Assembly (NCBI RefSeq): GCF_000820505.1
Contig: NZ_JWJD01000001.1
Location: forward strand, 317,094-381,093
Direction: 5' to 3'
Origin: Geoalkalibacter ferrihydriticus DSM 17813
GTDB lineage: Bacteria > Desulfobacterota > Desulfuromonadia > Desulfuromonadales > Geoalkalibacteraceae
Length of the DNA stretch: 64,000 bases
Each line of letters opens with the position of its first letter. The first letter of the stretch is position 1. The notes under the pieces were generated by a model. That model saw nothing but the letters and a program-made list of their open reading frames with translations, had not been told where the DNA came from and made no database searches. The position numbers were made by a program, and so were the translations under genes. Of the stretch, positions 1 to 64,000 are shown one piece after another.

Positions 1-104
1 GCATCGGTCATCGAATCAAAGATCAGATTGACAATTTCCTCTGATTTCTTGTAGGTCAGATTCTTCTTGCTAGCCAGCTTTTCCACCAGTTCAGACTTGT
101 TCAT
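1..104 (-). CDS. HU/IHF family DNA-binding protein, N-terminal part
   Basis: Thirty-four codons can be read, beginning MNKSELVEKLASKK, the classic N-terminus of the HU/IHF family of small DNA-bending nucleoid proteins. The rest lies beyond the left edge. The ATG at 104 is preceded by a strong GGAGG ribosome site about six bases away. The opening resembles integration host factor beta, but HU cannot be excluded from this much sequence. The gene has its own consensus promoter in the gap after the TPR gene, so it is probably expressed independently. Confidence 0.85.
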   Translation of the reverse strand, partial: MNKSELVEKLASKKNLTYKKSEEIVNLIFDSMTD

Positions 105-173
105 GGTGCCTCCGGATAAAAATCGCCTTGGCGCGAACCAAAAACAACTCTAACGCCTTAAAACCTTTATAAA

Positions 174-202
174 AATATACCTCCTGAAAAAAAGGTGTCA
201 AC
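174..202 (-). promoter_or_regulatory. sigma-70 promoter of the HU/IHF gene
   Basis: On the minus strand TTGACA (197-202) is followed after 17 bases by TATATT (174-179). Both hexamers are near consensus and the spacing is ideal. The predicted start near 167 leaves a leader of about 60 bases. Confidence 0.75.
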
Positions 203-216
203 AGGGCGAAAAAATT

Positions 217-1488
217 TCATGATTTTTCCGGAGTCGAAACCAGCTTTTCAGCCGCCGCCCTAAGCTCGGAGGGCAGGTCGGGGTGGTTAATGATCTTCTC
301 CACCAGGGCGAGTCCATCTTTTTTCCACCCGCGGGCAAGGTAAGTCTCACCAATTCTGAGCTGCCACCGGGGGTTGGCGGGTTCCTGTCGGGCCGCCTGG
401 TTGAAAGCATCCAGAGCTTTGTCGAGATGACGCCCGTGGCGCAGCCAGAATTCGGCAAGATAAGCCGAAGCGCCCCCTTTGCATCCGCCGCCTCCAAGAG
501 TGGAAAGCAACTGTTCAGCCTCAGCGAGTTCGCCGCGCTTTTCCAGCAAGGAGGAAGTCAGCAGCACGATCTCCGGATCGGGACGTCCACCTCCCTGCAG
601 CGCCTGCCGCGCAAATGCCAGGGCTTGATCCAAATCCCCCTGACGCGTGCAAATAATCGCCAGACGGGACAGGCAGAAAGCTGGTGCCGTCCCGGACTCA
701 AGGGCTCGCAAAGCATGGGTGCGGGCCTGCTCAAGCTGATTGTCGGATAGTTCCAGTGTGACCAGCGCTTCAAGAGCCTGAACATGGGCGGGGTTAAGCT
801 CCAGGGCGCGACCCAGGTCGCGGCGCGCGGCAGCGGCGTCGCCGGAACGCGCCGCAAGGCAGCCGCGTTCGAAAAAAAACAGGTCGTCCTGCTCTGCTTC
901 GGGAATTTGGGAATAAAGGTCCAAAGCCTCCCGGTCACGTCCTTCATGGGTGGCGAGAAAGGCCTGACGGAAAGGCTCCGACACAGCGAGGTAGCGCTGT
1001 GCCAACTCGGGTGGGTAAGAGGCAAGAATCAGCTCGAAGCGACTTGATTCATCGAGAACCTGCGGATCGGCTGCGGCTGCAGAAACCGCACCGCTTCCAG
1101 CGCAACCGCCGGAGGCGCAGTGGGCGGCGGTTGCGCTCGCGGTCGCGACAGGCGCCTCCCCGGCCGTGGAAAAAGTGCTCAGGGCGGTGGCTATCTTTTG
1201 TCGCAAAGGCGCATTGCGCACTTGGGTCAGAGCCAACTCCAGGTGTTCGCGGGCCTTGAGATTTTCGCCGGCGCGCAGGCAGCCTTCACCCTCTTCAAGG
1301 TTAAGCTGCGCCAAATGGTCGCCCGCGCGACCGAGAAGTGTTTCGAATTCATGCCGATCCGCCTCTGGCAGGGCTTCGCGATCGATCCCTTCACCAATCT
1401 GCAGGACATCCGCCCAGCGGTTGTCCTGCAGGGCGCGACGCATTTGAACGAGGGGGTTTTTGCGGCCGAACAATCGGGAGAAAACCAT
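217..1488 (-). CDS. TPR-repeat protein
   Basis: A 423-residue protein with no signal peptide, probably cytoplasmic. From about residue 175 it carries tandem tetratricopeptide helices with typical spacing (for example ERGCLAARSGDAAAARRDLG, then repeats rich in A/L at the packing positions), which usually form protein-protein interaction scaffolds. An Ala/Gly/Cys-rich linker near residues 118-140 separates an N-terminal helical part from the repeat array. The ATG at 1488 lies about 20 bases after the upstream XRE-cupin gene, so the two are likely co-transcribed. No enzymatic domain is visible and the partner is unknown. Confidence 0.7.
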   Translation of the reverse strand: MVFSRLFGRKNPLVQMRRALQDNRWADVLQIGEGIDREALPEADRHEFETLLGRAGDHLAQLNLEEGEGCLRAGENLKAREHLELALTQVRNAPLRQKIATALSTFSTAGEAPVATASATAAHCASGGCAGSGAVSAAAADPQVLDESSRFELILASYPPELAQRYLAVSEPFRQAFLATHEGRDREALDLYSQIPEAEQDDLFFFERGCLAARSGDAAAARRDLGRALELNPAHVQALEALVTLELSDNQLEQARTHALRALESGTAPAFCLSRLAIICTRQGDLDQALAFARQALQGGGRPDPEIVLLTSSLLEKRGELAEAEQLLSTLGGGGCKGGASAYLAEFWLRHGRHLDKALDAFNQAARQEPANPRWQLRIGETYLARGWKKDGLALVEKIINHPDLPSELRAAAEKLVSTPEKS

Positions 1489-1508
1489 AGCGGAAACTCA
1501 TTTTCGGA

Positions 1509-2075
1509 TTAAATGATGGTAAATGGGGAAAGAGTCCAGAGCACCTTGGCATCCTGATCGCTGACGTTGTCCCAGCGGTGGGGCAGATGCGACTTGAAGG
1601 ACAGGCTGTCGCCGGGTTGAAGCACGTACTCCTCGTCGGCGATGGTGACCCGCAACCTTCCCTCAACCAGATAGATCAATTCATCGCCGGGGTGATACAT
1701 GTGCTTCACGCCACTGGTTCCCCCGGGAGGCACGGTGCAGAAGAAGGACATGAACTGCGGATCGCGCAGTCCCGATGTGAAGGACTCCGTGTGCATATTA
1801 TGTTCGTCGTCATACACAGTCGTATCGCGCTTGCCGGGAGTGGTGAACACAACCTCGTGGGTCGTGCTGACCTCCTCGACGAAATAGTTGATGCTCTTAT
1901 CGAACACCCCTGCCAACTTCATCAGAATTTCCACTGAAGGGATGGTCAGCCCACGCTCGACCCGACTGATCATATTGGAAGAAACGCCGGATTTCTCGGC
2001 CAGTTCCTGAATCGTCATGTCGTTTTTAAGGCGGATGGCCTTAAGTTTCTTGCCGACAATTTTCTTAATACGCAT
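1509..2075 (-). CDS. XRE-family regulator with C-terminal cupin domain (copy 2)
   Basis: A 188-residue regulator. Residues about 5-60 form an XRE/Cro-type helix-turn-helix (MTIQELAEKSGVSSNMISRV) and residues about 115-185 a cupin fold (histidines and acidic residues in HMYHPGDELIYLVEG, then PGDSLSFKSHLPHRW). Such proteins bind DNA and sense a small ligand through the cupin. The ATG at 2075 is chosen over a GTG twelve bases upstream because GGAG sits six bases before it. It makes the protein the same length as its neighbour at 2147-2713, with which it shares most of the HTH, indicating a tandem duplication. Ligand and targets are not evident. Confidence 0.85.
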   Translation of the reverse strand: MRIKKIVGKKLKAIRLKNDMTIQELAEKSGVSSNMISRVERGLTIPSVEILMKLAGVFDKSINYFVEEVSTTHEVVFTTPGKRDTTVYDDEHNMHTESFTSGLRDPQFMSFFCTVPPGGTSGVKHMYHPGDELIYLVEGRLRVTIADEEYVLQPGDSLSFKSHLPHRWDNVSDQDAKVLWTLSPFTII

Positions 2076-2146
2076 GAACTGCTCCACTGGGTTGAGCCGA
2101 TTTCAGAAAAATCGAATAAATTACAGTTGAGTGCAACAAGCTAAGC

Positions 2147-2713
2147 TCACTGCGAAACATTCGGTGCGGGAGAAACGACCCAAAGAATCTCGGTTTGACC
2201 GCCGTGAAGATTGTCCCATCGATGAGGAATGGACGCCTTGAATACAATGGAGTCCCCCTCTTCCAGAACATAACTCTCGCCGTCGATGACAAACTGCATT
2301 TTGCCTTTCAGAACATAGGCAAACTCTTCGCCGTTGTGGACCATACCCCCTTCACCGCTGCTGCAACCCTCTTCGAGGGTATCGCAAAAAACGGTAAAGC
2401 TGGGGTCGCGAATGCCGTGGGTCAGACTGGTGATCTGGTGCTTATCTTCAAAAAAGAAGATCGGCTCGCCTCTGCGCTGCACGGTGGGAACGATCATGGT
2501 GCCCTTCTCGGCCTCTTCGACGAAATAACCGATACTCATGCCGAAAGCGTCGGCGAGTTTCATCAGGATTTCCACGGAAGGAATGGTCAAGCCGCGTTCG
2601 ATGCGAGAAATCATGTTTGATGAAACACGCGATTTTTGCGCAAGTTCCTGAATCGTCAGGTCGTTGCGCAAGCGCGTTGTTTTGAGCTTCTTACCGATGA
2701 GCTTCTTTACCAT
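2147..2713 (-). CDS. XRE-family regulator with C-terminal cupin domain (copy 1)
   Basis: A 188-residue paralogue of the downstream regulator with the same order: XRE helix-turn-helix at about residues 6-60 (NDLTIQELAQKSRVSSNMIS) and cupin at about 110-185 (MVHNGEEFAYVLKGKMQF, EEGDSIVFKASIPHRWDN). The HTH recognition region is nearly identical in the two copies while the cupins have diverged, suggesting shared operators but different ligands or hetero-oligomers. The gene is preceded by its own promoter and is divergent from the biotin operon. A role in regulating bioB is possible but unsupported, since that promoter has a better candidate regulator (BirA). Confidence 0.85.
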   Translation of the reverse strand: MVKKLIGKKLKTTRLRNDLTIQELAQKSRVSSNMISRIERGLTIPSVEILMKLADAFGMSIGYFVEEAEKGTMIVPTVQRRGEPIFFFEDKHQITSLTHGIRDPSFTVFCDTLEEGCSSGEGGMVHNGEEFAYVLKGKMQFVIDGESYVLEEGDSIVFKASIPHRWDNLHGGQTEILWVVSPAPNVSQ

Positions 2714-2746
2714 GATGAGAAAACTCCAGATATTTAATAAAATGAT

Positions 2747-2775
2747 GTTCTATCACTGTGGCGAGGCCGTGTCAA
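2747..2775 (-). promoter_or_regulatory. promoter of the XRE-cupin pair
   Basis: Minus strand TTGACA (2770-2775), a 17-base spacer and TAGAAC (2747-2752), about 35 bases before the start codon at 2713. The -35 box is perfect; the -10 box matches at four of six positions. Confidence 0.6.
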
Positions 2776-2826
2776 TACCGATATGAGAAAACAAAACCAC
2801 AAATAGTAGAAATTTGAATAGATCAA

Positions 2827-2879
2827 TCGTCAACCGAATGACATCTCAAGGTTGACAATGCCTCTGACTTCCATATAAT
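2827..2879 (+). promoter_or_regulatory. biotin operon promoter with overlapping BirA-type operator
   Basis: TTGACA (2852-2857) and TATAAT (2874-2879), separated by 16 bases, form a strong sigma-70 promoter about 50 bases before bioB. The -35 box lies inside an inverted repeat: TCGTCAACC (2827-2835), 14 bases, GGTTGACAA (2850-2858). The arms match in 8 of 9 positions and fit the known bacterial BirA operator pattern TTGTNAACC, about 14-16 bases, GGTTNACAA. This predicts repression of bioBDA by biotinyl-AMP-loaded BirA. No birA gene lies in the window. Confidence 0.85.
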
Positions 2880-2929
2880 CACTTGCTAATCACCCATTTT
2901 CAGTCAATTTTTCGGCGGGAGCGAAAGCG

Positions 2930-4643
<1,714 letters not shown>

Positions 4644-4666
4644 GTTGAGAGGAGATTATTTAAACC

Positions 4667-6019
4667 ATGGATGAAAAAGAGATTGTGCGTCTTGATCGCC
4701 AACATGTGTGGCATCCCTGCACCCAGGAGAAAGATCACGAAACCCTGCCACCCATCCCCATTGCGCGCGGCGACGGCTGCTATCTTGTCACCGTCGACGG
4801 CAAGCACATCATCGATGCCGTTTCGTCCTGGTGGGTCAATCTCTTCGGGCACAACCACCCACGCCTCAACCGCGCCCTGCAGGAGCAATCGCAGCGCATC
4901 GCTCACCATATTTTCGCCGGTTTCACCCACGAACCGGCCGTGGAACTGGCGCGGCGTTTGTGCGATAAAGCGCCCGGCAACCTGACCAGGGTTTTTTTCG
5001 CCGACAACGGCTCGGCGGCGGTCGAAGTGGCACTCAAAATGAGTTTTCAGTATTGGCAGCAAAGCGGCAAATCGCGCAAAACCCGTTTTGTCTCCATCAG
5101 CGAGGCCTATCACGGAGAAACTCTCGGCGCTCTGGCCGTAAGTGGTTGCGATCTTTATCGCGATACCTATCGCCCCATTCTCATGCAGGGATTCTCCGTG
5201 CAGGGACCCGACTGCTTCAACTGTCCCTACGGCCTGGAGCGTGATACCTGCAGCGCCGAGTGCTTCGCACCCATGGAAGAAGCCGTTACAGCCCATCACG
5301 AAGAAATCGCCGGCGTTATCATCGAACCTCTGATTCAGGCTGCCGCGGGCATGCGCATCTACTCCCCGGTCTACCTGCAAAAGCTGCGCGCCCTGTGCGA
5401 CCGCTATCAGGTGCATTATATTGCTGATGAGATCGCCGTCGGCTTCGGCCGCACCGGTCGTCTCTTCGCCAATGAACTCGCGGGAACGGCTCCCGACATC
5501 CTCTGTCTATCCAAAGGCATCACCGGCGGCTACCTGCCCTTGTCGGTCACACTGACCACCGATGAGATCTACGGCGCTTTTTACGATGATTACGAAACCC
5601 TCAAGGCGTTTCTGCATTCACACTCCTACACCGGCAACCCCCTGGCCTGTGCCGTTGCCGTGGAAGTCATGAAGATTTTTGAGGAGGAGGACGTGCTGGG
5701 ACAATTGAAGCCGCGCATGGCCTTGCTGGAAGAGGCACGAGCGCGCTTTGCCGCCCATCCCCATGTGGGAGAAATGCGCCGCTGCGGCCTGGTGGGAGCC
5801 ATCGAAATGGTGACGGACAAAGAAACCAGGACGGGCTACCCCTGGCAGCAGCGCCGCGGCTTTCAGCTTTATCAAAAAGCTCTCAAGCGGGGGGTGCTGT
5901 TGCGGCCCCTGGGAAATGTCGTTTATTTCATGCCGCCCCTCAACATTCCCATGGGCGCTTTAGAGCAGGTCGTTGAGGTTGCCTGGGACTGCCTCAATGA
6001 GGTAACCCACGAACCTTAA
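4667..6019 (+). CDS. bioA: adenosylmethionine-8-amino-7-oxononanoate aminotransferase
   Basis: BioA is a PLP-dependent class III aminotransferase that converts KAPA to diaminopelargonate. The 450-residue product has the expected motifs: HPCTQ near the N-terminus, SSWWVNLFGH, FADNGSAAVEVALKM, ADEIAVGFGRTG (cofactor-binding Asp) and LSKGITGGYLPLS with the Schiff-base lysine. The ATG at 4667 follows GAGAGGAG. It is the last gene of the operon. The earlier pathway genes (bioF, bioC, bioH) are not here, so pimeloyl and KAPA synthesis must be encoded elsewhere. Confidence 0.96.
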   Translation: MDEKEIVRLDRQHVWHPCTQEKDHETLPPIPIARGDGCYLVTVDGKHIIDAVSSWWVNLFGHNHPRLNRALQEQSQRIAHHIFAGFTHEPAVELARRLCDKAPGNLTRVFFADNGSAAVEVALKMSFQYWQQSGKSRKTRFVSISEAYHGETLGALAVSGCDLYRDTYRPILMQGFSVQGPDCFNCPYGLERDTCSAECFAPMEEAVTAHHEEIAGVIIEPLIQAAAGMRIYSPVYLQKLRALCDRYQVHYIADEIAVGFGRTGRLFANELAGTAPDILCLSKGITGGYLPLSVTLTTDEIYGAFYDDYETLKAFLHSHSYTGNPLACAVAVEVMKIFEEEDVLGQLKPRMALLEEARARFAAHPHVGEMRRCGLVGAIEMVTDKETRTGYPWQQRRGFQLYQKALKRGVLLRPLGNVVYFMPPLNIPMGALEQVVEVAWDCLNEVTHEP

Positions 6020-6058
6020 ACCTGAATCCGTGAGATCCGGGTTAAACTCTTTTTTTTG
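6019..6058 (+). terminator. hairpin with T-tract after bioA (copy of a 25-bp dispersed repeat)
   Basis: The arms AACCTGAATC and GATCCGGGTT (6019-6043) form a ten-position stem with one mismatch and one G-T pair around a five-base loop, followed by eight T at about 6050-6057. It fits a rho-independent terminator for the biotin operon, which converges here on the VanZ-like gene. A closely similar hairpin lies at 53807-53831. Confidence 0.65.
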
Positions 6059-6413
6059 AAAGCCACCACCAGCCGGCGGCGAAAGCCGTCAGGCTGCCTG
6101 CGAGATTTGCAACGAGGTCCGCCGCCTCGGCATGACGGTGAGTGGTCAGGGTGCCCTGCAGGAGCTCCATTAAGGCTCCGAAGGCCGCGGCAACAATCAG
6201 GCCCGTCAGCAGACCGCGTTTTGTCGGAAAATGTCCCCGGCTCCAGGTCCAGGCACCCAGCAGGGTCATCAGCGCGTAGGCGAGAAAATGTCCGACTTTG
6301 TCTTTATGCGGCCAGGGCCAATAGAGATCGTCGCCGGGTGGCGCCGAGGTGAGGGACAGCCATAACAGACACAGGGAATAGGCTAAAAACAGGACTATCT
6401 TGACAAGATACAT
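6042..6413 (-). CDS. VanZ-like membrane protein
   Basis: A 123-residue integral membrane protein with about four hydrophobic segments and the VanZ-family signature: an acidic and lysine-rich DKVGHFLAYALM motif after the first loop and ELLQG.....RHAEAADLVANLAG before the last segment. VanZ was named from teicoplanin resistance, but chromosomal members like this have no established function. The ATG at 6413 is preferred to an earlier start at 6458 because GGAG is seven bases upstream and the first membrane helix starts directly after it. The gene is convergent with bioA and its last bases overlap the hairpin there. Confidence 0.8.
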   Translation of the reverse strand: MYLVKIVLFLAYSLCLLWLSLTSAPPGDDLYWPWPHKDKVGHFLAYALMTLLGAWTWSRGHFPTKRGLLTGLIVAAAFGALMELLQGTLTTHRHAEAADLVANLAGSLTAFAAGWWWLSKKRV

Positions 6414-6464
6414 GTGCGGTCTCCGAAAACTCTGAAACCTATCCCAATACGATGGCAAATACTA

Positions 6465-6493
6465 CAGAAAAAAGCCCGCTTGAAGCGGGCTTT
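6465..6493 (-). terminator. rho-independent terminator of the alpha/beta hydrolase gene
   Basis: The minus strand has AAAGCCCGCTT, a short turn and its complement (6471-6493), running into six T (complement of 6468-6473). It is 25 bases downstream of the hydrolase stop, with the polarity needed for that gene. Confidence 0.8.
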
Positions 6494-6517
6494 GTCAGGT
6501 CGTTGGGTTTTCGGAAT

Positions 6518-7357
6518 TCAGGAGGATGGAACGCTCGGTTCTGCCATATCCCGCGATCGCGGGACCAAGGTACGGAGAAATTCCAACAAGTGGCCGTTAA
6601 AAGCCTGAAATTTTTCCAAATTGACAAGGTGCCCGCCCTTGAGGCTGACCGCACGAAAACAGTTTGGCAGATGCCGGGCCAATATTTCCGAATGCAGGGG
6701 ATGAATCACTCGGTCCAGCTCGGCACCCACCACCAGGGTCGGCAGCGAGAAGTTTTTGAGCAGGCTGGTGTAATCCTTGCGACCACCGATGGCGTTAAGG
6801 CCGGCCGCAAGACTGAGTGGCTCGGCGCTACGTACCCATTCGCAAACCTCTCGCATGTCTGGAGAGCGGGACTTTTTTCGAGCTGAGGGTGTCATCAGAA
6901 CACGCAGAAAAGCTTCTCGCACCTGATCGGTTTCACCATTGTCCAAAGCGCGGCGCAGTTCTGCGCGCTTGACACGTTCCTGGACATCGTCGCCCACGGG
7001 GCGCGTCACCACGAAACAGGCCCCAGCCACCCGCTTGGGATAGCGATCAAGTAGATCAAAGAGTACATAGCCGCCCATGGAAATACCGCACACCACCGCG
7101 CGGCCGACGCCCAGGTAATTGAGCAGGCCGACCAGATCGTCGGCATGGGTGTGCAGATCTCCAGCATCCTCACGCAGTTCGCTTTCGCCAAAACCACTTA
7201 GATCGGTGAGGATAACGCGAAAACCGTCATTGACCAGGGGTTCCACCTGGCGGCGCCACATCTTTCGATTGAGGGGGTAGCCATGAACGAACAAGACCGC
7301 GGGGCCCTTGCCGAAATCGTCGTAGCCGATCTGCACGCCATTGATTTTTGCCTTCAT
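6518..7357 (-). CDS. alpha/beta-fold hydrolase
   Basis: A 279-residue cytoplasmic hydrolase of the lactonase/esterase type. Visible catalytic elements are the oxyanion region FVHGYPLNRKMW, the nucleophile elbow GISMGGY (Ser), a late Asp in GAELDRVIHP and the catalytic His in LKGGHLVNLE. The ATG at 7357 is preferred to the longer frame from 7462 because GGAGG sits seven bases before it and homologous proteins start with a similar KAKINGVQIGYDDFG strand. Substrate is unknown. BioH belongs to this superfamily and the biotin operon is near, but orientation and promoter differ, so a biotin role is only a possibility. Confidence 0.8.
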   Translation of the reverse strand: MKAKINGVQIGYDDFGKGPAVLFVHGYPLNRKMWRRQVEPLVNDGFRVILTDLSGFGESELREDAGDLHTHADDLVGLLNYLGVGRAVVCGISMGGYVLFDLLDRYPKRVAGACFVVTRPVGDDVQERVKRAELRRALDNGETDQVREAFLRVLMTPSARKKSRSPDMREVCEWVRSAEPLSLAAGLNAIGGRKDYTSLLKNFSLPTLVVGAELDRVIHPLHSEILARHLPNCFRAVSLKGGHLVNLEKFQAFNGHLLEFLRTLVPRSRDMAEPSVPSS

Positions 7358-7687
7358 CGTCAACCTCCTGGTCGGAAAGCGAATGCCTGGTTCGCAGCAT
7401 CGCTTTGCTGAAATCAGCTGCTCATCAATATCTCCTTTCTCTATCAGCAACCCCCGTACCAAAACATAAAAAAACGTTCTAAAGCAGTCCTTTTCTGTTT
7501 TTTCAGTACTTTGCGATCCATGTCCACCGGCTGGCCAGGATGTTCATATTCGCAATTTTGCAAAAAAGCTCAGCGTGATCAATGCGCGAATCAAGTAAAT
7601 ACCTTGCAAATTCAGAAACTTCCAAGTGTTTAAATATAAAAGTTCACCATTTTGCATTTTTGCAAACACCATTCTATCGTATACGGT
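7358..7687. other. 330-base gap between the hydrolase and glpK
   Basis: No gene is seen. The stretch is AT-rich and should hold the hydrolase promoter and the glp operon terminator, but neither is clear. It contains a 10-bp palindrome TTTTGCAAAA (7556-7565) and an inverted repeat TTTGCA, four T, TGCAAA (7651-7666), which could bind a regulator; in AT-rich DNA they may be chance. Confidence 0.4.
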
Positions 7688-9202
7688 CTACTCCAACCAA
7701 TCAAAGGTACGCGTCACGGCCTTTTTCCACATGCGGTAGTTTTTGGTCCGCAGGGTCTCGTCCTCGGAAGGCTGCCAGGTTTTGTCGATTCCCCAGTTCT
7801 TCTTGAGATCTCCCGTGTTTTTCCAGTAACCCACGGCCAGTCCCGCCGCGTAGGCGGCACCCAGAGCCGTGCTTTCAGAGACCCTGGGACGAATCACAGG
7901 TACGCCGAGAACATCGGCTTGAATCTGCATCAGCAGTTCATTGGCGGTCATGCCGCCGTCGACTTTGAGGGATTTGAGCGTCACGCCGGAATCGGCCGCC
8001 ATGGCGTCGACCACTTCGCGCGTCTGGTAAGCCGTGGCCTCCAGAGCGGCACGGGCAAAATGGCCGCGCGTGATGAAGCGTGTCATGCCGATCACCAGCC
8101 CGCGCGCCTCGCTGCGCCAATAGGGCGCAAACAATCCAGAGAATGCCGGCACGAAATACATACCCCCGTTGTCGTCAACCATTTTGGCCAGGTTTTCCAC
8201 ATCCGCAGCGGTGTTGATCAGGCGCATACGGTCGCGCAACCATTGCACCAGCGCTCCAGTGATGGCAATCGAGCCTTCAAGGGCATAAACCGGTTTCTCT
8301 TTGCCGAACTGATAACACAGGGTGGTGACCAGGCCGTGTTGGGACTGCACGATTTCGTGGCCGGTGTTGAGCAGCAGAAAACAACCGGTTCCGTAGGTGT
8401 TCTTCGCCTCTCCCACCTCAAAACAGGTCTGCCCGACGGTCGCCGCCTGCTGATCGCCAAGATCGCCGCACACGGGAATTTCCCCACCGAAGGGACCGTC
8501 AGCGCGCGTCATGCCGTAAAAATCAGGATCGCTTGAGGGGCGGATCTCCGGCAACAAAGAGCGTTCAATGCCCAACTCCTGCAGAATCTCATCATCCCAG
8601 TCCAGGGTTTCGAGGTTCATCAGCAGGGTGCGCGAGGCATTGGTCACATCGGTGACGTGAGCGGCCTGGGGACCGGGACCGCCAGTGAGTTTCCAGATTA
8701 TCCAGGTGTCCATATTGCCGAACAGCGCGTCGCCGCGCTCGGCCGCGGCGCGCAGGCCGGGAACATTGTCGAGCATCCACTTGAGTTTCGGCCCGGAAAA
8801 GTAGGTCGCCAGGGGCAGACCGGTCTTGGCGCGGAAGCGATCCTGGCCGCCGTTCTCAGCGAGTTGATGGCAGATCTTATCGGTGCGCGTGTCCTGCCAG
8901 ACAATGGCGTTGCCGTAGGGCTGTCCGGTTTTTCTATCCCACACCAGGGTCGTTTCGCGCTGGTTGGTGATGCCGACAGCGGCGATATCGGCAGCCACCA
9001 GACCACCTTTCTCCATAGCGGCATGAATGACGTCTTTGGTGCGTTTCCATATTTCCATGGCATCATGCTCGACCCAGCCTGCCTGAGGATAGAGCTGCTC
9101 GTGTTCGATCTGATGATGAGCCACAATCTCTCCGCCGTGATTGAAGATCATGCAGCGGGTGCTGGTGGTTCCCTGATCAAGCGCGACAACGTATTTCGCC
9201 AT
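7688..9202 (-). CDS. glpK: glycerol kinase
   Basis: GlpK phosphorylates glycerol to sn-glycerol-3-phosphate with ATP and so traps it in the cell. The 504-residue product starts with the FGGY-kinase phosphate-1 motif [16 protein letters not shown] and carries [11 protein letters not shown] and GTTDQ-type ATP-site motifs ([29 protein letters not shown]), with normal family length. It is the last gene of the glp operon after glpF, which brings glycerol in, and glpD, which uses its product. GGAGG lies just before the ATG at 9202. Confidence 0.97.
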
Positions 9203-9241
9203 GACGTTCCTCCCCTTATTGTTTCGATTCTCCTGTTAGGT

Positions 9242-9979
9242 TTACCCGACAATCAATCTGCTCACAACGATCTGATAAATAAACGCCCCGAGAATTCCAC
9301 CGATGATCGGCCCGACCACCGGTACCCAGGAGTAGGCCCAGTCGGATCCGCCTTTGCCGGCAATGGGCAGCAGGGCATGGGCAATGCGCGGGCCGAGATC
9401 GCGCGCGGGATTGATGGCATAGCCGGTGGGGCCGCCGAGAGACAGACCGATGCTGAACACCAGAATGCCCACTGCATAAGGGCCGAACCCGCTGCTGATC
9501 TCGTTATGGGCGCTGAAAATCCCCAGCACGCCGATCAGGAGCAGCGCCGAGCCGATAATCTCGGTGATCAGATTGCGGCTGTAGGAGCGAATGGCCGGTG
9601 CCGTGCAGAAAACCGCCAACTTGAGTTCGGGCGATTCGGTTTTGCCCCAATGGGCCAGATAGGCCAGCCATACCAGAACCGAGCCGGCGAAGGCCCCGGC
9701 GAACTGCCCGGCGACATAGATCGGAACATCTCCCGCCGTGACTTTTCCAATCACCAGAAGCCCCACTGTGACCGCTGGATTGATATGCGCGCCGCTCATC
9801 CAACCGGCGACGTAAACCGCGATGGCGACCCCGAACCCCCAGCCCGCCGAAATAACAATCCACCCTGAATTCTGTCCTTTAGATTTTTCCAGTACAACAT
9901 TGGCAACCACGCCATTGCCGAGAAGAATCAGGATCATCGTGCCGAGAAACTCTCCAACAAAGATATTGCCTAAGGGCAT
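9242..9979 (-). CDS. glpF: glycerol uptake facilitator (aquaglyceroporin)
   Basis: A 245-residue MIP-family channel of the inner membrane with six transmembrane helices and both half-helix NPA motifs: GAHINPAVTVG and GYAINPARDLGPR. The Asp after the second NPAR is the usual mark of glycerol facilitators rather than water channels. An ATG at 9979 and a GTG at 9982 are both possible; the ATG is eight bases from AAGGAGG and is preferred. Its position between glpD and glpK fits glycerol import coupled to phosphorylation. Confidence 0.95.
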   Translation of the reverse strand: MPLGNIFVGEFLGTMILILLGNGVVANVVLEKSKGQNSGWIVISAGWGFGVAIAVYVAGWMSGAHINPAVTVGLLVIGKVTAGDVPIYVAGQFAGAFAGSVLVWLAYLAHWGKTESPELKLAVFCTAPAIRSYSRNLITEIIGSALLLIGVLGIFSAHNEISSGFGPYAVGILVFSIGLSLGGPTGYAINPARDLGPRIAHALLPIAGKGGSDWAYSWVPVVGPIIGGILGAFIYQIVVSRLIVG

Positions 9980-10090
9980 CACTCACACCTCCTTGCCGGT
10001 TTGCCTGCAGCTGTGCGACCTCGGCGTCGCCGTCGTGAGACGCCTGCCCGGACGACTGAATGGTTCTGCCCGCTCCACTGTTTGAGTTCT

Positions 10091-10291
10091 TCAGTCGGTC
10101 AAGGTCTTTACCCGGGCACAGTCGGCGCATAGGATATGCACCAGGGACTGATCGAGCCATCCCGAAACGCGCTGCACCAACGGCAATTCGCGCTCCACGG
10201 CGTGATCCAGACACAGTCCCTTGCCACAGACCGAGCACACTGCCACGGCCTCAATTATGTGATTTTTCTTGGCACAGGAATAACAGTTCAT
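10091..10291 (-). CDS. small cysteine-rich zinc-binding protein, DUF2180-like, in the glp operon
   Basis: A 66-residue protein, MNCYSCAKKNHIIEAVAVCSVCG at the start, with two CxxC pairs, an LCLDHA motif and a final LCADCARV pair. The Cys/His pattern suggests a cross-brace or B-box-like zinc fold, as in the DUF2180 family, which has no known function. The ATG at 10291 has GGAG six bases before it. It sits 17 bases after glpD and about 110 before glpF, so it is co-transcribed with the glycerol genes and may modulate one of the enzymes; this is inference only. Confidence 0.7.
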   Translation of the reverse strand: MNCYSCAKKNHIIEAVAVCSVCGKGLCLDHAVERELPLVQRVSGWLDQSLVHILCADCARVKTLTD

Positions 10292-10308
10292 GATGGTCTC
10301 CGTGTGGC

Positions 10309-11922
10309 TCAAATAGCGGTTTCAAGCAACTGGATGCACAGCTTGCGTTCGTCGCGGCAGCGTGCCTCGTCCCAGCCGAGTTCTTCAGCCATGAGTTCAA
10401 CCGTTCTCTCCACGGCGTTGCGGGCCGCCTCTTTATCGAGCAAGGCCAGAGTCGTGCGGCGCACCAGCACATCGGACACCCGCTCGGCCTGTTCGTGCCG
10501 GCTGACGTAGACCACCTCGGCTTCGATCACCGGATGCTCCGGGTGCAGGCGCTTGCCCAAACCTTTTTGCGCCAACTCTGCAACTTTGAGCGCTTCGCTA
10601 CCGTATGCGCGGTGCAGATGCGAGGCGATATCAGCGTCAAGAGCAAAGTCAGAGCTCAGCTTGAGGTCGCCCTTCTCTTCAAAACCGCTCGCACCGATGA
10701 GAGGCAGATGGTCGGTGTGGCAGTTTTTTTCCGGGGCCAGAGCAAAGGTCTTTACGGCATGGTCAACGGCATCCTGGGCCATTTTGCGGTAGGTGGTCCA
10801 CTTGCCGCCCGCCATGGTGAGAAGGCCGGACTTGCTCACCTGAATGATATGGTCGCGAGCCAAGCGCGCCGTATCGACAGCTTGCGGATCATCCAGCAGC
10901 GGGCGCAGTCCCGACCAGGTCGACTTGATGTCCTGTGGACCGATCTCCAGATTGAAGTATTGACGCACGTGGCGCAGAAGGTAGGCGACTTCCTCGTCTT
11001 TGGGACGGGGATGGTCGACGATGTCCGCCGGTTCGTCAGTGGTGCCGATCAAAGCATGCCCCTGCCAGGGCAGAATGAAGAGCACCCGACCATCTTCGGT
11101 CTTGGGAATCATCAAGCCCGTTGCGGGAGGCGCAAAGCGCTTGTCAAGCACGATGTGGATGCCCGAACTGGCTTTCAGAATCGGTGCGGCTTCGGGCTCA
11201 TCCATGCGCCGGATACTGTCGGCAAATGGGCCTGTGGCATTGATCACCCCGCGGGCGCGCACGGTAAATTCCTGCTTGGAGATGTTGTCTCGCACCACCG
11301 CCCCGGCTATCCGCCCTTTCTCCTTAAGCAGCGAGATCGCTTCCACGTGGTTGGCGGTCACCGCGCCCTGGCGCAAGGCCGTGGTAATCAGGGTCACCGC
11401 CATGCGGGCATCGTTGAACTGGCCGTCGTAATACAGCACGCCGGCCTTGAGCCCCTCGGCCTTGAGCATAGGGAAGCGCTCCAAAGCCTCTTTGCGGCTG
11501 ACAATGCGGCTACGGCCGATCCCCATTTTGCCGGCGAGGATGTCGTAGAGTTTGAGGCCGGCAAAGATGTATGGCACCTCCATCCAGCTGTAGAGAGGTG
11601 TGACAAGAGGCAGGCGCCCCGCCAGATGCGGGGCGTTTTTAAGTAGGACGCCGCGTTCGTAAAGGCCATCTTTGACCAGATTGTATTGGGTTCGATCGAG
11701 GCGCTTGATCGCCATTTCGAGATAGCGGACGCCGCCATGCACCAGCTTGGTGCTGCGGCTGCTGGTTCCTTCGCTGAAATCGTATTTCTCGATAAGTGCG
11801 GTCCTGATGCCGCGACTCGCGGCATCAAGGGCGATACCGCTGCCGGTTGCCCCGCCGCCGATCACCAGCAGATCAAAGGGTGTATCCTGTTGCAGGTTGC
11901 GGATGATATCTTTTCGTGCCAT
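10309..11922 (-). CDS. glpD: aerobic-type glycerol-3-phosphate dehydrogenase (FAD)
   Basis: A 537-residue membrane-associated flavoprotein that oxidises glycerol-3-phosphate to dihydroxyacetone phosphate and passes electrons to quinone. The N-terminus holds the FAD dinucleotide fold DLLVIGGGATGSGIALDAASRG, followed by the family motif GTSSRSTKLVHGGVRYLE, and a central LPWQGHALIGTTD. The C-terminal part is the GlpD helical cap domain. It is the first gene of the operon, starts at 11922 with GGAG in front, and is preceded by a promoter with a GlpR-like operator. Confidence 0.96.
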   Translation of the reverse strand: MARKDIIRNLQQDTPFDLLVIGGGATGSGIALDAASRGIRTALIEKYDFSEGTSSRSTKLVHGGVRYLEMAIKRLDRTQYNLVKDGLYERGVLLKNAPHLAGRLPLVTPLYSWMEVPYIFAGLKLYDILAGKMGIGRSRIVSRKEALERFPMLKAEGLKAGVLYYDGQFNDARMAVTLITTALRQGAVTANHVEAISLLKEKGRIAGAVVRDNISKQEFTVRARGVINATGPFADSIRRMDEPEAAPILKASSGIHIVLDKRFAPPATGLMIPKTEDGRVLFILPWQGHALIGTTDEPADIVDHPRPKDEEVAYLLRHVRQYFNLEIGPQDIKSTWSGLRPLLDDPQAVDTARLARDHIIQVSKSGLLTMAGGKWTTYRKMAQDAVDHAVKTFALAPEKNCHTDHLPLIGASGFEEKGDLKLSSDFALDADIASHLHRAYGSEALKVAELAQKGLGKRLHPEHPVIEAEVVYVSRHEQAERVSDVLVRRTTLALLDKEAARNAVERTVELMAEELGWDEARCRDERKLCIQLLETAI

Positions 11923-11989
11923 AAGCGCCTCCTGGGCTTGCGTTTCGCCTGCGTATTCGTTGCTCGCTCTGGGAAACCTTCCCCCTCAA

Positions 11990-12031
11990 ATGTTCTAATG
12001 CGAACATACAACAAGCAAGTCACGGTGTAAA
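11990..12031 (-). promoter_or_regulatory. glpD promoter with GlpR-type operator
   Basis: Minus strand TTTACA (12026-12031), 17 bases, TATGTT (12003-12008). The -10 box lies inside the inverted repeat ATGTTC, six bases, GAACAT (11990-12007). Half-site and spacing match the enterobacterial GlpR operator (half-site WATKTTCGWW); each half here matches 9 of 10. Two further half-sites with CGAAA lie just upstream at about 12030-12046. Binding of the divergently encoded DeoR-type regulator would block RNA polymerase. Confidence 0.8.
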
Positions 12032-12202
12032 CGAAAAAAAACGAAATCGGAATTTTTTTTATCTTCCATGGCACAAGCTGGAAATTTCCGTTTGGTTTCA
12101 AATGAATTGGCGACAATTTCTTACGCACCGTCATTCCTGGCATAAAGTATTAAGAGTAGACACCCTTAAAAAAAAATGCCAAAATCTGCGTTGATGTTTT
12201 CT

Positions 12203-12222
12203 TATTTTCGTTTACGAAAGAA
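12203..12222 (+). promoter_or_regulatory. second GlpR-type operator, upstream of glpR
   Basis: The 20-bp site has a left half TATTTTCGTT, which matches the GlpR half-site consensus at all ten positions, and a right half TACGAAAGAA that matches eight of ten in reverse complement. It ends 12 bases before the glpR start codon, which suggests autoregulation. Confidence 0.75.
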
Positions 12223-12234
12223 AGGCGTGAAAAA

Positions 12235-13029
12235 ATGACTCCCCATCCACCCGCTTTGACTCCTCGTCAGCAGCAGATCATGGAGTTGGCGCAACAACAA
12301 AAGTTTGTCGCCACGGAAGATCTGGTCAAAGCTTTCGACGTGACGCCGCAAACTATCCGCCGCGACATCAATGAACTCTGTGCGCTGGGTTTGCTGCGCC
12401 GCTACCATGGCGGCGCAGGGTTGGCATCGAGCGTGGAGAATGTCGACTATCAAGCCCGCCAGGTGCTGTGCCTTGAAGAGAAGCGGCGCATCGCCGCGCT
12501 GGTGGCCCGAAACATCCCCGATCGTGCCTCGATTTTTATCAACATCGGTACGACGACGGAGGAAGTGGCCAAAGCCCTGCGCGACCACGAGGGCTTGCGG
12601 GTGATCACCAACAACCTGCATGTGGCCGCGCTGCTCAGTGCCAACCCGAGCTTCGAAATCACTATTGCCGGCGGCATCGTGCGCCCGCGTGACGGTGGCA
12701 TAATCGGCGAGGCGACCATTGATTTTATTCGTCAGTTCAAAGTGGATTACGGCATCATCGGCATTTCGGGCATCGACCGTGACGGCTCATTGCTTGACTA
12801 CGATTACCGCGAAGTCAAGGTCGCCCAAGCCATCATTGAAAATTCCCGCCGGATTTTTCTGGTTGCGGATCACACCAAATTCGGGCGCAGCGCTCTCGTG
12901 CGGGTGAATCGTATTGATGCCATCGATGCGTTGTTTACCGATGCGCCGCCGCCACGAGAAATTGCCGCACTGCTGGCGCGCGAGAAGATTGCTCTGCATG
13001 TCGCCGGAGGGGGGGCTGAGGAAGAATAG
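12235..13029 (+). CDS. glpR: DeoR-family repressor of glycerol genes
   Basis: A 264-residue DeoR-type regulator. Residues about 7-60 are the winged helix (TPRQQQIMELAQQQKFVATE, then VTPQTIRRDINEL and GLLRRYHGGA); residues about 75-235 are the sugar-phosphate-sensing domain related to ribose-5-phosphate isomerase (NIGTTTEEVA, TNNLHVAALL, GGIVRPRDGGIIGE). It is divergent from glpD and flanked by GlpR-like operators, so it very probably represses the glp operon and is relieved by glycerol-3-phosphate. The effector is inferred from the family. The ATG at 12235 has only a weak ribosome site. Confidence 0.9.
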   Translation: MTPHPPALTPRQQQIMELAQQQKFVATEDLVKAFDVTPQTIRRDINELCALGLLRRYHGGAGLASSVENVDYQARQVLCLEEKRRIAALVARNIPDRASIFINIGTTTEEVAKALRDHEGLRVITNNLHVAALLSANPSFEITIAGGIVRPRDGGIIGEATIDFIRQFKVDYGIIGISGIDRDGSLLDYDYREVKVAQAIIENSRRIFLVADHTKFGRSALVRVNRIDAIDALFTDAPPPREIAALLAREKIALHVAGGGAEEE

Positions 13030-13065
13030 AAAAGTCGCGTTTATCAGGGAGAAGAGACGAAGACG

Positions 13066-13296
13066 TCAGGAATTGACTTTTTCCAGCGAAATAATTTTCT
13101 GATGGCCGTCAAAACGCAGCCGGAAGCGACCCTCAATCCCCCCGCGCATCACAAAGCGACGCAGGCTTGAGGCAGGCAGGCGAATACGGCGGCCGTCTTC
13201 GGCTCTTACCTGAACAAACGTCGCCGTGCCCCGATAATAGCGCAGGTATTCCTCGGCGGAGATGCGCAGGCGAAAAAAAATCTCACCGCCGTTCAT
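13066..13296 (-). CDS. DUF2835 family protein
   Basis: A 76-residue protein with the DUF2835 pattern: RISAEEYLRYYRGTA, then DGRRIRLPASSLRRFV and GGIEGRFRLRFD. The family is short, cytoplasmic and of unknown role. The start codon overlaps the stop of the epimerase-like gene (ATGA), so the two are translationally coupled. It is convergent with glpR. Confidence 0.8.
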   Translation of the reverse strand: MNGGEIFFRLRISAEEYLRYYRGTATFVQVRAEDGRRIRLPASSLRRFVMRGGIEGRFRLRFDGHQKIISLEKVNS

Positions 13297-14240
13297 GGTC
13301 GCGCGTTTTCGCTTTCTTCGGCCAACGCCGCGCGCAGGCCCGAAACCAGATCGGGATAGAGAAGCTCGATGCGCAGCCTGTCGCGCAAACGCCTGGTATC
13401 GAGGCGGCGCGATTCGTTGAGATAGGAGAGCATTTCGGGACTCATCATCCGGTGCGCCTCCTCCATGCTGATCTGGGGCGGGCGCGGCAATCCGCAGGCA
13501 TCGGCTACGGCATTGAAGTAATCGCTCATGCTGCCGCCGCTTTCATCACAGACATTGAAGACATCGCCCGCCTCGCCCTTATCCCCCGCCGCCACGCAGA
13601 TGCGCGCCAGATCGACGGCGTGAATGCGGTTGGAGGGCGCCGCCTGCCGCGCATCGAGCACCGGCACACCCTGCTCGATGCGCTTGCGCGGCAGACGTCC
13701 CGGGCCATAGATGCCGGGGACACGCAGAATCACCACTTGCCCGTCATGCCGGGCCTGCCAGCTGCGCAGATGCTCTTCGGCAGCGACCCGGCGCCGGGCC
13801 CGGTCTGTCAGCGGCTTTAATGGGGCATCCTCGTCAACCAGCGCCCCGGCGCAATCGCCATACACCCCACTGGTGCTGATATACACGATCTTCCAGGGCT
13901 TGTGCGCCGCCAGCGAGTTCTCGCAAAAAGCCGCCATCCGCGGATCGTGCGTACCCTGAGCCGGCGGCGGCGCGAAATAATAAACCAGGCGGTTGCGCAA
14001 CGGCAGATCCGCAAGACTTTGCGGCTCATCAAGGTCACCCCGCACCACGGAAAATCCCAGGGCTTCAAGTTTCATTTGCGCCTCGGGCGAACGGACCAGA
14101 GCCGTGACTTCAACCCCGCGCTCCCGCCACAACTGCCCCACCCGTTGTCCGATGTCTCCGCAGCCGACAATGAATACGCTCGTGAAGCTCAATTGTTCAC
14201 CGCCTCTCAGCTCCCGCCTTTCGCAAGCCACGCTCCTCAT
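13293..14240 (-). CDS. NAD(P)-dependent epimerase/dehydratase-like protein
   Basis: A 315-residue extended-SDR protein. VFIVGCGDIGQRVGQLW near residue 21 is the Rossmann dinucleotide motif, and VYISTSGVYGDCAG near residue 120 and the later DLARICVAAGD region fit atypical nucleoside-sugar-epimerase-like proteins related to YeeZ. The canonical YxxxK pair is not obvious, as in that subgroup. The ATG at 14240 overlaps the pepN stop (ATGA). A TTG at 14192 just before the Rossmann strand, behind GAGAGG, is an alternative start that would remove 16 residues. Substrate is unknown. Confidence 0.75.
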   Translation of the reverse strand: MRSVACERRELRGGEQLSFTSVFIVGCGDIGQRVGQLWRERGVEVTALVRSPEAQMKLEALGFSVVRGDLDEPQSLADLPLRNRLVYYFAPPPAQGTHDPRMAAFCENSLAAHKPWKIVYISTSGVYGDCAGALVDEDAPLKPLTDRARRRVAAEEHLRSWQARHDGQVVILRVPGIYGPGRLPRKRIEQGVPVLDARQAAPSNRIHAVDLARICVAAGDKGEAGDVFNVCDESGGSMSDYFNAVADACGLPRPPQISMEEAHRMMSPEMLSYLNESRRLDTRRLRDRLRIELLYPDLVSGLRAALAEESENARP

Positions 14241-16882
14241 TGCCCGAGACTCTTCCCTGCCACTTCGCGCACATCCCGCGACAATCCCGGTTGGTCCAGA
14301 ATCTGCTCAAGCTGTTCTTTCATCAGCATCTGTCGCTGCGCGTCATAACGGCGCCAGTGATTGAAGGCCGAAACCAGACGCGCGGCAAGCTGAGGATTGA
14401 AAGCGTCGATCTTGCACACATGCTCGCCAAGCAGGCGATAGCCGGCGCCGGAGGCGGCATGGAAATGCACGGGATTGCCCTGAGAAAAGGCTCCAAGCAG
14501 CGAGCGTACCCGGTTGGGATTGCGCAGGGTGAAGGCCGGATGCTGCAACAATTGTGATACGCGGGTTGCGGTATCCGCCCGGGACGAGGTGGCCTGCAGG
14601 GTAAACCATTTATCCACCACCAGCGGCTGAGCCTGCCACTTGTCGTAAAAGGCCGCCAACTGCGCGTCGCTTTCAGGGCAGTCGAGCTGCGCGAGATGGC
14701 TCAGCGCCGCGAGCACATCGGTCATATTGCGGCCCTGCTGAGCCTGGTTGACGCAGAGATCCACGTAGACCTGTTCATCCAACCTGGTCAGGTAACCCAG
14801 GCACGCGTTTTTCAGACTGCGCCGGCCCACAGCCTCGGGCTCGAAATGATAGGGCCCGGCATCCATGTGATTCTGCCAGCCAGCCAACAAGTCCGTGCGT
14901 AACTCCTTCGCCAGGTGCCGCAACAGGTAATCGCGGGCTTGATGCACGGCAAGCGGATCGATGACGGCCATCTGCTCCGCCACATAGGCCTCGCTGGGCA
15001 ATTGCAGGGCCTGTGCCTTGAACGCTGCCTCCAGGTGCGTGTCGCCCAGAGTCCTGCGTAAGGCTGCCGACAGCGCCCCCGGCGCTTGCGGGGTGCGTGC
15101 CTGCCGGAAATCATCCACCATGCGCAGCAAGACGCGCAAAGCCAGTTGCTGTCCACTGTCCCAGCGCGTAAAGGCATCGCTGTCATGCCCGGCGAGAAAA
15201 GCCAGTTCGTCATCGCTGAAATCGCACGTCAGCTTGACCGGGGCGGAGAAATCGCGCAGCAGCGACGGTACCGGCTCCCGGCGCACGCCGGTGAAACGAA
15301 AGGTCTGTTGCGCTTCGGTCAGGCTGAGCACCCGCGTGTGTGGCGCCGCGCCTTCTGTCTCCCCTTCCAGGTGCAGCGGCAGGGAGTGCCCCTTGCCGTC
15401 GAGCAGGCCGACGGCGACGGGGATGTGAAAGGGCAGTTTTTGATCCTGGCCCGGCGTTGCAGGACAACTCTGGCTCAAAGTCAGGGTATAGGTGTGGGAT
15501 TGCGGATCGTAATGGCGTTCGACATGTACCTGGGGGGTACCGGCCTGGGTGTACCAGCGGCGGAATTGAACCAGATCGATAGCGCCGGCATCCTCCATGG
15601 CGCGCACGAAATCGTCGGTCGTCACCGCCTGCCCGTCATGGCGCTGGAAATAGAGATCCATGCCGCGGCGGAATCCCTGTTCGCCGAGCAGAGTGTGCAT
15701 CATGCGGATCACTTCGGCACCCTTGTGGTAAACCGTCAGGGTGTAGAAATTGTTGATTTCCTCGTAACTCGAGGGGCGCACCGGATGCGCCATGGGCCCG
15801 GCATCCTCGGCGAACTGTGCGGTGCGCAGCAGGCGCACATCAGCAATGCGCTTGATGGCGCGCACGCTCATGTCCGCGGAAAATTCCTGGTCGCGGAACA
15901 CCGTCAAGCCTTCCTTGAGACTCAGCTGGAACCAGTCGCGGCAGGTCACGCGATTGCCCGTCCAGTTGTGGAAGTATTCGTGGCCGATCACCCCTTCGAT
16001 ATTCTCGAAATCAACATCGGTGGCGGTGTCGGAACGTGCCAGCACATATTTTGAATTGAAGATGTTGAGGCCCTTGTTTTCCATGGCGCCCATATTGAAA
16101 TCATCCACCGCGACGACCATGTACTGATCCAGATCGCACTCCAGACCGAAGCGCTCCTCATCCCAGCGCATGGCTTTTTTCAGCGAATGCATGGCATGGG
16201 CGCACTGGTCGAGATTGTGCGCCTCGACGTAGATTTGCAACTTAATGGCGCGACGCGAACGCGTGGTAAAGGTATCTTCGAGGCAGGCCAGCTTACCGGC
16301 GACCAGAGCGAACAGATAGGACGGCTTTGGAAAAGGATCCACCCATTCGGCGAAATGCTTGCCCCCTTCAAGCTCGCCGTGGGCCACGCGATTGCCGTTG
16401 GCCAGCAGCACCGGATAACGCGCGCGATCCGCGACGATGGTGGTGCGATACCCGGCCATGACATCGGGACGGTCAGGAAAATAGGTGATTCGACGAAAAC
16501 CTTCGGGCTCGCACTGAGTGCAGAAATTGCCTCCGGAGAGGTAAAGCCCTTCCAAGGCGGCATTGCTGCTGGGATCGGTCAAGGTTTCGATCTCAAGACT
16601 GAAATTTACCGGAACTTCGCCCAATACCAGTCGTTCACCCTCGAGAGAATATTCGTCGGCTGACAACTCGCGCCCGTCGAGACGCAGCTTCACAAGTTCA
16701 AGGTTGTTACCGTCGAGAACCAACGGCGAGCCAGCTCCAGAGCCCTGGGGATTGCACACAATTTCAAGCAGGGCGGTCACGCGGGTGCGGCTTTCATCCA
16801 GATCAAAGCGCAGATCGATGTGGTTGACCAGATAAGCCGGGGGGCGATAATCGTCAAGATTGATGGTTTGGTTGGGGTTCAT
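14237..16882 (-). CDS. pepN: aminopeptidase N (M1 family)
   Basis: An 881-residue cytoplasmic zinc aminopeptidase that removes N-terminal residues from peptides. It shows the exopeptidase motif GAMENKGLN and the zinc site HEYFHNWTGNRVTC followed after 18 residues by the third ligand in LSLKEG; the length and the C-terminal helical domain match the E. coli type. GAGG precedes the ATG at 16882. It is the first gene of a three-gene unit with the epimerase-like gene and DUF2835, linked by ATGA overlaps. Confidence 0.95.
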   Translation of the reverse strand: MNPNQTINLDDYRPPAYLVNHIDLRFDLDESRTRVTALLEIVCNPQGSGAGSPLVLDGNNLELVKLRLDGRELSADEYSLEGERLVLGEVPVNFSLEIETLTDPSSNAALEGLYLSGGNFCTQCEPEGFRRITYFPDRPDVMAGYRTTIVADRARYPVLLANGNRVAHGELEGGKHFAEWVDPFPKPSYLFALVAGKLACLEDTFTTRSRRAIKLQIYVEAHNLDQCAHAMHSLKKAMRWDEERFGLECDLDQYMVVAVDDFNMGAMENKGLNIFNSKYVLARSDTATDVDFENIEGVIGHEYFHNWTGNRVTCRDWFQLSLKEGLTVFRDQEFSADMSVRAIKRIADVRLLRTAQFAEDAGPMAHPVRPSSYEEINNFYTLTVYHKGAEVIRMMHTLLGEQGFRRGMDLYFQRHDGQAVTTDDFVRAMEDAGAIDLVQFRRWYTQAGTPQVHVERHYDPQSHTYTLTLSQSCPATPGQDQKLPFHIPVAVGLLDGKGHSLPLHLEGETEGAAPHTRVLSLTEAQQTFRFTGVRREPVPSLLRDFSAPVKLTCDFSDDELAFLAGHDSDAFTRWDSGQQLALRVLLRMVDDFRQARTPQAPGALSAALRRTLGDTHLEAAFKAQALQLPSEAYVAEQMAVIDPLAVHQARDYLLRHLAKELRTDLLAGWQNHMDAGPYHFEPEAVGRRSLKNACLGYLTRLDEQVYVDLCVNQAQQGRNMTDVLAALSHLAQLDCPESDAQLAAFYDKWQAQPLVVDKWFTLQATSSRADTATRVSQLLQHPAFTLRNPNRVRSLLGAFSQGNPVHFHAASGAGYRLLGEHVCKIDAFNPQLAARLVSAFNHWRRYDAQRQMLMKEQLEQILDQPGLSRDVREVAGKSLGQ

Positions 16883-17183
16883 CTCGCCTCATTTCTTTGC
16901 CGGGACGCGTGAGTTCCGAGCAGGCCAGTGCGCAGATCTCAAGGTTCCAGGCTGGATTAAGGGTCAGGATGGCGGAAGACCCGCCGCTAAAATAAATTTT
17001 TATTGTCTTTCTTTTGGCTTTATTCGTGCGTTTTTGTCAAGGCCAACCCATCACTGGGCATAAAGAGAAAATTTTTTTCATGTGATCATTTTTTTCTTGA
17101 AAATCTCTCGATCCTCGCTTAAAGTTGCCTGGTGAGATCAACTTAATCTTATCTTTCTAGTCTCATGACTGCGAGTGAATGCC
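16883..17183. other. 300-base divergent gap between pepN and a small gene
   Basis: No gene is visible. It must contain the pepN promoter and that of the small gene to its right. It has T-rich runs around 17075-17100 but no hexamer pair that stands out. A GG-N10-GC pair near 17021-17034 resembles a sigma-54 core only loosely. Confidence 0.4.
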
Positions 17184-17489
17184 ATGAATATCGGTTCTTC
17201 TCTTCTGAATTGGCTGACAAAAGCAACCACGACACCGGAAGTGAACCCCGCCGCACAGGCGCCCGCCGAAAAGCCTCAAGCTACGAGTCGGCCTTTACAG
17301 CCTGCGACCACGGACCGGGTTCAGTTTTCCGAACTCGCGCAAAAGCTCAGTCAGACTCCGCCTGCCGACAAGAGTGCGCAAATAACTCTGGAGGAGCGCT
17401 TGGCGCTACGTCAGGAACCTGAGCCGCAGACGTATAAACCAAGTTTGATGCAGATGGCCAAAAAATTTCTGGGAGTGGGTATGTCTTGA
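17184..17489 (+). CDS. small hypothetical protein
   Basis: A 101-residue protein of unknown function. It is polar and Pro/Gln/Ala-rich in the first half, then has DRVQFSELAQKLSQ, reminiscent of the short DxVxLS segments of flagellar anti-sigma proteins, and a basic hydrophobic tail SLMQMAKKFLGVGM. No signal peptide or metal motif is seen. The ATG at 17184 is preferred to a GTG nine bases upstream. A strong terminator follows, so it is a one-gene unit. The ordered codon use and terminator suggest it is real. Confidence 0.55.
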   Translation: MNIGSSLLNWLTKATTTPEVNPAAQAPAEKPQATSRPLQPATTDRVQFSELAQKLSQTPPADKSAQITLEERLALRQEPEPQTYKPSLMQMAKKFLGVGMS

Positions 17490-17512
17490 TTTTACTCCCC
17501 TCGCAGCATTGA

Positions 17513-17546
17513 AAAAGCCGGCGAATCCAATCGCCGGCTTTTTTTA
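17513..17546 (+). terminator. rho-independent terminator
   Basis: AAGCCGGCGA (17515-17524), a six-base loop and TCGCCGGCTT (17531-17540), a perfect 10-bp stem followed by a run of T. It ends the small hypothetical gene and separates it from the kinase gene. Confidence 0.9.
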
Positions 17547-17620
17547 TGCACCCTGTTCTGGTAAAATAGCACTTGCGGAGTAAAGAATAACTTTTTTTGT
17601 TCTTTTGCGAGGAAAATACT

Positions 17621-19252
17621 TTGGCACAGAATTGTTGCTGGAACCGGGAATTAGATTCCCTGGAGCGCTGTCCCAACCTCGCTGCCGGCGATGAAGAGCT
17701 GCTCTTCAACCAAAAAAAACGGCTGATCGAACGCTGCTTCAAATGTCCTCGTTTTTTTGAAGATCTGAACGATTTGCGCAACCAGGGCGAATCCTCGGCA
17801 GAACTTCTCAGTATTGCTCTCGACAGCATCAGTGATTTGCGCCTGGAGCGCCAGACCCTACATGGCGAACTTGAAGTACGCAACCGCGAATTTCAGTTTC
17901 TCCATGAAGTGACCTCGACAATCCAGTCCAGTCTCGACCTGGATGAAATCATTTCCATGGCACTCACCGCCATCACCGCGGGCCAGGGATTCGGTTTCAA
18001 CCGCGCCATTTTATTGCTGGTTGATGGCCAGCGCCTAAATCTTAACGGCTATGTGGCCGTCGGTCCGCGTCGCCTGGAAGACGCGCAACGCATCTGGCAT
18101 GAAATCGAGGAAAAACACTACAGCCTGCAAGAGATGGCGCGCCTGTTTTACGAACACAAAATGATTTCTGAAAAAGAAAAATTTCGCGATCTTCTCGAGT
18201 TGCTGTCCATTCCCCTCTCGCAGGGCAATCATCTCTTCATCGAAACCCTCAACGGCTCCACGAGCCGCCACATCTATGATCTCTGGCATGAGCCCCATAT
18301 CGACCGTCGGCAAGTTGAGGCTCTGGAAGTCAAAGAAGTCGTGCTGGTTCCTCTAAAAAGTCGCAACCGACGTGTTGGGCTGCTGATCGCCGACAACATC
18401 GTTAATCGGCGCCCGATCGCGCAGCACGATCTGCGCTCCCTGGAAACCTTCGCCCTGCCCCTTGCCTTCGCCATCGAGCGGGGGGCCCTGTATGAACAGT
18501 TGCAGGAGGAACTGGGCAAGCTGCGCGATGCTCATCGGCGCTTGCAGCAGCAGCAAGAGCAAATGGTGCGCATGGAAAAAATGGCCCTGGTGGGTAAAAT
18601 TGTTTCCCACTTTTCCCATTCCATACGCAATCCGCTGATGATCATCGGGGGGTTTGCCCGCTCCCTGAGCCGCCATATTCCTGAAGGCGATGAACGTCGC
18701 CGCTACATTGAATCCATTGTGCGCGAAACGCGTAAACTTGAGGAAGTGCTCCAGGAGGCGCTTAACTATTCCGAATCCCTGCACCCCACTTTTGACACCT
18801 GGGATATCAACCAATTGCTGACCACGGTCTACGGTAGTCTGCTCGAAGACATGGATCTCGGGGGCATTGCCGCTCGCTTCGACCTGACGGCGGGCTTGCC
18901 GCAGGCACGCATCGATTTTAAGCAGATGAGCTACTGTCTGCGCAGCATCTTCACCAACTCGCTGGAAGCCATGCCCAACGGTGGTGAATTGACCATCGCT
19001 ACCCGTCGCGAAGAGAATCGTCTGGTCATCGAAATCCGCGACACCGGGCCCGGCATCGCGCCGGAGATCCTGACGCATGTGGCTACCCCCTTCGCCACGA
19101 ACAACGGCAAAACATCCGGCCTGGGGTTGTCGCTGTGCTCGCGCATTCTGCAAAGCCACGGCGGCGACATGATCATTGCCAACAGCGAAAAAAGCGGCGC
19201 CGTGGTTTCCCTCTACCTGCCCTTTACCTGGGATGAAGGTGAGGCACCTTGA
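17621..19252 (+). CDS. soluble GAF-domain sensor histidine kinase with N-terminal cysteine cluster
   Basis: A 543-residue cytoplasmic kinase without membrane segments. The first 45 residues hold five cysteines (5, 6, 17, 39 and 42, ending in CFKCP), a possible metal or Fe-S site. A coiled segment and a GAF-like domain follow (about 90-290), then a Gln-rich helix, the HisKA motif SHSIRNPLMIIGG with the phospho-acceptor His at about 333, and a HATPase domain with N (IFTNSLEAMPNGG), G1 (DTGPGIAPE) and G2 (SGLGLSL) boxes. TTG at 17621 is the likely start: GAGG lies eight bases before it and no ATG is near. The downstream ATP-grasp gene overlaps its stop; no response regulator is adjacent. Confidence 0.85.
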   Translation: MAQNCCWNRELDSLERCPNLAAGDEELLFNQKKRLIERCFKCPRFFEDLNDLRNQGESSAELLSIALDSISDLRLERQTLHGELEVRNREFQFLHEVTSTIQSSLDLDEIISMALTAITAGQGFGFNRAILLLVDGQRLNLNGYVAVGPRRLEDAQRIWHEIEEKHYSLQEMARLFYEHKMISEKEKFRDLLELLSIPLSQGNHLFIETLNGSTSRHIYDLWHEPHIDRRQVEALEVKEVVLVPLKSRNRRVGLLIADNIVNRRPIAQHDLRSLETFALPLAFAIERGALYEQLQEELGKLRDAHRRLQQQQEQMVRMEKMALVGKIVSHFSHSIRNPLMIIGGFARSLSRHIPEGDERRRYIESIVRETRKLEEVLQEALNYSESLHPTFDTWDINQLLTTVYGSLLEDMDLGGIAARFDLTAGLPQARIDFKQMSYCLRSIFTNSLEAMPNGGELTIATRREENRLVIEIRDTGPGIAPEILTHVATPFATNNGKTSGLGLSLCSRILQSHGGDMIIANSEKSGAVVSLYLPFTWDEGEAP

Positions 19253-20400
19253 ACATCAACGCATCATTCAGGGGTGAATATTCCATGCCTTTATTCGCCC
19301 GGAATCTGATCGAGACACCCGTTGATCTTCCCCGTCGCGAGTTGCTCACCATGATGCGCCTGGCCCGGGATCTGTTTCATTTGAGTCGCTTGGCCGGTTA
19401 CCGCGCACTGATTGCGCCGCAGATTCCTGCCATTGCTGCCTTTGATCCAGGCCATGACGCCGTCATGATGGGATACGATTTTCATCTCGGTCCCAATGGG
19501 CCGCGCCTGATCGAAGTCAACACCAATGCGGGCGGTGGCCTGTTGGCTTATCTCGCTCACCGGCCCAAAGATCGCAATAGCGTCACAGGGATTCCTTTGC
19601 GACTGCAAAGTAAACTACTTCAATCCTTTGCGCAGGAAATGCAACGCCATTCAGGTGGGGGCCGTTTGCGCCCTCAGCGCATTGCGATTGTCGATGAAAA
19701 TCCGGCAACCCAGTTCCTCTACCCGGAAATGCAGGCATTTCAGCGGTTGTTCCAAGATTGGGGGGTGCCGGCGGTGATCGCGGATCCGACCGAATTGGAA
19801 GAGCGCGAGGGAGCATTGTTCCATCAGGGTCAAGCGCTGAGCCTTATCTACAACCGCCATTGCGACTTTTATCTTGAATCACCGGCCATGGCGGCTATCG
19901 CCCGGGCTTACGCTGAGGGGAACATCTGCCTCACGCCCAACCCCTTTTCCTATGCACTGCTTGGCGACAAGCGCCGCATGGTCCTCTGGTCGGACGCGGA
20001 AGCGCTGCGCGAGTTTGGGTTGCATGAAAAGATGTCCCAACGCATTCTCAGCGGCGTGCCTTACAGCCGCCTGTTGGTCGATCTGGGCGCGGAGGCTGCC
20101 TGGCAGCAACGCAAGAATCTGGTTTTCAAACCGGTGACCCGCTTCGGTAGCCGCGGAGTTTATATGGGGGCGAGCATTTCCCGTACCCGCTTCAATTCGC
20201 TGCCGCTGGAGCACACCCTGGCCCAGACTCTGGTCCCACCTTCCCTGACCCCAAGCCAAAATCATCCGTTAAAAACTGATTTTCGCCTCTTTGCCTACCG
20301 CGATCACATTCTCGGCATTGCGGCCCGTCTCTACCAAGGCCAGGTGACCAATATGCAATCCGAAGGCAGCGGCTTTGCTCCGGTGCGAATTATTCCCTAG
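19249..20400 (+). CDS. ATP-grasp-like protein coupled to the histidine kinase
   Basis: A 383-residue protein with features of glutathione-synthase-type ATP-grasp ligases: LIEVNTNAGGGLLAYL early, a central DENPATQFLYPEM, the nucleotide-binding lysine region NLVFKPVTRFGSRGVYMG, and a late metal-site segment KTDFRLFAYRDHILGIAARLYQGQVTN. It probably activates a carboxylate for ligation; the substrate is unknown. The TTG at 19249 overlaps the kinase stop codon (TTGA) behind GGTGAGG. An ATG at 19285 is an alternative. The overlap points to a functional partnership with the kinase. Confidence 0.65.
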   Translation: MNINASFRGEYSMPLFARNLIETPVDLPRRELLTMMRLARDLFHLSRLAGYRALIAPQIPAIAAFDPGHDAVMMGYDFHLGPNGPRLIEVNTNAGGGLLAYLAHRPKDRNSVTGIPLRLQSKLLQSFAQEMQRHSGGGRLRPQRIAIVDENPATQFLYPEMQAFQRLFQDWGVPAVIADPTELEEREGALFHQGQALSLIYNRHCDFYLESPAMAAIARAYAEGNICLTPNPFSYALLGDKRRMVLWSDAEALREFGLHEKMSQRILSGVPYSRLLVDLGAEAAWQQRKNLVFKPVTRFGSRGVYMGASISRTRFNSLPLEHTLAQTLVPPSLTPSQNHPLKTDFRLFAYRDHILGIAARLYQGQVTNMQSEGSGFAPVRIIP

Positions 20401-20405
20401 TTTCC

Positions 20406-21734
20406 TTATTGGGGCAATTTGCTGGTGATATTATTCCGCACCCAGTTGGGATCCCACCACTCGATGGGGTTGACCGAGACGCCGCCGACGGTGACCTCGA
20501 AATGCAGATGATCGCCCATGGCCATGCCTGTGGCGCCGCTGTTGCCAATGGGATCACCTTTTTGTACAAAATCTCCGGGCGCGACCTCCATCCGCGACAG
20601 ATGCGCGTAAAGGCTTTGTAGCCCCAGCCCATGGTCGATGACCACGCAGTTTCCGTAGATCCCCAGGAAATCCGCAAAAATCACCCGTCCATGATTACTT
20701 GCACGGATCGGGGCCTGCTGAACCGAGGCCAGATCGACACCCATATGGGTCGCTTCACTGATTTTTTGTCCCTGGTGGAGGTAAGTGCGGCGATCGGCAT
20801 ACCCGGCCATATTGGCCGCTCCGGCCATGCGCAGGAAATCGCCGTGCCAAAGAGGCTCCGAAGCGGTATTGAGGCTCAGGTCAACCAAGGTTTGCCGGTT
20901 GTCCTCGCGCATCCGGCTGTTGACTTTCAAAAAAGTCTCCAGTAACGAATTGGCTGCAGGAAAATAACGCTCGAACTGCGGTATGACTGCGTTCAGAAAA
21001 TTGTCGGATATGTTGAGGTTGTCATGACGGAAACGGCGCGCGTTGGCGTGGTATTGAAAGCCCCCGCGGCCTTCATTGCCGGCAAGATCAACAGCGATAA
21101 GGCGCGGCGAGAAATCGGCCGTGCTCATGTCGTGAGGAAAAGCGAACAAAGCGATGTATTCGCCCGACGGCTGGAGAAAGCCGGGGAAAAAATACTCGCC
21201 GATTTCGATCCCGGTCCTCTTTACCTCTTCGGAAACTGTATAGACGATGAGAGCGGCGCCCCCCTGATTGATGTTGTGGGCCGTGCTCAATACGTTGACA
21301 CGTGGCGGGGTCGCGTCGAAAATCAGCTCAAAGACCTGGTCGGTGGTGTTGCCGGCGCCAAAACGAAAAATCGACTGGTCCCTGGCCGTTACGCGAACTT
21401 CGATGGGGCCGTCGCGCAAGGCAGGGTCTTGCAAGGTGATGGTTTCACTGCTGCGAGTGACGCCTTGCTCATAGGTTTTGTCGAGAATTTGCCGGGAAAT
21501 GTTGCCTTGAGTCAGGGTAATCGTCACATTTTTGAGACCTGAGCCCTCATCGCTCAGCTCGAAGGTCAACGGCTTGTTCGATACCCGCTCGGAGTCAGCC
21601 AGGAGGGTGATTTCGGGGCCATCCGTGTCACGGAAGTAACTGAAGGCGCCGACAATCAGCCCCACAACCGCCAGCAACATCAACAGCAATCCGACTTTAC
21701 GGACGAAAGCCTTTTTTCGTGAACGCGTTTTCAT
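20406..21734 (-). CDS. M23 family metallopeptidase, membrane-anchored
   Basis: A 442-residue cell-wall peptidase of the LytM/M23 type. One membrane helix (about residues 13-33) is followed by a long periplasmic region with Ig-like beta repeats (TDGPEITLLADS, DATPPRVNVLST) and a C-terminal M23 domain. The zinc ligands are visible in ATHMGVDLAS (His and Asp) and in DHLHFEVTVGG, and SLYAHLSRM supplies the catalytic His. It most likely cuts peptidoglycan cross-links or regulates amidases. It converges on the ATP-grasp gene five bases away; no terminator is visible between them. Confidence 0.9.
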   Translation of the reverse strand: MKTRSRKKAFVRKVGLLLMLLAVVGLIVGAFSYFRDTDGPEITLLADSERVSNKPLTFELSDEGSGLKNVTITLTQGNISRQILDKTYEQGVTRSSETITLQDPALRDGPIEVRVTARDQSIFRFGAGNTTDQVFELIFDATPPRVNVLSTAHNINQGGAALIVYTVSEEVKRTGIEIGEYFFPGFLQPSGEYIALFAFPHDMSTADFSPRLIAVDLAGNEGRGGFQYHANARRFRHDNLNISDNFLNAVIPQFERYFPAANSLLETFLKVNSRMREDNRQTLVDLSLNTASEPLWHGDFLRMAGAANMAGYADRRTYLHQGQKISEATHMGVDLASVQQAPIRASNHGRVIFADFLGIYGNCVVIDHGLGLQSLYAHLSRMEVAPGDFVQKGDPIGNSGATGMAMGDHLHFEVTVGGVSVNPIEWWDPNWVRNNITSKLPQ

Positions 21735-21826
21735 TTTTGAACCTTTAGGTGAAGAGGGGAATAAAGTAAAATCTGATGTTACCCAAAGGCCCTGACCAAG
21801 GTCAACTCAAACCGCTCTGAGCGTCC

Positions 21827-22228
21827 TCACTCCCAACGACCGTCGCGGCGACGGCGTAATTCGATGTCCACTGACTCGATGCGCCCGCGGTCGCTGACGA
21901 AAGAACTCAGCAACCAACTGACCAGACTGATGACCAGAGAGCCAAGGAGGGCCGAGCCGAAACCGGCAACCTGAAAGCCGCCGATAACCCCCGAGACCAT
22001 CATCAGCATCAATGCGTTGATGACGAAGGTGAACAATCCCAGTGTCAGGATGTTGATGGGCAGGGTGAGAAGAAAAAGAATGGGGCGAAAAAAGGCATTG
22101 AGAAAGCCGAGAATCGCTGCCGCGAGAAGAGCGGAGCCAAAACCGGCGACATGAATGCCGCCGAGCAGGTAGGCCGCCGCCAGAATGGCGGCGGTCAGAA
22201 TAAGCCAACGCAAAATAAGACCAGGCAC
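21827..22228 (-). CDS. YvlD/phage-holin-like membrane protein (DUF360)
   Basis: A 133-residue protein with four transmembrane segments and the family pattern of a repeated GG(I/F)xVAGFGSALL motif before the second and fourth helices, and NAFFRPILFLLTLPINILTLGLF in the middle (seen as FRPILFLLTLPIN). Bacterial homologues affect envelope stress responses, but the role is unclear. GTG at 22228 is the likely start, because GGAGG sits seven bases before it; the frame remains open to 22243. Confidence 0.8.
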   Translation of the reverse strand: MPGLILRWLILTAAILAAAYLLGGIHVAGFGSALLAAAILGFLNAFFRPILFLLTLPINILTLGLFTFVINALMLMMVSGVIGGFQVAGFGSALLGSLVISLVSWLLSSFVSDRGRIESVDIELRRRRDGRWE

Positions 22229-22284
22229 AGAGAACCCTCCCACAGAGTACTTTTAAATCAGGGTGCTATTTAGCTGCACTGCCA

Positions 22285-22320
22285 ATCGCGCCCTGCGGCG
22301 CAGGCCGAACAGTTGCAAAT
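22285..22320. repeat. degenerate right end of the dispersed inverted-repeat element
   Basis: GCCCTGCGGCGCAGGCCGAA followed by CAGTTGCAA resembles the right end of the elements at 25184-25316 and 44193-44326 (CCCTGCGGTGC, CTGAACAGTTAC). It lies between the YvlD-like gene and the aldehyde dehydrogenase gene. Confidence 0.4.
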
Positions 22321-22340
22321 CAGGTTGGTTTTTGTTTTCC

Positions 22341-23759
22341 TTAACGTTGCAGAGACTTGATTTCCAGAAATTCATCCAGTCCATAGGTGCCGAACTCGCG
22401 ACCGATCCCCGAATGCTTAAAGCCGCCGAAGGGCGCAAGCGGATTGAAACGGCCGCCGTTGATATCGATCTGCCCCGCCTCGATGCGTCGCGCCACCTCC
22501 AGAGCACGATCGGTATCCGCCGACCACACCGCAGCCGACAGGCCGTAATCGGTGCCATTGGCGATGGCGACGGCCTGCTCATCATCGCGGTAAGCAAGAA
22601 TTGACAACACCGGGCCGAAAATCTCTTCACGGGCGATACTCATCTCTGGCGTTACCTCGCCAAAAACGGTGGGCTGCACAAAAAAACCACGTTCCAAGCC
22701 CTCAGGCGCCTCGGCTCCGCCACACAGCAACCTGGCCCCCTCGGCAACACCACGGCGGATGGAATCGCGCACCCGCTCGCGCTGGGCAGCGGAAACCAGG
22801 GGACCCAAGCGCGTGTCGGGGGCAAAGGGATCCCCAGGAACAAAGGTGCCGGCGATTTCCACAGCCATCGCGGCGGCTTTTTCATAAAGGCGTTCCGGCA
22901 CCAACATGCGGGTCAGAGCACTGCAGGTTTGACCCGAGTTGAGAAAGCAGGAAGCCACCGTCGCTTTGACCGCTTTTCCCAGATCGGCGTCCGCGAGAAT
23001 CACCGCGGGCGATTTGCCGCCCATCTCCAGGGTCAGGCGCTTGACCGTCGCGGCGGCCAGTTCGCTGATGCGTCTTCCGGCGCGCGTCGAGCCGGTAAAA
23101 GAAATCATGCGCACATCGGGATGGCGCACCAGGGCTTCACCCGCTTCCGGACCATAGCCACTAACCAGATTGAAAACCCCCGGCGGCAGCCCTGCTTCCT
23201 GAGCGATTTCCGCCAGTTTAAAGGCGGACAGGGGCGCTTGCTCGCTCGGCTTGATCACCACCGTACAGCCCGCGGCCAAGGCCGGCGCGATCTTAGCCAT
23301 GACCTGATGGAGAGGATAGTTCCACGGGGTAATGCACCCCACCACGCCGCGTGGTTCCTTGAGTACCAGGGAATTGCCGATTTCTTCGCTAAAGGCATAG
23401 TCATCAAGTAGCTTGATGTAACTCTCCAGAATCATCGGTGGCAGCCCGGCCTGAATACGCTGGGAGAGTTTAAAGGGCATGCCGACCTCGGCGCTGATGG
23501 TGTGCGCGATGACGTCGCTGCTCGCGATCAATCCGGCGTGCAGACGCGACAGATATTCTCCGCGTTCCCGCGGACTCAGCGCAGCCCAACCGGGCAAGGC
23601 TTTGCGTGCGGCCTGCACTGCAATGCCCACCTCTTCACTGCCGCCGGAGGGGATGACGCCGATGGTCTCTTCCGTGGTGGAATGAATAACTTCGATTCCC
23701 GCGCGTGCCGAGGCAGGAACCCATTCTCCGCCGATATACAATTTTTCGTGTACCTGCAT
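22341..23759 (-). CDS. aldehyde dehydrogenase family protein
   Basis: A 472-residue NAD(P)-dependent aldehyde dehydrogenase. It shows the cofactor region [13 protein letters not shown] and [10 protein letters not shown], the catalytic Glu in [12 protein letters not shown] and the nucleophilic Cys in [10 protein letters not shown]. The length is normal for the superfamily. Substrate specificity cannot be fixed from sequence by eye. The gene ends close to a degenerate copy of the dispersed repeat; it begins 59 bases after the SDR gene on the same strand, and the two oxidoreductases may be co-transcribed. Confidence 0.92.
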
Positions 23760-23818
23760 GCTGTCCTCCGTCAGATTGACGATCTCTTGGTCATTCGGAA
23801 GCCCCGTATGGTGACGAT

Positions 23819-24517
23819 CTACCAGGGGATGATGCGGCCGTCATAGGCAATGAGTTTGCCGTTGTCGTCGGCATTTGCCTGCTCCAGCACCTGTCGCAGC
23901 CCCTGGACGCTTTCCTCGACACTCAGCGCTGCCTGCGCTCCGCCCATATCGGTGCGCACCCATCCCGGGTGCAGCAGTAAAGTGGTAATGCCACGAGGCT
24001 TGAGGTCGATTGAGAGGGACTTGCCGACCATATGCACCGCAGCCTTGGATGAACGGTAGACGTATTTGCCGCCCGAGGTATTATCGGCGATGCTGCCGAG
24101 CTGGGTTCCCATGATGGCCAACAAACGCCGTTTTCCGGCGGCCAGTTGGTCGAGAAAAGCCACCGCCATATAATAGGGTGCCAGAACGTTGACCCGCATG
24201 GCGGCCATCCATCCTTCGGCATCGATAAGGCCGAATTCTTGCTGCTTTGGACCGTTGATTCCGGCATTGTTGAACAGAATATCGATTTTTTCTTTGCGCA
24301 GATCGTCGGCCAGGCGGGAAATATCTTCCACACGGCCGACATCGAGGGTGAGAACAAGAATCTTATTGCCGCTGTGTTCGGCCAATTTTTTCAGCTCCAC
24401 GGCCTCCTCGGGATTGCGGCAACAGGCCAAAACTCGCCAGCCGGCTGCACTGTACTGGCGCGAAAGCTCCAGACCAATACCCCGATTGGCGCCCGTAACC
24501 AGGATCGTGTTTGCCAT
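23819..24517 (-). CDS. short-chain dehydrogenase/reductase
   Basis: A 232-residue classical SDR oxidoreductase. The dinucleotide motif [16 protein letters not shown], the NNAGING motif, a Ser before, and the catalytic [10 protein letters not shown] (YxxxK) are all present. The ATG at 24517 follows GGAGGAG closely; a longer frame to 24553 lacks a ribosome site. The sequence resembles carbonyl-reductase/sepiapterin-type SDRs, but the substrate is unknown. Located just upstream of the aldehyde dehydrogenase gene. Confidence 0.9.
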
Positions 24518-24630
24518 GGTCTCCTCCCTTGTCGTTGATTTCATCTTGGACACTTTACCTGATATTTTCCAACTTTCGACCCTTGTCGCTACGAAAATCT
24601 TTGATAAATATAAGAAGTGATTGTTTTTTT

Positions 24631-24705
24631 AACAATTCAGCCGCAGGGTCATCGCGGCGCCGCAGAACAAGGCGGCTGAGCCCTGCGGTGCAAGCTGAAC
24701 GTTTG
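24631..24705. repeat. short variant of the dispersed inverted-repeat element
   Basis: The ends AACAATTCAGC and GCTGAACGTTTG are inverted copies, and inside them CCGCAGGG pairs with CCCTGCGG. The core has a GCGGCGCCGC palindrome in place of the longer core of the two full-length elements. It lies between the SDR and CHC2 genes and could act on either transcript. Confidence 0.6.
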
Positions 24706-24727
24706 CCTATTTTTGAAAAGGTGCGTC

Positions 24728-24994
24728 ATGGACGAAAAGCGCCGTCAAATGGATGAGCAAATCAAAGACCCCCAAACAATCGCGCGGGTTGCCAGAGACC
24801 TCGGACTAAGGGCTGAGGGAAAGCATTTTTTCTGTCCGAGCTGCCATGACGCCGAAGCTCCCATGGTAATCAAGGACGGACACTTTCAGTGCTTTCGTTG
24901 CGGTGTTCAGGGAGATGTGGTCGGATTGGTCAAGTTGGCGCGAAAGTGCGATCTGGAAAGCGCTTTGGAATGGTTGTCACAAGAAATTGACTGA
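24728..24994 (+). CDS. small CHC2 zinc-finger protein
   Basis: An 88-residue protein with the zinc ribbon of DnaG-type primases: FFCPSCHDAEAP, then HFQCFRCGVQGDVVGLVKLA, followed by a helix in which KCDLESALEWLS matches the primase motif after the finger. There is no TOPRIM domain, so it cannot be a primase by itself. It may bind DNA or assist a nuclease or primase. The ATG at 24728 is chosen because AAAGGTG lies just upstream. Function unknown. Confidence 0.75.
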   Translation: MDEKRRQMDEQIKDPQTIARVARDLGLRAEGKHFFCPSCHDAEAPMVIKDGHFQCFRCGVQGDVVGLVKLARKCDLESALEWLSQEID

Positions 24995-25000
24995 AAAAGG

Positions 25001-25040
25001 CAAAAAAATGGGGTGCCCCCAGGAGGGATAAGGGCACCCC
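25001..25040 (-). terminator. rho-independent terminator facing the MacB-like operon
   Basis: A perfect 9-bp stem GGGGTGCCC (25010-25018) and GGGCACCCC (25032-25040). On the minus strand seven T follow (25002-25008 complement), so it stops transcripts coming from the ABC transporter operon after they cross the repeat element. It lies next to the end of the CHC2 gene, with the wrong polarity for a terminator of that gene. Confidence 0.8.
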
Positions 25041-25183
25041 GAAATAAAGGTTGGTTTAGAGAGATTATTACCTAAAAGGTCTTTTTTGTCAAGTCTCAGG
25101 GACAGGCTCATGCAGCCGCGGACATGGGTACCGCGAGCCCCTTCCGGGCGGTGGTGAACAGTTGCATCTTTTGAATCTGCGAC

Positions 25184-25316
25184 GTAACTATTCTGCAACG
25201 TCCAAAACAGGACCGCAGGGTGCGGCGGTTGAGTGCTGCGGCAAATGTTTGAGCCGCAGGTGAGTTTTTGCCGCACACGATGCCGCCGTACCCTGCGGTG
25301 CATGCTGAACAGTTAC
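25184..25316. repeat. full-length dispersed inverted-repeat element (copy A)
   Basis: A 133-bp element. Ends: GTAACTATTCTGCA and TGCTGAACAGTTAC. Outer stem: ACCGCAGGGTGCGGCGG with CCGCCGTACCCTGCGGT, one G-T pair. Inner stem: TGCGGCAAA with TTTGCCGCA, enclosing TGTTTGAGCCGCAGGTGAGT. A nearly identical element lies at 44193-44326. It is located eight bases beyond the stop of the MacB-like gene, where it would form a very stable RNA structure in the 3' leader. Confidence 0.85.
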
Positions 25317-25323
25317 TCTGCGA

Positions 25324-26592
25324 CTATTCATGCCGCAGGGCATCGATGGGATCCAGGCGCGCGGCTCGTACCGCCGGGTAGAGCCCGAAGATAATCCCCA
25401 CCGAGAGGCTAATGACCACCGAAAGGATCAGGCTGCCCGCGGTAACGACCGTGGTCAGACCGGCGAAATAGGTAATCAGGTGCGGAATCAGAACTCCCAC
25501 CCCGATGCCGATCATCCCCCCGGCGCAGGAAAGTACCACTGTTTCGATGAGAAACTGGCCGACGATCTGGCGGCGTTTAGCGCCGATGGCGCGGCGGATA
25601 CCGATTTCACGTGTCCGCTCGGTCACCGAGGCAAGCATGATATTCATGATGCCGATGCCTCCCACCAGCAGGCTGATGCCGGCGATGGAGCCGAGCACGA
25701 TATTGAAAGTGCGCTTGGTGGCCTCGGCCTGGCGCAGCAGGGCCAGGGGCACGTCAATGCGGTAGTCCTTCTGTCTATGAAACCGTCCCAGCATCTCCTC
25801 GATGGCCTGGGCGGTGGCTTCGACATTCTCGATATCGTCAACCCGTACAATGATCTGATGCAGCTCGACCCGTTCGCGCATGAAGCTCCCCGCGCTGCGC
25901 CGCACCGTCATGTCGCCGTAGCGTTCACGGGTGGTGCTCAGGGGCAGGTAGACATCCTCCTGGCGATCAGGCGCTTGCACTCCCGCGGTTTGCTCGCCCA
26001 GTGACTCCACAATGCCGACTACCTCGAATACCTCGCCGCCAATTTGCAGGAACGAACCCAGGGGGTGCTCCAAAGGCAAGAGGTTGCGCGCGACGGCCTC
26101 GGTAACCACTACGACCGCGGCATGATTTTCTTCATCCTGATAACTGAGAAAACGACCGGCCAACAAGGGTCGCTGTACAAGGTCGAACCACTCCGGCGTC
26201 ACACCCATAAGGCGTGTTTCCATAGCCCGCGCGCCCAGTCGTGCCTCCTTGCGCACCGCCTTGACCGGCACGGTGGTGCGAACAGCATCGAACGTCTCGC
26301 GAATGCGCTGCTCGTCCTGATAGGTCAGGCCGTACATGCTCATGAGAATACGTACCTGAGGACTGCTCTCCTCCTCTACCGGCTTGATGGACGAGATGAG
26401 GATGTTTTCGCTGCCCAGACGGCGGATCTGCTCCAACGCCTCCTGGCTGGCTCCCTCGCCGACCGAAAGCATGGCGATGACGCTGCCGACGCCGAACACC
26501 ATGCCGAGCATGGTGAGCAGGCTACGCAGGCCGTTGAGCACCAGATTCTTGATACCCAGGCGAATATTACGGACGATCTTGAGTTCACGCAT
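25324..26592 (-). CDS. MacB-type ABC transporter permease
   Basis: A 422-residue permease of the MacB/FtsX type: one membrane helix near residues 22-45, a large periplasmic domain (about 50-290) and three C-terminal helices (SLLVGGIGIMNIMLASV and the TREIGIRRAIGAKRR coupling motif). It does not carry its own ATPase, unlike E. coli MacB; the ATPase is encoded separately two bases upstream. With the adaptor and outer-membrane factor of the same operon it forms a tripartite mechanotransmission pump. Substrate unknown (peptides, macrolides or lipid-like molecules are typical). Confidence 0.92.
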   Translation of the reverse strand: MRELKIVRNIRLGIKNLVLNGLRSLLTMLGMVFGVGSVIAMLSVGEGASQEALEQIRRLGSENILISSIKPVEEESSPQVRILMSMYGLTYQDEQRIRETFDAVRTTVPVKAVRKEARLGARAMETRLMGVTPEWFDLVQRPLLAGRFLSYQDEENHAAVVVVTEAVARNLLPLEHPLGSFLQIGGEVFEVVGIVESLGEQTAGVQAPDRQEDVYLPLSTTRERYGDMTVRRSAGSFMRERVELHQIIVRVDDIENVEATAQAIEEMLGRFHRQKDYRIDVPLALLRQAEATKRTFNIVLGSIAGISLLVGGIGIMNIMLASVTERTREIGIRRAIGAKRRQIVGQFLIETVVLSCAGGMIGIGVGVLIPHLITYFAGLTTVVTAGSLILSVVISLSVGIIFGLYPAVRAARLDPIDALRHE

Positions 26593-26594
26593 GT

Positions 26595-27296
26595 TCAGTT
26601 GTCCGCAGACTCGATGCGGTCGATAAGGCCGTCGCGAATATGCAGGCGATGGTCGGCATAGGCAGCGATTTCCGGTTCATGGGTGACCATGATCACGGTC
26701 TTGCCTTGGTGGTTGAGGGTTTTAAGCATCTCCATGATCTGCGTGCCCGTGGCGGTATCGAGGTTACCCGTCGGCTCATCGGCAAGAATGATTTGCGGAT
26801 CGTTGGCCAGAGCCCGGGCGATGGCGACCCGCTGCTGCTGACCGCCGGAGAGCTCGTTGGGGCGATGCTCAAGGCGCTCTTCCAGCCCCACCAGGGCCGC
26901 CAGTTCTTCGGCCCGCCGGCGGCTGCGCTCGGCCTCCCAGCCGAGATAAAACAACGGTAGTTCGATATTCTCACGCACACTGAGCTGGGCGATGAGGTTG
27001 AAGCTCTGAAAAATAAAACCAAGATGGCGCAGGCGAATCTCACTCAGGGCATCGTCATCGACTCCGGCGGTCTGCTGCTCCTGGATGTAGCAGGCACCCT
27101 GTGTCGGTCGATCAAGGCAGCCGAGCAGGTTGAGCAGGGTGCTCTTGCCCGAGCCGCTGGGCCCCATGATCGCCCAAAAACTGCCCCGCAAAAAGTCGAT
27201 GGAGACTCCGGCCAGGGCATGCACGTCTTCACTGCCGACGCGATAGGTCTTCCAGACCTCATCCAGGCGGATGACACTGGTGTCGGCAGAACTCAT
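26595..27296 (-). CDS. ABC transporter ATP-binding protein (MacB/LolD type)
   Basis: A 233-residue ATPase with Walker [13 protein letters not shown]-loop IFQSFNLI, signature [15 protein letters not shown], Walker [12 protein letters not shown] and the switch His in VMVTHEPE-like VIMVTHEP. The sequence belongs to the LolD/MacB subgroup. It drives the MacB-type permease encoded next. Its ATG overlaps the stop of the adaptor gene (ATGA), and two bases separate it from the permease, so the four export genes are tightly coupled. Confidence 0.94.
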
Positions 27297-28849
27297 CCGC
27301 GCCCTCCCCTTTGGGGGTGCGCCGCGCGTGCGCCGTTCTGGCCTGTGACGCGACCGCGCGTACTCTCCAGCGGCGGAGTCAGAAGCACGGCTTCGCCGAC
27401 TTCAAGGCCGCCCAGAACATGCACCATGCGGTTGTTGTCCAGGCCGACTTCCACCTGCCGTGGCCCGAAGTTTGCGCCCTGGCGCACGTAAACCGTGGGC
27501 ATTCCGTCGATGCGTGTCACCGCCTGTACCGGCACATAAAGCGCCTCGGGATATTCGGCCACCATAATCTCCGCTCGACAACTCATCCCGGTACGCAGGC
27601 CTTCAGCATCGCCTTCGATGTGAATGTCGGTATTGTAAACCTTGAGGTCGGGATTAAGCCAGACGCTTACGGCGTCGGGCAGCGGGGCAATGTTGGTGAC
27701 CCGTCCCTGAAAGACCCGTCCCGGCAGGGCGTTGACCGTAATGCGTACCGGCATGCCGACCCGTACCTTTTCCAGGTTGGATTCATGCACCTTGATTTCG
27801 GCCTTGACTGAACCCGGCGCAGGCAGATAAATCAACTCCTGCCGTTCACGGATTTCCTGCCCTTCGGCCAGGGGTTCGGCATTGCCGCGAAAATTGGCCT
27901 GGGTCGAGGTAGCGTAGACCACCAAACCATCATTGGGTGCATAGATCCGCGTTTTAGCGATCTGCTGCTCAAGCTTGACAACCCGCCCCTGCTCGCGCTG
28001 GAATTCGGATTCCCGAGCACGCAATTCGGCTTCGGTCTGAATGACGTCGGCCGTGGCCTTGCGCCGTACCCGCTCCAGAGCCATGGCGGTCTGATTCTCC
28101 TGGCTACGCAATTCGTCGAGTTTGCGCCGGTAGGTAAAATCCTGCAGCAGTTTGAGTTCGGCCAGGGCCAGATCCAGATCAAGCTGGGCTCGCTGGGCCG
28201 CCAGTTCGTCGGCCTGCAATTCCGTCTGTGAGATGTATTTTTCTTCAAACAGCACCCGCGACCATTCCAGTTTTTCCTCGGCGCGGCGCAGCTCTTCGCG
28301 GTTGATGGTGATGCGCGCCTCGGCGGACATCAAATCCTTGGGAAAGTCGCCGTCGACGTATTTCTTCAGGTCTTCGGCGGCGAACTGCGCGTCGAGTTCC
28401 GCCCGTTCTGTTTCGCTCTGTGCCTGGTTGCGCACCACTTCGAGATTTTCGCGCGCGCGGATATAGGCGGCTTCCGCGTTGATCATGCGAATCTGCTGAT
28501 CGACCATGTCGTCGTTCAAGCGGCTGGCGTCGAGTTCGATCAATAGATCGCCCTTATTGACCCGGGTTCCCTCGCGCACTAGATACAAAATGGTGGTACG
28601 TCCCTCGACCTCGTTCTTAATCACCACCTGATCCAGAGATTGAATGGTGCCGGATTGCGCGACGCTGATGGCCAGGGGGCCCTGCTCAACCTTGAAGGTT
28701 GACGTCCCCTGGGTGTTTTGCCGTTCCTTGGCGCCGCCGGACACGTAAAAAGTCAGCGCGACTGCGACAACGACAACGATACTGCCAATCAGCAACAAAA
28801 ATTTTTTAGCGCCCCAACGGGGCGTAAGCGCCTGTTTAGCTTCCTTCAT
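27293..28849 (-). CDS. HlyD/MacA-family periplasmic adaptor
   Basis: A 518-residue membrane-fusion protein. An N-terminal anchor helix (about residues 19-38) is followed by a lipoyl half-motif, a long heptad-rich coiled coil (about 110-290), the second lipoyl half, and beta-barrel and membrane-proximal domains. It is longer than E. coli MacA (about 370 residues), with an extended hairpin. It should bridge the MacB-type permease and the TolC-like protein. Its start overlaps the TolC-type gene by 14 bases. Confidence 0.88.
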   Translation of the reverse strand: MKEAKQALTPRWGAKKFLLLIGSIVVVVAVALTFYVSGGAKERQNTQGTSTFKVEQGPLAISVAQSGTIQSLDQVVIKNEVEGRTTILYLVREGTRVNKGDLLIELDASRLNDDMVDQQIRMINAEAAYIRARENLEVVRNQAQSETERAELDAQFAAEDLKKYVDGDFPKDLMSAEARITINREELRRAEEKLEWSRVLFEEKYISQTELQADELAAQRAQLDLDLALAELKLLQDFTYRRKLDELRSQENQTAMALERVRRKATADVIQTEAELRARESEFQREQGRVVKLEQQIAKTRIYAPNDGLVVYATSTQANFRGNAEPLAEGQEIRERQELIYLPAPGSVKAEIKVHESNLEKVRVGMPVRITVNALPGRVFQGRVTNIAPLPDAVSVWLNPDLKVYNTDIHIEGDAEGLRTGMSCRAEIMVAEYPEALYVPVQAVTRIDGMPTVYVRQGANFGPRQVEVGLDNNRMVHVLGGLEVGEAVLLTPPLESTRGRVTGQNGARAAHPQRGGRG

Positions 28850-30719
28850 GTCGAATCTCCATGGTGTCGAATTCGGTCCACAGACCTTTTTCGTCGACTT
28901 TGAGCACGCCCATATCGCGCTGCAATTCCAGTTCAGCCACCCGGTAGTTGACCAGGGCGGAGGTCAAGGCGTTCTGGGCGCCGACCAAGGCCTCCTGTGC
29001 TTCAAGAAGGTCGCGGATTTCGGCCCGCCCCGCCTGCAGAAAAAGACTGGTACTCTCGACGCGGCGTTGCGCCACGCGGACAGCTTGGGCCTGGATGTGG
29101 AGCCCTTCGCGAAATTCCACCAGATCGCGCAGGCGGTTGCGAACGTCGCCCTTGACCCGATCTTCCTGTTCCTGCAAGGCGCGCACCCGTTGTTCCAGAT
29201 TCAAATAGCTGTTGCGGAATGCGTTGCGTTCGGCGATGCGCTCGATGGGCAGATCAAGACTCAGAAGAGCTGAGTAAAAGCCGCTTTCCGGGCGCAGACG
29301 CGCATCGGGCAAGGCCGCAGATCCCAGGCTGCGCCGTTCACCTGTAAAACCGCGGCCGAGCAGAGTCAACTCGCCCTTGAGAGCATCGGCAGCCACCACC
29401 ACGCCGCGTTGTGCGTCAAAGGTGCGCTCCTGGGCAATTCGCAAATCGAGCCGATAATCGAAAGCCAGTCGCAGAGCCAATTGCTCCGGCAATTCATAGG
29501 GACCGGCATCGTCCATGCTCGGCTCGTTTAGAATAATCGGGGCGTCGGCCGGTGGAACCTTGCCGGCTGAAGCCGAGGCGGCCGGTCCCTCGGCATCGAG
29601 TCGCGCGCGCGCAAGGTCGGCGAGTCTTTGCAGTTCATCCCGGTCGGGGGTGACGCGAGCATCAGGCGGCAACCCCAGACTGATGCGGAAATTATCCAGG
29701 GTGCGGGCATAGGCCTGGCGCGCGCTGATCCAGCGGTCGCGGGCGCGCAACTCATCCTGCACGGCTTGATCGACCTGAATTTCCGGCAGGCGTCCGGCAT
29801 CGGCTAGACGTCTGGCACGGCGCGTGGATGAAACCAGGCGCCGATAATTGTCTTCGGCATTTTCCACCTGGTCGAGTTGGCTCAAGACCCCGAGATAGCC
29901 GCTGGCTACACCGACGACGAAAGTATGCTTGAAGCGTTCGAACTCCCAGATGGCATAGACGACATCACGTTCGGCCTGCAACAGGGGCTCACCAACGATA
30001 TGCCGGCCTGAGCCGCGCCACAGGGGAATGGCGATGGAGGCATCGGCCTGTAATCCCATGGACGAAGAACCCCCGGCATTGAGCATCCGCACCAGATCAA
30101 AGGCGATCTGGGTGGTCAGTTGGGTACCGCTCTGCAAGGCCCGACTGACCCCGCCGCTGGCGCTGTTTTCCACCCCTGAGCGTGTTTTCTCGCCGCTGCG
30201 GTCGGTGCTGATCTGACTCTCGCCTCGTGCAAAAAGGATGTTGCGAAAGGTGTTGCGCTCCAGGTCAAGGGCCAAGGCCGCGCGGAACACCCGCTCCTTG
30301 GCGTCCTGGTATTCACGGCTGTTGGCGGCGGCCACCTGCAGTGCATCGAAGAGGGAAAGACTCAGAGGTTCTTGTGCATCGATGACGATATGTGCGTCAC
30401 CCTGGTCTTTTTCCAGGAGTTCAGAATAGCCCGTACGGGGCCAGTGGGAAATGGAATCCAGCTTATGACTGCCCCCTGATGCAGGATGGGAAGTCGCCAG
30501 ACCCTGTTCGCCGAGCAGACGATAGCGCAGCGTCTGCTCCGCGGGAACGACGGAAAACGGTTCGATCCGGCCTAGCGCCTGCTGCTGCTTGTCGGTGATA
30601 ATCTGCCCAGCTACCCGTTCGGCCTTGGAAAAATGCCCGGCGGGACCGGCACAGCCCGTCGCGAACAGAAAAAAAAGCGACACCCAAAGTGCGCCCGCCC
30701 TGGTTCGGTTTATCGTCAT
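28836..30719 (-). CDS. TolC-like outer-membrane efflux lipoprotein (long form)
   Basis: A 627-residue outer-membrane factor. The N-terminal signal ends in a lipobox (LFFLFATGCAG). Residues about 25-125 are an unusual extension before the two TolC repeats (LFDALQVAAANS onward, and LALRLAFDYRLDLRIAQE). The usual length is about 450-490, so this is a long variant. ATG at 30719 is chosen because it directly precedes the signal peptide; an ATG two codons earlier is possible. No ribosome site is visible and the promoter lies only a few bases upstream, so the message may be nearly leaderless. Confidence 0.85.
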   Translation of the reverse strand: MTINRTRAGALWVSLFFLFATGCAGPAGHFSKAERVAGQIITDKQQQALGRIEPFSVVPAEQTLRYRLLGEQGLATSHPASGGSHKLDSISHWPRTGYSELLEKDQGDAHIVIDAQEPLSLSLFDALQVAAANSREYQDAKERVFRAALALDLERNTFRNILFARGESQISTDRSGEKTRSGVENSASGGVSRALQSGTQLTTQIAFDLVRMLNAGGSSSMGLQADASIAIPLWRGSGRHIVGEPLLQAERDVVYAIWEFERFKHTFVVGVASGYLGVLSQLDQVENAEDNYRRLVSSTRRARRLADAGRLPEIQVDQAVQDELRARDRWISARQAYARTLDNFRISLGLPPDARVTPDRDELQRLADLARARLDAEGPAASASAGKVPPADAPIILNEPSMDDAGPYELPEQLALRLAFDYRLDLRIAQERTFDAQRGVVVAADALKGELTLLGRGFTGERRSLGSAALPDARLRPESGFYSALLSLDLPIERIAERNAFRNSYLNLEQRVRALQEQEDRVKGDVRNRLRDLVEFREGLHIQAQAVRVAQRRVESTSLFLQAGRAEIRDLLEAQEALVGAQNALTSALVNYRVAELELQRDMGVLKVDEKGLWTEFDTMEIRHEGS

Positions 30720-30733
30720 CCACATAAAAAAAT

Positions 30734-30761
30734 GATATACGCCGGCAGGCTTGTTTGACAA
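30734..30761 (-). promoter_or_regulatory. promoter of the MacAB-TolC-type operon
   Basis: Minus strand TTGTCA (30756-30761), 16 bases, TATATC (30734-30739). The predicted start falls at about 30727, within ten bases of the candidate ATG codons at 30725 and 30719. Confidence 0.55.
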
Positions 30762-30798
30762 CTGTTTCCGGTTATTTCCATAATCTTTCCACATTGGG

Positions 30799-30851
30799 CT
30801 TTTGTACCCTGAATGACTTTTGTACCCCGAATGACTTTTGCTGATAGAATG
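30799..30851. repeat. 18-bp tandem repeat in a divergent promoter region
   Basis: CTTTTGTACCCTGAATGA (30799-30816) is followed by CTTTTGTACCCCGAATGA (30817-30834) and a degenerate third unit starting CTTTTG, ending with GAATG. It lies between the divergent TolC-type and LEA-type genes and could be tandem sites for a regulator. Confidence 0.7.
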
Positions 30852-30881
30852 TAACGACCTATTCTCACATGGAGCCATTCA

Positions 30882-31370
30882 ATGCTTACACTCTCGCGGA
30901 TTTTCATTGTGTTTTTCACCCTGGTGCTGTTCAGCGGCTGCGCTGGCTTGCGCCCTGAACCACCCCAGGTGAGCCTGGTCGGTTTACAGGTGCAGGAACT
31001 GACCCTGACCCATGTCAACATGCGCGCGGACCTGCGTCTGTTCAATCCCAATCGCGTCGCTCTCAACATTCAGGAAGTCGACTATGCCCTGGCTCTCAAC
31101 GGCGTTCGCGTATCTTCTGGCAAAAGTCTTTCCCCCGTGCGCGTCGCCGGCGGAAAAAGCGCCGACATCTCCCTGCGTATTTCCGGCGCCTATCTCAGCC
31201 TGCTGCAACTCATCGGCAGCCTGCAGCGCGAGGAGGCACTCTCCTACCTGCTCGACGGCACGGTCAAGGTCGGCGGCATAGGAGTGCGCAACCTGACCTT
31301 TCCCCTGCGCGAGGAAGGGGTGATCTCCGCCGAGGTTCTGCGCGGAGCAACGGGTGGACAAATGCGCTGA
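30882..31370 (+). CDS. LEA type 2 family lipoprotein
   Basis: A 162-residue lipoprotein (lipobox LVLFSGCAG, cleavage before Cys at about 20) with a single water-stress/LEA14-like beta domain: SLVGLQVQELTLTHVNMRADLRLFNPN, the typical 'NPN' motif, then DYALALNGVRVSSG. Such periplasmic lipoproteins are of unknown function and are often seen in outer-membrane maintenance contexts. GGAG lies eight bases before the ATG at 30882. It is divergent from the exporter operon and ends at a bidirectional terminator. Confidence 0.8.
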   Translation: MLTLSRIFIVFFTLVLFSGCAGLRPEPPQVSLVGLQVQELTLTHVNMRADLRLFNPNRVALNIQEVDYALALNGVRVSSGKSLSPVRVAGGKSADISLRISGAYLSLLQLIGSLQREEALSYLLDGTVKVGGIGVRNLTFPLREEGVISAEVLRGATGGQMR

Positions 31371-31392
31371 GAAAGCCCTCATAAAGATATGG

Positions 31393-31430
31393 AAAAAGGG
31401 CCGTTCCTGACATGGAAGCGGCCCTTTTGC
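31393..31430. terminator. bidirectional terminator between convergent genes
   Basis: AAAAGGGCCG (31394-31403) and CGGCCCTTTT (31419-31428) form a perfect 10-bp stem with A and T runs on either side, so it can stop both the LEA-type gene and the copper operon arriving from the right. Confidence 0.85.
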
Positions 31431-31451
31431 ATCGTTTTTTAGCAGAAGTTG

Positions 31452-32000
31452 TTATTCGTTATCGTAGCTGAATTCAAACTGGCGGCGCACCTCATCGGGC
31501 AGGGCGCTGCCCACGATAAATTTATAGGTGCCTTTCTGATCAAGAACGATGTCGGCACCGAAATGGCCATCCATGCCGATGAGGCGCACGGGCGCACTCT
31601 GTTCGCCGGCGGGATTGACGATGCGCACCGCGACCGTGCCTTCTTCGATGGGCTCGCCGCTTTCTTCATCCATGAAATGGATCATGAAGTGATGAGTCTC
31701 CGGCATGCCAACTGCAGCCATGGCTTCGCGCACGTCGCTGATGTGCGCATTACCTTTGACCCCCTGAACGGATTGACTGCCGAGATCGTACATTTCCCCA
31801 TGCACGTCGTGCCCCGCATGGGCATCGTGGGTGTCATGCGCGGCAGCACCATGATCCTGCTGCCCGTGCTTTTTTTCTGCCTTTTCCTGATGCTGGTCAC
31901 CATGCCCGTCATGACTCGAGCGGTGGAAGAAAGCCTCGGCGCCCAGTGGAAGGGAAAAAATCAGCGTTGCGGTCAGTAAAAGACTTAAGGTTGTTTTCAT
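31452..32000 (-). CDS. histidine-rich periplasmic protein of the copper efflux operon
   Basis: A 182-residue secreted protein with a signal peptide (residues 1-23, ending GAEA) followed by about 45 residues with some fourteen histidines (for example SSHDGHGDQHQEK and HDTHDAHAGHD), then a beta-rich domain (HFMIHFMDEESGEPIEEGTV and similar) resembling small periplasmic metal-binding modules. It probably buffers copper, silver or zinc for the adjacent RND pump. It is the last gene of the CusCBA-type operon, about 50 bases after the pump gene. No family name could be assigned with certainty. Confidence 0.7.
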   Translation of the reverse strand: MKTTLSLLLTATLIFSLPLGAEAFFHRSSHDGHGDQHQEKAEKKHGQQDHGAAAHDTHDAHAGHDVHGEMYDLGSQSVQGVKGNAHISDVREAMAAVGMPETHHFMIHFMDEESGEPIEEGTVAVRIVNPAGEQSAPVRLIGMDGHFGADIVLDQKGTYKFIVGSALPDEVRRQFEFSYDNE

Positions 32001-32048
32001 GATGTGTTCTCCTTGTTGTTTGTGGAGTAAGCGGATGATCTCCGCAGT

Positions 32049-35000
32049 TTAGGTTGCCAGGCCATTTGCTTCCTCAGGACCTTCGTCCAGATCGATATCC
32101 TCCTCCGAAGTCGCAACCATGCTCTTATCGAGTTCACGAGCCTTCCATACATAATATACCACCGGATAGAGCAGCAATTCGATGATCAGCGATGACACCG
32201 CACCGCCGACCATGGGTGCGGCGACACGCTTCATCACATCGGAACCCGCGCCGCTGCTCCACATGATGGGCAGCAGCGCGACAATAATAGTGACGACGGT
32301 CATAATTTTGGGTCGGATGCGCTTAACCGCCCCGTAATGCACCGCCTGGATCAGATCGCCGCGGGTCAGCATGCGCCCCTTTTTCGCCCATTTCTCGCGT
32401 GCCAGATCGAGATAGAGCAGCATAACCGTGCCCGTTTCGGCATCAAGTCCGGCCATGGCGATCAGGCCCACCCACACCGCAATCGACATGTTGTAATCCA
32501 GCATGTACAGCAGCCAGAATGCCCCCACCAGGGAAATGGGAACCCCCATGAAAACGATGAGGGTTTTGATCACCGACCGGGTGCTGATGTAGATGAGCAC
32601 GAAGATGGCCATAACCGTCAGGGGCAAAATAAGCATCAAACGTTCGCGGGTCGATTCGATATATTCGTACTGCCCGCTCCACACGATGCTGTAGCCGGGC
32701 GGCAGGGTGATGTTTTCCGCCACCGCGCGCCGAGCGTTTTCCACATAGGTGCCGACATCGATCCCGCGGATATCGACGTAAACCCAGGCGGTACGCCGCG
32801 CGTTTTCGCTCTTGATGCTGTCAGGTGCGTTGATGATGTTGATCTCGGCCAGCTGTCCCAACGGAATGTGCCGTCCACCCGGACCCGGCACCAGCACCCG
32901 CCGCAGGGAATCGAAATCGCTGCGGAAATCCCGGTCATAACGGACGCTGATGGGATAGCGCTCAAGTCCTTCCACCGTTTCCGAAATACGCATGCCGCCG
33001 ATGGCCGACTGGATCACATCCTGAATATCGCCGACGTTGATGCCGTAGCGCGCCGCCGCGCGCCGGTCGATATCGATATCGAGGTAATAGCCGCCGACGG
33101 TGCGCTCGGCAATGGCGCTCAGGGTTCCGGGCAACGGCCGTACCAGAGCTTCTATCTCTTCGCCGAGGCGCGCCAGCTCTTGTAGATCATCACCCATGAC
33201 CTTGATCCCTACCGGGGTGCGGATACCGGTCGAGAGCATATCGATGCGCGTGCGAATGGGCATGGTCCAGGCATTGGTTAGGCCAGGGAAATGCACGGCA
33301 TTATTTAGCTCATCGATGAGTTGGTCGGCAGTGATGGTCTTTTCCTCGGGCCAGATGAGGCGCAGAGGCTTCTTGAACCATTCCGTCCCCTGCGGCCAAT
33401 CCGAATAGAAGCGATGCACATGCGTGGTGCGCCACTGATCTTCGGGTTTGAGCAGAATGGTGGTTTCGATCATCATCATCGGCGCCGGATCGGTGGCGGT
33501 TTCAGCCCGTCCGATCTTGCCGAAGACCCTCTCCACCTCGGGAAAGCTCGCGATGATCTTGTCCGTCTGTTGCAGCAATTCGCGCGCTTTGGTCACCGAG
33601 AGACCCGGCAAAGTGGTGGGCATATAGAGCAGATCGCCCTCGTAGAGGGGCGGCATAAACTCGGTGCCGATTTTCGAAACCGGCCAGGCAATGGACATCA
33701 CCATCAACAGCGCCACCAGCAGGGTGGTTTTGCGCCACCGCAGCACCAGATTGACGGCGGGATGATAAATGCGGTTCAGGGCGCGGTTGATGGGATTTTC
33801 ATCTTCGCGGCGAATACGCCCACGAATGAACCACAGCATCAGCACCGGCACCAGAGTGATGGAGAGAAACGCCGCGGCCGCCAGGGAATAGGTTTTCGTG
33901 AAGGCAAGCGGCTTGAACAGGCGACCCGCCTGCTCCTGCAGGGTGAAGACCGGTGCAAAGGAGGCCGCGATCACCAGCAAAGCGAAAAAGATCGTGGGTC
34001 CGACTTCCTTGGCGGAGGCGATAATGACTTCCGAGCGTGGCCTGTGTCGATTGCGTTCCAGATTTTTGTGCGCATTCTCCACCATGATGATGCCCGAGTC
34101 GACCATGGTGCCGATGGCGATGGCGATGCCGCCGAGACTCATGATGTTGGCATTGAGCCCCTGGGCATGCATGATGATGAACGCCATGAGGATGGCCACC
34201 GGCAGCGCCAGAATAATGACCGCCGCGCTGGGCAGATGAAAGAGAAACAGGATGATGATCAGCGCCACCACCAGCATCTCTTCCAGGAGCTTCCGCTTGA
34301 GGTTGTCGACGGAGCGATCGATGAGATCGGAACGATCATAGGTCGTGACGATCTCGATCCCCTCGGGCAACCCGACCTTGAGCTCCTCAAGGCGGTCCTG
34401 CACGCGCGCGATGACTTCGCGCGCATTTTCCCCGAAGCGCATGACGATGATGCCGCCGACCACCTCGCCCTCGCCGTCAAGCTCCGCGATCCCACGACGC
34501 ATCTCGGCGCCCAGACGCACCTCGGCCAGATCCCTCACCAGGATCGGCGTGCCGTCTGCGGTGGCCATGACCACCACATTTTCCAGATCTTCCACAGACT
34601 GGATATAGCCGCGGCTGCGCACCATGTACTCGGTTTCCGCCATCTCGATGGCGCCGCCCCCCACATCGACGTTGGAGCGTTCAATGGCCATCATCAGATC
34701 GGAGATGGGCAGATCGTAGGCGAGCAGCTTATTGGGATCGACCACCACCTGGTATTGCTTGACGAAACCGCCCAGGCTCGCCACTTCCGAGACCCCGTCC
34801 AGCGCGGCCAGTTCATAGCGCAGAAACCAGTCCTGAATGGAGCGCAACTCCTGCAGGTCATGCCGGTCGCTGGTCAGGGCGTAGCTGTAAACCCAGCCCA
34901 CGCCCGTGGCATCGGGCCCCAGTACCGGCGTTACGTCCCGCGGAAGCTGACCGGCGGCATAGTTGAGATATTCGAGCACCCGCGAACGCGCCCAGTACAT

Positions 35001-35306
35001 GTCGGTGCCGTCTTCGAAAATGATATAGACGAAGGAAAAACCGAAGAACGAGTAGCCGCGCACGTCCTTGGCGCCGGGCACCGAGAGCATGCGCGTGGTC
35101 AGGGGATAGGTGACCTGATCTTCCACCACCTGAGGCGCCTGCCCGGGATACTCGGTGAAAATGATAACCTGGACATCCGAGAGGTCGGGAATGGCGTCGA
35201 CGGCCACATTGCGCAGGGAATAAATTCCCCCGATGATAAGCACGATCGTCGCCAGCACAACCATGAACCGGTTGCGCGCTGACCATTCAATAATTTTTTC
35301 AATCAT
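32049..35306 (-). CDS. cusA: heavy-metal RND efflux pump, CusA/CzcA type
   Basis: A 1085-residue proton-driven inner-membrane pump with twelve transmembrane helices and two large periplasmic loops. Features of the monovalent-metal subgroup are visible: PAPMMMIETTILLKPEDQWR and AWTMPIRTRIDMLSTGIRTP, the methionine-bearing segments of CusA. The proton relay helices lie around AFIIMHAQGLNANIMSLGGI. Length is normal. Copper or silver is the likely substrate, supported by the neighbouring multicopper oxidase and Met-rich protein; Zn/Co/Cd export by a Czc-like pump cannot be excluded. Confidence 0.92.
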   Translation of the reverse strand: MIEKIIEWSARNRFMVVLATIVLIIGGIYSLRNVAVDAIPDLSDVQVIIFTEYPGQAPQVVEDQVTYPLTTRMLSVPGAKDVRGYSFFGFSFVYIIFEDGTDMYWARSRVLEYLNYAAGQLPRDVTPVLGPDATGVGWVYSYALTSDRHDLQELRSIQDWFLRYELAALDGVSEVASLGGFVKQYQVVVDPNKLLAYDLPISDLMMAIERSNVDVGGGAIEMAETEYMVRSRGYIQSVEDLENVVVMATADGTPILVRDLAEVRLGAEMRRGIAELDGEGEVVGGIIVMRFGENAREVIARVQDRLEELKVGLPEGIEIVTTYDRSDLIDRSVDNLKRKLLEEMLVVALIIILFLFHLPSAAVIILALPVAILMAFIIMHAQGLNANIMSLGGIAIAIGTMVDSGIIMVENAHKNLERNRHRPRSEVIIASAKEVGPTIFFALLVIAASFAPVFTLQEQAGRLFKPLAFTKTYSLAAAAFLSITLVPVLMLWFIRGRIRREDENPINRALNRIYHPAVNLVLRWRKTTLLVALLMVMSIAWPVSKIGTEFMPPLYEGDLLYMPTTLPGLSVTKARELLQQTDKIIASFPEVERVFGKIGRAETATDPAPMMMIETTILLKPEDQWRTTHVHRFYSDWPQGTEWFKKPLRLIWPEEKTITADQLIDELNNAVHFPGLTNAWTMPIRTRIDMLSTGIRTPVGIKVMGDDLQELARLGEEIEALVRPLPGTLSAIAERTVGGYYLDIDIDRRAAARYGINVGDIQDVIQSAIGGMRISETVEGLERYPISVRYDRDFRSDFDSLRRVLVPGPGGRHIPLGQLAEINIINAPDSIKSENARRTAWVYVDIRGIDVGTYVENARRAVAENITLPPGYSIVWSGQYEYIESTRERLMLILPLTVMAIFVLIYISTRSVIKTLIVFMGVPISLVGAFWLLYMLDYNMSIAVWVGLIAMAGLDAETGTVMLLYLDLAREKWAKKGRMLTRGDLIQAVHYGAVKRIRPKIMTVVTIIVALLPIMWSSGAGSDVMKRVAAPMVGGAVSSLIIELLLYPVVYYVWKARELDKSMVATSEEDIDLDEGPEEANGLAT

Positions 35307-35312
35307 AAAGGC

Positions 35313-35368
35313 TGTCCGTGGTCAGTTGTCCGTGGTCAGTTGTCTGTGGTTGGTTGTCCGTGGTTGGT
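35313..35368. repeat. four tandem 14-bp repeats between cusB and cusA
   Basis: TGTCCGTGGTCAGT occurs twice in perfect tandem (35313-35340), followed by TGTCTGTGGTTGGT and TGTCCGTGGTTGGT (to 35368). It spaces the cusB stop from the cusA start by about 90 bases. Slippage in copy number could change the spacing of the two genes. Confidence 0.9.
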
Positions 35369-35393
35369 CACTTGCAACGGACTACGGACGATT

Positions 35394-36833
35394 TTAAAAC
35401 AGGTCTTCCAGGTCGATTTCCGGCTCGGGTTCCGGGGCTTCGGGCAGCGGCGTCATCTTCTGAATGGCCTCTTGCAGCTTGGCCTCGGAATCGAGCATGA
35501 ACTGCGCCGAAACGACCACATCCTCGCCCATGCGCAATCCGCTTTTAATCTGAACATAGCCGTCTTCATCCGTCACGCCGACGGTAACGGTGCGCGGCTC
35601 GAAGCGGCCTTCACCAAGGGCGACGAAAACCCGTTCGCGTTTCCCCGAGCGCAGCACCGCCTCGCTCGGTATGGCCAGGACATCCATGACCGGATCCGCG
35701 GCGATAAAGACGTTGGCATACATGCCGGGCTTGAGTTGCAGATCGGGGTTGTCGAATTCGATGCGCGCCTGAAGGGTTCGCGTTTCGGCGCGCAGATACG
35801 GATAGAGAAAGGTAATCTCGCCCTCACGTGCCGCTTCGGCGGCAAAGGGTAGTTCAACGCGCGCCTGAAGGCCGACACGCACCCAAGGCGCCTCGAATTC
35901 ATAGATATCGGAAATGATCCAGACCCGGCTCAAATCAGAAATCTGGAACAAATCCTCGCCCGCCATGATTCGCATCCCCTCAAAAACCCGCTTTTCGGTG
36001 ACGATCCCCGCGTGGGGGCTGAAAAGAGTCAGGGTTTTGCGCGCTTGGCGGGATTTTTCCAGCTCGGCAATCTGGCGCTCGCTGATGTCCCAGTATTTCA
36101 GGCGGGTGCGGGCGGCTTCGAGCAGCCGCTCACCGCCCGCGGCCACCTCGGGGAAGGAGCTTTGCGCCAGGCGATCGCGATTGCGCAGGGCGAGCAGGAA
36201 TTCCTCCTGCGCGGAGACCAGTTCGGGGCTGTAAATATCGAGTAGCGCCTGACCCTTGCGCACCGTTTGACCGGTCTGGTTGACATGCAGGCGCTCCACC
36301 CAGCCGTCAATCTTGTTGTTAATGCTATAACGGTGCGGCTCATCGTATTCGATGGTGCCTACGGTGCGGATGGTGCGGCTGAGATCGCGGCGTTCCACGG
36401 GCGCTATGCGTACGCCCATGTTCTGCATGGTCACCGGATCGATCAAGACCTGTCCGGGAACCGCGCCATCTTCATAAACGGGCACCAGATCATGGCCCAT
36501 GTAATCCTGACCGGGTTCGTCGCGCACATAGGTCGGGTCCATGGGTGACGCCCAGTGCTTGATTTGCCGCTCGGCTGTCGCCGGTTTCTCGTCGCTGGGC
36601 CGCATGGGGGTCAGACGCATGCCGCAGATGGGACAGGTGCCCGGCTCATCCTGAATGATGAAGGGATGCATACCGCAGGTGTACTGCACCTTGCCTCCGT
36701 TCGCCGTCGGCTCGCCCGGCGCGCCGGGTTCATGTCCGGTATGGCGCCCGCTTCCGGCGAAATAGCCGGCGACCAGCGCCAGGATCAGAGCGAGAATCAG
36801 CAGGATTTTTTTGGATTTTGATGACATGGCCAT
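35394..36833 (-). CDS. cusB: CusB-type RND adaptor with N-terminal heavy-metal-binding domain
   Basis: A 479-residue membrane-fusion protein: an N-terminal anchor (about residues 8-27), then the short heavy-metal-binding domain CGMHPFIIQDEPGTCPICGM (about 53-75), then the lipoyl, beta-barrel and membrane-proximal domains. A second, degenerate copy of the metal motif follows (WASPMDPTYVRDEPGQDYMG), in which both Cys have been lost but the MD/MG Met residues remain. It should deliver periplasmic metal to CusA. GGGGA precedes the ATG at 36833. Confidence 0.9.
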   Translation of the reverse strand: MAMSSKSKKILLILALILALVAGYFAGSGRHTGHEPGAPGEPTANGGKVQYTCGMHPFIIQDEPGTCPICGMRLTPMRPSDEKPATAERQIKHWASPMDPTYVRDEPGQDYMGHDLVPVYEDGAVPGQVLIDPVTMQNMGVRIAPVERRDLSRTIRTVGTIEYDEPHRYSINNKIDGWVERLHVNQTGQTVRKGQALLDIYSPELVSAQEEFLLALRNRDRLAQSSFPEVAAGGERLLEAARTRLKYWDISERQIAELEKSRQARKTLTLFSPHAGIVTEKRVFEGMRIMAGEDLFQISDLSRVWIISDIYEFEAPWVRVGLQARVELPFAAEAAREGEITFLYPYLRAETRTLQARIEFDNPDLQLKPGMYANVFIAADPVMDVLAIPSEAVLRSGKRERVFVALGEGRFEPRTVTVGVTDEDGYVQIKSGLRMGEDVVVSAQFMLDSEAKLQEAIQKMTPLPEAPEPEPEIDLEDLF

Positions 36834-36903
36834 GCGTTGATCCCCGTTGTTGATATGATCGAAAAATATCTATTGTTCTTATGACCGGTGTGTTTGTGTG
36901 TTT

Positions 36904-36952
36904 GTAGGGGCAAGGCATGCCTTGCCCTGGGCGACGCATGCGTCGCCCCTAC
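36904..36952. repeat. double palindrome between cusC and cusB
   Basis: Two perfect 20-bp palindromes with GCATGC cores lie side by side: GGGCAAGGCATGCCTTGCCC (36908-36927) and GGGCGACGCATGCGTCGCCC (36929-36948), inside an outer inverted pair GTAGGGGC and GCCCCTAC. In the transcript this gives two tandem hairpins or one long one directly after the cusC stop, and could tune the cusC to cusBA ratio. Confidence 0.9.
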
Positions 36953-36953
36953 G

Positions 36954-38231
36954 TCACCGTAGCTGCGTGCCCACCAGCGCTTCGAGTTGGGCGCGCACCA
37001 TCTGGTGTTCGGCCACCGCCTCGAAATAATCCCGTTCGTAATTGAACAAGGTCATCTGGCTTTCCAGTACGTTCATGAATTCGGCGCGGCCGACGCGGTA
37101 CGCGGCCAGGGACGCATCCAGAGTGCCTTCGGCCTGAGGGATGATGCCGCCCTGATAGAGATCGGCCATGCGTCGGTTGCGTTCCAGCCGCGCCAGGGCA
37201 TCGGCGATATCGAAACGCAGGTCGTTGCGAAACATTTCGATTTCCTGCTCGGCCATGCGTCTTTCCGAATCGGCCTCGGCAACCATGGCCTGACGGCGCT
37301 GACGTTGCACCGGCAGATTAAAACTGACGCCGGCACTGTACATGTCGTAACCCTCGCTCCCCATGGTCGTCGGTTCACGCTGCATGTATTCAAGAGACAA
37401 GGTGAAGTCGGGATAATTATCCCGCAGGGCCAGGTCGCGCATGACGCGCGATTTTTCCTGCTCGCTTTGCAGACCGCGCAGCAGCGGCCGATGCTGGTAG
37501 GCCAGCTCTTCCAACTGCGCGGGGTCGATGGTCACGGGCACCAAAGACACCTCGGGAATGGTGGGAATGGGCTCGGCGGCGGGGCGAAAGGCCAGCACGT
37601 TGAGGCGCGCTGCCAGGCTGCGGCGCTGCTGACGCAGTCTGATGCGCATGTCCTCCATTTTCGAGCGCTCCAGTTGCACACGCAGCACATCTTGCTGCAG
37701 AGCATCGCCAACGCCGTAGAGCGTTTCGGTCAGGTGCGCCAGATCATCGAGGAGCATAATATTTTTCTCGATGATCTCCAGGGAGCGGTCCACGGCATAC
37801 AACTGGTTCCAGCTTTCCTTGACCATGAACTCAATTTGAATTTTGCGCTCCTCCAAACTCCAGCGCCTGACCTCGGCGTCCAACTCAGCGGAGCGTCGTG
37901 CCAATGCGCGCTTGCCCGCGAAGGGCACCATCTGGCTGATGCCGATGACCTTTGAGGTCATGTTGTCGCGGTCAAAAGCCAGCGGATCACGCACCATGGC
38001 ATTCTGAATGCCGAGCATCAACATGGGGTCTTCGAAGGTGCCGGCTTGTCGCGCGCGCTCCACAAAAACCTGCCAGCGGGCTTCACTGGCCTTGATTTCA
38101 GGATTGCGCTCCAGAGCTTGGGCTACCAACCCATCCAGAGACAGGGGCACCTCCTCCACTGCCTGTGCCTGAACAGTCCCGGGCAGACTCATCGTCAGGG
38201 TCAGCACGAAAAAACATAGGATGCGCATCAT
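36954..38231 (-). CDS. cusC: CusC-type outer-membrane efflux protein (TolC family)
   Basis: A 425-residue outer-membrane factor with an N-terminal signal peptide (MRILCFFVLTLTMSLPGTVQ) and two TolC helical repeats (LDGLVAQALERNPEIKASEA, and the later QEIEMFRNDLRFDIADALAR). There is no lipobox Cys, unlike the two other TolC-like genes in the window. It should form the outer-membrane channel of the Cus-type pump. Three in-frame ATG codons (38237, 38231, 38228) follow GAGGAG; the one at 38231 has the best spacing. First gene of cusC-cusB-cusA-His-rich protein. Confidence 0.88.
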   Translation of the reverse strand: MMRILCFFVLTLTMSLPGTVQAQAVEEVPLSLDGLVAQALERNPEIKASEARWQVFVERARQAGTFEDPMLMLGIQNAMVRDPLAFDRDNMTSKVIGISQMVPFAGKRALARRSAELDAEVRRWSLEERKIQIEFMVKESWNQLYAVDRSLEIIEKNIMLLDDLAHLTETLYGVGDALQQDVLRVQLERSKMEDMRIRLRQQRRSLAARLNVLAFRPAAEPIPTIPEVSLVPVTIDPAQLEELAYQHRPLLRGLQSEQEKSRVMRDLALRDNYPDFTLSLEYMQREPTTMGSEGYDMYSAGVSFNLPVQRQRRQAMVAEADSERRMAEQEIEMFRNDLRFDIADALARLERNRRMADLYQGGIIPQAEGTLDASLAAYRVGRAEFMNVLESQMTLFNYERDYFEAVAEHQMVRAQLEALVGTQLR

Positions 38232-38273
38232 GAACATTCTCTCCTCGCGGTCGACTTGTTAAGTATAAGCCAA

Positions 38274-38303
38274 AGCATAGATTCCTCTGTTGACCTGTCA
38301 ACA
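38274..38303 (-). promoter_or_regulatory. promoter of the cus-type operon with palindromic operator
   Basis: Minus strand TTGACA (38296-38301), 16 bases, TATGCT (38274-38279), about 45 bases before the start codon. The -35 box lies in the palindrome TGTTGACCTGTCAACA (38288-38303), with perfect 7-bp arms, a likely regulator-binding site. No intact regulator gene is nearby. Confidence 0.65.
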
Positions 38304-38547
38304 ATCAGCCGGTGATGAATATATGAAATACACATTGCATGCCTAAAATAAATTGAACGACAAATCGCGGACTTGTTCCCCTGTGGGCGAAAAAAAAGCG
38401 ACTTGGTGTAGAATATCCAACAACAAACTTTAGAATATTCTTCAATTTTTTTTCTGAAACTTGAGAGCGGGGCTTGACTGACGCTTTGCGCTGAAAGATT
38501 CTTGGCGAGAGGTACTTTTCGGCCAGTTTGCATTCATCATCATCGGT

Positions 38548-38779
38548 CAATGGCTGCGCGGCAAAACCTGGGTTCTCTACGGCACTACGCAGGTCGTCGG
38601 GTGCGACGTCCTCATCGCCGATGCGTGCACGCACGCGATGATTGCTGATGTTGGTATTCACCGTCCAAACGCTCCAACGAGGTGCGCACAATGCCGGCGC
38701 AGTGGTCCGAACCCATGCCGGGGACGGTCAGGGTCACCTCTTTTTCCGTCGTACCCTTCGAAGAATTCTCCTTTGGCAT
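38548..38779 (-). pseudogene. frameshifted heavy-metal-associated (HMA) protein
   Basis: The frame from ATG 38779 reads [40 protein letters not shown] and then loses homology. From about 38661 the HMA fold continues in another frame ([18 protein letters not shown], then VAPDDLRSAVENPGFA). Loss of two bases (or gain of one) near 38662-38668 explains the break. The usual CxxC metal site is GSDHC here, with only the second Cys. It was probably a copper chaperone next to the pump. A sequencing error is possible. Confidence 0.75.
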
Positions 38780-38910
38780 TGACTCAGTCCTTTCTCGTCT
38801 AAAAATCGGACGCTGCAACGATTCTTCCACAGCGCTTCCGACCTTGTGGCGCCAGGCGATCTTACACCGCCTCAGGCCATATTTTCCCATGCGGAAAACC
38901 AGAATGTGGC

Positions 38911-39076
38911 GGCAGCAAATCTTCAACGGCAAATCATTTTGCTCAAGTTTAGCGCCGCGAGACCGAATCACCACCCGCTCCATAACGTTTTCCAACTCTC
39001 GCACCTTTCCCGGCCAGTCGTAGGTGAGTAGCTTGTCCATGGCGCAGGCCCCGATTTCAACTTTTCCGCGCGGCAA
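38911..39076 (-). pseudogene. remnant of an NtrC-type sigma-54 activator
   Basis: About 45 codons read [20 protein letters not shown] and [19 protein letters not shown], the end of an AAA+ sigma-54 activator domain (the family's WPGNVRELEN motif, here with Lys for Asn) and the linker that follows. The AAA+ core upstream and the DNA-binding helix downstream are missing. It is probably what is left of the response regulator that once controlled the metal genes. The frame runs on, without homology, into the HMA gene. Confidence 0.7.
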
Positions 39077-39170
39077 TAGGCGGTTGCCTGGTTTTCGGAG
39101 ACGCTTCTGTTAGACTCTCTCCAAACCGGGAAGTGGCATAACGCCCCTCCTCAACCCAAAGGAGAAGTCT

Positions 39171-39629
39171 ATGAAAACACGTGTTTTTTTGGTTCTACTA
39201 TGCGCCAGTCTGTTTGCAACAAGCGGATTTGCCGCCGAAAAAGGCTATGACGCGACAAAGAAAGCCGATAAGTCCGCGGCCATGATGGAGAAGTGCAAGG
39301 AAATGGGGGAAAAACATGAAGCCATGCAGAAGAAAATGGCTGAACGGGACGCGCGCCTGCAGGAACGCGTCGAAGCGATGAACGCCGCCACCGGCGAAGA
39401 AAAAGTCGAGGCCATCGCCGTCGTCATCAATGAACTCATCGAACAACGTCGGGCGATGCACGACATGATGACGAAAATGGGTCCGGAGATGATGCGCCAC
39501 ATGATGGAACACATGCACCCCGAGATCACGGATGAAATGATGGACAAATGCCCGATGATGAAGATGATGAAGGACAAAACCAAGTCGACCAAAGAGAATA
39601 GAACCAAAGGCCACGCTGATAAACACTAA
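39171..39629 (+). CDS. methionine-rich periplasmic protein
   Basis: A 152-residue secreted protein with a signal peptide (residues 1-21, ending GFAA). The mature part is charged, alpha-helical and holds more than twenty Met residues, densest at the end (MGPEMMRHMMEHMHPEITDE, then MMDKCPMMKMMKD). Met clusters bind Cu(I) and Ag(I), so a copper-buffering role fits the gene's position among copper genes. AAAGGAGA precedes the ATG. It is followed directly by a strong terminator and so is a one-gene unit. Confidence 0.75.
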   Translation: MKTRVFLVLLCASLFATSGFAAEKGYDATKKADKSAAMMEKCKEMGEKHEAMQKKMAERDARLQERVEAMNAATGEEKVEAIAVVINELIEQRRAMHDMMTKMGPEMMRHMMEHMHPEITDEMMDKCPMMKMMKDKTKSTKENRTKGHADKH

Positions 39630-39659
39630 GGGTTGTACGCGGAAACTGCCATCCCTCTG

Positions 39660-39692
39660 AAAAAGCCCCGGTAAATCTCCGGGGCTTTTTTT
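39660..39692 (+). terminator. rho-independent terminator
   Basis: AAAGCCCCGG, a seven-base loop and CCGGGGCTTT with a following T run (39662-39692) end the Met-rich protein gene. Confidence 0.9.
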
Positions 39693-39764
39693 ATCGCTCA
39701 GCGCCCTCGGCGATTTTTTTTTATCAAGCTGGCAACGCGCAGGCGTCCGCCAGCCAAGCACCGC

Positions 39765-40169
39765 ATGATCGTCTATCGGCGCTTCATGATGCGCATCATC
39801 GCACGCATCGCCGCAAAGGAAGGTGGCAAGGCCGTCGTCACCGGCGACTCTCTCGGTCAGGTCGCTTCGCAGACGCTCGACAACCTGCGCTGCATCCAGG
39901 CCGCCTCGCCCCTGCCGGTGCTTTCACCCCTGATCGGTTTCAACAAGGAAGAAACGGTGGTGCTGGCCCGGCGCATCGGCACCTTCGAGGCCTCGGCCCA
40001 GCCCTACCCCGACTGCTGTTCCTTCATGATCTCCCCCCACCCCGAAACCCGCGCCGACCTCGCCGAAATTGAACGCTACGAGGCGGGAATCGAACACATC
40101 GACGATTTTGTGGACGAGGCCGTCGCGCAGGCAGAGATCAGGTTTTTCGGACAAAAAAAGGAAACCTGA
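39765..40169 (+). pseudogene. thiI: C-terminal fragment of tRNA 4-thiouridine sulfurtransferase (ThiI)
   Basis: The 134 codons match the C-terminal AANH (PP-loop) half of ThiI: MIVYRRFMMRIIARIAAKEG, then GDSLGQVASQTLDNL, LIGFNKEETVVLARRIGT and PDCCSFMISPHPETR. Related codons extend upstream in frame to about 39723, where the terminator of the Met-rich gene begins. The ferredoxin-like and THUMP domains (about 170 residues) and the PP-loop are absent, so it cannot thiolate tRNA. The cut at the terminator points to a recombination end. Confidence 0.8.
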
Positions 40170-40196
40170 CCGCTGCTGTTCACTCTCAAGGGAAAG

Positions 40197-41516
40197 TTAG
40201 CCTGAATCGCCCCCCAAGTCGATCCCGTCCCGGCGCATTTCCTCTGCGTCAGCTTTGTCCGCCAGGGTACCAGGGGGTTGCTCATACCAGTCGTCGGCCC
40301 CGGGCAGGGTCGGATGCACCTTGACGATGGTAAACATGCCCCCCATGTCTATATGGCCGAAGGGGCCCTCACCGCCGAGCATGGGAATGCTGTTGCGCGG
40401 CACCGGCATGTCCATGGTGCCCATCCCACCCATGCCGGTGTGGCCCATGGTCATGTAACCGGGCACCAGGCGCTGGATTTTTTCATCGAGTCCGTCGGCA
40501 TCCATACCGATCATGTTGGGAATGTCGTGGCCCATCTGGTTCATCACATGGTGGGTCATGTGACAGTGCAGAGCCCAGTCGCCCGGCTCATCAGCTGCAA
40601 ACTCAATGTCGCGACTGCTGCCCACCGGCACCAACACCGTGTTTTCGGGCCATTGGGCCGAAGGCGCGATTTTGCCGCCGTCGGTGGCGGTCACCATGAA
40701 TTTGTAGCCGTGCAGATGAATGGGGTGGTGGCTCATGGCGCTGAGATTGCCGAGGCGGATACGCACCTTTTCGCCTTGCCGCACGCACAGGGGCTCGGTA
40801 CCGGGAAAAGCCCGGCCGTTCATGGTGAGGATATTGAAGTCCACCATTTCTCCCGGATCGGGACGCGCGGTCCCGATCTTGACCTGCCACTCGCTGAGCA
40901 GAATGGCAAAGTCGCGATCGACCCGATAGGGTTGTGGATCGCGCGGATGAATGATGAACAACCCCATCATGCCCATAGCCTGCTGCGTCATCTCGTCGAA
41001 ATGGGGATGATACATGTGGGTGCCGTGCTGCCGCAGGGTAAATTCGTAGCGATAGGTTTCCCCCGGCGGGATGGGGCGCTGGTTGAGCCCAGTCACGCCG
41101 TCCATGCCGTTTGGCAAGAGAATGCCGTGCCAATGCACCGAGGTCGGCTCGGGCAGGCGATTGGTGACGTAGATGCGCACCCGGTCGCCTTCCACCGCTT
41201 CGATGGTCGGGCCATGCACCCGGCCGTTGTAGCCCCAGGCGTTCACGCTCAGGCCGGGGGCGAGTTCGTGGCGTACCGGTTCCGCGATGAGATGATAAAC
41301 CTTGACGCCGCCCACCAGGCGCCAGGGCAAGTTTTCTCCATTGGGCGTGACCACGGGCAGATGCCCTTTTCCAGGGCTTTGCGGTCGAGATGCCCGCGCC
41401 TGTGGCTCGGGAGAGGCTCCGGCTTGAGTTTCGCTGCGTTCCCCGAGCAGAAGCGCTCCACCCGCAAGGGCGGCGGCGCTGCGGGCCAGCATCTGGCGTC
41501 GCGTGAGAGCATTCAT
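40197..41516 (-). CDS. Tat-exported multicopper oxidase
   Basis: A 439-residue periplasmic oxidase of the CopA/CueO type. The N-terminus has a twin-arginine signal (LTRRQMLARSAAALAGGA). All four copper motifs are present: HWHGILLPNG, HGTHMYHPHFDE, HPIHLHGYKF and HCHMTHHVMNQMGH, supplying type 1, 2 and 3 copper ligands with a Met axial ligand. The C-terminal tail is Met/Gly-rich (MGHTGMGGMGTMDMP), typical of copper-detoxifying members. It probably oxidises Cu(I). Its ATG overlaps the stop of the TolC-like gene (ATGA). Confidence 0.93.
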   Translation of the reverse strand: MNALTRRQMLARSAAALAGGALLLGERSETQAGASPEPQARASRPQSPGKGHLPVVTPNGENLPWRLVGGVKVYHLIAEPVRHELAPGLSVNAWGYNGRVHGPTIEAVEGDRVRIYVTNRLPEPTSVHWHGILLPNGMDGVTGLNQRPIPPGETYRYEFTLRQHGTHMYHPHFDEMTQQAMGMMGLFIIHPRDPQPYRVDRDFAILLSEWQVKIGTARPDPGEMVDFNILTMNGRAFPGTEPLCVRQGEKVRIRLGNLSAMSHHPIHLHGYKFMVTATDGGKIAPSAQWPENTVLVPVGSSRDIEFAADEPGDWALHCHMTHHVMNQMGHDIPNMIGMDADGLDEKIQRLVPGYMTMGHTGMGGMGTMDMPVPRNSIPMLGGEGPFGHIDMGGMFTIVKVHPTLPGADDWYEQPPGTLADKADAEEMRRDGIDLGGDSG

Positions 41517-42973
41517 TGCCTAAACCTTTCAAGCGAATCTGACAGAAATCCTGTATTTACAGGCGGCGCAGGGTTTGCCCCGAACAAATCCTCCAGTTCG
41601 TCGTCCACCGGCAACGGTTCCGGTTCCGGCAGCAAACCGCCGACGACACGCGCCAAGCGACTGCGAGCCAGCCAGTAATTCTTCCTGGCATCCACATGAA
41701 GAGCACCGACTTCAAGTTGCTCTCGCTTGGTGTTTAGCAGTTGAAAAACACCCAACTGCATGGCGTTGTACTGCAATTGACTTTCTTCCATTATGCGCGC
41801 ATGTAGTGGCACGAGAACCTGCTGGTAATGATCAACCTCTTGGCGGCCATGCTGCAAGCGCACCCAGGCTTGGCGCACTTCGCTGCGTATCTGAACTTCC
41901 ATCGCCCTCTCACGTCGGAGGGCTTCGCGCAAACGCCCCTCCTTGGCATCGACCGCTGTGCCGCCTCCATCAAATACCGGCAGATTCATGCGGATTTTTG
42001 GGCCTGCCAACCAGCTTCCGTCGGTTTCGCGCTCTGCTTCGACTCCCAGGCCAAAATCAGGTTGAAGAGCAGCTAAACGCGCGCCCCCAAGGCTTTCAAG
42101 CAAGATCTCTCGCTCCATGCGCACCGCCGCCAGATCGAGTCGCTGAGCCAGCGCCCGGTCTTCCAAACCGGATTCGGAGATCGCGGTTGGCGGCAACTCG
42201 GGCAATCTTGGTGATATTCGCATGGAACTCGATTCCGCAAGTCCCAACAGAACAGCAAGTTGCTCCTGCGCCAGAGCCTGATGTGCCTGGGCCTGCATAT
42301 GTTTGAGCCGCACCTGCTGGTAGCGCGTTTTCTCTTTCGCAAGGTCCAGATCGGTTATATTTCCGGCATGGTGCAACCGCTCGGCGACATCGGCCATAGC
42401 TTCAGAAACATCCACTATCAAACTGCGAATTTCGGTGACCCAGAGACTTGCCTGGGCTACATAGAAGGCATCCTGGGTGTCCGCGACCAGAGTAAGAGCG
42501 GTGTCGACGGTGCGCAGCTTCACCTGCTCAAAGCTTTTAACCGCAACCCTGCGCCGCATAGGTAATTGCACAACATTCAGGAATTCCTGCACGAGAGACA
42601 ACTCGAGATTGGTTCCTCCGCCCCCTTCCGGAAAGCGCAATGTCGCGCCAAAAACCGGATTGCGCAGCAACCCTGCGCGCACCAAGTCAGCACGGGCAAT
42701 ACCCATTTCTTCCAACTCGGCCTGTAAAGATGGATTATTCAGCAATGCCAGGCGTACCGCGCCTGCCGCACTCAACGGCTCTCCAAGCAACGCCTCAACG
42801 CGCAGCCTGATGGCCTCTTCTTCCAGACTCACGCCTGCCCAATGCAGCGGTTCGCCCACTCGCTCCGCAACCAAGCTTTCCACGTCACTGAATCCGGCGT
42901 CGCGGGGAAGAAAAGCGCAGCCCCCAATGCATGCTACAATCAGGCATAAGACCAAGGGATGCATAACTCTCAT
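41513..42973 (-). CDS. TolC-family outer-membrane lipoprotein next to the multicopper oxidase
   Basis: A 486-residue TolC-type protein with a lipoprotein signal (CLIVACIGGCAF) and two helical repeats (AAGAVRLALLNNPSLQAELE, and the later VQIRSEVRQAWVRLQHGRQE). The frame is open for 61 codons upstream, but ATG 42973 has AAGGA in front and starts the signal peptide. In copper clusters of this type the TolC-like gene and multicopper oxidase form a pair (CopB-like role). An own RND or ABC pump is not encoded beside it, so it may share the Cus-type pump or carry out another export task. Confidence 0.85.
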   Translation of the reverse strand: MRVMHPLVLCLIVACIGGCAFLPRDAGFSDVESLVAERVGEPLHWAGVSLEEEAIRLRVEALLGEPLSAAGAVRLALLNNPSLQAELEEMGIARADLVRAGLLRNPVFGATLRFPEGGGGTNLELSLVQEFLNVVQLPMRRRVAVKSFEQVKLRTVDTALTLVADTQDAFYVAQASLWVTEIRSLIVDVSEAMADVAERLHHAGNITDLDLAKEKTRYQQVRLKHMQAQAHQALAQEQLAVLLGLAESSSMRISPRLPELPPTAISESGLEDRALAQRLDLAAVRMEREILLESLGGARLAALQPDFGLGVEAERETDGSWLAGPKIRMNLPVFDGGGTAVDAKEGRLREALRRERAMEVQIRSEVRQAWVRLQHGRQEVDHYQQVLVPLHARIMEESQLQYNAMQLGVFQLLNTKREQLEVGALHVDARKNYWLARSRLARVVGGLLPEPEPLPVDDELEDLFGANPAPPVNTGFLSDSLERFRQ

Positions 42974-43067
42974 GGCAGATCCTTCCCTTCTCTTCTTCAG
43001 CCGGGGAGACAGTTGGCCGGATTGGTGAGTTTTCAAGTCTAGCAAGCTAAAGGAGATGAGCAATTCA

Positions 43068-43589
43068 ATGAAAAATTTCATGCTTATTTTAGGATGGGCA
43101 ATGCTTGGCCTACTAATCGTCGATGCCAAAGCTGTCGCAGCCATGGGACGAATCAACGTTTACTCCGTCGCAAAGGAGCAATACGTCATGACTGAAAAAG
43201 TTGAAAAGACCCGGGAAGAGTGGCAAGAAAAACTGACCCCCGAACAGTTCCGCATTCTGCGCAAAAAGGGCACTGAGCGGGCATTTTCGGGCCAGTATTG
43301 GGACAATCATGCTCGGGGATTTTACCGATGTGCCGGCTGTGGTCTGGACCTTTTCAGTTCAGAAGAAAAATATGATTCGGGCACCGGTTGGCCGAGTTTC
43401 AGTGCTCCGGTCGCAGAGGAAAACGTGCGAACCGAGGAAGACCGAAGCCTGTTTATGCGCCGCACCGAAGTGCTCTGCGCTCGCTGCGGCGGTCACCTGG
43501 GTCATGTTTTTGATGATGGGCCCACACCGACAGGCCAGCGCTACTGCATCAATTCGGCAGCACTGGAATTCACTGGGGAAGAAAAATAA
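43068..43589 (+). CDS. msrB: methionine-R-sulfoxide reductase, exported form with internal start
   Basis: MsrB reduces the R form of methionine sulfoxide in proteins. The 173-residue product has a signal-like N-terminus ([19 protein letters not shown]), two CxxC zinc pairs ([16 protein letters not shown]) and the catalytic Cys in [13 protein letters not shown] 43068 is preferred to ATG 43056, which abuts AGGAG. A second strong start exists: ATG 43188 with AAAGGAG nine bases upstream would give a 133-residue cytoplasmic enzyme. Together with MsrA this fits repair of Met-rich copper proteins. Confidence 0.9.
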
Positions 43590-43636
43590 ATTTCGCGCTA
43601 GCTGCACTGACCTCGATGGAAATGCGGAGAACGATC

Positions 43637-44182
43637 ATGGAAACCAACAACGCAACAACCGAAAAAGCCATATTCGCAGGGGGATGTTTCTGGTGCATGG
43701 AGCCTCCGTTCAAGAAGCTGCCGGGAGTCCTTGCGGTGGTTTCGGGTTATACGGGCGGCGCGAAAGTTGATCCGAGCTATGAGGAGGTCTGCTCCGGTAC
43801 CACCGGCCATGCCGAGGCGGTTGAAATCAGCTACGATCCACGGCAAATTTCCTATGAACAATTATTGGAGATCTTCTGGAAAAACATCGACCCCACGGAT
43901 GGCGGTGGTCAGTTCGCCGACCGCGGCAACCAGTACCGCAGCGCCATTTTCTATCGCGACGAAAGCCAGCGGCGCCTGGCCGAGGAATCCCGGCGGCGCT
44001 TGGCGCATTCCGGCAGATTCAATGCGCCGGTCGTGACGGAAATAGTCGCCGCTACCACCTTTTACCCTGCCGAGCAACACCACCAGGATTATTGCAACGC
44101 AAATCCCGTGCGTTATCAGATCTATCGCCAGGGATCAGGCCGTGATCGGTTTTTGCGCAAGGCGTGGGAAGAGGGTAAATAG
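43637..44182 (+). CDS. msrA: methionine-S-sulfoxide reductase
   Basis: MsrA reduces the S form of methionine sulfoxide. The 181-residue product shows the active-site motif GGCFWCMEPPF (catalytic Cys 17), GYTGG, the GTTGHAEAVEI segment and DRGNQYRSAIFY. No signal peptide is seen, so it is cytoplasmic, unlike the exported form of MsrB. The ATG at 43637 follows GGAG at seven bases; an earlier ATG at 43616 has none. It lies 47 bases after msrB and is probably co-transcribed. Confidence 0.94.
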   Translation: METNNATTEKAIFAGGCFWCMEPPFKKLPGVLAVVSGYTGGAKVDPSYEEVCSGTTGHAEAVEISYDPRQISYEQLLEIFWKNIDPTDGGGQFADRGNQYRSAIFYRDESQRRLAEESRRRLAHSGRFNAPVVTEIVAATTFYPAEQHHQDYCNANPVRYQIYRQGSGRDRFLRKAWEEGK

Positions 44183-44192
44183 AAACATTTCC

Positions 44193-44326
44193 GTAAGCAT
44201 TCAGCTGCGACGTCCGAAGGCACCCCAGGGTGCGGCGGTTGAGTGCTGCGGCAAATGTTTGAGCCGCAGGCGAGTTTTTGCCGCACGCGATGCCGCCGCA
44301 CCCTGGGGTGCCTGCTGAACGGTTAC
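44193..44326. repeat. full-length dispersed inverted-repeat element (copy B)
   Basis: A 134-bp relative of the element at 25184-25316, with ends GTAAGCATTCAGC and TGCTGAACGGTTAC. The outer stem is perfect for 20 bp: GGCACCCCAGGGTGCGGCGG and its complement. Where copy A has GC pairs CCGC/GCGG, this copy has CCCC/GGGG on both sides, a compensatory change. The inner stem and loop are nearly identical to copy A. It begins 10 bases after the msrA stop. Confidence 0.9.
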
Positions 44327-44368
44327 AAATTTCCTTGAAAATATGGCCCATCGGTTATAATAAAAGCC

Positions 44369-46465
44369 ATGAAATCATTCAAGCTCCTGACTTTTTTCCT
44401 GGTGTTTTTTCTTGGCGGCGGTTTGGCCCTATGCCTTTCCGCCTCGGCAACCCAGCCACAGATCGTTCATCACGATCTGGAGGTGCAACTCTTTCCCGCG
44501 GAGGGCCGCCTTGAGGCGGTGGATCGCCTGAGTTTACCTGACGCACCCCCTTCGGTGCGGCTTTTTTTATCACCTCAGGCAAGCATCACCGATATCCGCC
44601 TTAACGAGCGCACCCTTGGTCACACATTTAACAACGGAATCATCAACGTACGCCTTCCTGCAGAGTTCCGGGGACAGCCAGTCACTCTTGAAATCTATTA
44701 TGAGGGGCGTTTTACCGACACCCCGCCGCAGGATCCCATCATGACCGAAGATCCAAGTTTCGGAGTCGCGGCGGCGATTTCGCCACAGGGAACTTTTCTT
44801 GCCGGCGGCAGCGGTTGGTATCCCGATCCGCGCCAAGGCAACGCCGCCTGGCGCCTGAGCGTCACGGCGCCGCCGGGCTATCTCGCCGTCAGCGCCGGAC
44901 GCCTCGAGGAGCAGGTCACGACCGCTGAATACAGCCGCTCGGTGTGGGAGGAGAGTATCCCTCTGTCCAATCTGACCGTCTCCGCCGGGCCTTACGAGGT
45001 CAAAACGGTCCAGGTGGGCGATATTCCCGTCAGCACCTATTTCTACCCTCAAACTCAGGAACTCGCGCCGACCTACCTCGACGCCGCCCGCGAATACCTG
45101 GAACTCTACGAAGACCTTTTCGGTCCCTATCCTTTCGCCAAGTTCGCGGTGGTGGAAAACTTCTTCCCAACCGGCTACGGTTTTCCTTCTTGGACCTTAC
45201 TTGGCAGCACGGTGATCCGCCTGCCGTTCATCGTCGAAACCAGTCTGGGCCATGAAATAGCCCATTCCTGGTGGGGCACCGGCGTGCGCGTCGATCATGC
45301 CCAGGGCAACTGGTCGGAGGGCCTCACCACCTATGTCGCCGATTACCTGTTTCTCGAACGACGCTCCGCGGAAGGTGCACGCGATTATCGCCTCAGAATT
45401 CTGCGCGATTACGCCTCGCTGGTGACTCCGGAACGCGACTTTCCCCTGACCCGCTTCCTGCGGCGCACCGACCGACCCACTCAGGCCATGGGTTACGGCA
45501 AGGCGGCCATGGTTTTTCACATGCTGCGCCACAAGGTCGGTGAGGAGATTTTCTGGGCCGGTCTGCGCGAGATGGCCGAAACGCGCATGTTTGATCAGGT
45601 CAGTTGGGATGATTTCGCAGCACTTTATTCGCGTCTGAGCAGCACCGACCTGCAGGCCTTCTTCGATCAGTGGGTGCGTCGGCCGGGCGCACCGATTCTG
45701 TCCCTGGAGAATGTCGAAGTCGAGCACCGCGACGAGCAGTGGTACATCAGCGGACATCTGCTACAAAAGACGCGGCCTTTTGACCTTCGCCTGCCTTTGA
45801 TTGTGGAAACCGATGGCGAACCCCTGGTCCGATGGATATCCCTTAAAGAGCGTGAAAATCACTTTGAATTGAGAACCGCCGACACACCCAGGCGCCTGTT
45901 GGTGGATCCGGACGCCCATGCTTTTCGCCGGCTGCACCCCAAAGAAATTCCCCCCTCGGTCAACAGCATCCGCGGTTCCGAAAATCTCATCGCAGTCGTC
46001 GCTGCGGATTTGCCGCCTGCGACCGCCGACGCCGCGCGCCTGATTTTGCGGGCCCTGCGCCAAGAAGGCATTCGCGTGGTGGACGAGAAACAGATCCGAC
46101 CCGAACAGCTTGGCACCCATGATGTTCTTTTCCTTGGCCTTCCGCGCCGTTTTGCCAATGCGCTGCTCGCCGACACCGGCCTGAGCTTTGACGAGCAAGG
46201 CTTCACTTTTGGCGAAGAACGCTTCGAGAGTCCGCAAGCGGCTCTCTTTGCCGCCGTGACCCCCAAGGACTTCCCCGACCGCAACTGGGCCTATTTCATA
46301 CCCGCCTCGCCGGAAGCGGCCCGCGATGCGGCACGCAGAATTCCCCATTACGGACGCGACAGTTATCTCGTCTTCGATCAAGGAGAAAATCGCGTGCGCG
46401 GCACCTGGGAGGTGCGTGAATCTCCCCTCATCCAAAACTTTAACTCTTCGGAGACAATCCAATGA
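44369..46465 (+). CDS. secreted M1-family metallopeptidase
   Basis: A 698-residue peptidase with a signal peptide (residues 1-28) and a peptidase M1-like fold. The zinc site GHEIAHSWWGTGVRV is followed after 17 residues by the third ligand in NWSEGLTTYV. The GAMEN motif of classical M1 enzymes is not seen; the equivalent is FPSWTLLGSTVI, which is normal for this subgroup. The last 150 residues are an extra domain (SVNSIRGSENLIAVVAADLP onward) that I do not recognise. It starts the four-gene unit and overlaps the ChaN-like gene by four bases. Confidence 0.85.
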   Translation: MKSFKLLTFFLVFFLGGGLALCLSASATQPQIVHHDLEVQLFPAEGRLEAVDRLSLPDAPPSVRLFLSPQASITDIRLNERTLGHTFNNGIINVRLPAEFRGQPVTLEIYYEGRFTDTPPQDPIMTEDPSFGVAAAISPQGTFLAGGSGWYPDPRQGNAAWRLSVTAPPGYLAVSAGRLEEQVTTAEYSRSVWEESIPLSNLTVSAGPYEVKTVQVGDIPVSTYFYPQTQELAPTYLDAAREYLELYEDLFGPYPFAKFAVVENFFPTGYGFPSWTLLGSTVIRLPFIVETSLGHEIAHSWWGTGVRVDHAQGNWSEGLTTYVADYLFLERRSAEGARDYRLRILRDYASLVTPERDFPLTRFLRRTDRPTQAMGYGKAAMVFHMLRHKVGEEIFWAGLREMAETRMFDQVSWDDFAALYSRLSSTDLQAFFDQWVRRPGAPILSLENVEVEHRDEQWYISGHLLQKTRPFDLRLPLIVETDGEPLVRWISLKERENHFELRTADTPRRLLVDPDAHAFRRLHPKEIPPSVNSIRGSENLIAVVAADLPPATADAARLILRALRQEGIRVVDEKQIRPEQLGTHDVLFLGLPRRFANALLADTGLSFDEQGFTFGEERFESPQAALFAAVTPKDFPDRNWAYFIPASPEAARDAARRIPHYGRDSYLVFDQGENRVRGTWEVRESPLIQNFNSSETIQ

Positions 46466-47334
46466 AAATACGAATTTCTTTTCTCGCCCTCACAGCATTT
46501 TTCCTGCTCGGCACAGGTAGCGCCTGGACGCATCCTCACATCATTGCGCTCTCCAGTGGCGAGGAAATCGCCTTCGACGACCTCATAACCGACCTCGACC
46601 AAGCGCAGGTGGTTTTCGTCGGCGAACTGCACGATCATGAAGGCCACCACCAGATGCAGCTCGAAATCATCCGCGCCCTGCATGAGCGCGGCGGTCCCCT
46701 CGCGATCGGCCTTGAAATGTTTCAAAGCGACTATCAAGGCGCCCTGGACAAATGGGTCGCCCAGGAAATGGAAGAGCTTAACTTTCTGTTGGTCTACCAG
46801 CAGAACTGGAGCCTGTGGCCCCTCTACCGACCGATTTTTATGCACGCGCGCGAGCAAGGCATACCGCTGGTGGGCCTCAACATTCCGCGCGAAATAACCC
46901 GGCAGGTTGCCCGCGAAGGGTTTGCCAGCCTCAACCCCGAGCAGCTGCGCGGAATGAACCTCAAAGGCTTTGCCTGCATTGTTGATCCTGCCTACGAGCA
47001 GTTCATCCGCCGCGCCCTGGGCTTGCATGGGCATGCCGACAACGACAGGTTCACTCATTTCTGCGAGGCTCAACTGCTGTGGGATGCCGCCATGGCCAAT
47101 AACCTGGTCAATTTTCTCGAGGAGAATCCAGACCATACCCTTGTCGTCCTGGCCGGCAGTGGCCATGCGTGGAAATACGGTATTCCCGCCCAGCTTGAAA
47201 ATCTCGCCGAATTCGACTACCGGGTGGTTTTGCCGGAAGTGCGCGGACGCATCGATCGCGGCAACGCATCCGTTTCAGACGCCGATTACCTCTGGCTTGA
47301 TTTCGGCGATGAGGGCTGGCAGGTCTGGGAATAA
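46462..47334 (+). CDS. ChaN-family (haem-regulated) protein with signal peptide
   Basis: A 290-residue exported protein of the ChaN/DUF399 family. A signal peptide (residues 1-22, ending in WTHP) is followed by VVFVGELHDHEGHHQMQLEI, the family's GE-xHD motif region, GLEMFQSDYQGALD and LAGSGHAWKYGIP with the late conserved His. In some bacteria the family binds haem at the outer membrane; no lipobox is present here. The ATG overlaps the stop of the M1 gene (ATGA), so they are co-translated. Activity here is unknown. Confidence 0.85.
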   Translation: MKIRISFLALTAFFLLGTGSAWTHPHIIALSSGEEIAFDDLITDLDQAQVVFVGELHDHEGHHQMQLEIIRALHERGGPLAIGLEMFQSDYQGALDKWVAQEMEELNFLLVYQQNWSLWPLYRPIFMHAREQGIPLVGLNIPREITRQVAREGFASLNPEQLRGMNLKGFACIVDPAYEQFIRRALGLHGHADNDRFTHFCEAQLLWDAAMANNLVNFLEENPDHTLVVLAGSGHAWKYGIPAQLENLAEFDYRVVLPEVRGRIDRGNASVSDADYLWLDFGDEGWQVWE

Positions 47335-47370
47335 AACCAATATCGCAATATTAAAGCTAAGGGAAACCCC

Positions 47371-49470
47371 ATGAAAGTCTGGCCCGGAAACCCCTATCCT
47401 CTGGGTGCCACCTATGACGGCGCCGGCACCAACTTTTCACTTTTTTCAGAAATCGCCGAACGGGTCGAACTATGCTTATTCGATCACGGGGATCGCGAAA
47501 CCCGCATCGAAATGCAGGAGGTCACCGGCTATTGCTGGCACGCTTATCTGCCCGGCGTCGAGCCTGGGCAGCGCTACGGATTTCGCGTTCACGGACCCTG
47601 GAAGCCTGAAGAAGGCCATCGCTGCAACCCCGCCAAACTGCTTCTCGACCCCTATGCCAAGGCTATCGAGGGGCAGATCGAATGGGACGAGGCCGTCTTT
47701 CCCTATCGCTTCGATGACGGGCCCGAATCCCTGAGCGAGAGCGACAGTGCGCCTTTCGTGCCGCGCAGCGTGGTTCACCAGCCGCATTTCGACTGGAGCG
47801 GCGACCGCCGCCTGCAGCGACCCTGGCACGAAACGATTATCTACGAAACCCACGTCAAGGGCTTCACCGCCCGCCATCCCGATATTCCCGAGGACCTCCG
47901 CGGCACCTATGCCGGCTTGGCGCATCCAGCGGCAATCAATTACCTGAGAGATCTCGGTGTAACCGCAATAGAGCTGCTGCCGGTACATCAGTTCATCCAC
48001 GACAAACACCTTGTCGACAAGGGGCTGCGCAATTACTGGGGCTACAACAGTATCGGCTACTTTGCCCCACACAATGAGTATGCCGCCGATCAGCGGCCCG
48101 CTGCGGTCGTTGCCGAATTTAAACAGATGGTCCAGGCTTTGCACCAGGCCGGCATCGAGGTGATTCTCGACGTGGTCTACAACCACACCGGCGAAGGCAA
48201 CCACATGGGGCCGATGCTCTGCTTCAAGGGCATCGACAACGCCTATTACTATCGCACGGTTGAAGACGACAAACGCTACTACATGGACTACACGGGCACC
48301 GGCAACAGCCTGCACATGCGCAATCCCCACGTCCTTCAGCTGCTTATGGATTCCCTGCGCTACTGGGTGCTGGAGATGCATGTCGACGGCTTTCGCTTTG
48401 ATCTGGCTTCGACCCTGGCGCGCGAGTTGCACGACGTCGATCGCCTTTCTGTATTTTTCAATCTCATCCAGCAGGATCCCGTGATCAGCCAGGTCAAGCT
48501 CATTGCCGAGCCCTGGGATGTCGGCGAAGGGGGCTATCAGGTGGGAAACTTTCCACCGGTGTGGGCCGAATGGAACGGCAAGTACCGCGACTGCGTGCGC
48601 GACTTCTGGCCCGGTCGCGACGAAACCCTGGGCGAGTTTGCCGCCCGCTTTACCGGCAGCTCCGATCTCTACGAAAATACCAGTCGCCTGCCTTTTGCCA
48701 GTATCAACTTCATCACTGCCCACGATGGGTTCACCCTCAATGACCTGGTCTCCTACGATCACAAGCATAACGAGGCCAACGGCGAGGACAACCGCGATGG
48801 CTCCGATCACGACGGCTCATGGAACTGCGGCGTCGAAGGCCCCACCGAGGATGGGGAGATCCTCGCGCTGCGCGCTCGGCAGCAACGCAACTTCCTGACG
48901 ACCCTGCTGCTCTCCCAAGGGGTTCCGATGCTGCTCGGCGGCGATGAAATCGGCCGCACTCAGCAAGGTAACAACAACGCCTACTGCCAGGACAACGAAA
49001 CTTCCTGGTTCGACTGGGACAATGCCGACGGGGAACTTCTCGACTTCACGCGTCGGCTCATCCGGTATTTTCATGATCATCCGGTTTTTCGTCGCCGTCG
49101 CTGGTTTCAGGGGCGCGAAATTCATGGACCTGAAATTACCGATATCGCCTGGTTTACCTTTGACGGGCAGCAGATGGAGGAAGATCACTGGGGCGAGTGG
49201 TTTGCCAAATCCCTCGGCGTCTATCTCAACGGCAAAGCCATTCCCAACCCCAACCCCAAGGGTGAGCCGGTTACCGATGACAGCTTTTATATTATCTTCA
49301 ACGCTCACTATGAGCCTTTGACCTTCACATTGCCCGATGTCTCCTGGGGTGAACGCTGGGTTATGGAACTCGATACGGCGCAAGGTTGGGTCGATGAGGC
49401 GCAATCCATAGAGGCTGGAGAGCAGGTCGAAGCCGAGGCTCGCTCACTTGTGGTCTTGCGCCAGGAGTGA
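47371..49470 (+). CDS. glgX: glycogen debranching enzyme
   Basis: A 699-residue GH13_11 enzyme that cuts alpha-1,6 branch points of limit dextrins. An N-terminal CBM48 domain (YPLGATYDGAGTNFSLFS) precedes the catalytic barrel with all four conserved regions: DVVYNHTGEGN, DGFRFDLAS (nucleophile Asp), LIAEPWDVGEGGYQ (acid Glu) and FITAHDGFTLNDL. The length is normal. It lies 36 bases after the ChaN-like gene. Neighbouring glycogen genes are absent, so the operon context is unusual. Confidence 0.96.
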   Translation: MKVWPGNPYPLGATYDGAGTNFSLFSEIAERVELCLFDHGDRETRIEMQEVTGYCWHAYLPGVEPGQRYGFRVHGPWKPEEGHRCNPAKLLLDPYAKAIEGQIEWDEAVFPYRFDDGPESLSESDSAPFVPRSVVHQPHFDWSGDRRLQRPWHETIIYETHVKGFTARHPDIPEDLRGTYAGLAHPAAINYLRDLGVTAIELLPVHQFIHDKHLVDKGLRNYWGYNSIGYFAPHNEYAADQRPAAVVAEFKQMVQALHQAGIEVILDVVYNHTGEGNHMGPMLCFKGIDNAYYYRTVEDDKRYYMDYTGTGNSLHMRNPHVLQLLMDSLRYWVLEMHVDGFRFDLASTLARELHDVDRLSVFFNLIQQDPVISQVKLIAEPWDVGEGGYQVGNFPPVWAEWNGKYRDCVRDFWPGRDETLGEFAARFTGSSDLYENTSRLPFASINFITAHDGFTLNDLVSYDHKHNEANGEDNRDGSDHDGSWNCGVEGPTEDGEILALRARQQRNFLTTLLLSQGVPMLLGGDEIGRTQQGNNNAYCQDNETSWFDWDNADGELLDFTRRLIRYFHDHPVFRRRRWFQGREIHGPEITDIAWFTFDGQQMEEDHWGEWFAKSLGVYLNGKAIPNPNPKGEPVTDDSFYIIFNAHYEPLTFTLPDVSWGERWVMELDTAQGWVDEAQSIEAGEQVEAEARSLVVLRQE

Positions 49471-49475
49471 AATCC

Positions 49476-51656
49476 GTGACCTCCGAAAAGAACAAACCGG
49501 GTCAGACATCCAAGGCAAGAGACATCTTGGACCCCGGTCGAAATTGCCTGAAAACGGCACGTGCCTCGCGCGTCGCTTTTCTGATCGACGGAGCCGATTA
49601 TTTTTCCGCCTTTCGCGCGGCGGCGATGCAGGCACAGCGTTCCATCTATATTGTCGGCTGGGACATTCACAGCAGCACTCGCCTCGCACCCGAGGATGAA
49701 CCCGAAGACGGCCTTCCCGCAGCCCTGGGTGATTTTCTCAATGCGCTGGTCAAGCAGAGCAAAGAACTTGAAGTCCATGTATTGGCCTGGGACTTCGCCA
49801 TGATCTATGCCCTTGACCGCGAGTTTCTTCCACTTTATCGCCCGGCCTGGTCATCTCATCGCCGCGTTCACTTCAAGCTCGATGCCAATCACCCAACCGG
49901 CGGCTCGCATCATCAGAAAATCGTTGTCATCGATGACACCCTGGCTTTTGTCGGCGGACTTGATCTGACCACTAAACGCTGGGACACCTCGGAGCACCGC
50001 CCTGGTGATCCGCGCCGCGTCACGCCCCAAAACGAATCCTACAACCCTTTTCATGATCTGGAAATGCTGGTTGAGGGAGACGTTGCGCGGGAAATCGGTA
50101 GCGTGGTGCGCAAGCGCTGGCGCGACAGCGGCGCTCGGCCTCCCCAAGCTCTCCCCGGTGAAACAAATGGAGATCTCTGGCCTGAAAGTATCGAAGCCGC
50201 CGCCCGGGACGTCGAAGTGGCTATCGCCCTCACCCAACCCGCCTTTAACAACAACCTTGCTCTTCAGCAAATCAAACAACTCTATCTCGATGCCATCGCG
50301 AACGCGCAGCGCTTCATCTATATCGAGAACCAATATCTGACCAGCGCTGAAATTGTGAACGCGCTTGTCGACCGTCTGAGCCAAGCTGATGGACCTGAAA
50401 TCATCATTCTATCCCGTAGTGGTGGCGGCGGTTGGCTGGAAGAGATGACCATGAGCGTGTTGCGTGCCCGCCTGCTCAAGAAACTGCGCGCCGCTGACAA
50501 TCAGCAGCGGCTCGGCGCCTTCTATCCTCACCACAAAGGGTTCAGTGAAGGCGAAAAAATAGATTTGCACAGCAAACTGATGATTATCGACGATCGATTT
50601 GTGCAAATCGGTTCTGCCAATTTGGCCAACCGATCCATGGGATACGATTCCGAGTGTGACCTCGCTTTTGAAGCACAAACCGAGGCGCAAACCGAGGCGA
50701 TCCGCGCCCTGCGGCGCCGCTTGCTCAGTGAACATCTGGGCACCGAAGCGCAACGCCTGGCAGAACAGGAACAGCAAAAGAATTCGCTGCTTGCGGTCAT
50801 CGAGAGTCTGCGCGGCGGCGAACGTACCCTTGAGCGGCTTCCGGACGAAATCGATGAAGACGTCGACGACCTGGTCCCCGAGGCTGATTTGCTGGATCCC
50901 GAACAGCCCATCGACCCCAACCGCCTTGCCGGCGAGATGCTGCCTCCCGACCATCGCCGCTTCGCTGAATCAAGGCTCTCTCTTGTGACTGCCTTGATCG
51001 TGGGGATCTCGGTTCTGGTCATGCTGTGGCATTGGACCCCCCTCGATCAATGGCTTCACCTGGAAAACCTGAGAGAAGTCGCCGAGACCATTCGCTCCAA
51101 CGATCTGGCGCCGCTGCTGGTTGCGGGAGGTTTTCTTTTGGCGGCTTTTGGGCTGTTGCCGGTCATGCTGCTGGTCGTTGCGACTGTCGCCATTTTCGGA
51201 CCTTGGCTCGGTTTGGCCTACTCCTGGGTCGGGCTTTTACTGGGGGCTCTTATCGGCTTGGCGCTTGGGCGGCTTTTGCCGCGTGATCTGACACGCCGTC
51301 TGGCGGGCAAGCGTCTCAATCGGGTCAGTCGCCGTCTTACCCAGGGTGGCCTGCGGGCAATCCTTGCCGTGCGGTTGGTCCCGATCGCACCTTTTCCGGT
51401 GGTCAACCTGGTGGCGGGCGCTTCGCGGGTGAGGGTAAGGCATTTTTTCCTCGGCACCCTTATAGGCACTCTGCCTGGTTTAATCGCTCTAATTCTGGTG
51501 GCCGACCGCATCAGGGCGGTTATCCACCAAAGAGATCTTGTGAATTTCAGCCTATTGGGCGCGACGTTACTGTTGGTGGTCATTGGGGCACTGGTGATAT
51601 TTCGGTGGCTCAAACGTCTGGATTTTTTGGAGAAAGGCAGGCGTGACGAGGGCTGA
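49476..51656 (+). CDS. phospholipase D-VTT domain fusion protein
   Basis: A 726-residue fusion. The first 470 residues form a phospholipase D with two HKD motifs, SHHQKIVVIDD (about 145) and DLHSKLMIIDDRFVQIGSAN (about 365). A charged linker leads to a C-terminal VTT/SNARE-associated (TVP38-like) membrane domain (about 520-715) with about six hydrophobic segments and GLRAILAVRLVPIAPFPVVN. It could remodel phospholipids at the membrane. GTG 49476 is chosen because AGGAG ends eight bases before it; a GTG at 49467 overlaps the glgX stop. Confidence 0.85.
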   Translation: MTSEKNKPGQTSKARDILDPGRNCLKTARASRVAFLIDGADYFSAFRAAAMQAQRSIYIVGWDIHSSTRLAPEDEPEDGLPAALGDFLNALVKQSKELEVHVLAWDFAMIYALDREFLPLYRPAWSSHRRVHFKLDANHPTGGSHHQKIVVIDDTLAFVGGLDLTTKRWDTSEHRPGDPRRVTPQNESYNPFHDLEMLVEGDVAREIGSVVRKRWRDSGARPPQALPGETNGDLWPESIEAAARDVEVAIALTQPAFNNNLALQQIKQLYLDAIANAQRFIYIENQYLTSAEIVNALVDRLSQADGPEIIILSRSGGGGWLEEMTMSVLRARLLKKLRAADNQQRLGAFYPHHKGFSEGEKIDLHSKLMIIDDRFVQIGSANLANRSMGYDSECDLAFEAQTEAQTEAIRALRRRLLSEHLGTEAQRLAEQEQQKNSLLAVIESLRGGERTLERLPDEIDEDVDDLVPEADLLDPEQPIDPNRLAGEMLPPDHRRFAESRLSLVTALIVGISVLVMLWHWTPLDQWLHLENLREVAETIRSNDLAPLLVAGGFLLAAFGLLPVMLLVVATVAIFGPWLGLAYSWVGLLLGALIGLALGRLLPRDLTRRLAGKRLNRVSRRLTQGGLRAILAVRLVPIAPFPVVNLVAGASRVRVRHFFLGTLIGTLPGLIALILVADRIRAVIHQRDLVNFSLLGATLLLVVIGALVIFRWLKRLDFLEKGRRDEG

Positions 51657-51675
51657 TTCAGCGTCTATGCCCAAT

Positions 51676-51740
51676 CGGCCCGCAGGGCCTGGTGGTTGAA
51701 GGCAGCGGTAAATGTTTGAGCCGCAGGCGAAGTTACGCGC
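51676..51740. repeat. degenerate left half of the dispersed inverted-repeat element
   Basis: CCGCAGGGCCTGGTGGTTGA, a variable stretch, then GGTAAATGTTTGAGCCGCAG and GCGAAGTTACG follow the order of the full elements at 25184 and 44193, but the right arm is missing. Confidence 0.6.
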
Positions 51741-51754
51741 GACAAAGCATAGCC

Positions 51755-52183
51755 TTACACTTGATCATGATCCTTGCCGATACGGCACGAACCTGAACTG
51801 CAATGAGGCTTTCGCTTGGGAAGGTAGGGCCGGATGTTGGCAAAGCCCTTGTAACCAAGACGGGCCAGTGGATTGATCAGAGGCAAGGTGATGAATGTGC
51901 CAAGCAGGCCGAACAGGGTCGAGGCGGGGAAAGCCTGCCAGATCGCCCAGAAGGCCTCAACCCCACGATACACCCGGCCCTGCGCGTCGATGGCGTGCAG
52001 CTCGTACATAAAATCTTTCAGGGAGATGTGGTAAGGGCCCGGATCAAAGTCCGGGTCGCTGATGTCAACGCCGATCAGGTGATCGTCGCGGTCCCGGCGC
52101 AGATAATGCTCAACCTCCCGTGCACAGACCGAACAGCCACCGTCATAGAAAATCAGCAACGGAAATAAGGGTTTGTCCGGCAT
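51755..52183 (-). CDS. DCC-family thiol-disulfide oxidoreductase-like protein
   Basis: A 142-residue DUF393/DCC protein. It starts with a thioredoxin-like beta strand and active-site pair IFYDGGCSVCAREVEHYLRR (CxxC), and continues with DGRVYRGVEAFWAI-like helices (AQGRVYRGVEAFWAIW). The family is thought to act as a disulfide oxidoreductase but this is not proven. ATG 52183 has GAGGAG in front. Starts 13 bases after the exonuclease III stop, on the same strand. Confidence 0.85.
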   Translation of the reverse strand: MPDKPLFPLLIFYDGGCSVCAREVEHYLRRDRDDHLIGVDISDPDFDPGPYHISLKDFMYELHAIDAQGRVYRGVEAFWAIWQAFPASTLFGLLGTFITLPLINPLARLGYKGFANIRPYLPKRKPHCSSGSCRIGKDHDQV

Positions 52184-52196
52184 TGGCGCTCCTCGC

Positions 52197-53015
52197 CTAC
52201 TCCACGTCGATCTCCACCCAAACCGGGCAATGATCCGATGGTTTGTCCATGGCGCGGATATCGTAATCAATGCCCGCCGCACCGCACGCATTGAGCAACG
52301 GCCTGCTCACCAGAACCAGGTCGATGCGCAGGCCGCGTTTGGGGTCATCCTCAAACCCTCGGCTGCGATAATCAAACCAGCTGAACCGATCCGAGATTTC
52401 GGGATGCAATTCCCGAAAACTGTCTCGCAGCCCCCATTCCTGCAGGGCGGAAAACCATTCGCGCTCTTCCGGCAGGAAGCTGGTTTTACCAGTGCGAAGC
52501 CAGCGCTTGGCGTTCTCGGGGCCGATGCCGATGTCGCCGTCAACTGGTGCGATGTTGAAATCGCCCATGACCACCAACGGCGCATCCGGATCGCCTTCTT
52601 CCTGCAGATATCGCTGCAGGTCAGCATAAAAGCGCCGCTTGGCAGGAAATTTGATTGGATGATCGCGGTTCTCTCCCTGAGGAAAATAGCCGTTGATCAC
52701 CTCCAGGGTTTTTCCCGAAGGCAAGGCGAAGCGCGCACTGATGAAGCGCTTTTGCGCCTCTTCACCATCACCGGGAAAGCCGAAGCGCACCTCGGTCGGC
52801 GCCTGCAGCGAAAGAAGAGCCACGCCGTAATGGGTTTTCTGGCCGTGATAGGCAACCTGATAACCCAGATCCTCAATGGCCTGAACTGGGAAATCGGCAT
52901 CCTGAACCTTGGTTTCCTGCAAACCGATGATGTCGGGTTGATGCTTGTCGATGACAGCTTTGAGCTGATGCAGGCGCGAACGCAGTCCGTTGACGTTGAA
53001 CGAAATAAATTTCAT
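52197..53015 (-). CDS. xthA: exodeoxyribonuclease III
   Basis: A 272-residue AP endonuclease/exonuclease of base-excision repair. It opens [14 protein letters not shown] and carries the metal and catalytic motifs [11 protein letters not shown], the [12 protein letters not shown] segment, MGDFNIAP and [10 protein letters not shown]. Length is normal. ATG 53015 is chosen as the typical family N-terminus; the ribosome site is weak. It follows the DUF3617 gene by 11 bases. Confidence 0.95.
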
Positions 53016-53026
53016 GATCGTTCGCT

Positions 53027-53575
53027 CTAACGCCCGACAGGCTGGAGATTTCCGCAATCGGAGGAGATCCAGCGTGCCCTCTGGTCGATATCGATCACTT
53101 CCGGCCTGCCTTCTATTGTCGTATTGATAACCGCGTTGCCGATGTATTCCTTGCGGCTGACAATCGTCACCTCGCCTTCACCGTGCGAGGGCGGCTCATC
53201 GTCACAGGTAAAACGTACGCGAATGGTGTTTCCTGAACGCTCGAGAACTTCCTGAGTACAGTTTTCTTCGGCCAGATGCAATTCGCCACGGGCAATCTCT
53301 TCTTCGCTGAGACAAACGCGAAAGCTGCTTTCATCCGCCCCGATACTGATTCCCTGAGCGGCCATCATCTGTTCCATCATCTGCCGTTGTTCCGGCGGCA
53401 AAGAATCCAGTTGCCGCCGCGCCTCACGCATCATCTCTTCCATCTGTCCGCTCTGACTGGTCATGCTCAGGGTGTGCTCCCACAGCCCGGAATCGATTTT
53501 CAGGTTTTGCGCAAAAACCTGGGAGCCAAACAGAACTGCCGCGCAAGCAAACACGATCGCGAGTTTGGATCTCAT
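53027..53575 (-). CDS. DUF3617-family periplasmic protein
   Basis: A 182-residue secreted protein with a signal peptide (residues 1-22, ending VFAQ) followed by [20 protein letters not shown] and [11 protein letters not shown], the DUF3617 pattern, and a Cys pair in the second half (EENCTQ and RFTCDDEP). The family's function is unknown. GGAGG precedes ATG 53575. It is the first gene of a unit with exonuclease III and the DCC protein. Confidence 0.85.
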
Positions 53576-53806
53576 AATAAATATCCTCCTTGAAAAATTA
53601 ACATCGTTGCATTTTACCCGAGAATCAAAAAAAAAACATCCTTGAGAAAGGAATAAGCTTTTCAGTGTGGTCACTGACCGCCCGTTCACTCTTTTCTGGA
53701 TCACGAGGTGTCGGGTCTTCTTGAAAAGTTTGTTGCTCAGGACGCTGGATCAATTTTTGAAAATAAAGTAACCTCCACTTTTCTCAGCAGCCTGAATTGA
53801 TAAATT

Positions 53807-53831
53807 ATCCTGAATCCGTCAGATCCAGGAT
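53807..53831. repeat. 25-bp hairpin repeat (second copy)
   Basis: ATCCTGAATC, five bases, GATCCAGGAT. It shares sequence and shape with the hairpin at 6019-6043, but the second base pair is T-A rather than A-T, a compensatory difference. It lies about 40 bases before the YchJ gene, near an AT-rich TATATAAA that could be its -10 box. Confidence 0.65.
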
Positions 53832-53869
53832 TATATAAACCGGTCCCGAACAAAAAAGGAGCTATATCT

Positions 53870-54352
53870 ATGAGCAGTTGTCCCTGCGGGAGCGCAAAAG
53901 AGTATGCCGTCTGTTGTGAGCCGATCATCACCGGAAAGAAAACCGCCGAGACCGCCGAGCAGGTCATGCGGGCACGCTACACGGCCCATGTAAAAGTCGA
54001 AGTTGATTTTCTGTTTGAGAGCACCCACCCTGACTACCGCGAGGGCTATGATCATAAAGGGACCCGGACCTGGGCGGAAAGTTCCGACTGGTACGGTCTG
54101 GAAATTCTCAACACCGTCCAGGGCGGCCCAGGTGACGAAGACGGTGAAGTCGAGTTCATTACCCGCTTTCGCGACAAGGACGGCAAGCGCACCCATCATG
54201 AACGCGGACAGTTTAAACGCAAGGAAAATCAGTGGCTGTTCACAGAGGGGATTATGGTCAAGCCCCAGCCGCTGACCTCAAACAAAGTCGGCCGCAACGA
54301 CCCCTGTAGCTGCGGCAGCGGACTCAAATACAAAAAATGCTGCGCGAAATGA
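53870..54352 (+). CDS. YchJ family protein with two SEC-C motifs
   Basis: A 160-residue protein with SEC-C zinc motifs at both ends: [17 protein letters not shown] at the start and [20 protein letters not shown] at the end, around a cystatin-like NTF2-type core (the UPF0225/YchJ family). SEC-C motifs bind zinc and contact SecB or the ribosome in SecA; the role of YchJ is unknown. It is followed with overlap by the YaiI gene. Confidence 0.9.
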
Positions 54353-54807
54353 ACGTGACGATATGGATCGACGCCGATGCCTGCCCGCGCGCGGTCAAAG
54401 ACATCGTCTTTCGGGCCGCAGAGCGCTTACAGCTCAAGGTTTGCCTGGTGGCCAACAAGGGTCTTGCCAAGCACCATACCCACCTGATTTCCTCAGTCGT
54501 GGTTCCCGGCGATCCTGACGAAGCGGACAAGTACATCGCTCAGCATGCCACAGCTTGCGATCTCGTGATCACTGCCGACATCCCTCTGGCCGCCAAGGTT
54601 GTCGCCAAGGGGACTGTGGCGATTGATCCGCGTGGCACCCTCTACACCGGCGACAATGTTGGCGAGCGACTCTCCTCGCGCGATCTCATGCAGAGCTTGC
54701 GCGATGAAGGAATGGTACAGGGTGGCCCTGGCCCGTTCGGATCCGCAGACCGCCAGCGCTTCGCCTCCGCCCTGGATCGCACACTCACACGCATGCTGCG
54801 CGAATGA
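54349..54807 (+). CDS. YaiI/YqxD family PIN-like protein (DUF188)
   Basis: A 152-residue protein beginning [20 protein letters not shown], the strongly conserved DADACP motif of the DUF188/UPF0178 family, with later [16 protein letters not shown] and [11 protein letters not shown]. The fold resembles PIN nucleases but no activity is established. ATG 54349 overlaps the stop of the YchJ gene (ATGA), so they are coupled; a start 12 bases upstream is possible. Confidence 0.88.
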
Positions 54808-54866
54808 TATAATTAGAGCCCCTGCAACAACCTTAATGGTGGATCAATTTTTAGGAGGAGTGAGAT

Positions 54867-55118
54867 ATGTCCAAGAACATGCCCGACGGCGGGATGCCCA
54901 TCGCGTTGACCCTTGACCCGGGCACCTATTTTCGATGCACCTGCGGAAAGTCGCAAAACCTTCCATTCTGCGACGAATCACACAGCAGTACCGGCCAGTT
55001 GCCGATCACTTTTAAAATCAAGAAACGCCAGAAAGTCTATCTCTGCGGCTGTGGCTCGAGCGGGGACCAACCTTATTGCGATGGAAGCTGCGGAGTATCG
55101 CCGGCGGGAAGAGAATAA
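54867..55118 (+). CDS. CDGSH iron-sulfur protein with two domains, the second with Cys for His
   Basis: An 83-residue double-CDGSH protein. The first site reads CTCGKSQNLPFCDESH, ligands Cys24, Cys26, Cys35 and His39. The second reads CGCGSSGDQPYCDGSC, with Cys60, Cys62, Cys71 and Cys75; the usual final His is replaced by Cys. Each should hold a [2Fe-2S] cluster, the first of the labile mitoNEET type, the second fully Cys-ligated. Such proteins are probably redox or electron-transfer factors. GGAGGAG precedes ATG 54867. Confidence 0.9.
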   Translation: MSKNMPDGGMPIALTLDPGTYFRCTCGKSQNLPFCDESHSSTGQLPITFKIKKRQKVYLCGCGSSGDQPYCDGSCGVSPAGRE

Positions 55119-55191
55119 GGTGCGCTGACGCACGACCAGAGTGCTGCCATAGGTCACAATTTTGCCGGAAAATTAATACAGGGCATAAAAA

Positions 55192-55228
55192 AAGGGTTAA
55201 GCATATCGCCTAACCCTTGTTTTTTTTG
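55192..55228. terminator. bidirectional terminator at the tRNA-Gly remnant
   Basis: AAGGGTTA (55192-55199), 11 bases and TAACCCTT (55211-55218), with a T run on both strands (55219-55227; complement of about 55186-55193). It lies immediately downstream of the tRNA-Gly 3' fragment on the minus strand, as the terminator of the former tRNA gene would. Confidence 0.85.
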
Positions 55229-55257
55229 GAGCGGGAAACGGGATTCGAACCCGCTGT
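55227..55257 (-). other. tRNA-Gly 3' fragment, probable attachment site of an integrated island
   Basis: On the minus strand the sequence reads GCGGGTTCGAATCCCG (a complete T arm) then TTTCCCGC and TCCA. That is the 3' end of a bacterial tRNA-Gly (GCC), including encoded CCA. No anticodon arm, D arm or 5' acceptor strand (GCGGGAATAGC) is found to its right, where AT-rich DNA begins. This is the arrangement left at one end of an element integrated at a tRNA 3' end. Confidence 0.75.
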
Positions 55258-55407
55258 CGAAAAAATAACAAAAGAGGCAATAGTCTATATTTTCAATAAC
55301 TTTTGCCATCTGTTCCGCCTGTCAAAGTCCATCTCTTAACATCTAAATCCAGGTAATATCATCCTGTTTGGTGAAAGTCTGGTGAAAGTCATGCAAGGGT
55401 TGCGGCG
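55258..55407. other. gap after the attachment site
   Basis: No gene is seen in these 150 bases. GTGAAAGTCTGGTGAAAGTC (55370-55389) contains a direct repeat GGTGAAAGTC and may be part of the recombination core or an integrase arm site; this is a guess from position. Confidence 0.3.
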
Positions 55408-56400
55408 TTAACTTATTTTTGTATAATGCTTGTCAAACTCTTTCTGGATGTTCGGATTATAAAACGTTTTCTTACCGCCATTTGGATTTTTCGGATTCAG
55501 AAGCCGCTCGTATGCGAACTTTTTATCCCCTTCCAGCTTCTTCCTTATCTTGTGATAATTTGCGTTCATTTTGAAATCGGAATACCGCTTCGATAACCGG
55601 GTACTAAGGATATCGTAATCCCAAGGATACTTATCAGTAAAGTCCTCTTCTGACAGATATACTGCAGTAGCGCCTGGATCGTTGGTGATCTGAACTGGAA
55701 GACCAGAAGTGCTCTTGACCTTTTGAAATTTTACATCAATCCTCAGGGTCAAGTTGTAATCGCCAACATCCTCAATGCCATCATATCCTTCTTCTGATTT
55801 CTTGATGTAATCCAAAACCTTCCTTTCGCTAGAATTGAGTGAAATACCGGGGGCCTCATTAAAATTCCTGAAGAACGATAAGGGCATGAGGTAAAAATTA
55901 TATCTTGATAGAACATCGCCAAACCAAGAAGATACTAAATGAAGGTAGTTTTGAAGAGATGCGCTACCTAACTCCTGAATCTTCAGTGACAACAGCAAAT
56001 CATCATTTACGAAATGTATCGAGTTATCCCTAATCTCAGTAAGGGCAACCAAGTTATCGCTCACAGCTTTGTTTATTTTAACTCCGTATTCCTCCGTCAC
56101 GATTCGGTAGGCTTCAAAAAGATTAATAGAAAGCGGATTACCAGAGCGATTCTTTTTCGGTCTTTTTACGGTAGATTTCTTGCCAGTTATAAGTGTTTTG
56201 TACTCCATCGCATAGAGCGCGGCCAATTTATTGCTGGCCAAGTTAAGTATCTTCGCTTTTAAGAGCAATTCCCAAGAGTTAATGCACAATACTGAGAAGG
56301 TCTCTTCGCGATACTTGAAATCTGGCTTATTGTATATCTCTATTGCCGAAAGCATTGCCGAGATAGATTTTTCGAGCATTAATCGAGATCGTGACTTCAT
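55408..56400 (-). CDS. DUF3644 domain protein
   Basis: A 330-residue cytoplasmic protein with the DUF3644 signature at its start: SRLMLEKSISAMLSAIEIYN, then TFSVLCINSWELLLKAKIL, and NSIHF near residue 130 (RDNSIHFVND), typical of HEPN-like folds. Members are often found in mobile and defence loci; the N-terminal region may be a nucleic-acid nuclease. The later part is basic and mostly helical. AT content is higher than in the core genes. It is the first gene past the attachment site. Confidence 0.8.
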   Translation of the reverse strand: MKSRSRLMLEKSISAMLSAIEIYNKPDFKYREETFSVLCINSWELLLKAKILNLASNKLAALYAMEYKTLITGKKSTVKRPKKNRSGNPLSINLFEAYRIVTEEYGVKINKAVSDNLVALTEIRDNSIHFVNDDLLLSLKIQELGSASLQNYLHLVSSWFGDVLSRYNFYLMPLSFFRNFNEAPGISLNSSERKVLDYIKKSEEGYDGIEDVGDYNLTLRIDVKFQKVKSTSGLPVQITNDPGATAVYLSEEDFTDKYPWDYDILSTRLSKRYSDFKMNANYHKIRKKLEGDKKFAYERLLNPKNPNGGKKTFYNPNIQKEFDKHYTKIS

Positions 56401-56437
56401 GAAGCTCCCTTCGGTAAATCAACGTCTACTTTGAACG

Positions 56438-56569
56438 TCACAGAGCTTCTTCAAAGCGAATTGTTGTCTCGACGACATACTTAATAGCCCTTTCCACGAC
56501 CTCAGGAGCTTCTCTATTGAAACCCCCGCGAATGTTTCCTCGCACAACATTCGAGAAAAAGGGGCCGGT
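56438..56569 (-). other. possible short or truncated gene
   Basis: The 44-codon open frame between stops reads SNVVRGNIRGGFNREAPEVV followed by ERAIKYVVETTIRFEEAL. Its composition looks like protein rather than random translation, with an amphipathic C-terminal helix. No ATG is present; a GTG is possible. It may be the tail of a deleted gene. No homologue is recognised. Confidence 0.3.
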
Positions 56570-56622
56570 TTACGATCAGCACCTGCCTAATAACGTTTTG
56601 TCGGCTCTATCACTTAAAAATG

Positions 56623-56867
56623 CTACGTTGTAATACATGCATCTTTAAATTTCTCACTTAGTACAAGATAACTTTTTTCATTTTCTTTTTTAAAATAACC
56701 ATTTTCACAAAGAGAAACGACGGCATTATAATCAGAAATTCCACTGAAACGCTTTTTTCCGATTATTACAGTATAGAATGGATCGCTATCCATTTTGACA
56801 ATGAATACTCTTTTATTATTTGTTTTTTTTACACATTCAAAAATTTCTTTTTGTTTTTTTTCCCCAT
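56623..56867 (-). CDS. small island gene split at a run of eight A (frameshift or slippage)
   Basis: ATG 56867 follows AAGGAG but its frame stops after 12 codons. A run of eight A (complement of 56854-56861) lies five bases after the start codon. Shifting -1 there gives about 80 codons, reading KQKEIFECVKKTNNKRVFIV, then KMDSDPFYTVIIGKKRFSGI and SDYNAVVSLCENGYFKKENE, ending ACITT. This is coherent protein. Either it is a pseudogene, or ribosomal or polymerase slippage on the A run makes the product. No family recognised. Confidence 0.5.
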
Positions 56868-56905
56868 GATTCTCCTTTTTAAATTTTTACTTTATTATTG
56901 CATTT

Positions 56906-57565
56906 TCATAATTCACTATCAAGATGTGTTATTTTTTCTCTTTTTTCATAGAATTCAAAATTGCTTTGATTGATTTCTGACATAAATATTTTTTTACCTA
57001 CTTTTTTTTGCCAAAAATTATCAGGAAGAGCTAAATTTGAATCAACTTTAGTCTTGAATAATACATATTTTTTAAAATATAAGCCATTGCCAGAACATTT
57101 TTCACATTTATAAACAATTTTTTCGGAACCAATACTATTTGTTTTTTTTTCTACTTGTGACACGTTACCGACGCTATTACATATATCACATTGAAAATTT
57201 TTCTCATAAAATTTCGCTAAAGCAACTCCGTCCCCGCCACAGTAAGGGCAATTGCCCCTAGTGTAAATTCTCGTTAAATCAAATTTTCTCAAGAATTCAT
57301 TTTCTATTTCTCTAAATGGCGGATTTTTTAGCTTGTCCTTAAATTTTGGCAAATCACAGAATTTTCTGACCCAGAAAGAAGGCGGGGCATTAGTTTTACA
57401 GTTTTTCAGGTAGTGCGTGGTCTCCTTCACATAAACAACCATTCCGTTGCCTGAGCACATTGGACAATTAATTTTATAATTAAACACATACTTTCTATTA
57501 ATTTTCTTCACATATTCAGTTAGCAGGATCAGCCATCTTATTAATTTATTTCCACTATCACTCAT
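56906..57565 (-). CDS. AT-rich protein with four DnaJ-like CxxC motifs
   Basis: A 219-residue protein of unknown function. Four cysteine motifs lie at residues 34-41 (CPMCSGNG), 106-113 (CPYCGGDG), 126-133 (CDICNSVG) and 154-161 (CEKCSGNG), matching the CxxCxGxG pattern of the DnaJ zinc-binding domain, but there is no J domain or client-binding domain. The linkers are rich in Lys and Phe. The start ATG 57565 has GGAG about seven bases upstream. Base composition differs sharply from the hsd genes. It follows hsdR by 22 bases and is probably co-transcribed with it. Confidence 0.7.
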   Translation of the reverse strand: MSDSGNKLIRWLILLTEYVKKINRKYVFNYKINCPMCSGNGMVVYVKETTHYLKNCKTNAPPSFWVRKFCDLPKFKDKLKNPPFREIENEFLRKFDLTRIYTRGNCPYCGGDGVALAKFYEKNFQCDICNSVGNVSQVEKKTNSIGSEKIVYKCEKCSGNGLYFKKYVLFKTKVDSNLALPDNFWQKKVGKKIFMSEINQSNFEFYEKREKITHLDSEL

Positions 57566-57587
57566 AAGAAACTCCAGAATAACGGGT

Positions 57588-60500
57588 TTACACCCACCAC
57601 GCACACAGCACTTCGGCCTGCTTAAGCACCAAATTCACCGCGTCCTCCTGACGATCCGGCGGATATTTCCATTTGCGCAGGGTGCGCCGCACGAGGTTGC
57701 GAAGCTTGGCCCTCACGTTTTCGCGCACCTGCCAGTCAACCGAGGTGCTTTTGCGCAGCTTTTCGGTTATCTCAACGGCAATTATTTTGAGGATGTCGTC
57801 GCCCAACTCCCGCACGGCGCTTTCATTCCTGGCCAAGGCGTCGTAGAAAGCGACCTCGTCGGTGTTGAGTCCCAGTTCCTCATCACGCTTGAGGGCTTTC
57901 TGGAAATCCTTGGCCATTTGAATCAACTCTTCGATGACCTGGGCGGTTTCGATGGCGCGGGCGTGATAACGGTTCAGGCTGGCCAGCAGGCGTTCGCTGA
58001 ATTTCTGCTCCAGAACCAGGTTGTTGCGGGTGCGCGCCTTGATGGTGTCGCGCAGCAGTTTTTCCAGCAGTTCCAGGGCCAGGTTGCGGCTTTTCATGTT
58101 GCGCACGTCTTCCAGAAATTCATCGGACAGCAAGGCGATATTCGGTTTGTCCAGCCCGGCCAGGGAAAAGACATCCGCCACACCTTCCGCGATGACCGCA
58201 TTGTCGAGGATCTGCTTCAGAGCGCTGTTTTTTTGTTCTTCGGTCAGCTTGCTGTCCACCGTGGTGTGTTTGACGATGGCGGCGCGGATGGCGGCAAAGA
58301 AGGCGATTTCCTTGCGCAGCGGTTCGGCTTCGTCCAGGGTGCCGCACAGGGAAAAAGCGCGGGTGATGGCGGCCATGGCGTCGAGAAAGCGCTTTTTGCC
58401 CTCCCGCAGGCCAAGGATATGATTTGCCGCCAGCACCAGAATCTGATGAGCGCGGGTTGGGTAGTCGCTGTAGTCGAAGCCGTGAAACAGTCCCCTGACC
58501 ACGTCGATCTTTTCCAGAAGCACCGCCAGGGCTTCTTCGGCGGCCAGTGTCGGCACGCCCTTGCCTTGCGCGTTGATGTAAACCTTGAGGGCCTGCTTGA
58601 GTTCATTGGCGATGCCGATGTAATCGACCACCAGCCCGCCGGGCTTGTCCTTGAAAACCCGATTGACCCGCGCAATCGCCTGCATCAGGTTATGACCGCG
58701 CATCGGCTTATCGACGTACATGGTGTGGCAGCTCGGGCAATCAAAGCCGGTCAGCCACATATCGCGCACGATCACCAGTTTCAGCTCATCCCTGGGATCC
58801 TTGAAACGGCGCTCCAGGCGTTTTTTGGTTTGGTTGTTGTAGATATGCGGCTGCATCAGCGCCCGGTCGGCCGCCGAACCGGTCATGACAATTTTGATCG
58901 CGCCCTTTTCCGGATCGGGGTTGTGCCATTTGGGCCGGATTCTGACGATCTCGTTGTAGAGATGCACGCAGATCTCGCGGCTCATGCACACGATCATGCC
59001 TTTGCCGTCGATGACCGCCGTGCGCGCCTCAAAGTGATTCACCAGATCCTCGGCAACTTCCTTCAGGCGCGGTTCGGCGCCGACCAGTTTTTCCAGCGCC
59101 GCCCATTTGCTTTTGGTGCGCTCGCGGAGATTCAAGTCTTCCTCGTCCTCGATGACCTCTTCGACTTCGTCGTTGAGCGCCTCGATTTCCGCGCGGTTGA
59201 TATCAAGCTTGGCCAGGCGCGATTCATAATAAATCGGGACCGTGGCGCCATCATCGACGGCATCCTGAATATCGTAGATACTTACATAATCCCCGAAGAC
59301 CGCGCGGGTGTCCTTGTCTTCCTGGGAGATGGGCGTGCCGGTAAAACCGATAAACGATGCCTGGGGGATGGCGTCGCGCATGTGCTTGGCGTAGCCGTAG
59401 ACATAAGCGCCGGTTTTGGTGTCGAGCCTGGCCTTAAACCCGTACTGGCTGCGATGCGCCTCGTCGCTAATCACCACGATATTGCTGCGCGTGCTCAGCG
59501 GCGGGTGTTTTTCCTCGCCGTTCAACAGCGAGAATTTCTGTACGGTGGTAAAGATGATGCCGCCCGATTGCCGTGCCGCCAGCAGTTCACGCAGATCCTC
59601 GCGGCTATCGGCCTGCACCGGGGTCTGCCGCAACAGTTCCTGGGCATTGGAGAAGGTGCTGAAGAGTTGACCATCGAGATCATTGCGGTCGGTGACGACG
59701 ACAATGGTCGGATTGTTCATTTCGGGCTGTTGCAGAAGTTTGCCAGCGTAGCAGCACATGGTGATGCTTTTGCCCGATCCCTGGGTATGCCAGACCACCC
59801 CGGCCTTGCGCGATCCGGGCTGCACCTCCTGGCCCCAGGTCGCGCGCGGCATCGACACGCGTTCCGGTGTGACGGTCGCCGAGGCGATGAGCGTCACCCG
59901 CACGGCTTCGCGCACGGCATGAAACTGATGATAGCCAGCGATTTTCTTGATCAGTTGGCCGTCATCCTGCTCGAAAAGGATGAAATAGCGCAGGTAATCA
60001 AGGAGCAAGGTGCGGTCGAAAAATCCCTTGATAACTTTTTCCAGCTCGTATTCCAGCAGCGGCTTGTCGTCTTCATTGCGCAGGGTGCGCCAAGGCAGAA
60101 AGCGCTCCTTGCTCGCCGTCAGCGAACCAATGCGCGCCGTCAAGCCGTCGGAGACGACTAAGGCTTCGTTGCAGACAAAGAGATCGGGGACCTCGTCCTT
60201 ATAGGTCTGGACCTGATCGTAGGCTTTCCAGATATCGGCGTGCACATCGGCGGGGTTTTTCAATTCGATGAGCGCGATGGGCAGGCCGTTGATAAACACC
60301 ACGAGATCCGGGCGGCGCAGTTGCTTGCAGCCCTTGACGGTGAACTGATTGACCACCAGGAACTGATTGCGTTCGACATGCTGAAAGTCGATCAACTGCA
60401 CATGGTCGTTTTGGATGTCGTCGTTGTCGCGGTATTCGACCGGCACGCCTTCGAGCAAGAGCTTATGAAAAGCGCGGTTGTTGTGGATCAATACCGGCGA

Positions 60501-60728
60501 TTCGGGCTTGGTGACTAACTGGGCGGCGTCTTCGAGGATGGCGAAGGGGATGTGCGGGTTGATTTTTTGCAGGGCGGCAAGCAGGCGCTCGGTGAGAATG
60601 GTTTGTTGATAATCGCGGCGCTCGGGGGTGCCGCCGTCGGGGGCGAGATCGGGGCCGAAGGCGGTTGCGTAGCCGCCTGTGCGGAACCAGTCGAGGCAAA
60701 GTTGTTCGAGGTGGTCTTCGGTGATCAT
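57588..60728 (-). CDS. hsdR: type I restriction enzyme HsdR subunit
   Basis: The 1046-residue motor-nuclease subunit of a type I restriction-modification system. A PD-(D/E)xK nuclease occupies the N-terminus (RRPDLVVFINGLPIALIELK), followed by a superfamily 2 translocase: Walker A TQGSGKSITMCC, DEAH box VISDEAHRSQYG, motif III GFTGTPIS and motif VI QAIARVNRVF. The C-terminal helical part binds the methylase. ATG 60728 lies seven bases after the stop of the DUF262 protein and has GAGG in front. Confidence 0.95.
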   Translation of the reverse strand: MITEDHLEQLCLDWFRTGGYATAFGPDLAPDGGTPERRDYQQTILTERLLAALQKINPHIPFAILEDAAQLVTKPESPVLIHNNRAFHKLLLEGVPVEYRDNDDIQNDHVQLIDFQHVERNQFLVVNQFTVKGCKQLRRPDLVVFINGLPIALIELKNPADVHADIWKAYDQVQTYKDEVPDLFVCNEALVVSDGLTARIGSLTASKERFLPWRTLRNEDDKPLLEYELEKVIKGFFDRTLLLDYLRYFILFEQDDGQLIKKIAGYHQFHAVREAVRVTLIASATVTPERVSMPRATWGQEVQPGSRKAGVVWHTQGSGKSITMCCYAGKLLQQPEMNNPTIVVVTDRNDLDGQLFSTFSNAQELLRQTPVQADSREDLRELLAARQSGGIIFTTVQKFSLLNGEEKHPPLSTRSNIVVISDEAHRSQYGFKARLDTKTGAYVYGYAKHMRDAIPQASFIGFTGTPISQEDKDTRAVFGDYVSIYDIQDAVDDGATVPIYYESRLAKLDINRAEIEALNDEVEEVIEDEEDLNLRERTKSKWAALEKLVGAEPRLKEVAEDLVNHFEARTAVIDGKGMIVCMSREICVHLYNEIVRIRPKWHNPDPEKGAIKIVMTGSAADRALMQPHIYNNQTKKRLERRFKDPRDELKLVIVRDMWLTGFDCPSCHTMYVDKPMRGHNLMQAIARVNRVFKDKPGGLVVDYIGIANELKQALKVYINAQGKGVPTLAAEEALAVLLEKIDVVRGLFHGFDYSDYPTRAHQILVLAANHILGLREGKKRFLDAMAAITRAFSLCGTLDEAEPLRKEIAFFAAIRAAIVKHTTVDSKLTEEQKNSALKQILDNAVIAEGVADVFSLAGLDKPNIALLSDEFLEDVRNMKSRNLALELLEKLLRDTIKARTRNNLVLEQKFSERLLASLNRYHARAIETAQVIEELIQMAKDFQKALKRDEELGLNTDEVAFYDALARNESAVRELGDDILKIIAVEITEKLRKSTSVDWQVRENVRAKLRNLVRRTLRKWKYPPDRQEDAVNLVLKQAEVLCAWWV

Positions 60729-60735
60729 TGTGACC

Positions 60736-62871
60736 TCAATCAAACCGCTCTTTAACGTAAGGGTTCATTTCAGACAGTGAAAGATGCAGAGAGGAATTGC
60801 CGCTACGCACAAAAAACTTTTCAACCGGTTGCCCTCCTTTATCCTTGAGGATAAGGATGATGGGCTTCTGAGCTGGCAGAATATCGACCTGGCAAACCTC
60901 CAAATCGTCACCGTCTACATGAAACCTGACCCGCACCTTTCCGGCGACATAGGATGCGCCAATATGGTTGTTGAGAATGCCGCGCAGGTGCCGCTCGAAC
61001 TTGTCGCGATCCCCCCCATCGAGCGAAATGTAATCATGCTCCAGACCAAGTACTTCACCATCGTCTTTGACGCCAATCATCAAGGTACCTCCTTGACTGT
61101 TGGCAAAGGCAGCTACCGATTTAACTATGACCATTTCCAGATCTTTATTTACCCTGGATTCAACATAATCCCAGCGCAGCGATGATTTAAACTCCAACTC
61201 ATCACTCTCCCCCTCTGCGATCATATCATCAAGAGTAACCGGCACAGCCACCTGCTCGGTTGCGGTTATCCCCTCCAGAAACGCATTCAATCTCTCGACC
61301 AGCATCTTTCGCCGCTCGGCCAAAAATTGCTCATAGTTTTCGATTTTCCACAGTTCCTCGTTCTCAGGGATGCTTTGAAGTTCAAGAGCCACGCGGAAGT
61401 GAGATTTCACTTGGCCCAGATAGGCTTGTGCCGAAGTTGCAGACTTGGCTCGGTTGGCAAATTGGGTAAGGATTGCCCGGTTGGTAAACTCCTGAGCCAA
61501 GGCATATTTGACGCGGTTTTCTTTGCCGTATCCAACTTTTTTGAGTTCCGAATACGGGAAAATATGATCCTTTTCCAACTGGTACTTCGCACCCATATTG
61601 CGGCGGAGCTCAATTCCGGTAGTCAGGCAAACTGCCATACGGCTTTTATGGTACCAGCGCATCAAACTGAAGAGCGGATGAGAGATTCCCCGACCCTCAA
61701 ACTCTGATGGGCTAATCTCCAAACGACTTTCTTCTGAAATTATCTGCAGCAGATCATCAAAAGGATGAGCTGATTCCGCCACCGTTCGCAGGTCGCGATC
61801 AAGTTTTTGCGGTAACTGACTGACATAGCGCGCCCGGATCTGAGAATAGTAAAACCACTTCACCATCTTGCGGATTTCCGTCTCGTTCAAGTGCTGATCG
61901 CCTTTATCGAAGCAATAGACTATCATCGGGACCAAGGCATAAACCGAATTAATCTCGTCGGTGTGATCAACGTAGGCGTTACTGCGCAGCAGATTGGCGA
62001 CGTAATCAAGCACCTGTTTATCGAGACGGTCCCAGGCGGCTCTCAGCCGTTCGTTATTCTCTTCGCCGTGCAGTTTTTTCATATCCGAGCCCTGGTGGTA
62101 CAGACAACCCAGCAGGACATAGACAATGAAATCAAGCTTGAAAATAAAGCCTTCCTTTTGCAAATTGGCGAGTTTTGCCTTGAAGAGGTCACGGGCCTGG
62201 GGCCAATAACCGGAGATCTGCGCCAGGGCCAGCTCTGCGTCGGTCAAAGCTACTCCGCTGGCGTTCACCTTGTAAAAGATGTCGATCGCCTCGCGGATTG
62301 TGGCTTTGACCGGAATGATCTGCTCCGGGAAATCCCGTTCGAGAACACCCGTAATTTTACTGATATTGTCATTGAGCTTTTTAAGTTCTTTCATTTCAAT
62401 CTGCTTGCCGATCGCGGTAAATTTTGTTTGCAGATCGAAGGCGCCGACTCGCTTCTGGAACACGTCGGTAATGTTCTGCCACAGAGGATTGTTCTCCATC
62501 CGGGTTTTCATGTAGTAGGCGAGCTCCAGGGTTTCGAGGTTTACATACAGCCCCCGGGTGTCATTCATGATTTCGCTGATGGTGTAATAACTCGGCAACT
62601 CCCCCGTAATGAGCATATACAGTGAGGTGATCCGCTGCTGGCCGTCAAGTAACAGCCGAACAGCGCCCTGCTTCTCATCATACTTGTGCGGGCCTTTCAG
62701 TTCCGGCGGATTCGCTGTCTCCCAAGTAAGCATGGTTCCAGTGGGATACTCCTTGATCAGCGAGTCGATAAGCTGCTTTGCATCGTCACGTTTCCAGACG
62801 TATTCGCGCTGAAAAGCGGGGATGAAAAGTTGTTTTTCGTCGATTTTTTCGAGAATAGTTCTAATTTTCAT
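60736..62871 (-). CDS. DUF262-HNH-AlbA_2 fusion protein inside the type I RM locus
   Basis: A 711-residue protein of three modules. Residues 1-270: DUF262 (ParB-like) with PAFQREYVWKRDDAKQLIDS and LLLDGQQRITSLYML, the GmrS-type NTP-using motif DGQQR. Near residue 435: HNH-type DUF1524 segment, LEKDHIFPYSELKKVG. Residues about 550-711: an AlbA_2/Schlafen-type domain starting GESDELEFKSSLRWDY and AFANSQGGTLMIGVKDDGEV. GmrSD proteins cut modified DNA; AlbA_2 binds nucleic acid. The fusion lies between hsdS and hsdR, an unusual place. Confidence 0.85.
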   Translation of the reverse strand: MKIRTILEKIDEKQLFIPAFQREYVWKRDDAKQLIDSLIKEYPTGTMLTWETANPPELKGPHKYDEKQGAVRLLLDGQQRITSLYMLITGELPSYYTISEIMNDTRGLYVNLETLELAYYMKTRMENNPLWQNITDVFQKRVGAFDLQTKFTAIGKQIEMKELKKLNDNISKITGVLERDFPEQIIPVKATIREAIDIFYKVNASGVALTDAELALAQISGYWPQARDLFKAKLANLQKEGFIFKLDFIVYVLLGCLYHQGSDMKKLHGEENNERLRAAWDRLDKQVLDYVANLLRSNAYVDHTDEINSVYALVPMIVYCFDKGDQHLNETEIRKMVKWFYYSQIRARYVSQLPQKLDRDLRTVAESAHPFDDLLQIISEESRLEISPSEFEGRGISHPLFSLMRWYHKSRMAVCLTTGIELRRNMGAKYQLEKDHIFPYSELKKVGYGKENRVKYALAQEFTNRAILTQFANRAKSATSAQAYLGQVKSHFRVALELQSIPENEELWKIENYEQFLAERRKMLVERLNAFLEGITATEQVAVPVTLDDMIAEGESDELEFKSSLRWDYVESRVNKDLEMVIVKSVAAFANSQGGTLMIGVKDDGEVLGLEHDYISLDGGDRDKFERHLRGILNNHIGASYVAGKVRVRFHVDGDDLEVCQVDILPAQKPIILILKDKGGQPVEKFFVRSGNSSLHLSLSEMNPYVKERFD

Positions 62872-62923
62872 GAAACTTGGCCCTTGTTGTTAGATGACAT
62901 TTGCTATTTGATCAGGTTGAGTT

Positions 62924-64000
62924 TCAGCAATTGAAAGTTCGCCAGAGCAGGGTGTCTCGGAGGGTGGCTAGGGTACGCGATTCTTCATCTCGTGCCTTGA
63001 TAACGGAAAATATGCCACCAACAATTTCGCCAAAAGATGCCGTAACGTCATGCCCCGGAACCGCAATCTGATAATTTACAAAACAGTCGTTTGGAACCCG
63101 CTGTCGGCCTGATGTGCCTGACATATTCGCGATAGCAAAGGCTCTGAATTCGGGATGCCGACACAACAAGTAACCAAATGCCTGCGGCAAAGGAGCTCTT
63201 GGCCGCAAAACGATGAACTCAGTAGACCCCCAGCCAACCTGCTGCTCTGTAAGAAAATCGACATAGGCAGTTTTCCCGTTCTCAAGGCATGGAGTAATAC
63301 GTGCGAGCAATGAGTCGCCATTCATGAACTTTGAACCTGAACTGAATTCTCGTTGGACAACCTCACAGACTCTGGCCGAATTTGTCGGCACATTAGCCAT
63401 ATCCAGATAAGGTGCCATGACGCCTCTTTTCAACGTCCGCGAAGGATTCACCTCTATAGCGTCAGGCAGCGCTTCCACCCTCCACCCCTCCGGAATCAAC
63501 CCCAACTCCGACTCCACCAACGCACCAGGAAACAGGGCGGCGGTAGCGGCAAGCTGTTGGCGCTGTTCGGTGGAAAGCTGGTCGACCTCGGATTTTCCGC
63601 TGATGGCGCAAATGGCTGCGCGCTCGGGATCGCGGCCTGCGGCTTTGGCTTCGATCTTACCTTTGACCGGCTCGAAATCGACAAACCAGCTTTTGAAAAT
63701 GGTTTGGGCGATCTGTTCAAGGGTTTGGTTAATTTGGCGGTTGAGTTCAATTTTGTCGTCTATTGCCCCAATGTAATCTGCAACTTGATCTTGAACCTCT
63801 CTTGGAGGCAGGGCCAATTCCATTGTCCGAAAATCATCTCTACGGACGAATTCTCTAGCCGCACCCGATGCCCACGCTAAGAGGTCTTTTGATTTAAATG
63901 TAAAAGCATAATAAAGATAGCGTTGATTTACTCTTCCATCTTTCGCCCTAACCACCCACATATTTTGATTGAGTAGCGCAGGCAAATCGCACTCTTTTAC
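62924..64000 (-). CDS. hsdS: type I restriction enzyme specificity subunit HsdS, 5' part missing
   Basis: The reading frame stays open to the window edge (VKECDLPALLNQNMWVV), so the first target-recognition domain is cut. Residues here include the central conserved helix (REVQDQVADYIGAIDDKIEL then FKSWFVDFEP), the second recognition domain (GLIPEGWRVEALPDAIEVNP onward) and the last helix (EESRTLATLRDTLLWRT). HsdS chooses the DNA sequence for methylation and cleavage. hsdM should lie beyond the right edge. Confidence 0.92.
   Translation of the reverse strand, partial: VKECDLPALLNQNMWVVRAKDGRVNQRYLYYAFTFKSKDLLAWASGAAREFVRRDDFRTMELALPPREVQDQVADYIGAIDDKIELNRQINQTLEQIAQTIFKSWFVDFEPVKGKIEAKAAGRDPERAAICAISGKSEVDQLSTEQRQQLAATAALFPGALVESELGLIPEGWRVEALPDAIEVNPSRTLKRGVMAPYLDMANVPTNSARVCEVVQREFSSGSKFMNGDSLLARITPCLENGKTAYVDFLTEQQVGWGSTEFIVLRPRAPLPQAFGYLLCRHPEFRAFAIANMSGTSGRQRVPNDCFVNYQIAVPGHDVTASFGEIVGGIFSVIKARDEESRTLATLRDTLLWRTFNC

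Follow-up and report, generated by a model that had tools for sequence, protein, structure and literature searches.

The region at 55192..64000 of the window (the whole stretch of 64,000 nucleotides of Geoalkalibacter ferrihydriticus DSM 17813 that was analysed) is, in our judgement, probably the left portion of an integrative genomic island, ~19 kb in length (~16 kb without IS21), which carries a layered defence cargo with a BrxU/GmrSD-like protein, here called X, embedded in a type I restriction-modification operon.

Ends of the element and the attachment site

One end of the element is marked by a tRNA-Gly 3' fragment, with the following features at this boundary:

55192..55218, minus strand: terminator-like hairpin just outside the attachment site (AAGGGTTAGGC..GCTTAACCCTT, then a T-run)
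55226..55254, minus strand: tRNA-Gly 3' fragment, the left attachment site of the element (TTGGAGCGGGAAACGGGATTCGAACCCGC), identical at 29 of 29 bases to the complete tRNA-Gly-GCC on contig C10
55368..55390, plus strand: two tandem arm-type repeats (TGGTGAAAGT), 11 bp apart, matching TGGTGARAGT

No tRNA body was found beside the 29-bp fragment in the 64-kb window. The sequence-only reading had taken this fragment and the AT-rich DNA after it as one end of an integrated element, and both observations hold: the 29 bases are identical to those of complete tRNA-Gly genes on C10 and on C1, the contig that holds the window, and the GC content changes from 57.5% in the left flank to 31–42% right of the fragment. 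A direct repeat of the tRNA 3' end (29 bp) is present at both ends of the element, with one copy inside the intact tRNA-Gly-GCC on C10. The arm-type pair accounts for the only two matches to TGGTGARAGT in the 64-kb window, and a matching tandem pair is located on C10 between the integrase and the complete tRNA-Gly, giving paired repeats at both ends. Terminator-like hairpin sites are no commoner than in shuffles and the hairpin at this boundary is weak when taken alone; an Rfam search of 52000–64000 returned no match and no promoter signal in 55100–57700 rose above shuffles.

Past 64000, C1 encodes hsdM, a second recombinase-like gene, an HD/TraI_2-like gene, an HTH gene and IS21. The other end of the element is missing from C1 because the contig is mis-joined inside the multicopy IS21, and this mis-join also explains why no complete tRNA-Gly was found downstream on C1 up to C1:425000. 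The integrase gene is split by IS21 with a GATGGA target duplication, the N-terminal part of the Phage_integrase domain being encoded on C1 and the C-terminal part on C10, where this site-specific recombinase adjoins the intact tRNA-Gly. Three homologues cover both halves, which overlap only at the target duplication, and an Arm-DNA-bind_2 domain is present in an intact homologue. The target duplications of the four IS21 copies match pairwise, GATGGA linking C1-left with C10 and CCCCTC linking C8 with C1-right. Hence, based on the matching duplications and the split gene, C10 is the true partner of C1-left and the true continuation of C1, and it carries the remainder of the integrase and the complete tRNA-Gly-GCC, the two genes that had been predicted to lie beyond 64000. 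It is very improbable that C1 is assembled correctly and that a real IS21-mediated recombination parted the island from its tRNA end: although C1 is reported as continuous past IS21 as far as pse-like genes, the join contains single-N gaps within the IS21 repeat, the target duplications assign every IS21 end to a different contig, and recombination would not bring back matching duplications at every copy. For annotation, this site demonstrates that pairing IS21 copies by their target duplications can restore the true end of an island when the assembly is fragmented.

Comparison with a relative lacking the island, as had been proposed, was made with the closed genome of G002. Here, both flanks are contiguous around a single tRNA-Gly, an intact attB equivalent of the left attachment site, but an hsdM remnant (85–87% nucleotide identity) is found at the same place. 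In many relatives slt is followed by tRNA-Gly, but the same-genus genomes G001 and G003 lack this arrangement; slt was therefore dropped as a conserved anchor gene, leaving G002 as the only same-genus comparison site. No intact tRNA-Gly lies directly adjacent to the fragment, and the gene set is not one that all relatives share without flanking repeats. YaiI is located elsewhere in relatives.

The type I operon and its cargo

The following genes are found between the attachment site and the end of the window:

55408..56400, minus strand: DUF3644 protein, predicted HEPN RNase, 330 aa, with R124-x4-H129 (PF12358 E 3e-52; PADLOC PDC-S19 E 2e-146)
56623..56867, minus strand: A-run small ORF, 27% GC, with a good ribosome site, an ATG and, soon afterwards, a stop codon
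56906..57565, minus strand: CxxC protein, 219 aa, 31% GC, with no J domain but four CxxCxGxG-type motifs like those of the DnaJ zinc domain (PF00684 E 4e-7, below the curated cut-off)
57588..60728, minus strand: hsdR, type I restriction subunit, start ATG 60728 or TTG 60743 (HSDR_N, SWI2_SNF2, T1RH-like_C; PADLOC REase_I)
60736..62871, minus strand: X, a fusion of DUF262 (GmrSD_N), HNH and Schlafen AlbA_2 domains, 711 aa (Pfam; PADLOC HEC-05 E 4e-47)
62924..64000, minus strand: hsdS, a complete gene running past the window end, with hsdM next beyond (Methylase_S E 2e-20)

The type I system is complete and its genes are arranged in the order hsdM-hsdS-X-hsdR. HsdM is encoded beyond the window (N6_Mtase E 3e-110), and the PD..ELK, Walker A and DEAH motifs are readable in the HsdR translation. 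The cargo genes had been described as running in one direction; this is the case for the genes coding for DUF3644, the CxxC protein, HsdR, X and HsdS, all on the minus strand, but the A-run gene has no intact ORF. Its stop codon follows 11–12 codons after the ATG, and only a -1 shift at the A8 run ATGGGGAAAAAAAAC opens a frame of ~80 aa. No credible homologues of the A-run ORF were found in plasmids or the phylum sample, and no relatives of the CxxC protein in 395 genomes of the phylum, plasmids, phages and viral contigs. Together, these two genes probably represent a recent AT-rich addition.

DUF3644 has been described as a HEPN family (PMC3710099), and based on its predicted structure and homologue alignments the window protein carries the HEPN fold and an R-x4-6-H motif, the R-x4-H form being invariant in 8 and in 14 homologues. 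A sequence search of solved structures with this protein alone gave no match and Foldseek with its model no significant match. HEPN structures top the ranking only in a second look with VIA-align, with Z-scores of up to 9.9 for a model of moderate confidence (pLDDT 76.7); among helical proteins, Z-scores near 10 can be unspecific. NCBIfam holds no name for DUF3644. Elsewhere, members are found inside type I operons of unrelated genomes as well as alone on phages and plasmids.

Protein X and the proposed working of the island

The AlphaFold model of X (pLDDT 88.8) comprises two parts with different structural relatives. Residues 1–538 match BrxU (Z 22.2), with just 18% identity in the structural alignment, and also SspE and DndI, while residues 542–711 match SAMD9 and SLFN proteins (Z 9–12), with the SAMD9 tRNase domain at Z 11.7 and the SAMD9 DNA complex 7ksp among the top matches. 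A profile of 46 X homologues likewise detects BrxU (E 6e-38) and SLFN11/12/13/14 (E 1e-9 to 7e-8). As in GmrSD and BrxU, a DUF262 domain with DGQQR and a His-Me finger nuclease are present in one chain; DGQQR is invariant among the homologues, and H436, N464 and N473 are conserved in 45 of 46. The C-terminal domain has the AlbA_2/SLFN fold and two invariant catalytic acidic positions, E555 and E560; these and K562 are found in 46/46 homologues (down to ~22% identity) and D603 in 45/46. The third acidic residue, D252 of SLFN11, aligns with K602 of X, which adjoins D603, and among homologues this position is freely variable. That the Schlafen domain acts as an RNase is therefore uncertain, though plausible. 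NCBIfam has no name for X, full-length close homologues were not seen in viral contigs, and no GmrSD-Schlafen fusion is described in the literature searched, which excludes most subscription journals and bioRxiv preprints.

The AlbA_2 domain could instead serve solely as a DNA-binding or dimerisation module, which widens the range of modified DNA that is recognised and has no RNase activity. AlbA_2 domains bind DNA, 7ksp being a top match, and the freely varying K602 fits such a role. However, the conservation of E555, E560, K562 and D603 is more than binding alone seems to need, and we lean slightly against this reading.

X-like three-domain proteins occur across phyla, often within unrelated type I operons whose Hsd proteins share as little as 22–30% identity, and in several gene orders (M-S-X-R, R-X-M-S, M-S-R-X, X-M-S-R and R-S-X-M). 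Hence, X behaves as a movable module. A same-strand hsd gene is located within 3 kb in 15 of 27 X loci at ≥50% identity (at least half of the residues), compared with 5 of 53 more distant loci (Fisher p 1.5e-5), and 10 of the 27 close loci have an hsd gene within 60 bp. No type I system is detectable nearby in 12 of these 27, many of these contigs ending close to X. With X moving between unrelated type I operons, the dependence of embedded defence genes on their host system can be tested directly.

Based on the relatives of these proteins, the following activities and division of labour are proposed. A tyrosine recombinase with an arm-binding domain would have inserted the island into the 3' end of tRNA-Gly-GCC, and IS21 would later have split the integrase gene, so that the island is probably immobilised. 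The type I enzyme (HsdM, HsdS and HsdR) would restrict unmodified foreign DNA. X most likely works in a BrxU/GmrSD-like manner: the DUF262 domain would be an NTP-dependent sensor of phage DNA that is modified and resists type I restriction, the HNH domain would cut this DNA, and the C-terminal Schlafen/SAMD9-like AlbA_2 domain would add nucleic-acid binding and possibly RNase activity. For DUF3644, the most likely role is that of a HEPN RNase, which would halt growth once the DNA-cutting layers fail. If X works in this way, a single protein fills the gap left by type I systems, phages with modified DNA, maybe with an RNA-level fallback.

The cargo might also be a chance collection of independent defence units that share a tRNA-targeting element, in which case the type I enzyme, X, DUF3644 and the CxxC protein would be functionally unconnected. 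GC contents vary strongly from gene to gene (27%, 31%, 40%, 49% and 58%), suggesting separate arrival, and DUF3644 is found alone on phages and plasmids and X with unrelated type I families. However, both X and DUF3644 are repeatedly found within type I operons of unrelated genomes, above chance for X, and a chance collection seems rather unlikely. A bolder version of the layered reading, which we regard as distinctly unlikely, makes X a two-headed effector: a single chain would sense modified phage DNA and cut it through the HNH domain, with tRNA cleavage by a bacterial Schlafen domain as a fallback, and unrelated type I systems would exchange X as a module. If true, restriction would thereby be coupled to a halt in translation, through an RNase family that human antiviral defence also employs.

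It is improbable that X acts as a PrrC-like guard, silenced by the Hsd complex and freed by a phage anti-restriction protein, with Schlafen tRNA cleavage or an HNH cut in DNA leading to cell death or arrest. The position of X, the close loci with an hsd gene within 60 bp and the resemblance to the SAMD9 tRNase domain are consistent with this proposal, and SAMD9L and SLFN domains repress translation (PMC11221667). However, a specific inhibitory contact would hardly tolerate such varied gene orders and divergent Hsd partners, the third catalytic position of X is a Lys, and the similarly placed TgvAB acts independently of HsdR nuclease activity (PMC11411939).

Comparison with known systems

The sequence-only reading did not recognise this gene set. 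This still applies to the Schlafen fusion and the CxxC protein, but not to a DUF262 gene within a type I operon, as known from RloF and TgvAB, nor to DUF3644, a published HEPN family and PADLOC candidate. The precedents of X are RloF, TgvAB, BrxU/HEC-05 and PrrC. RloF of Campylobacter jejuni is a DUF262 protein encoded, like X, between hsdS and hsdR (PMC4619093); by its description, in which no Schlafen domain is given, it is set apart from X. TgvAB, which protects against hypermodified phages, shares with X the DUF262/DUF1524 make-up within a type I operon on a genomic island and the DGQQR and H..N..N motifs, but two proteins are needed instead of one and no Schlafen domain is given for TgvA or TgvB (PMC11411939). 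BrxU/HEC-05 (PDB 7p9k) is matched over its full length by residues 1–538 of X (Z 22), while X has an extra AlbA_2 domain of 170 residues and is located in a type I operon instead of BREX or Hma. In PrrC, an accessory gene is likewise embedded within type I genes, at the EcoprrI type IC locus. However, PrrC systems combine an ABC ATPase with a HEPN anticodon nuclease; X has neither, and DUF3644 stands without an ABC ATPase.

With the Schlafen and SAMD9 tRNase domains (SLFN11/12/13/14; SAMD9 9o0d), residues 542–711 of X share the fold and two of three catalytic acidic positions, but X has a Lys beside the conserved Asp at the third and is fused to a type IV-like nuclease. The fusion places a Schlafen/SAMD9-type domain into an assignable bacterial defence context. 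The DUF3644 protein is a member of its HEPN family (PADLOC PDC-S19) by full-length match, R-x4-H motif, HEPN-fold structure matches and links to restriction-modification loci, with no difference found. Overall, the island combines mostly known parts in a new arrangement and does not represent a new kind of system.

Ends of the island and the site in a relative

The tRNA-Gly 3' end that opens the island is identical at 29/29 bases to complete tRNA-Gly genes at other sites of the genome, and no complete tRNA is present within the window, which upholds the proposal of the sequence-only reading that a tRNA-Gly 3' fragment without its body marks the end of an integrated element.

Features of the island, from the tRNA-Gly fragment rightward
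55226-55254, minus strand, tRNA-Gly 3' end, TTGGAGCGGGAAACGGGATTCGAACCCGC
next, minus strand, DUF3644 gene
56623-56867, minus strand, small broken ORF with an A8 run
next, minus strand, gene for the CxxC protein
next, minus strand, hsdR
60736-62871, minus strand, gene for protein X (DUF262-HNH-AlbA_2, 711 aa)
next, minus strand, hsdS
directly past the window end, next to hsdS, hsdM

That reading had also counted HsdS, HsdR and four co-directional extra genes; all do lie on the minus strand, but the A-run gene is a broken ORF. Between duf3617 and the tRNA fragment lie YchJ/SEC-C, YaiI (DUF188) and CDGSH genes (53870-55118), which are absent from the same place in the closed genome of a same-genus relative (G002) and may have been inserted separately, outside the island.

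The complete tRNA-Gly and integrase sought past 64000 were both located, on contig C10, with the integrase split by IS21. Contig C1 has no tRNA-Gly right of the fragment up to C1:425000, and 15 kb beyond the fragment it enters an IS21 element (IstB and transposase domains) that contains single-N joins. IS21 is multicopy and several contigs terminate in it. With its exact ends set by alignment of the copies, the flanking bases pair as target duplications: GATGGA (C1-left with C10), CCCCTC (C8 with C1-right), GCCTCC (C16 with C12) and GTGGA (C4 with C6, 5 bp), likely the true partners of four IS21 copies. Since these duplications pair across contigs, C1 is chimeric, its deposited sequence being mis-joined inside IS21 (C1:387391-390239, or 2392-5240 of locus extract L013), and C1-left continues into C10. 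This continuation is independently supported by a tyrosine recombinase, whose N-terminal part is encoded left of IS21 on C1 and whose C-terminal part is encoded on C10; the parts overlap only by the duplicated bases, and a homologue runs uninterrupted across both in three other genomes, one read-through homologue having Arm-DNA-bind_2 and Phage_integrase domains. Beyond the integrase, C10 has the complete tRNA-Gly-GCC. Two tandem TGGTGARAGT repeats, with no others in the window, lie inside each island end and fit putative arm-type binding sites. With 15.07 kb lying on C1, 1.2 kb lying on C10 and about 2.7 kb of IS21, the island measures roughly 19 kb, and the split integrase suggests that it can now move only with help in trans. 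Further island genes (L012:19150-19983, L013:657-2091) are one for a second, recombinase-like protein (Integrase_1, weak), an HD/TraI_2/MobH-like one and an HTH gene; they may have been left behind by an element that was conjugative or mobilisable.

Synteny was compared with G002, where the left-flank genes (glgX, pld, dcc, xth, duf3617) are contiguous with the right flank (tRNA-Gly, slt, nadB) and about 1.2 kb separates duf3617 from the tRNA. Two hsdM pieces with 85-87% nucleotide identity are retained there (within L049:5953-6845), which implies that a related island was once present at this site in an ancestor or close relative. The same stretch has an ORF similar to a four-helix IVS protein; together with the hsdM pieces it is what remains of a type I island that was lost.

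Protein X

By sequence and fold, X is a GmrSD/BrxU-family protein with an added Schlafen-fold domain. Its Pfam domains are GmrSD_N and SLFN_AlbA_2. In an alignment of 46 sequences, DGQQR, E555, E560 and K562 are invariant, and the His-Me finger residues H436, N464 and N473, as well as D603, are conserved in 45/46. In structure comparisons of the AlphaFold model (pLDDT 88.8), residues 1-533 match BrxU (Z 22.2), then SspE and DndI, and for residues 542-711 the matches are SAMD9 (Z 11.8) and several Schlafens (Z 9-10), in agreement with profile searches of solved structures. Aligned with SLFN11, E555 and E560 fall on the two catalytic glutamates, but K602 occupies the position of D252, and the conserved D603 lies one residue further on, which leaves RNase activity of this domain only plausible.

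A scan of 84,980 genomes yielded 80 X loci in many phyla, including archaea. A same-strand hsd gene lies within 3 kb in 15/27 loci with X at least 50% identical (within 60 bp in 10/27) and in 5/53 more distant ones (Fisher p 1.5e-5), counts that come from phylogenetically non-independent loci, many on short contigs, and from hsd models seeded from few loci. Gene order around X is variable, and the closest X (75%) adjoins HsdM and HsdR only 30% and 28% identical, so that X seems to be exchanged among type I systems that are unrelated. One close relative lies near type I genes on a Sinorhizobium pSymA megaplasmid. The source genome has a second, distinct type I system near tRNA-Arg and tRNA-Ser (L018, C1:510000-529999), its HsdM and HsdR being 47% and 32% identical.

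DUF3644 and the AT-rich pair

DUF3644 belongs to the HEPN family by published analysis (PMC3710099). The island copy is PADLOC candidate PDC-S19, its R124-x4-H129 is invariant in every aligned homologue, and the best structural matches of its moderate model (pLDDT 76.7) are nearly all HEPN domains (Z 7-10), including HEPN toxins and Csm6. In two other genomes DUF3644 lies within a type I operon, ordered R-M-S-DUF3644 or M-S-DUF3644-RhuM-like-R, the RhuM-like label being tentative. A copy 82% identical to the island's, on a phage-like IMG/VR contig (L197:1-12399), adjoins an HNH-like gene, a gene for a Dcm-like methylase and others reading like lysis/tail genes; this may be a cassette for defence or exclusion that a phage carries. 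Further full-length copies occur on viral contigs.

The CxxC protein gene (31% GC) encodes four CxxCxGxG-type motifs like the DnaJ zinc domain and no J domain; the protein scores under the Pfam cut-off. In the neighbouring A-run ORF, of 27% GC, the ribosome site is good and the ATG is directly followed by the A8 run, which forms A_AAA_AAC, and about 80 residues are readable only via a -1 shift; phase variation, programmed frameshift and sequencing error are candidate explanations.

A probable layered defence island and its precedents

The evidence best supports an island with layered defence, in which the type I system would restrict unmodified DNA, X would restrict modified DNA in BrxU/GmrSD-like fashion with its added Schlafen-type domain, and DUF3644 would serve as a fallback HEPN RNase. 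The gene set had been called unrecognised, which holds for the CxxC protein, with no relatives in the collections searched, and for the GmrSD-Schlafen fusion, of which no description was found in the literature searched, but not for parts with precedents, namely TgvAB, the RloF slot and PDC-S19. In TgvAB, a tested precedent, an embedded GmrSD-like system divides the labour with the type I system (PMC11411939), and RloF, like X, sits between hsdS and hsdR. PrrC is a precedent for an RNase guard inside a type I locus; X itself is not a PrrC.
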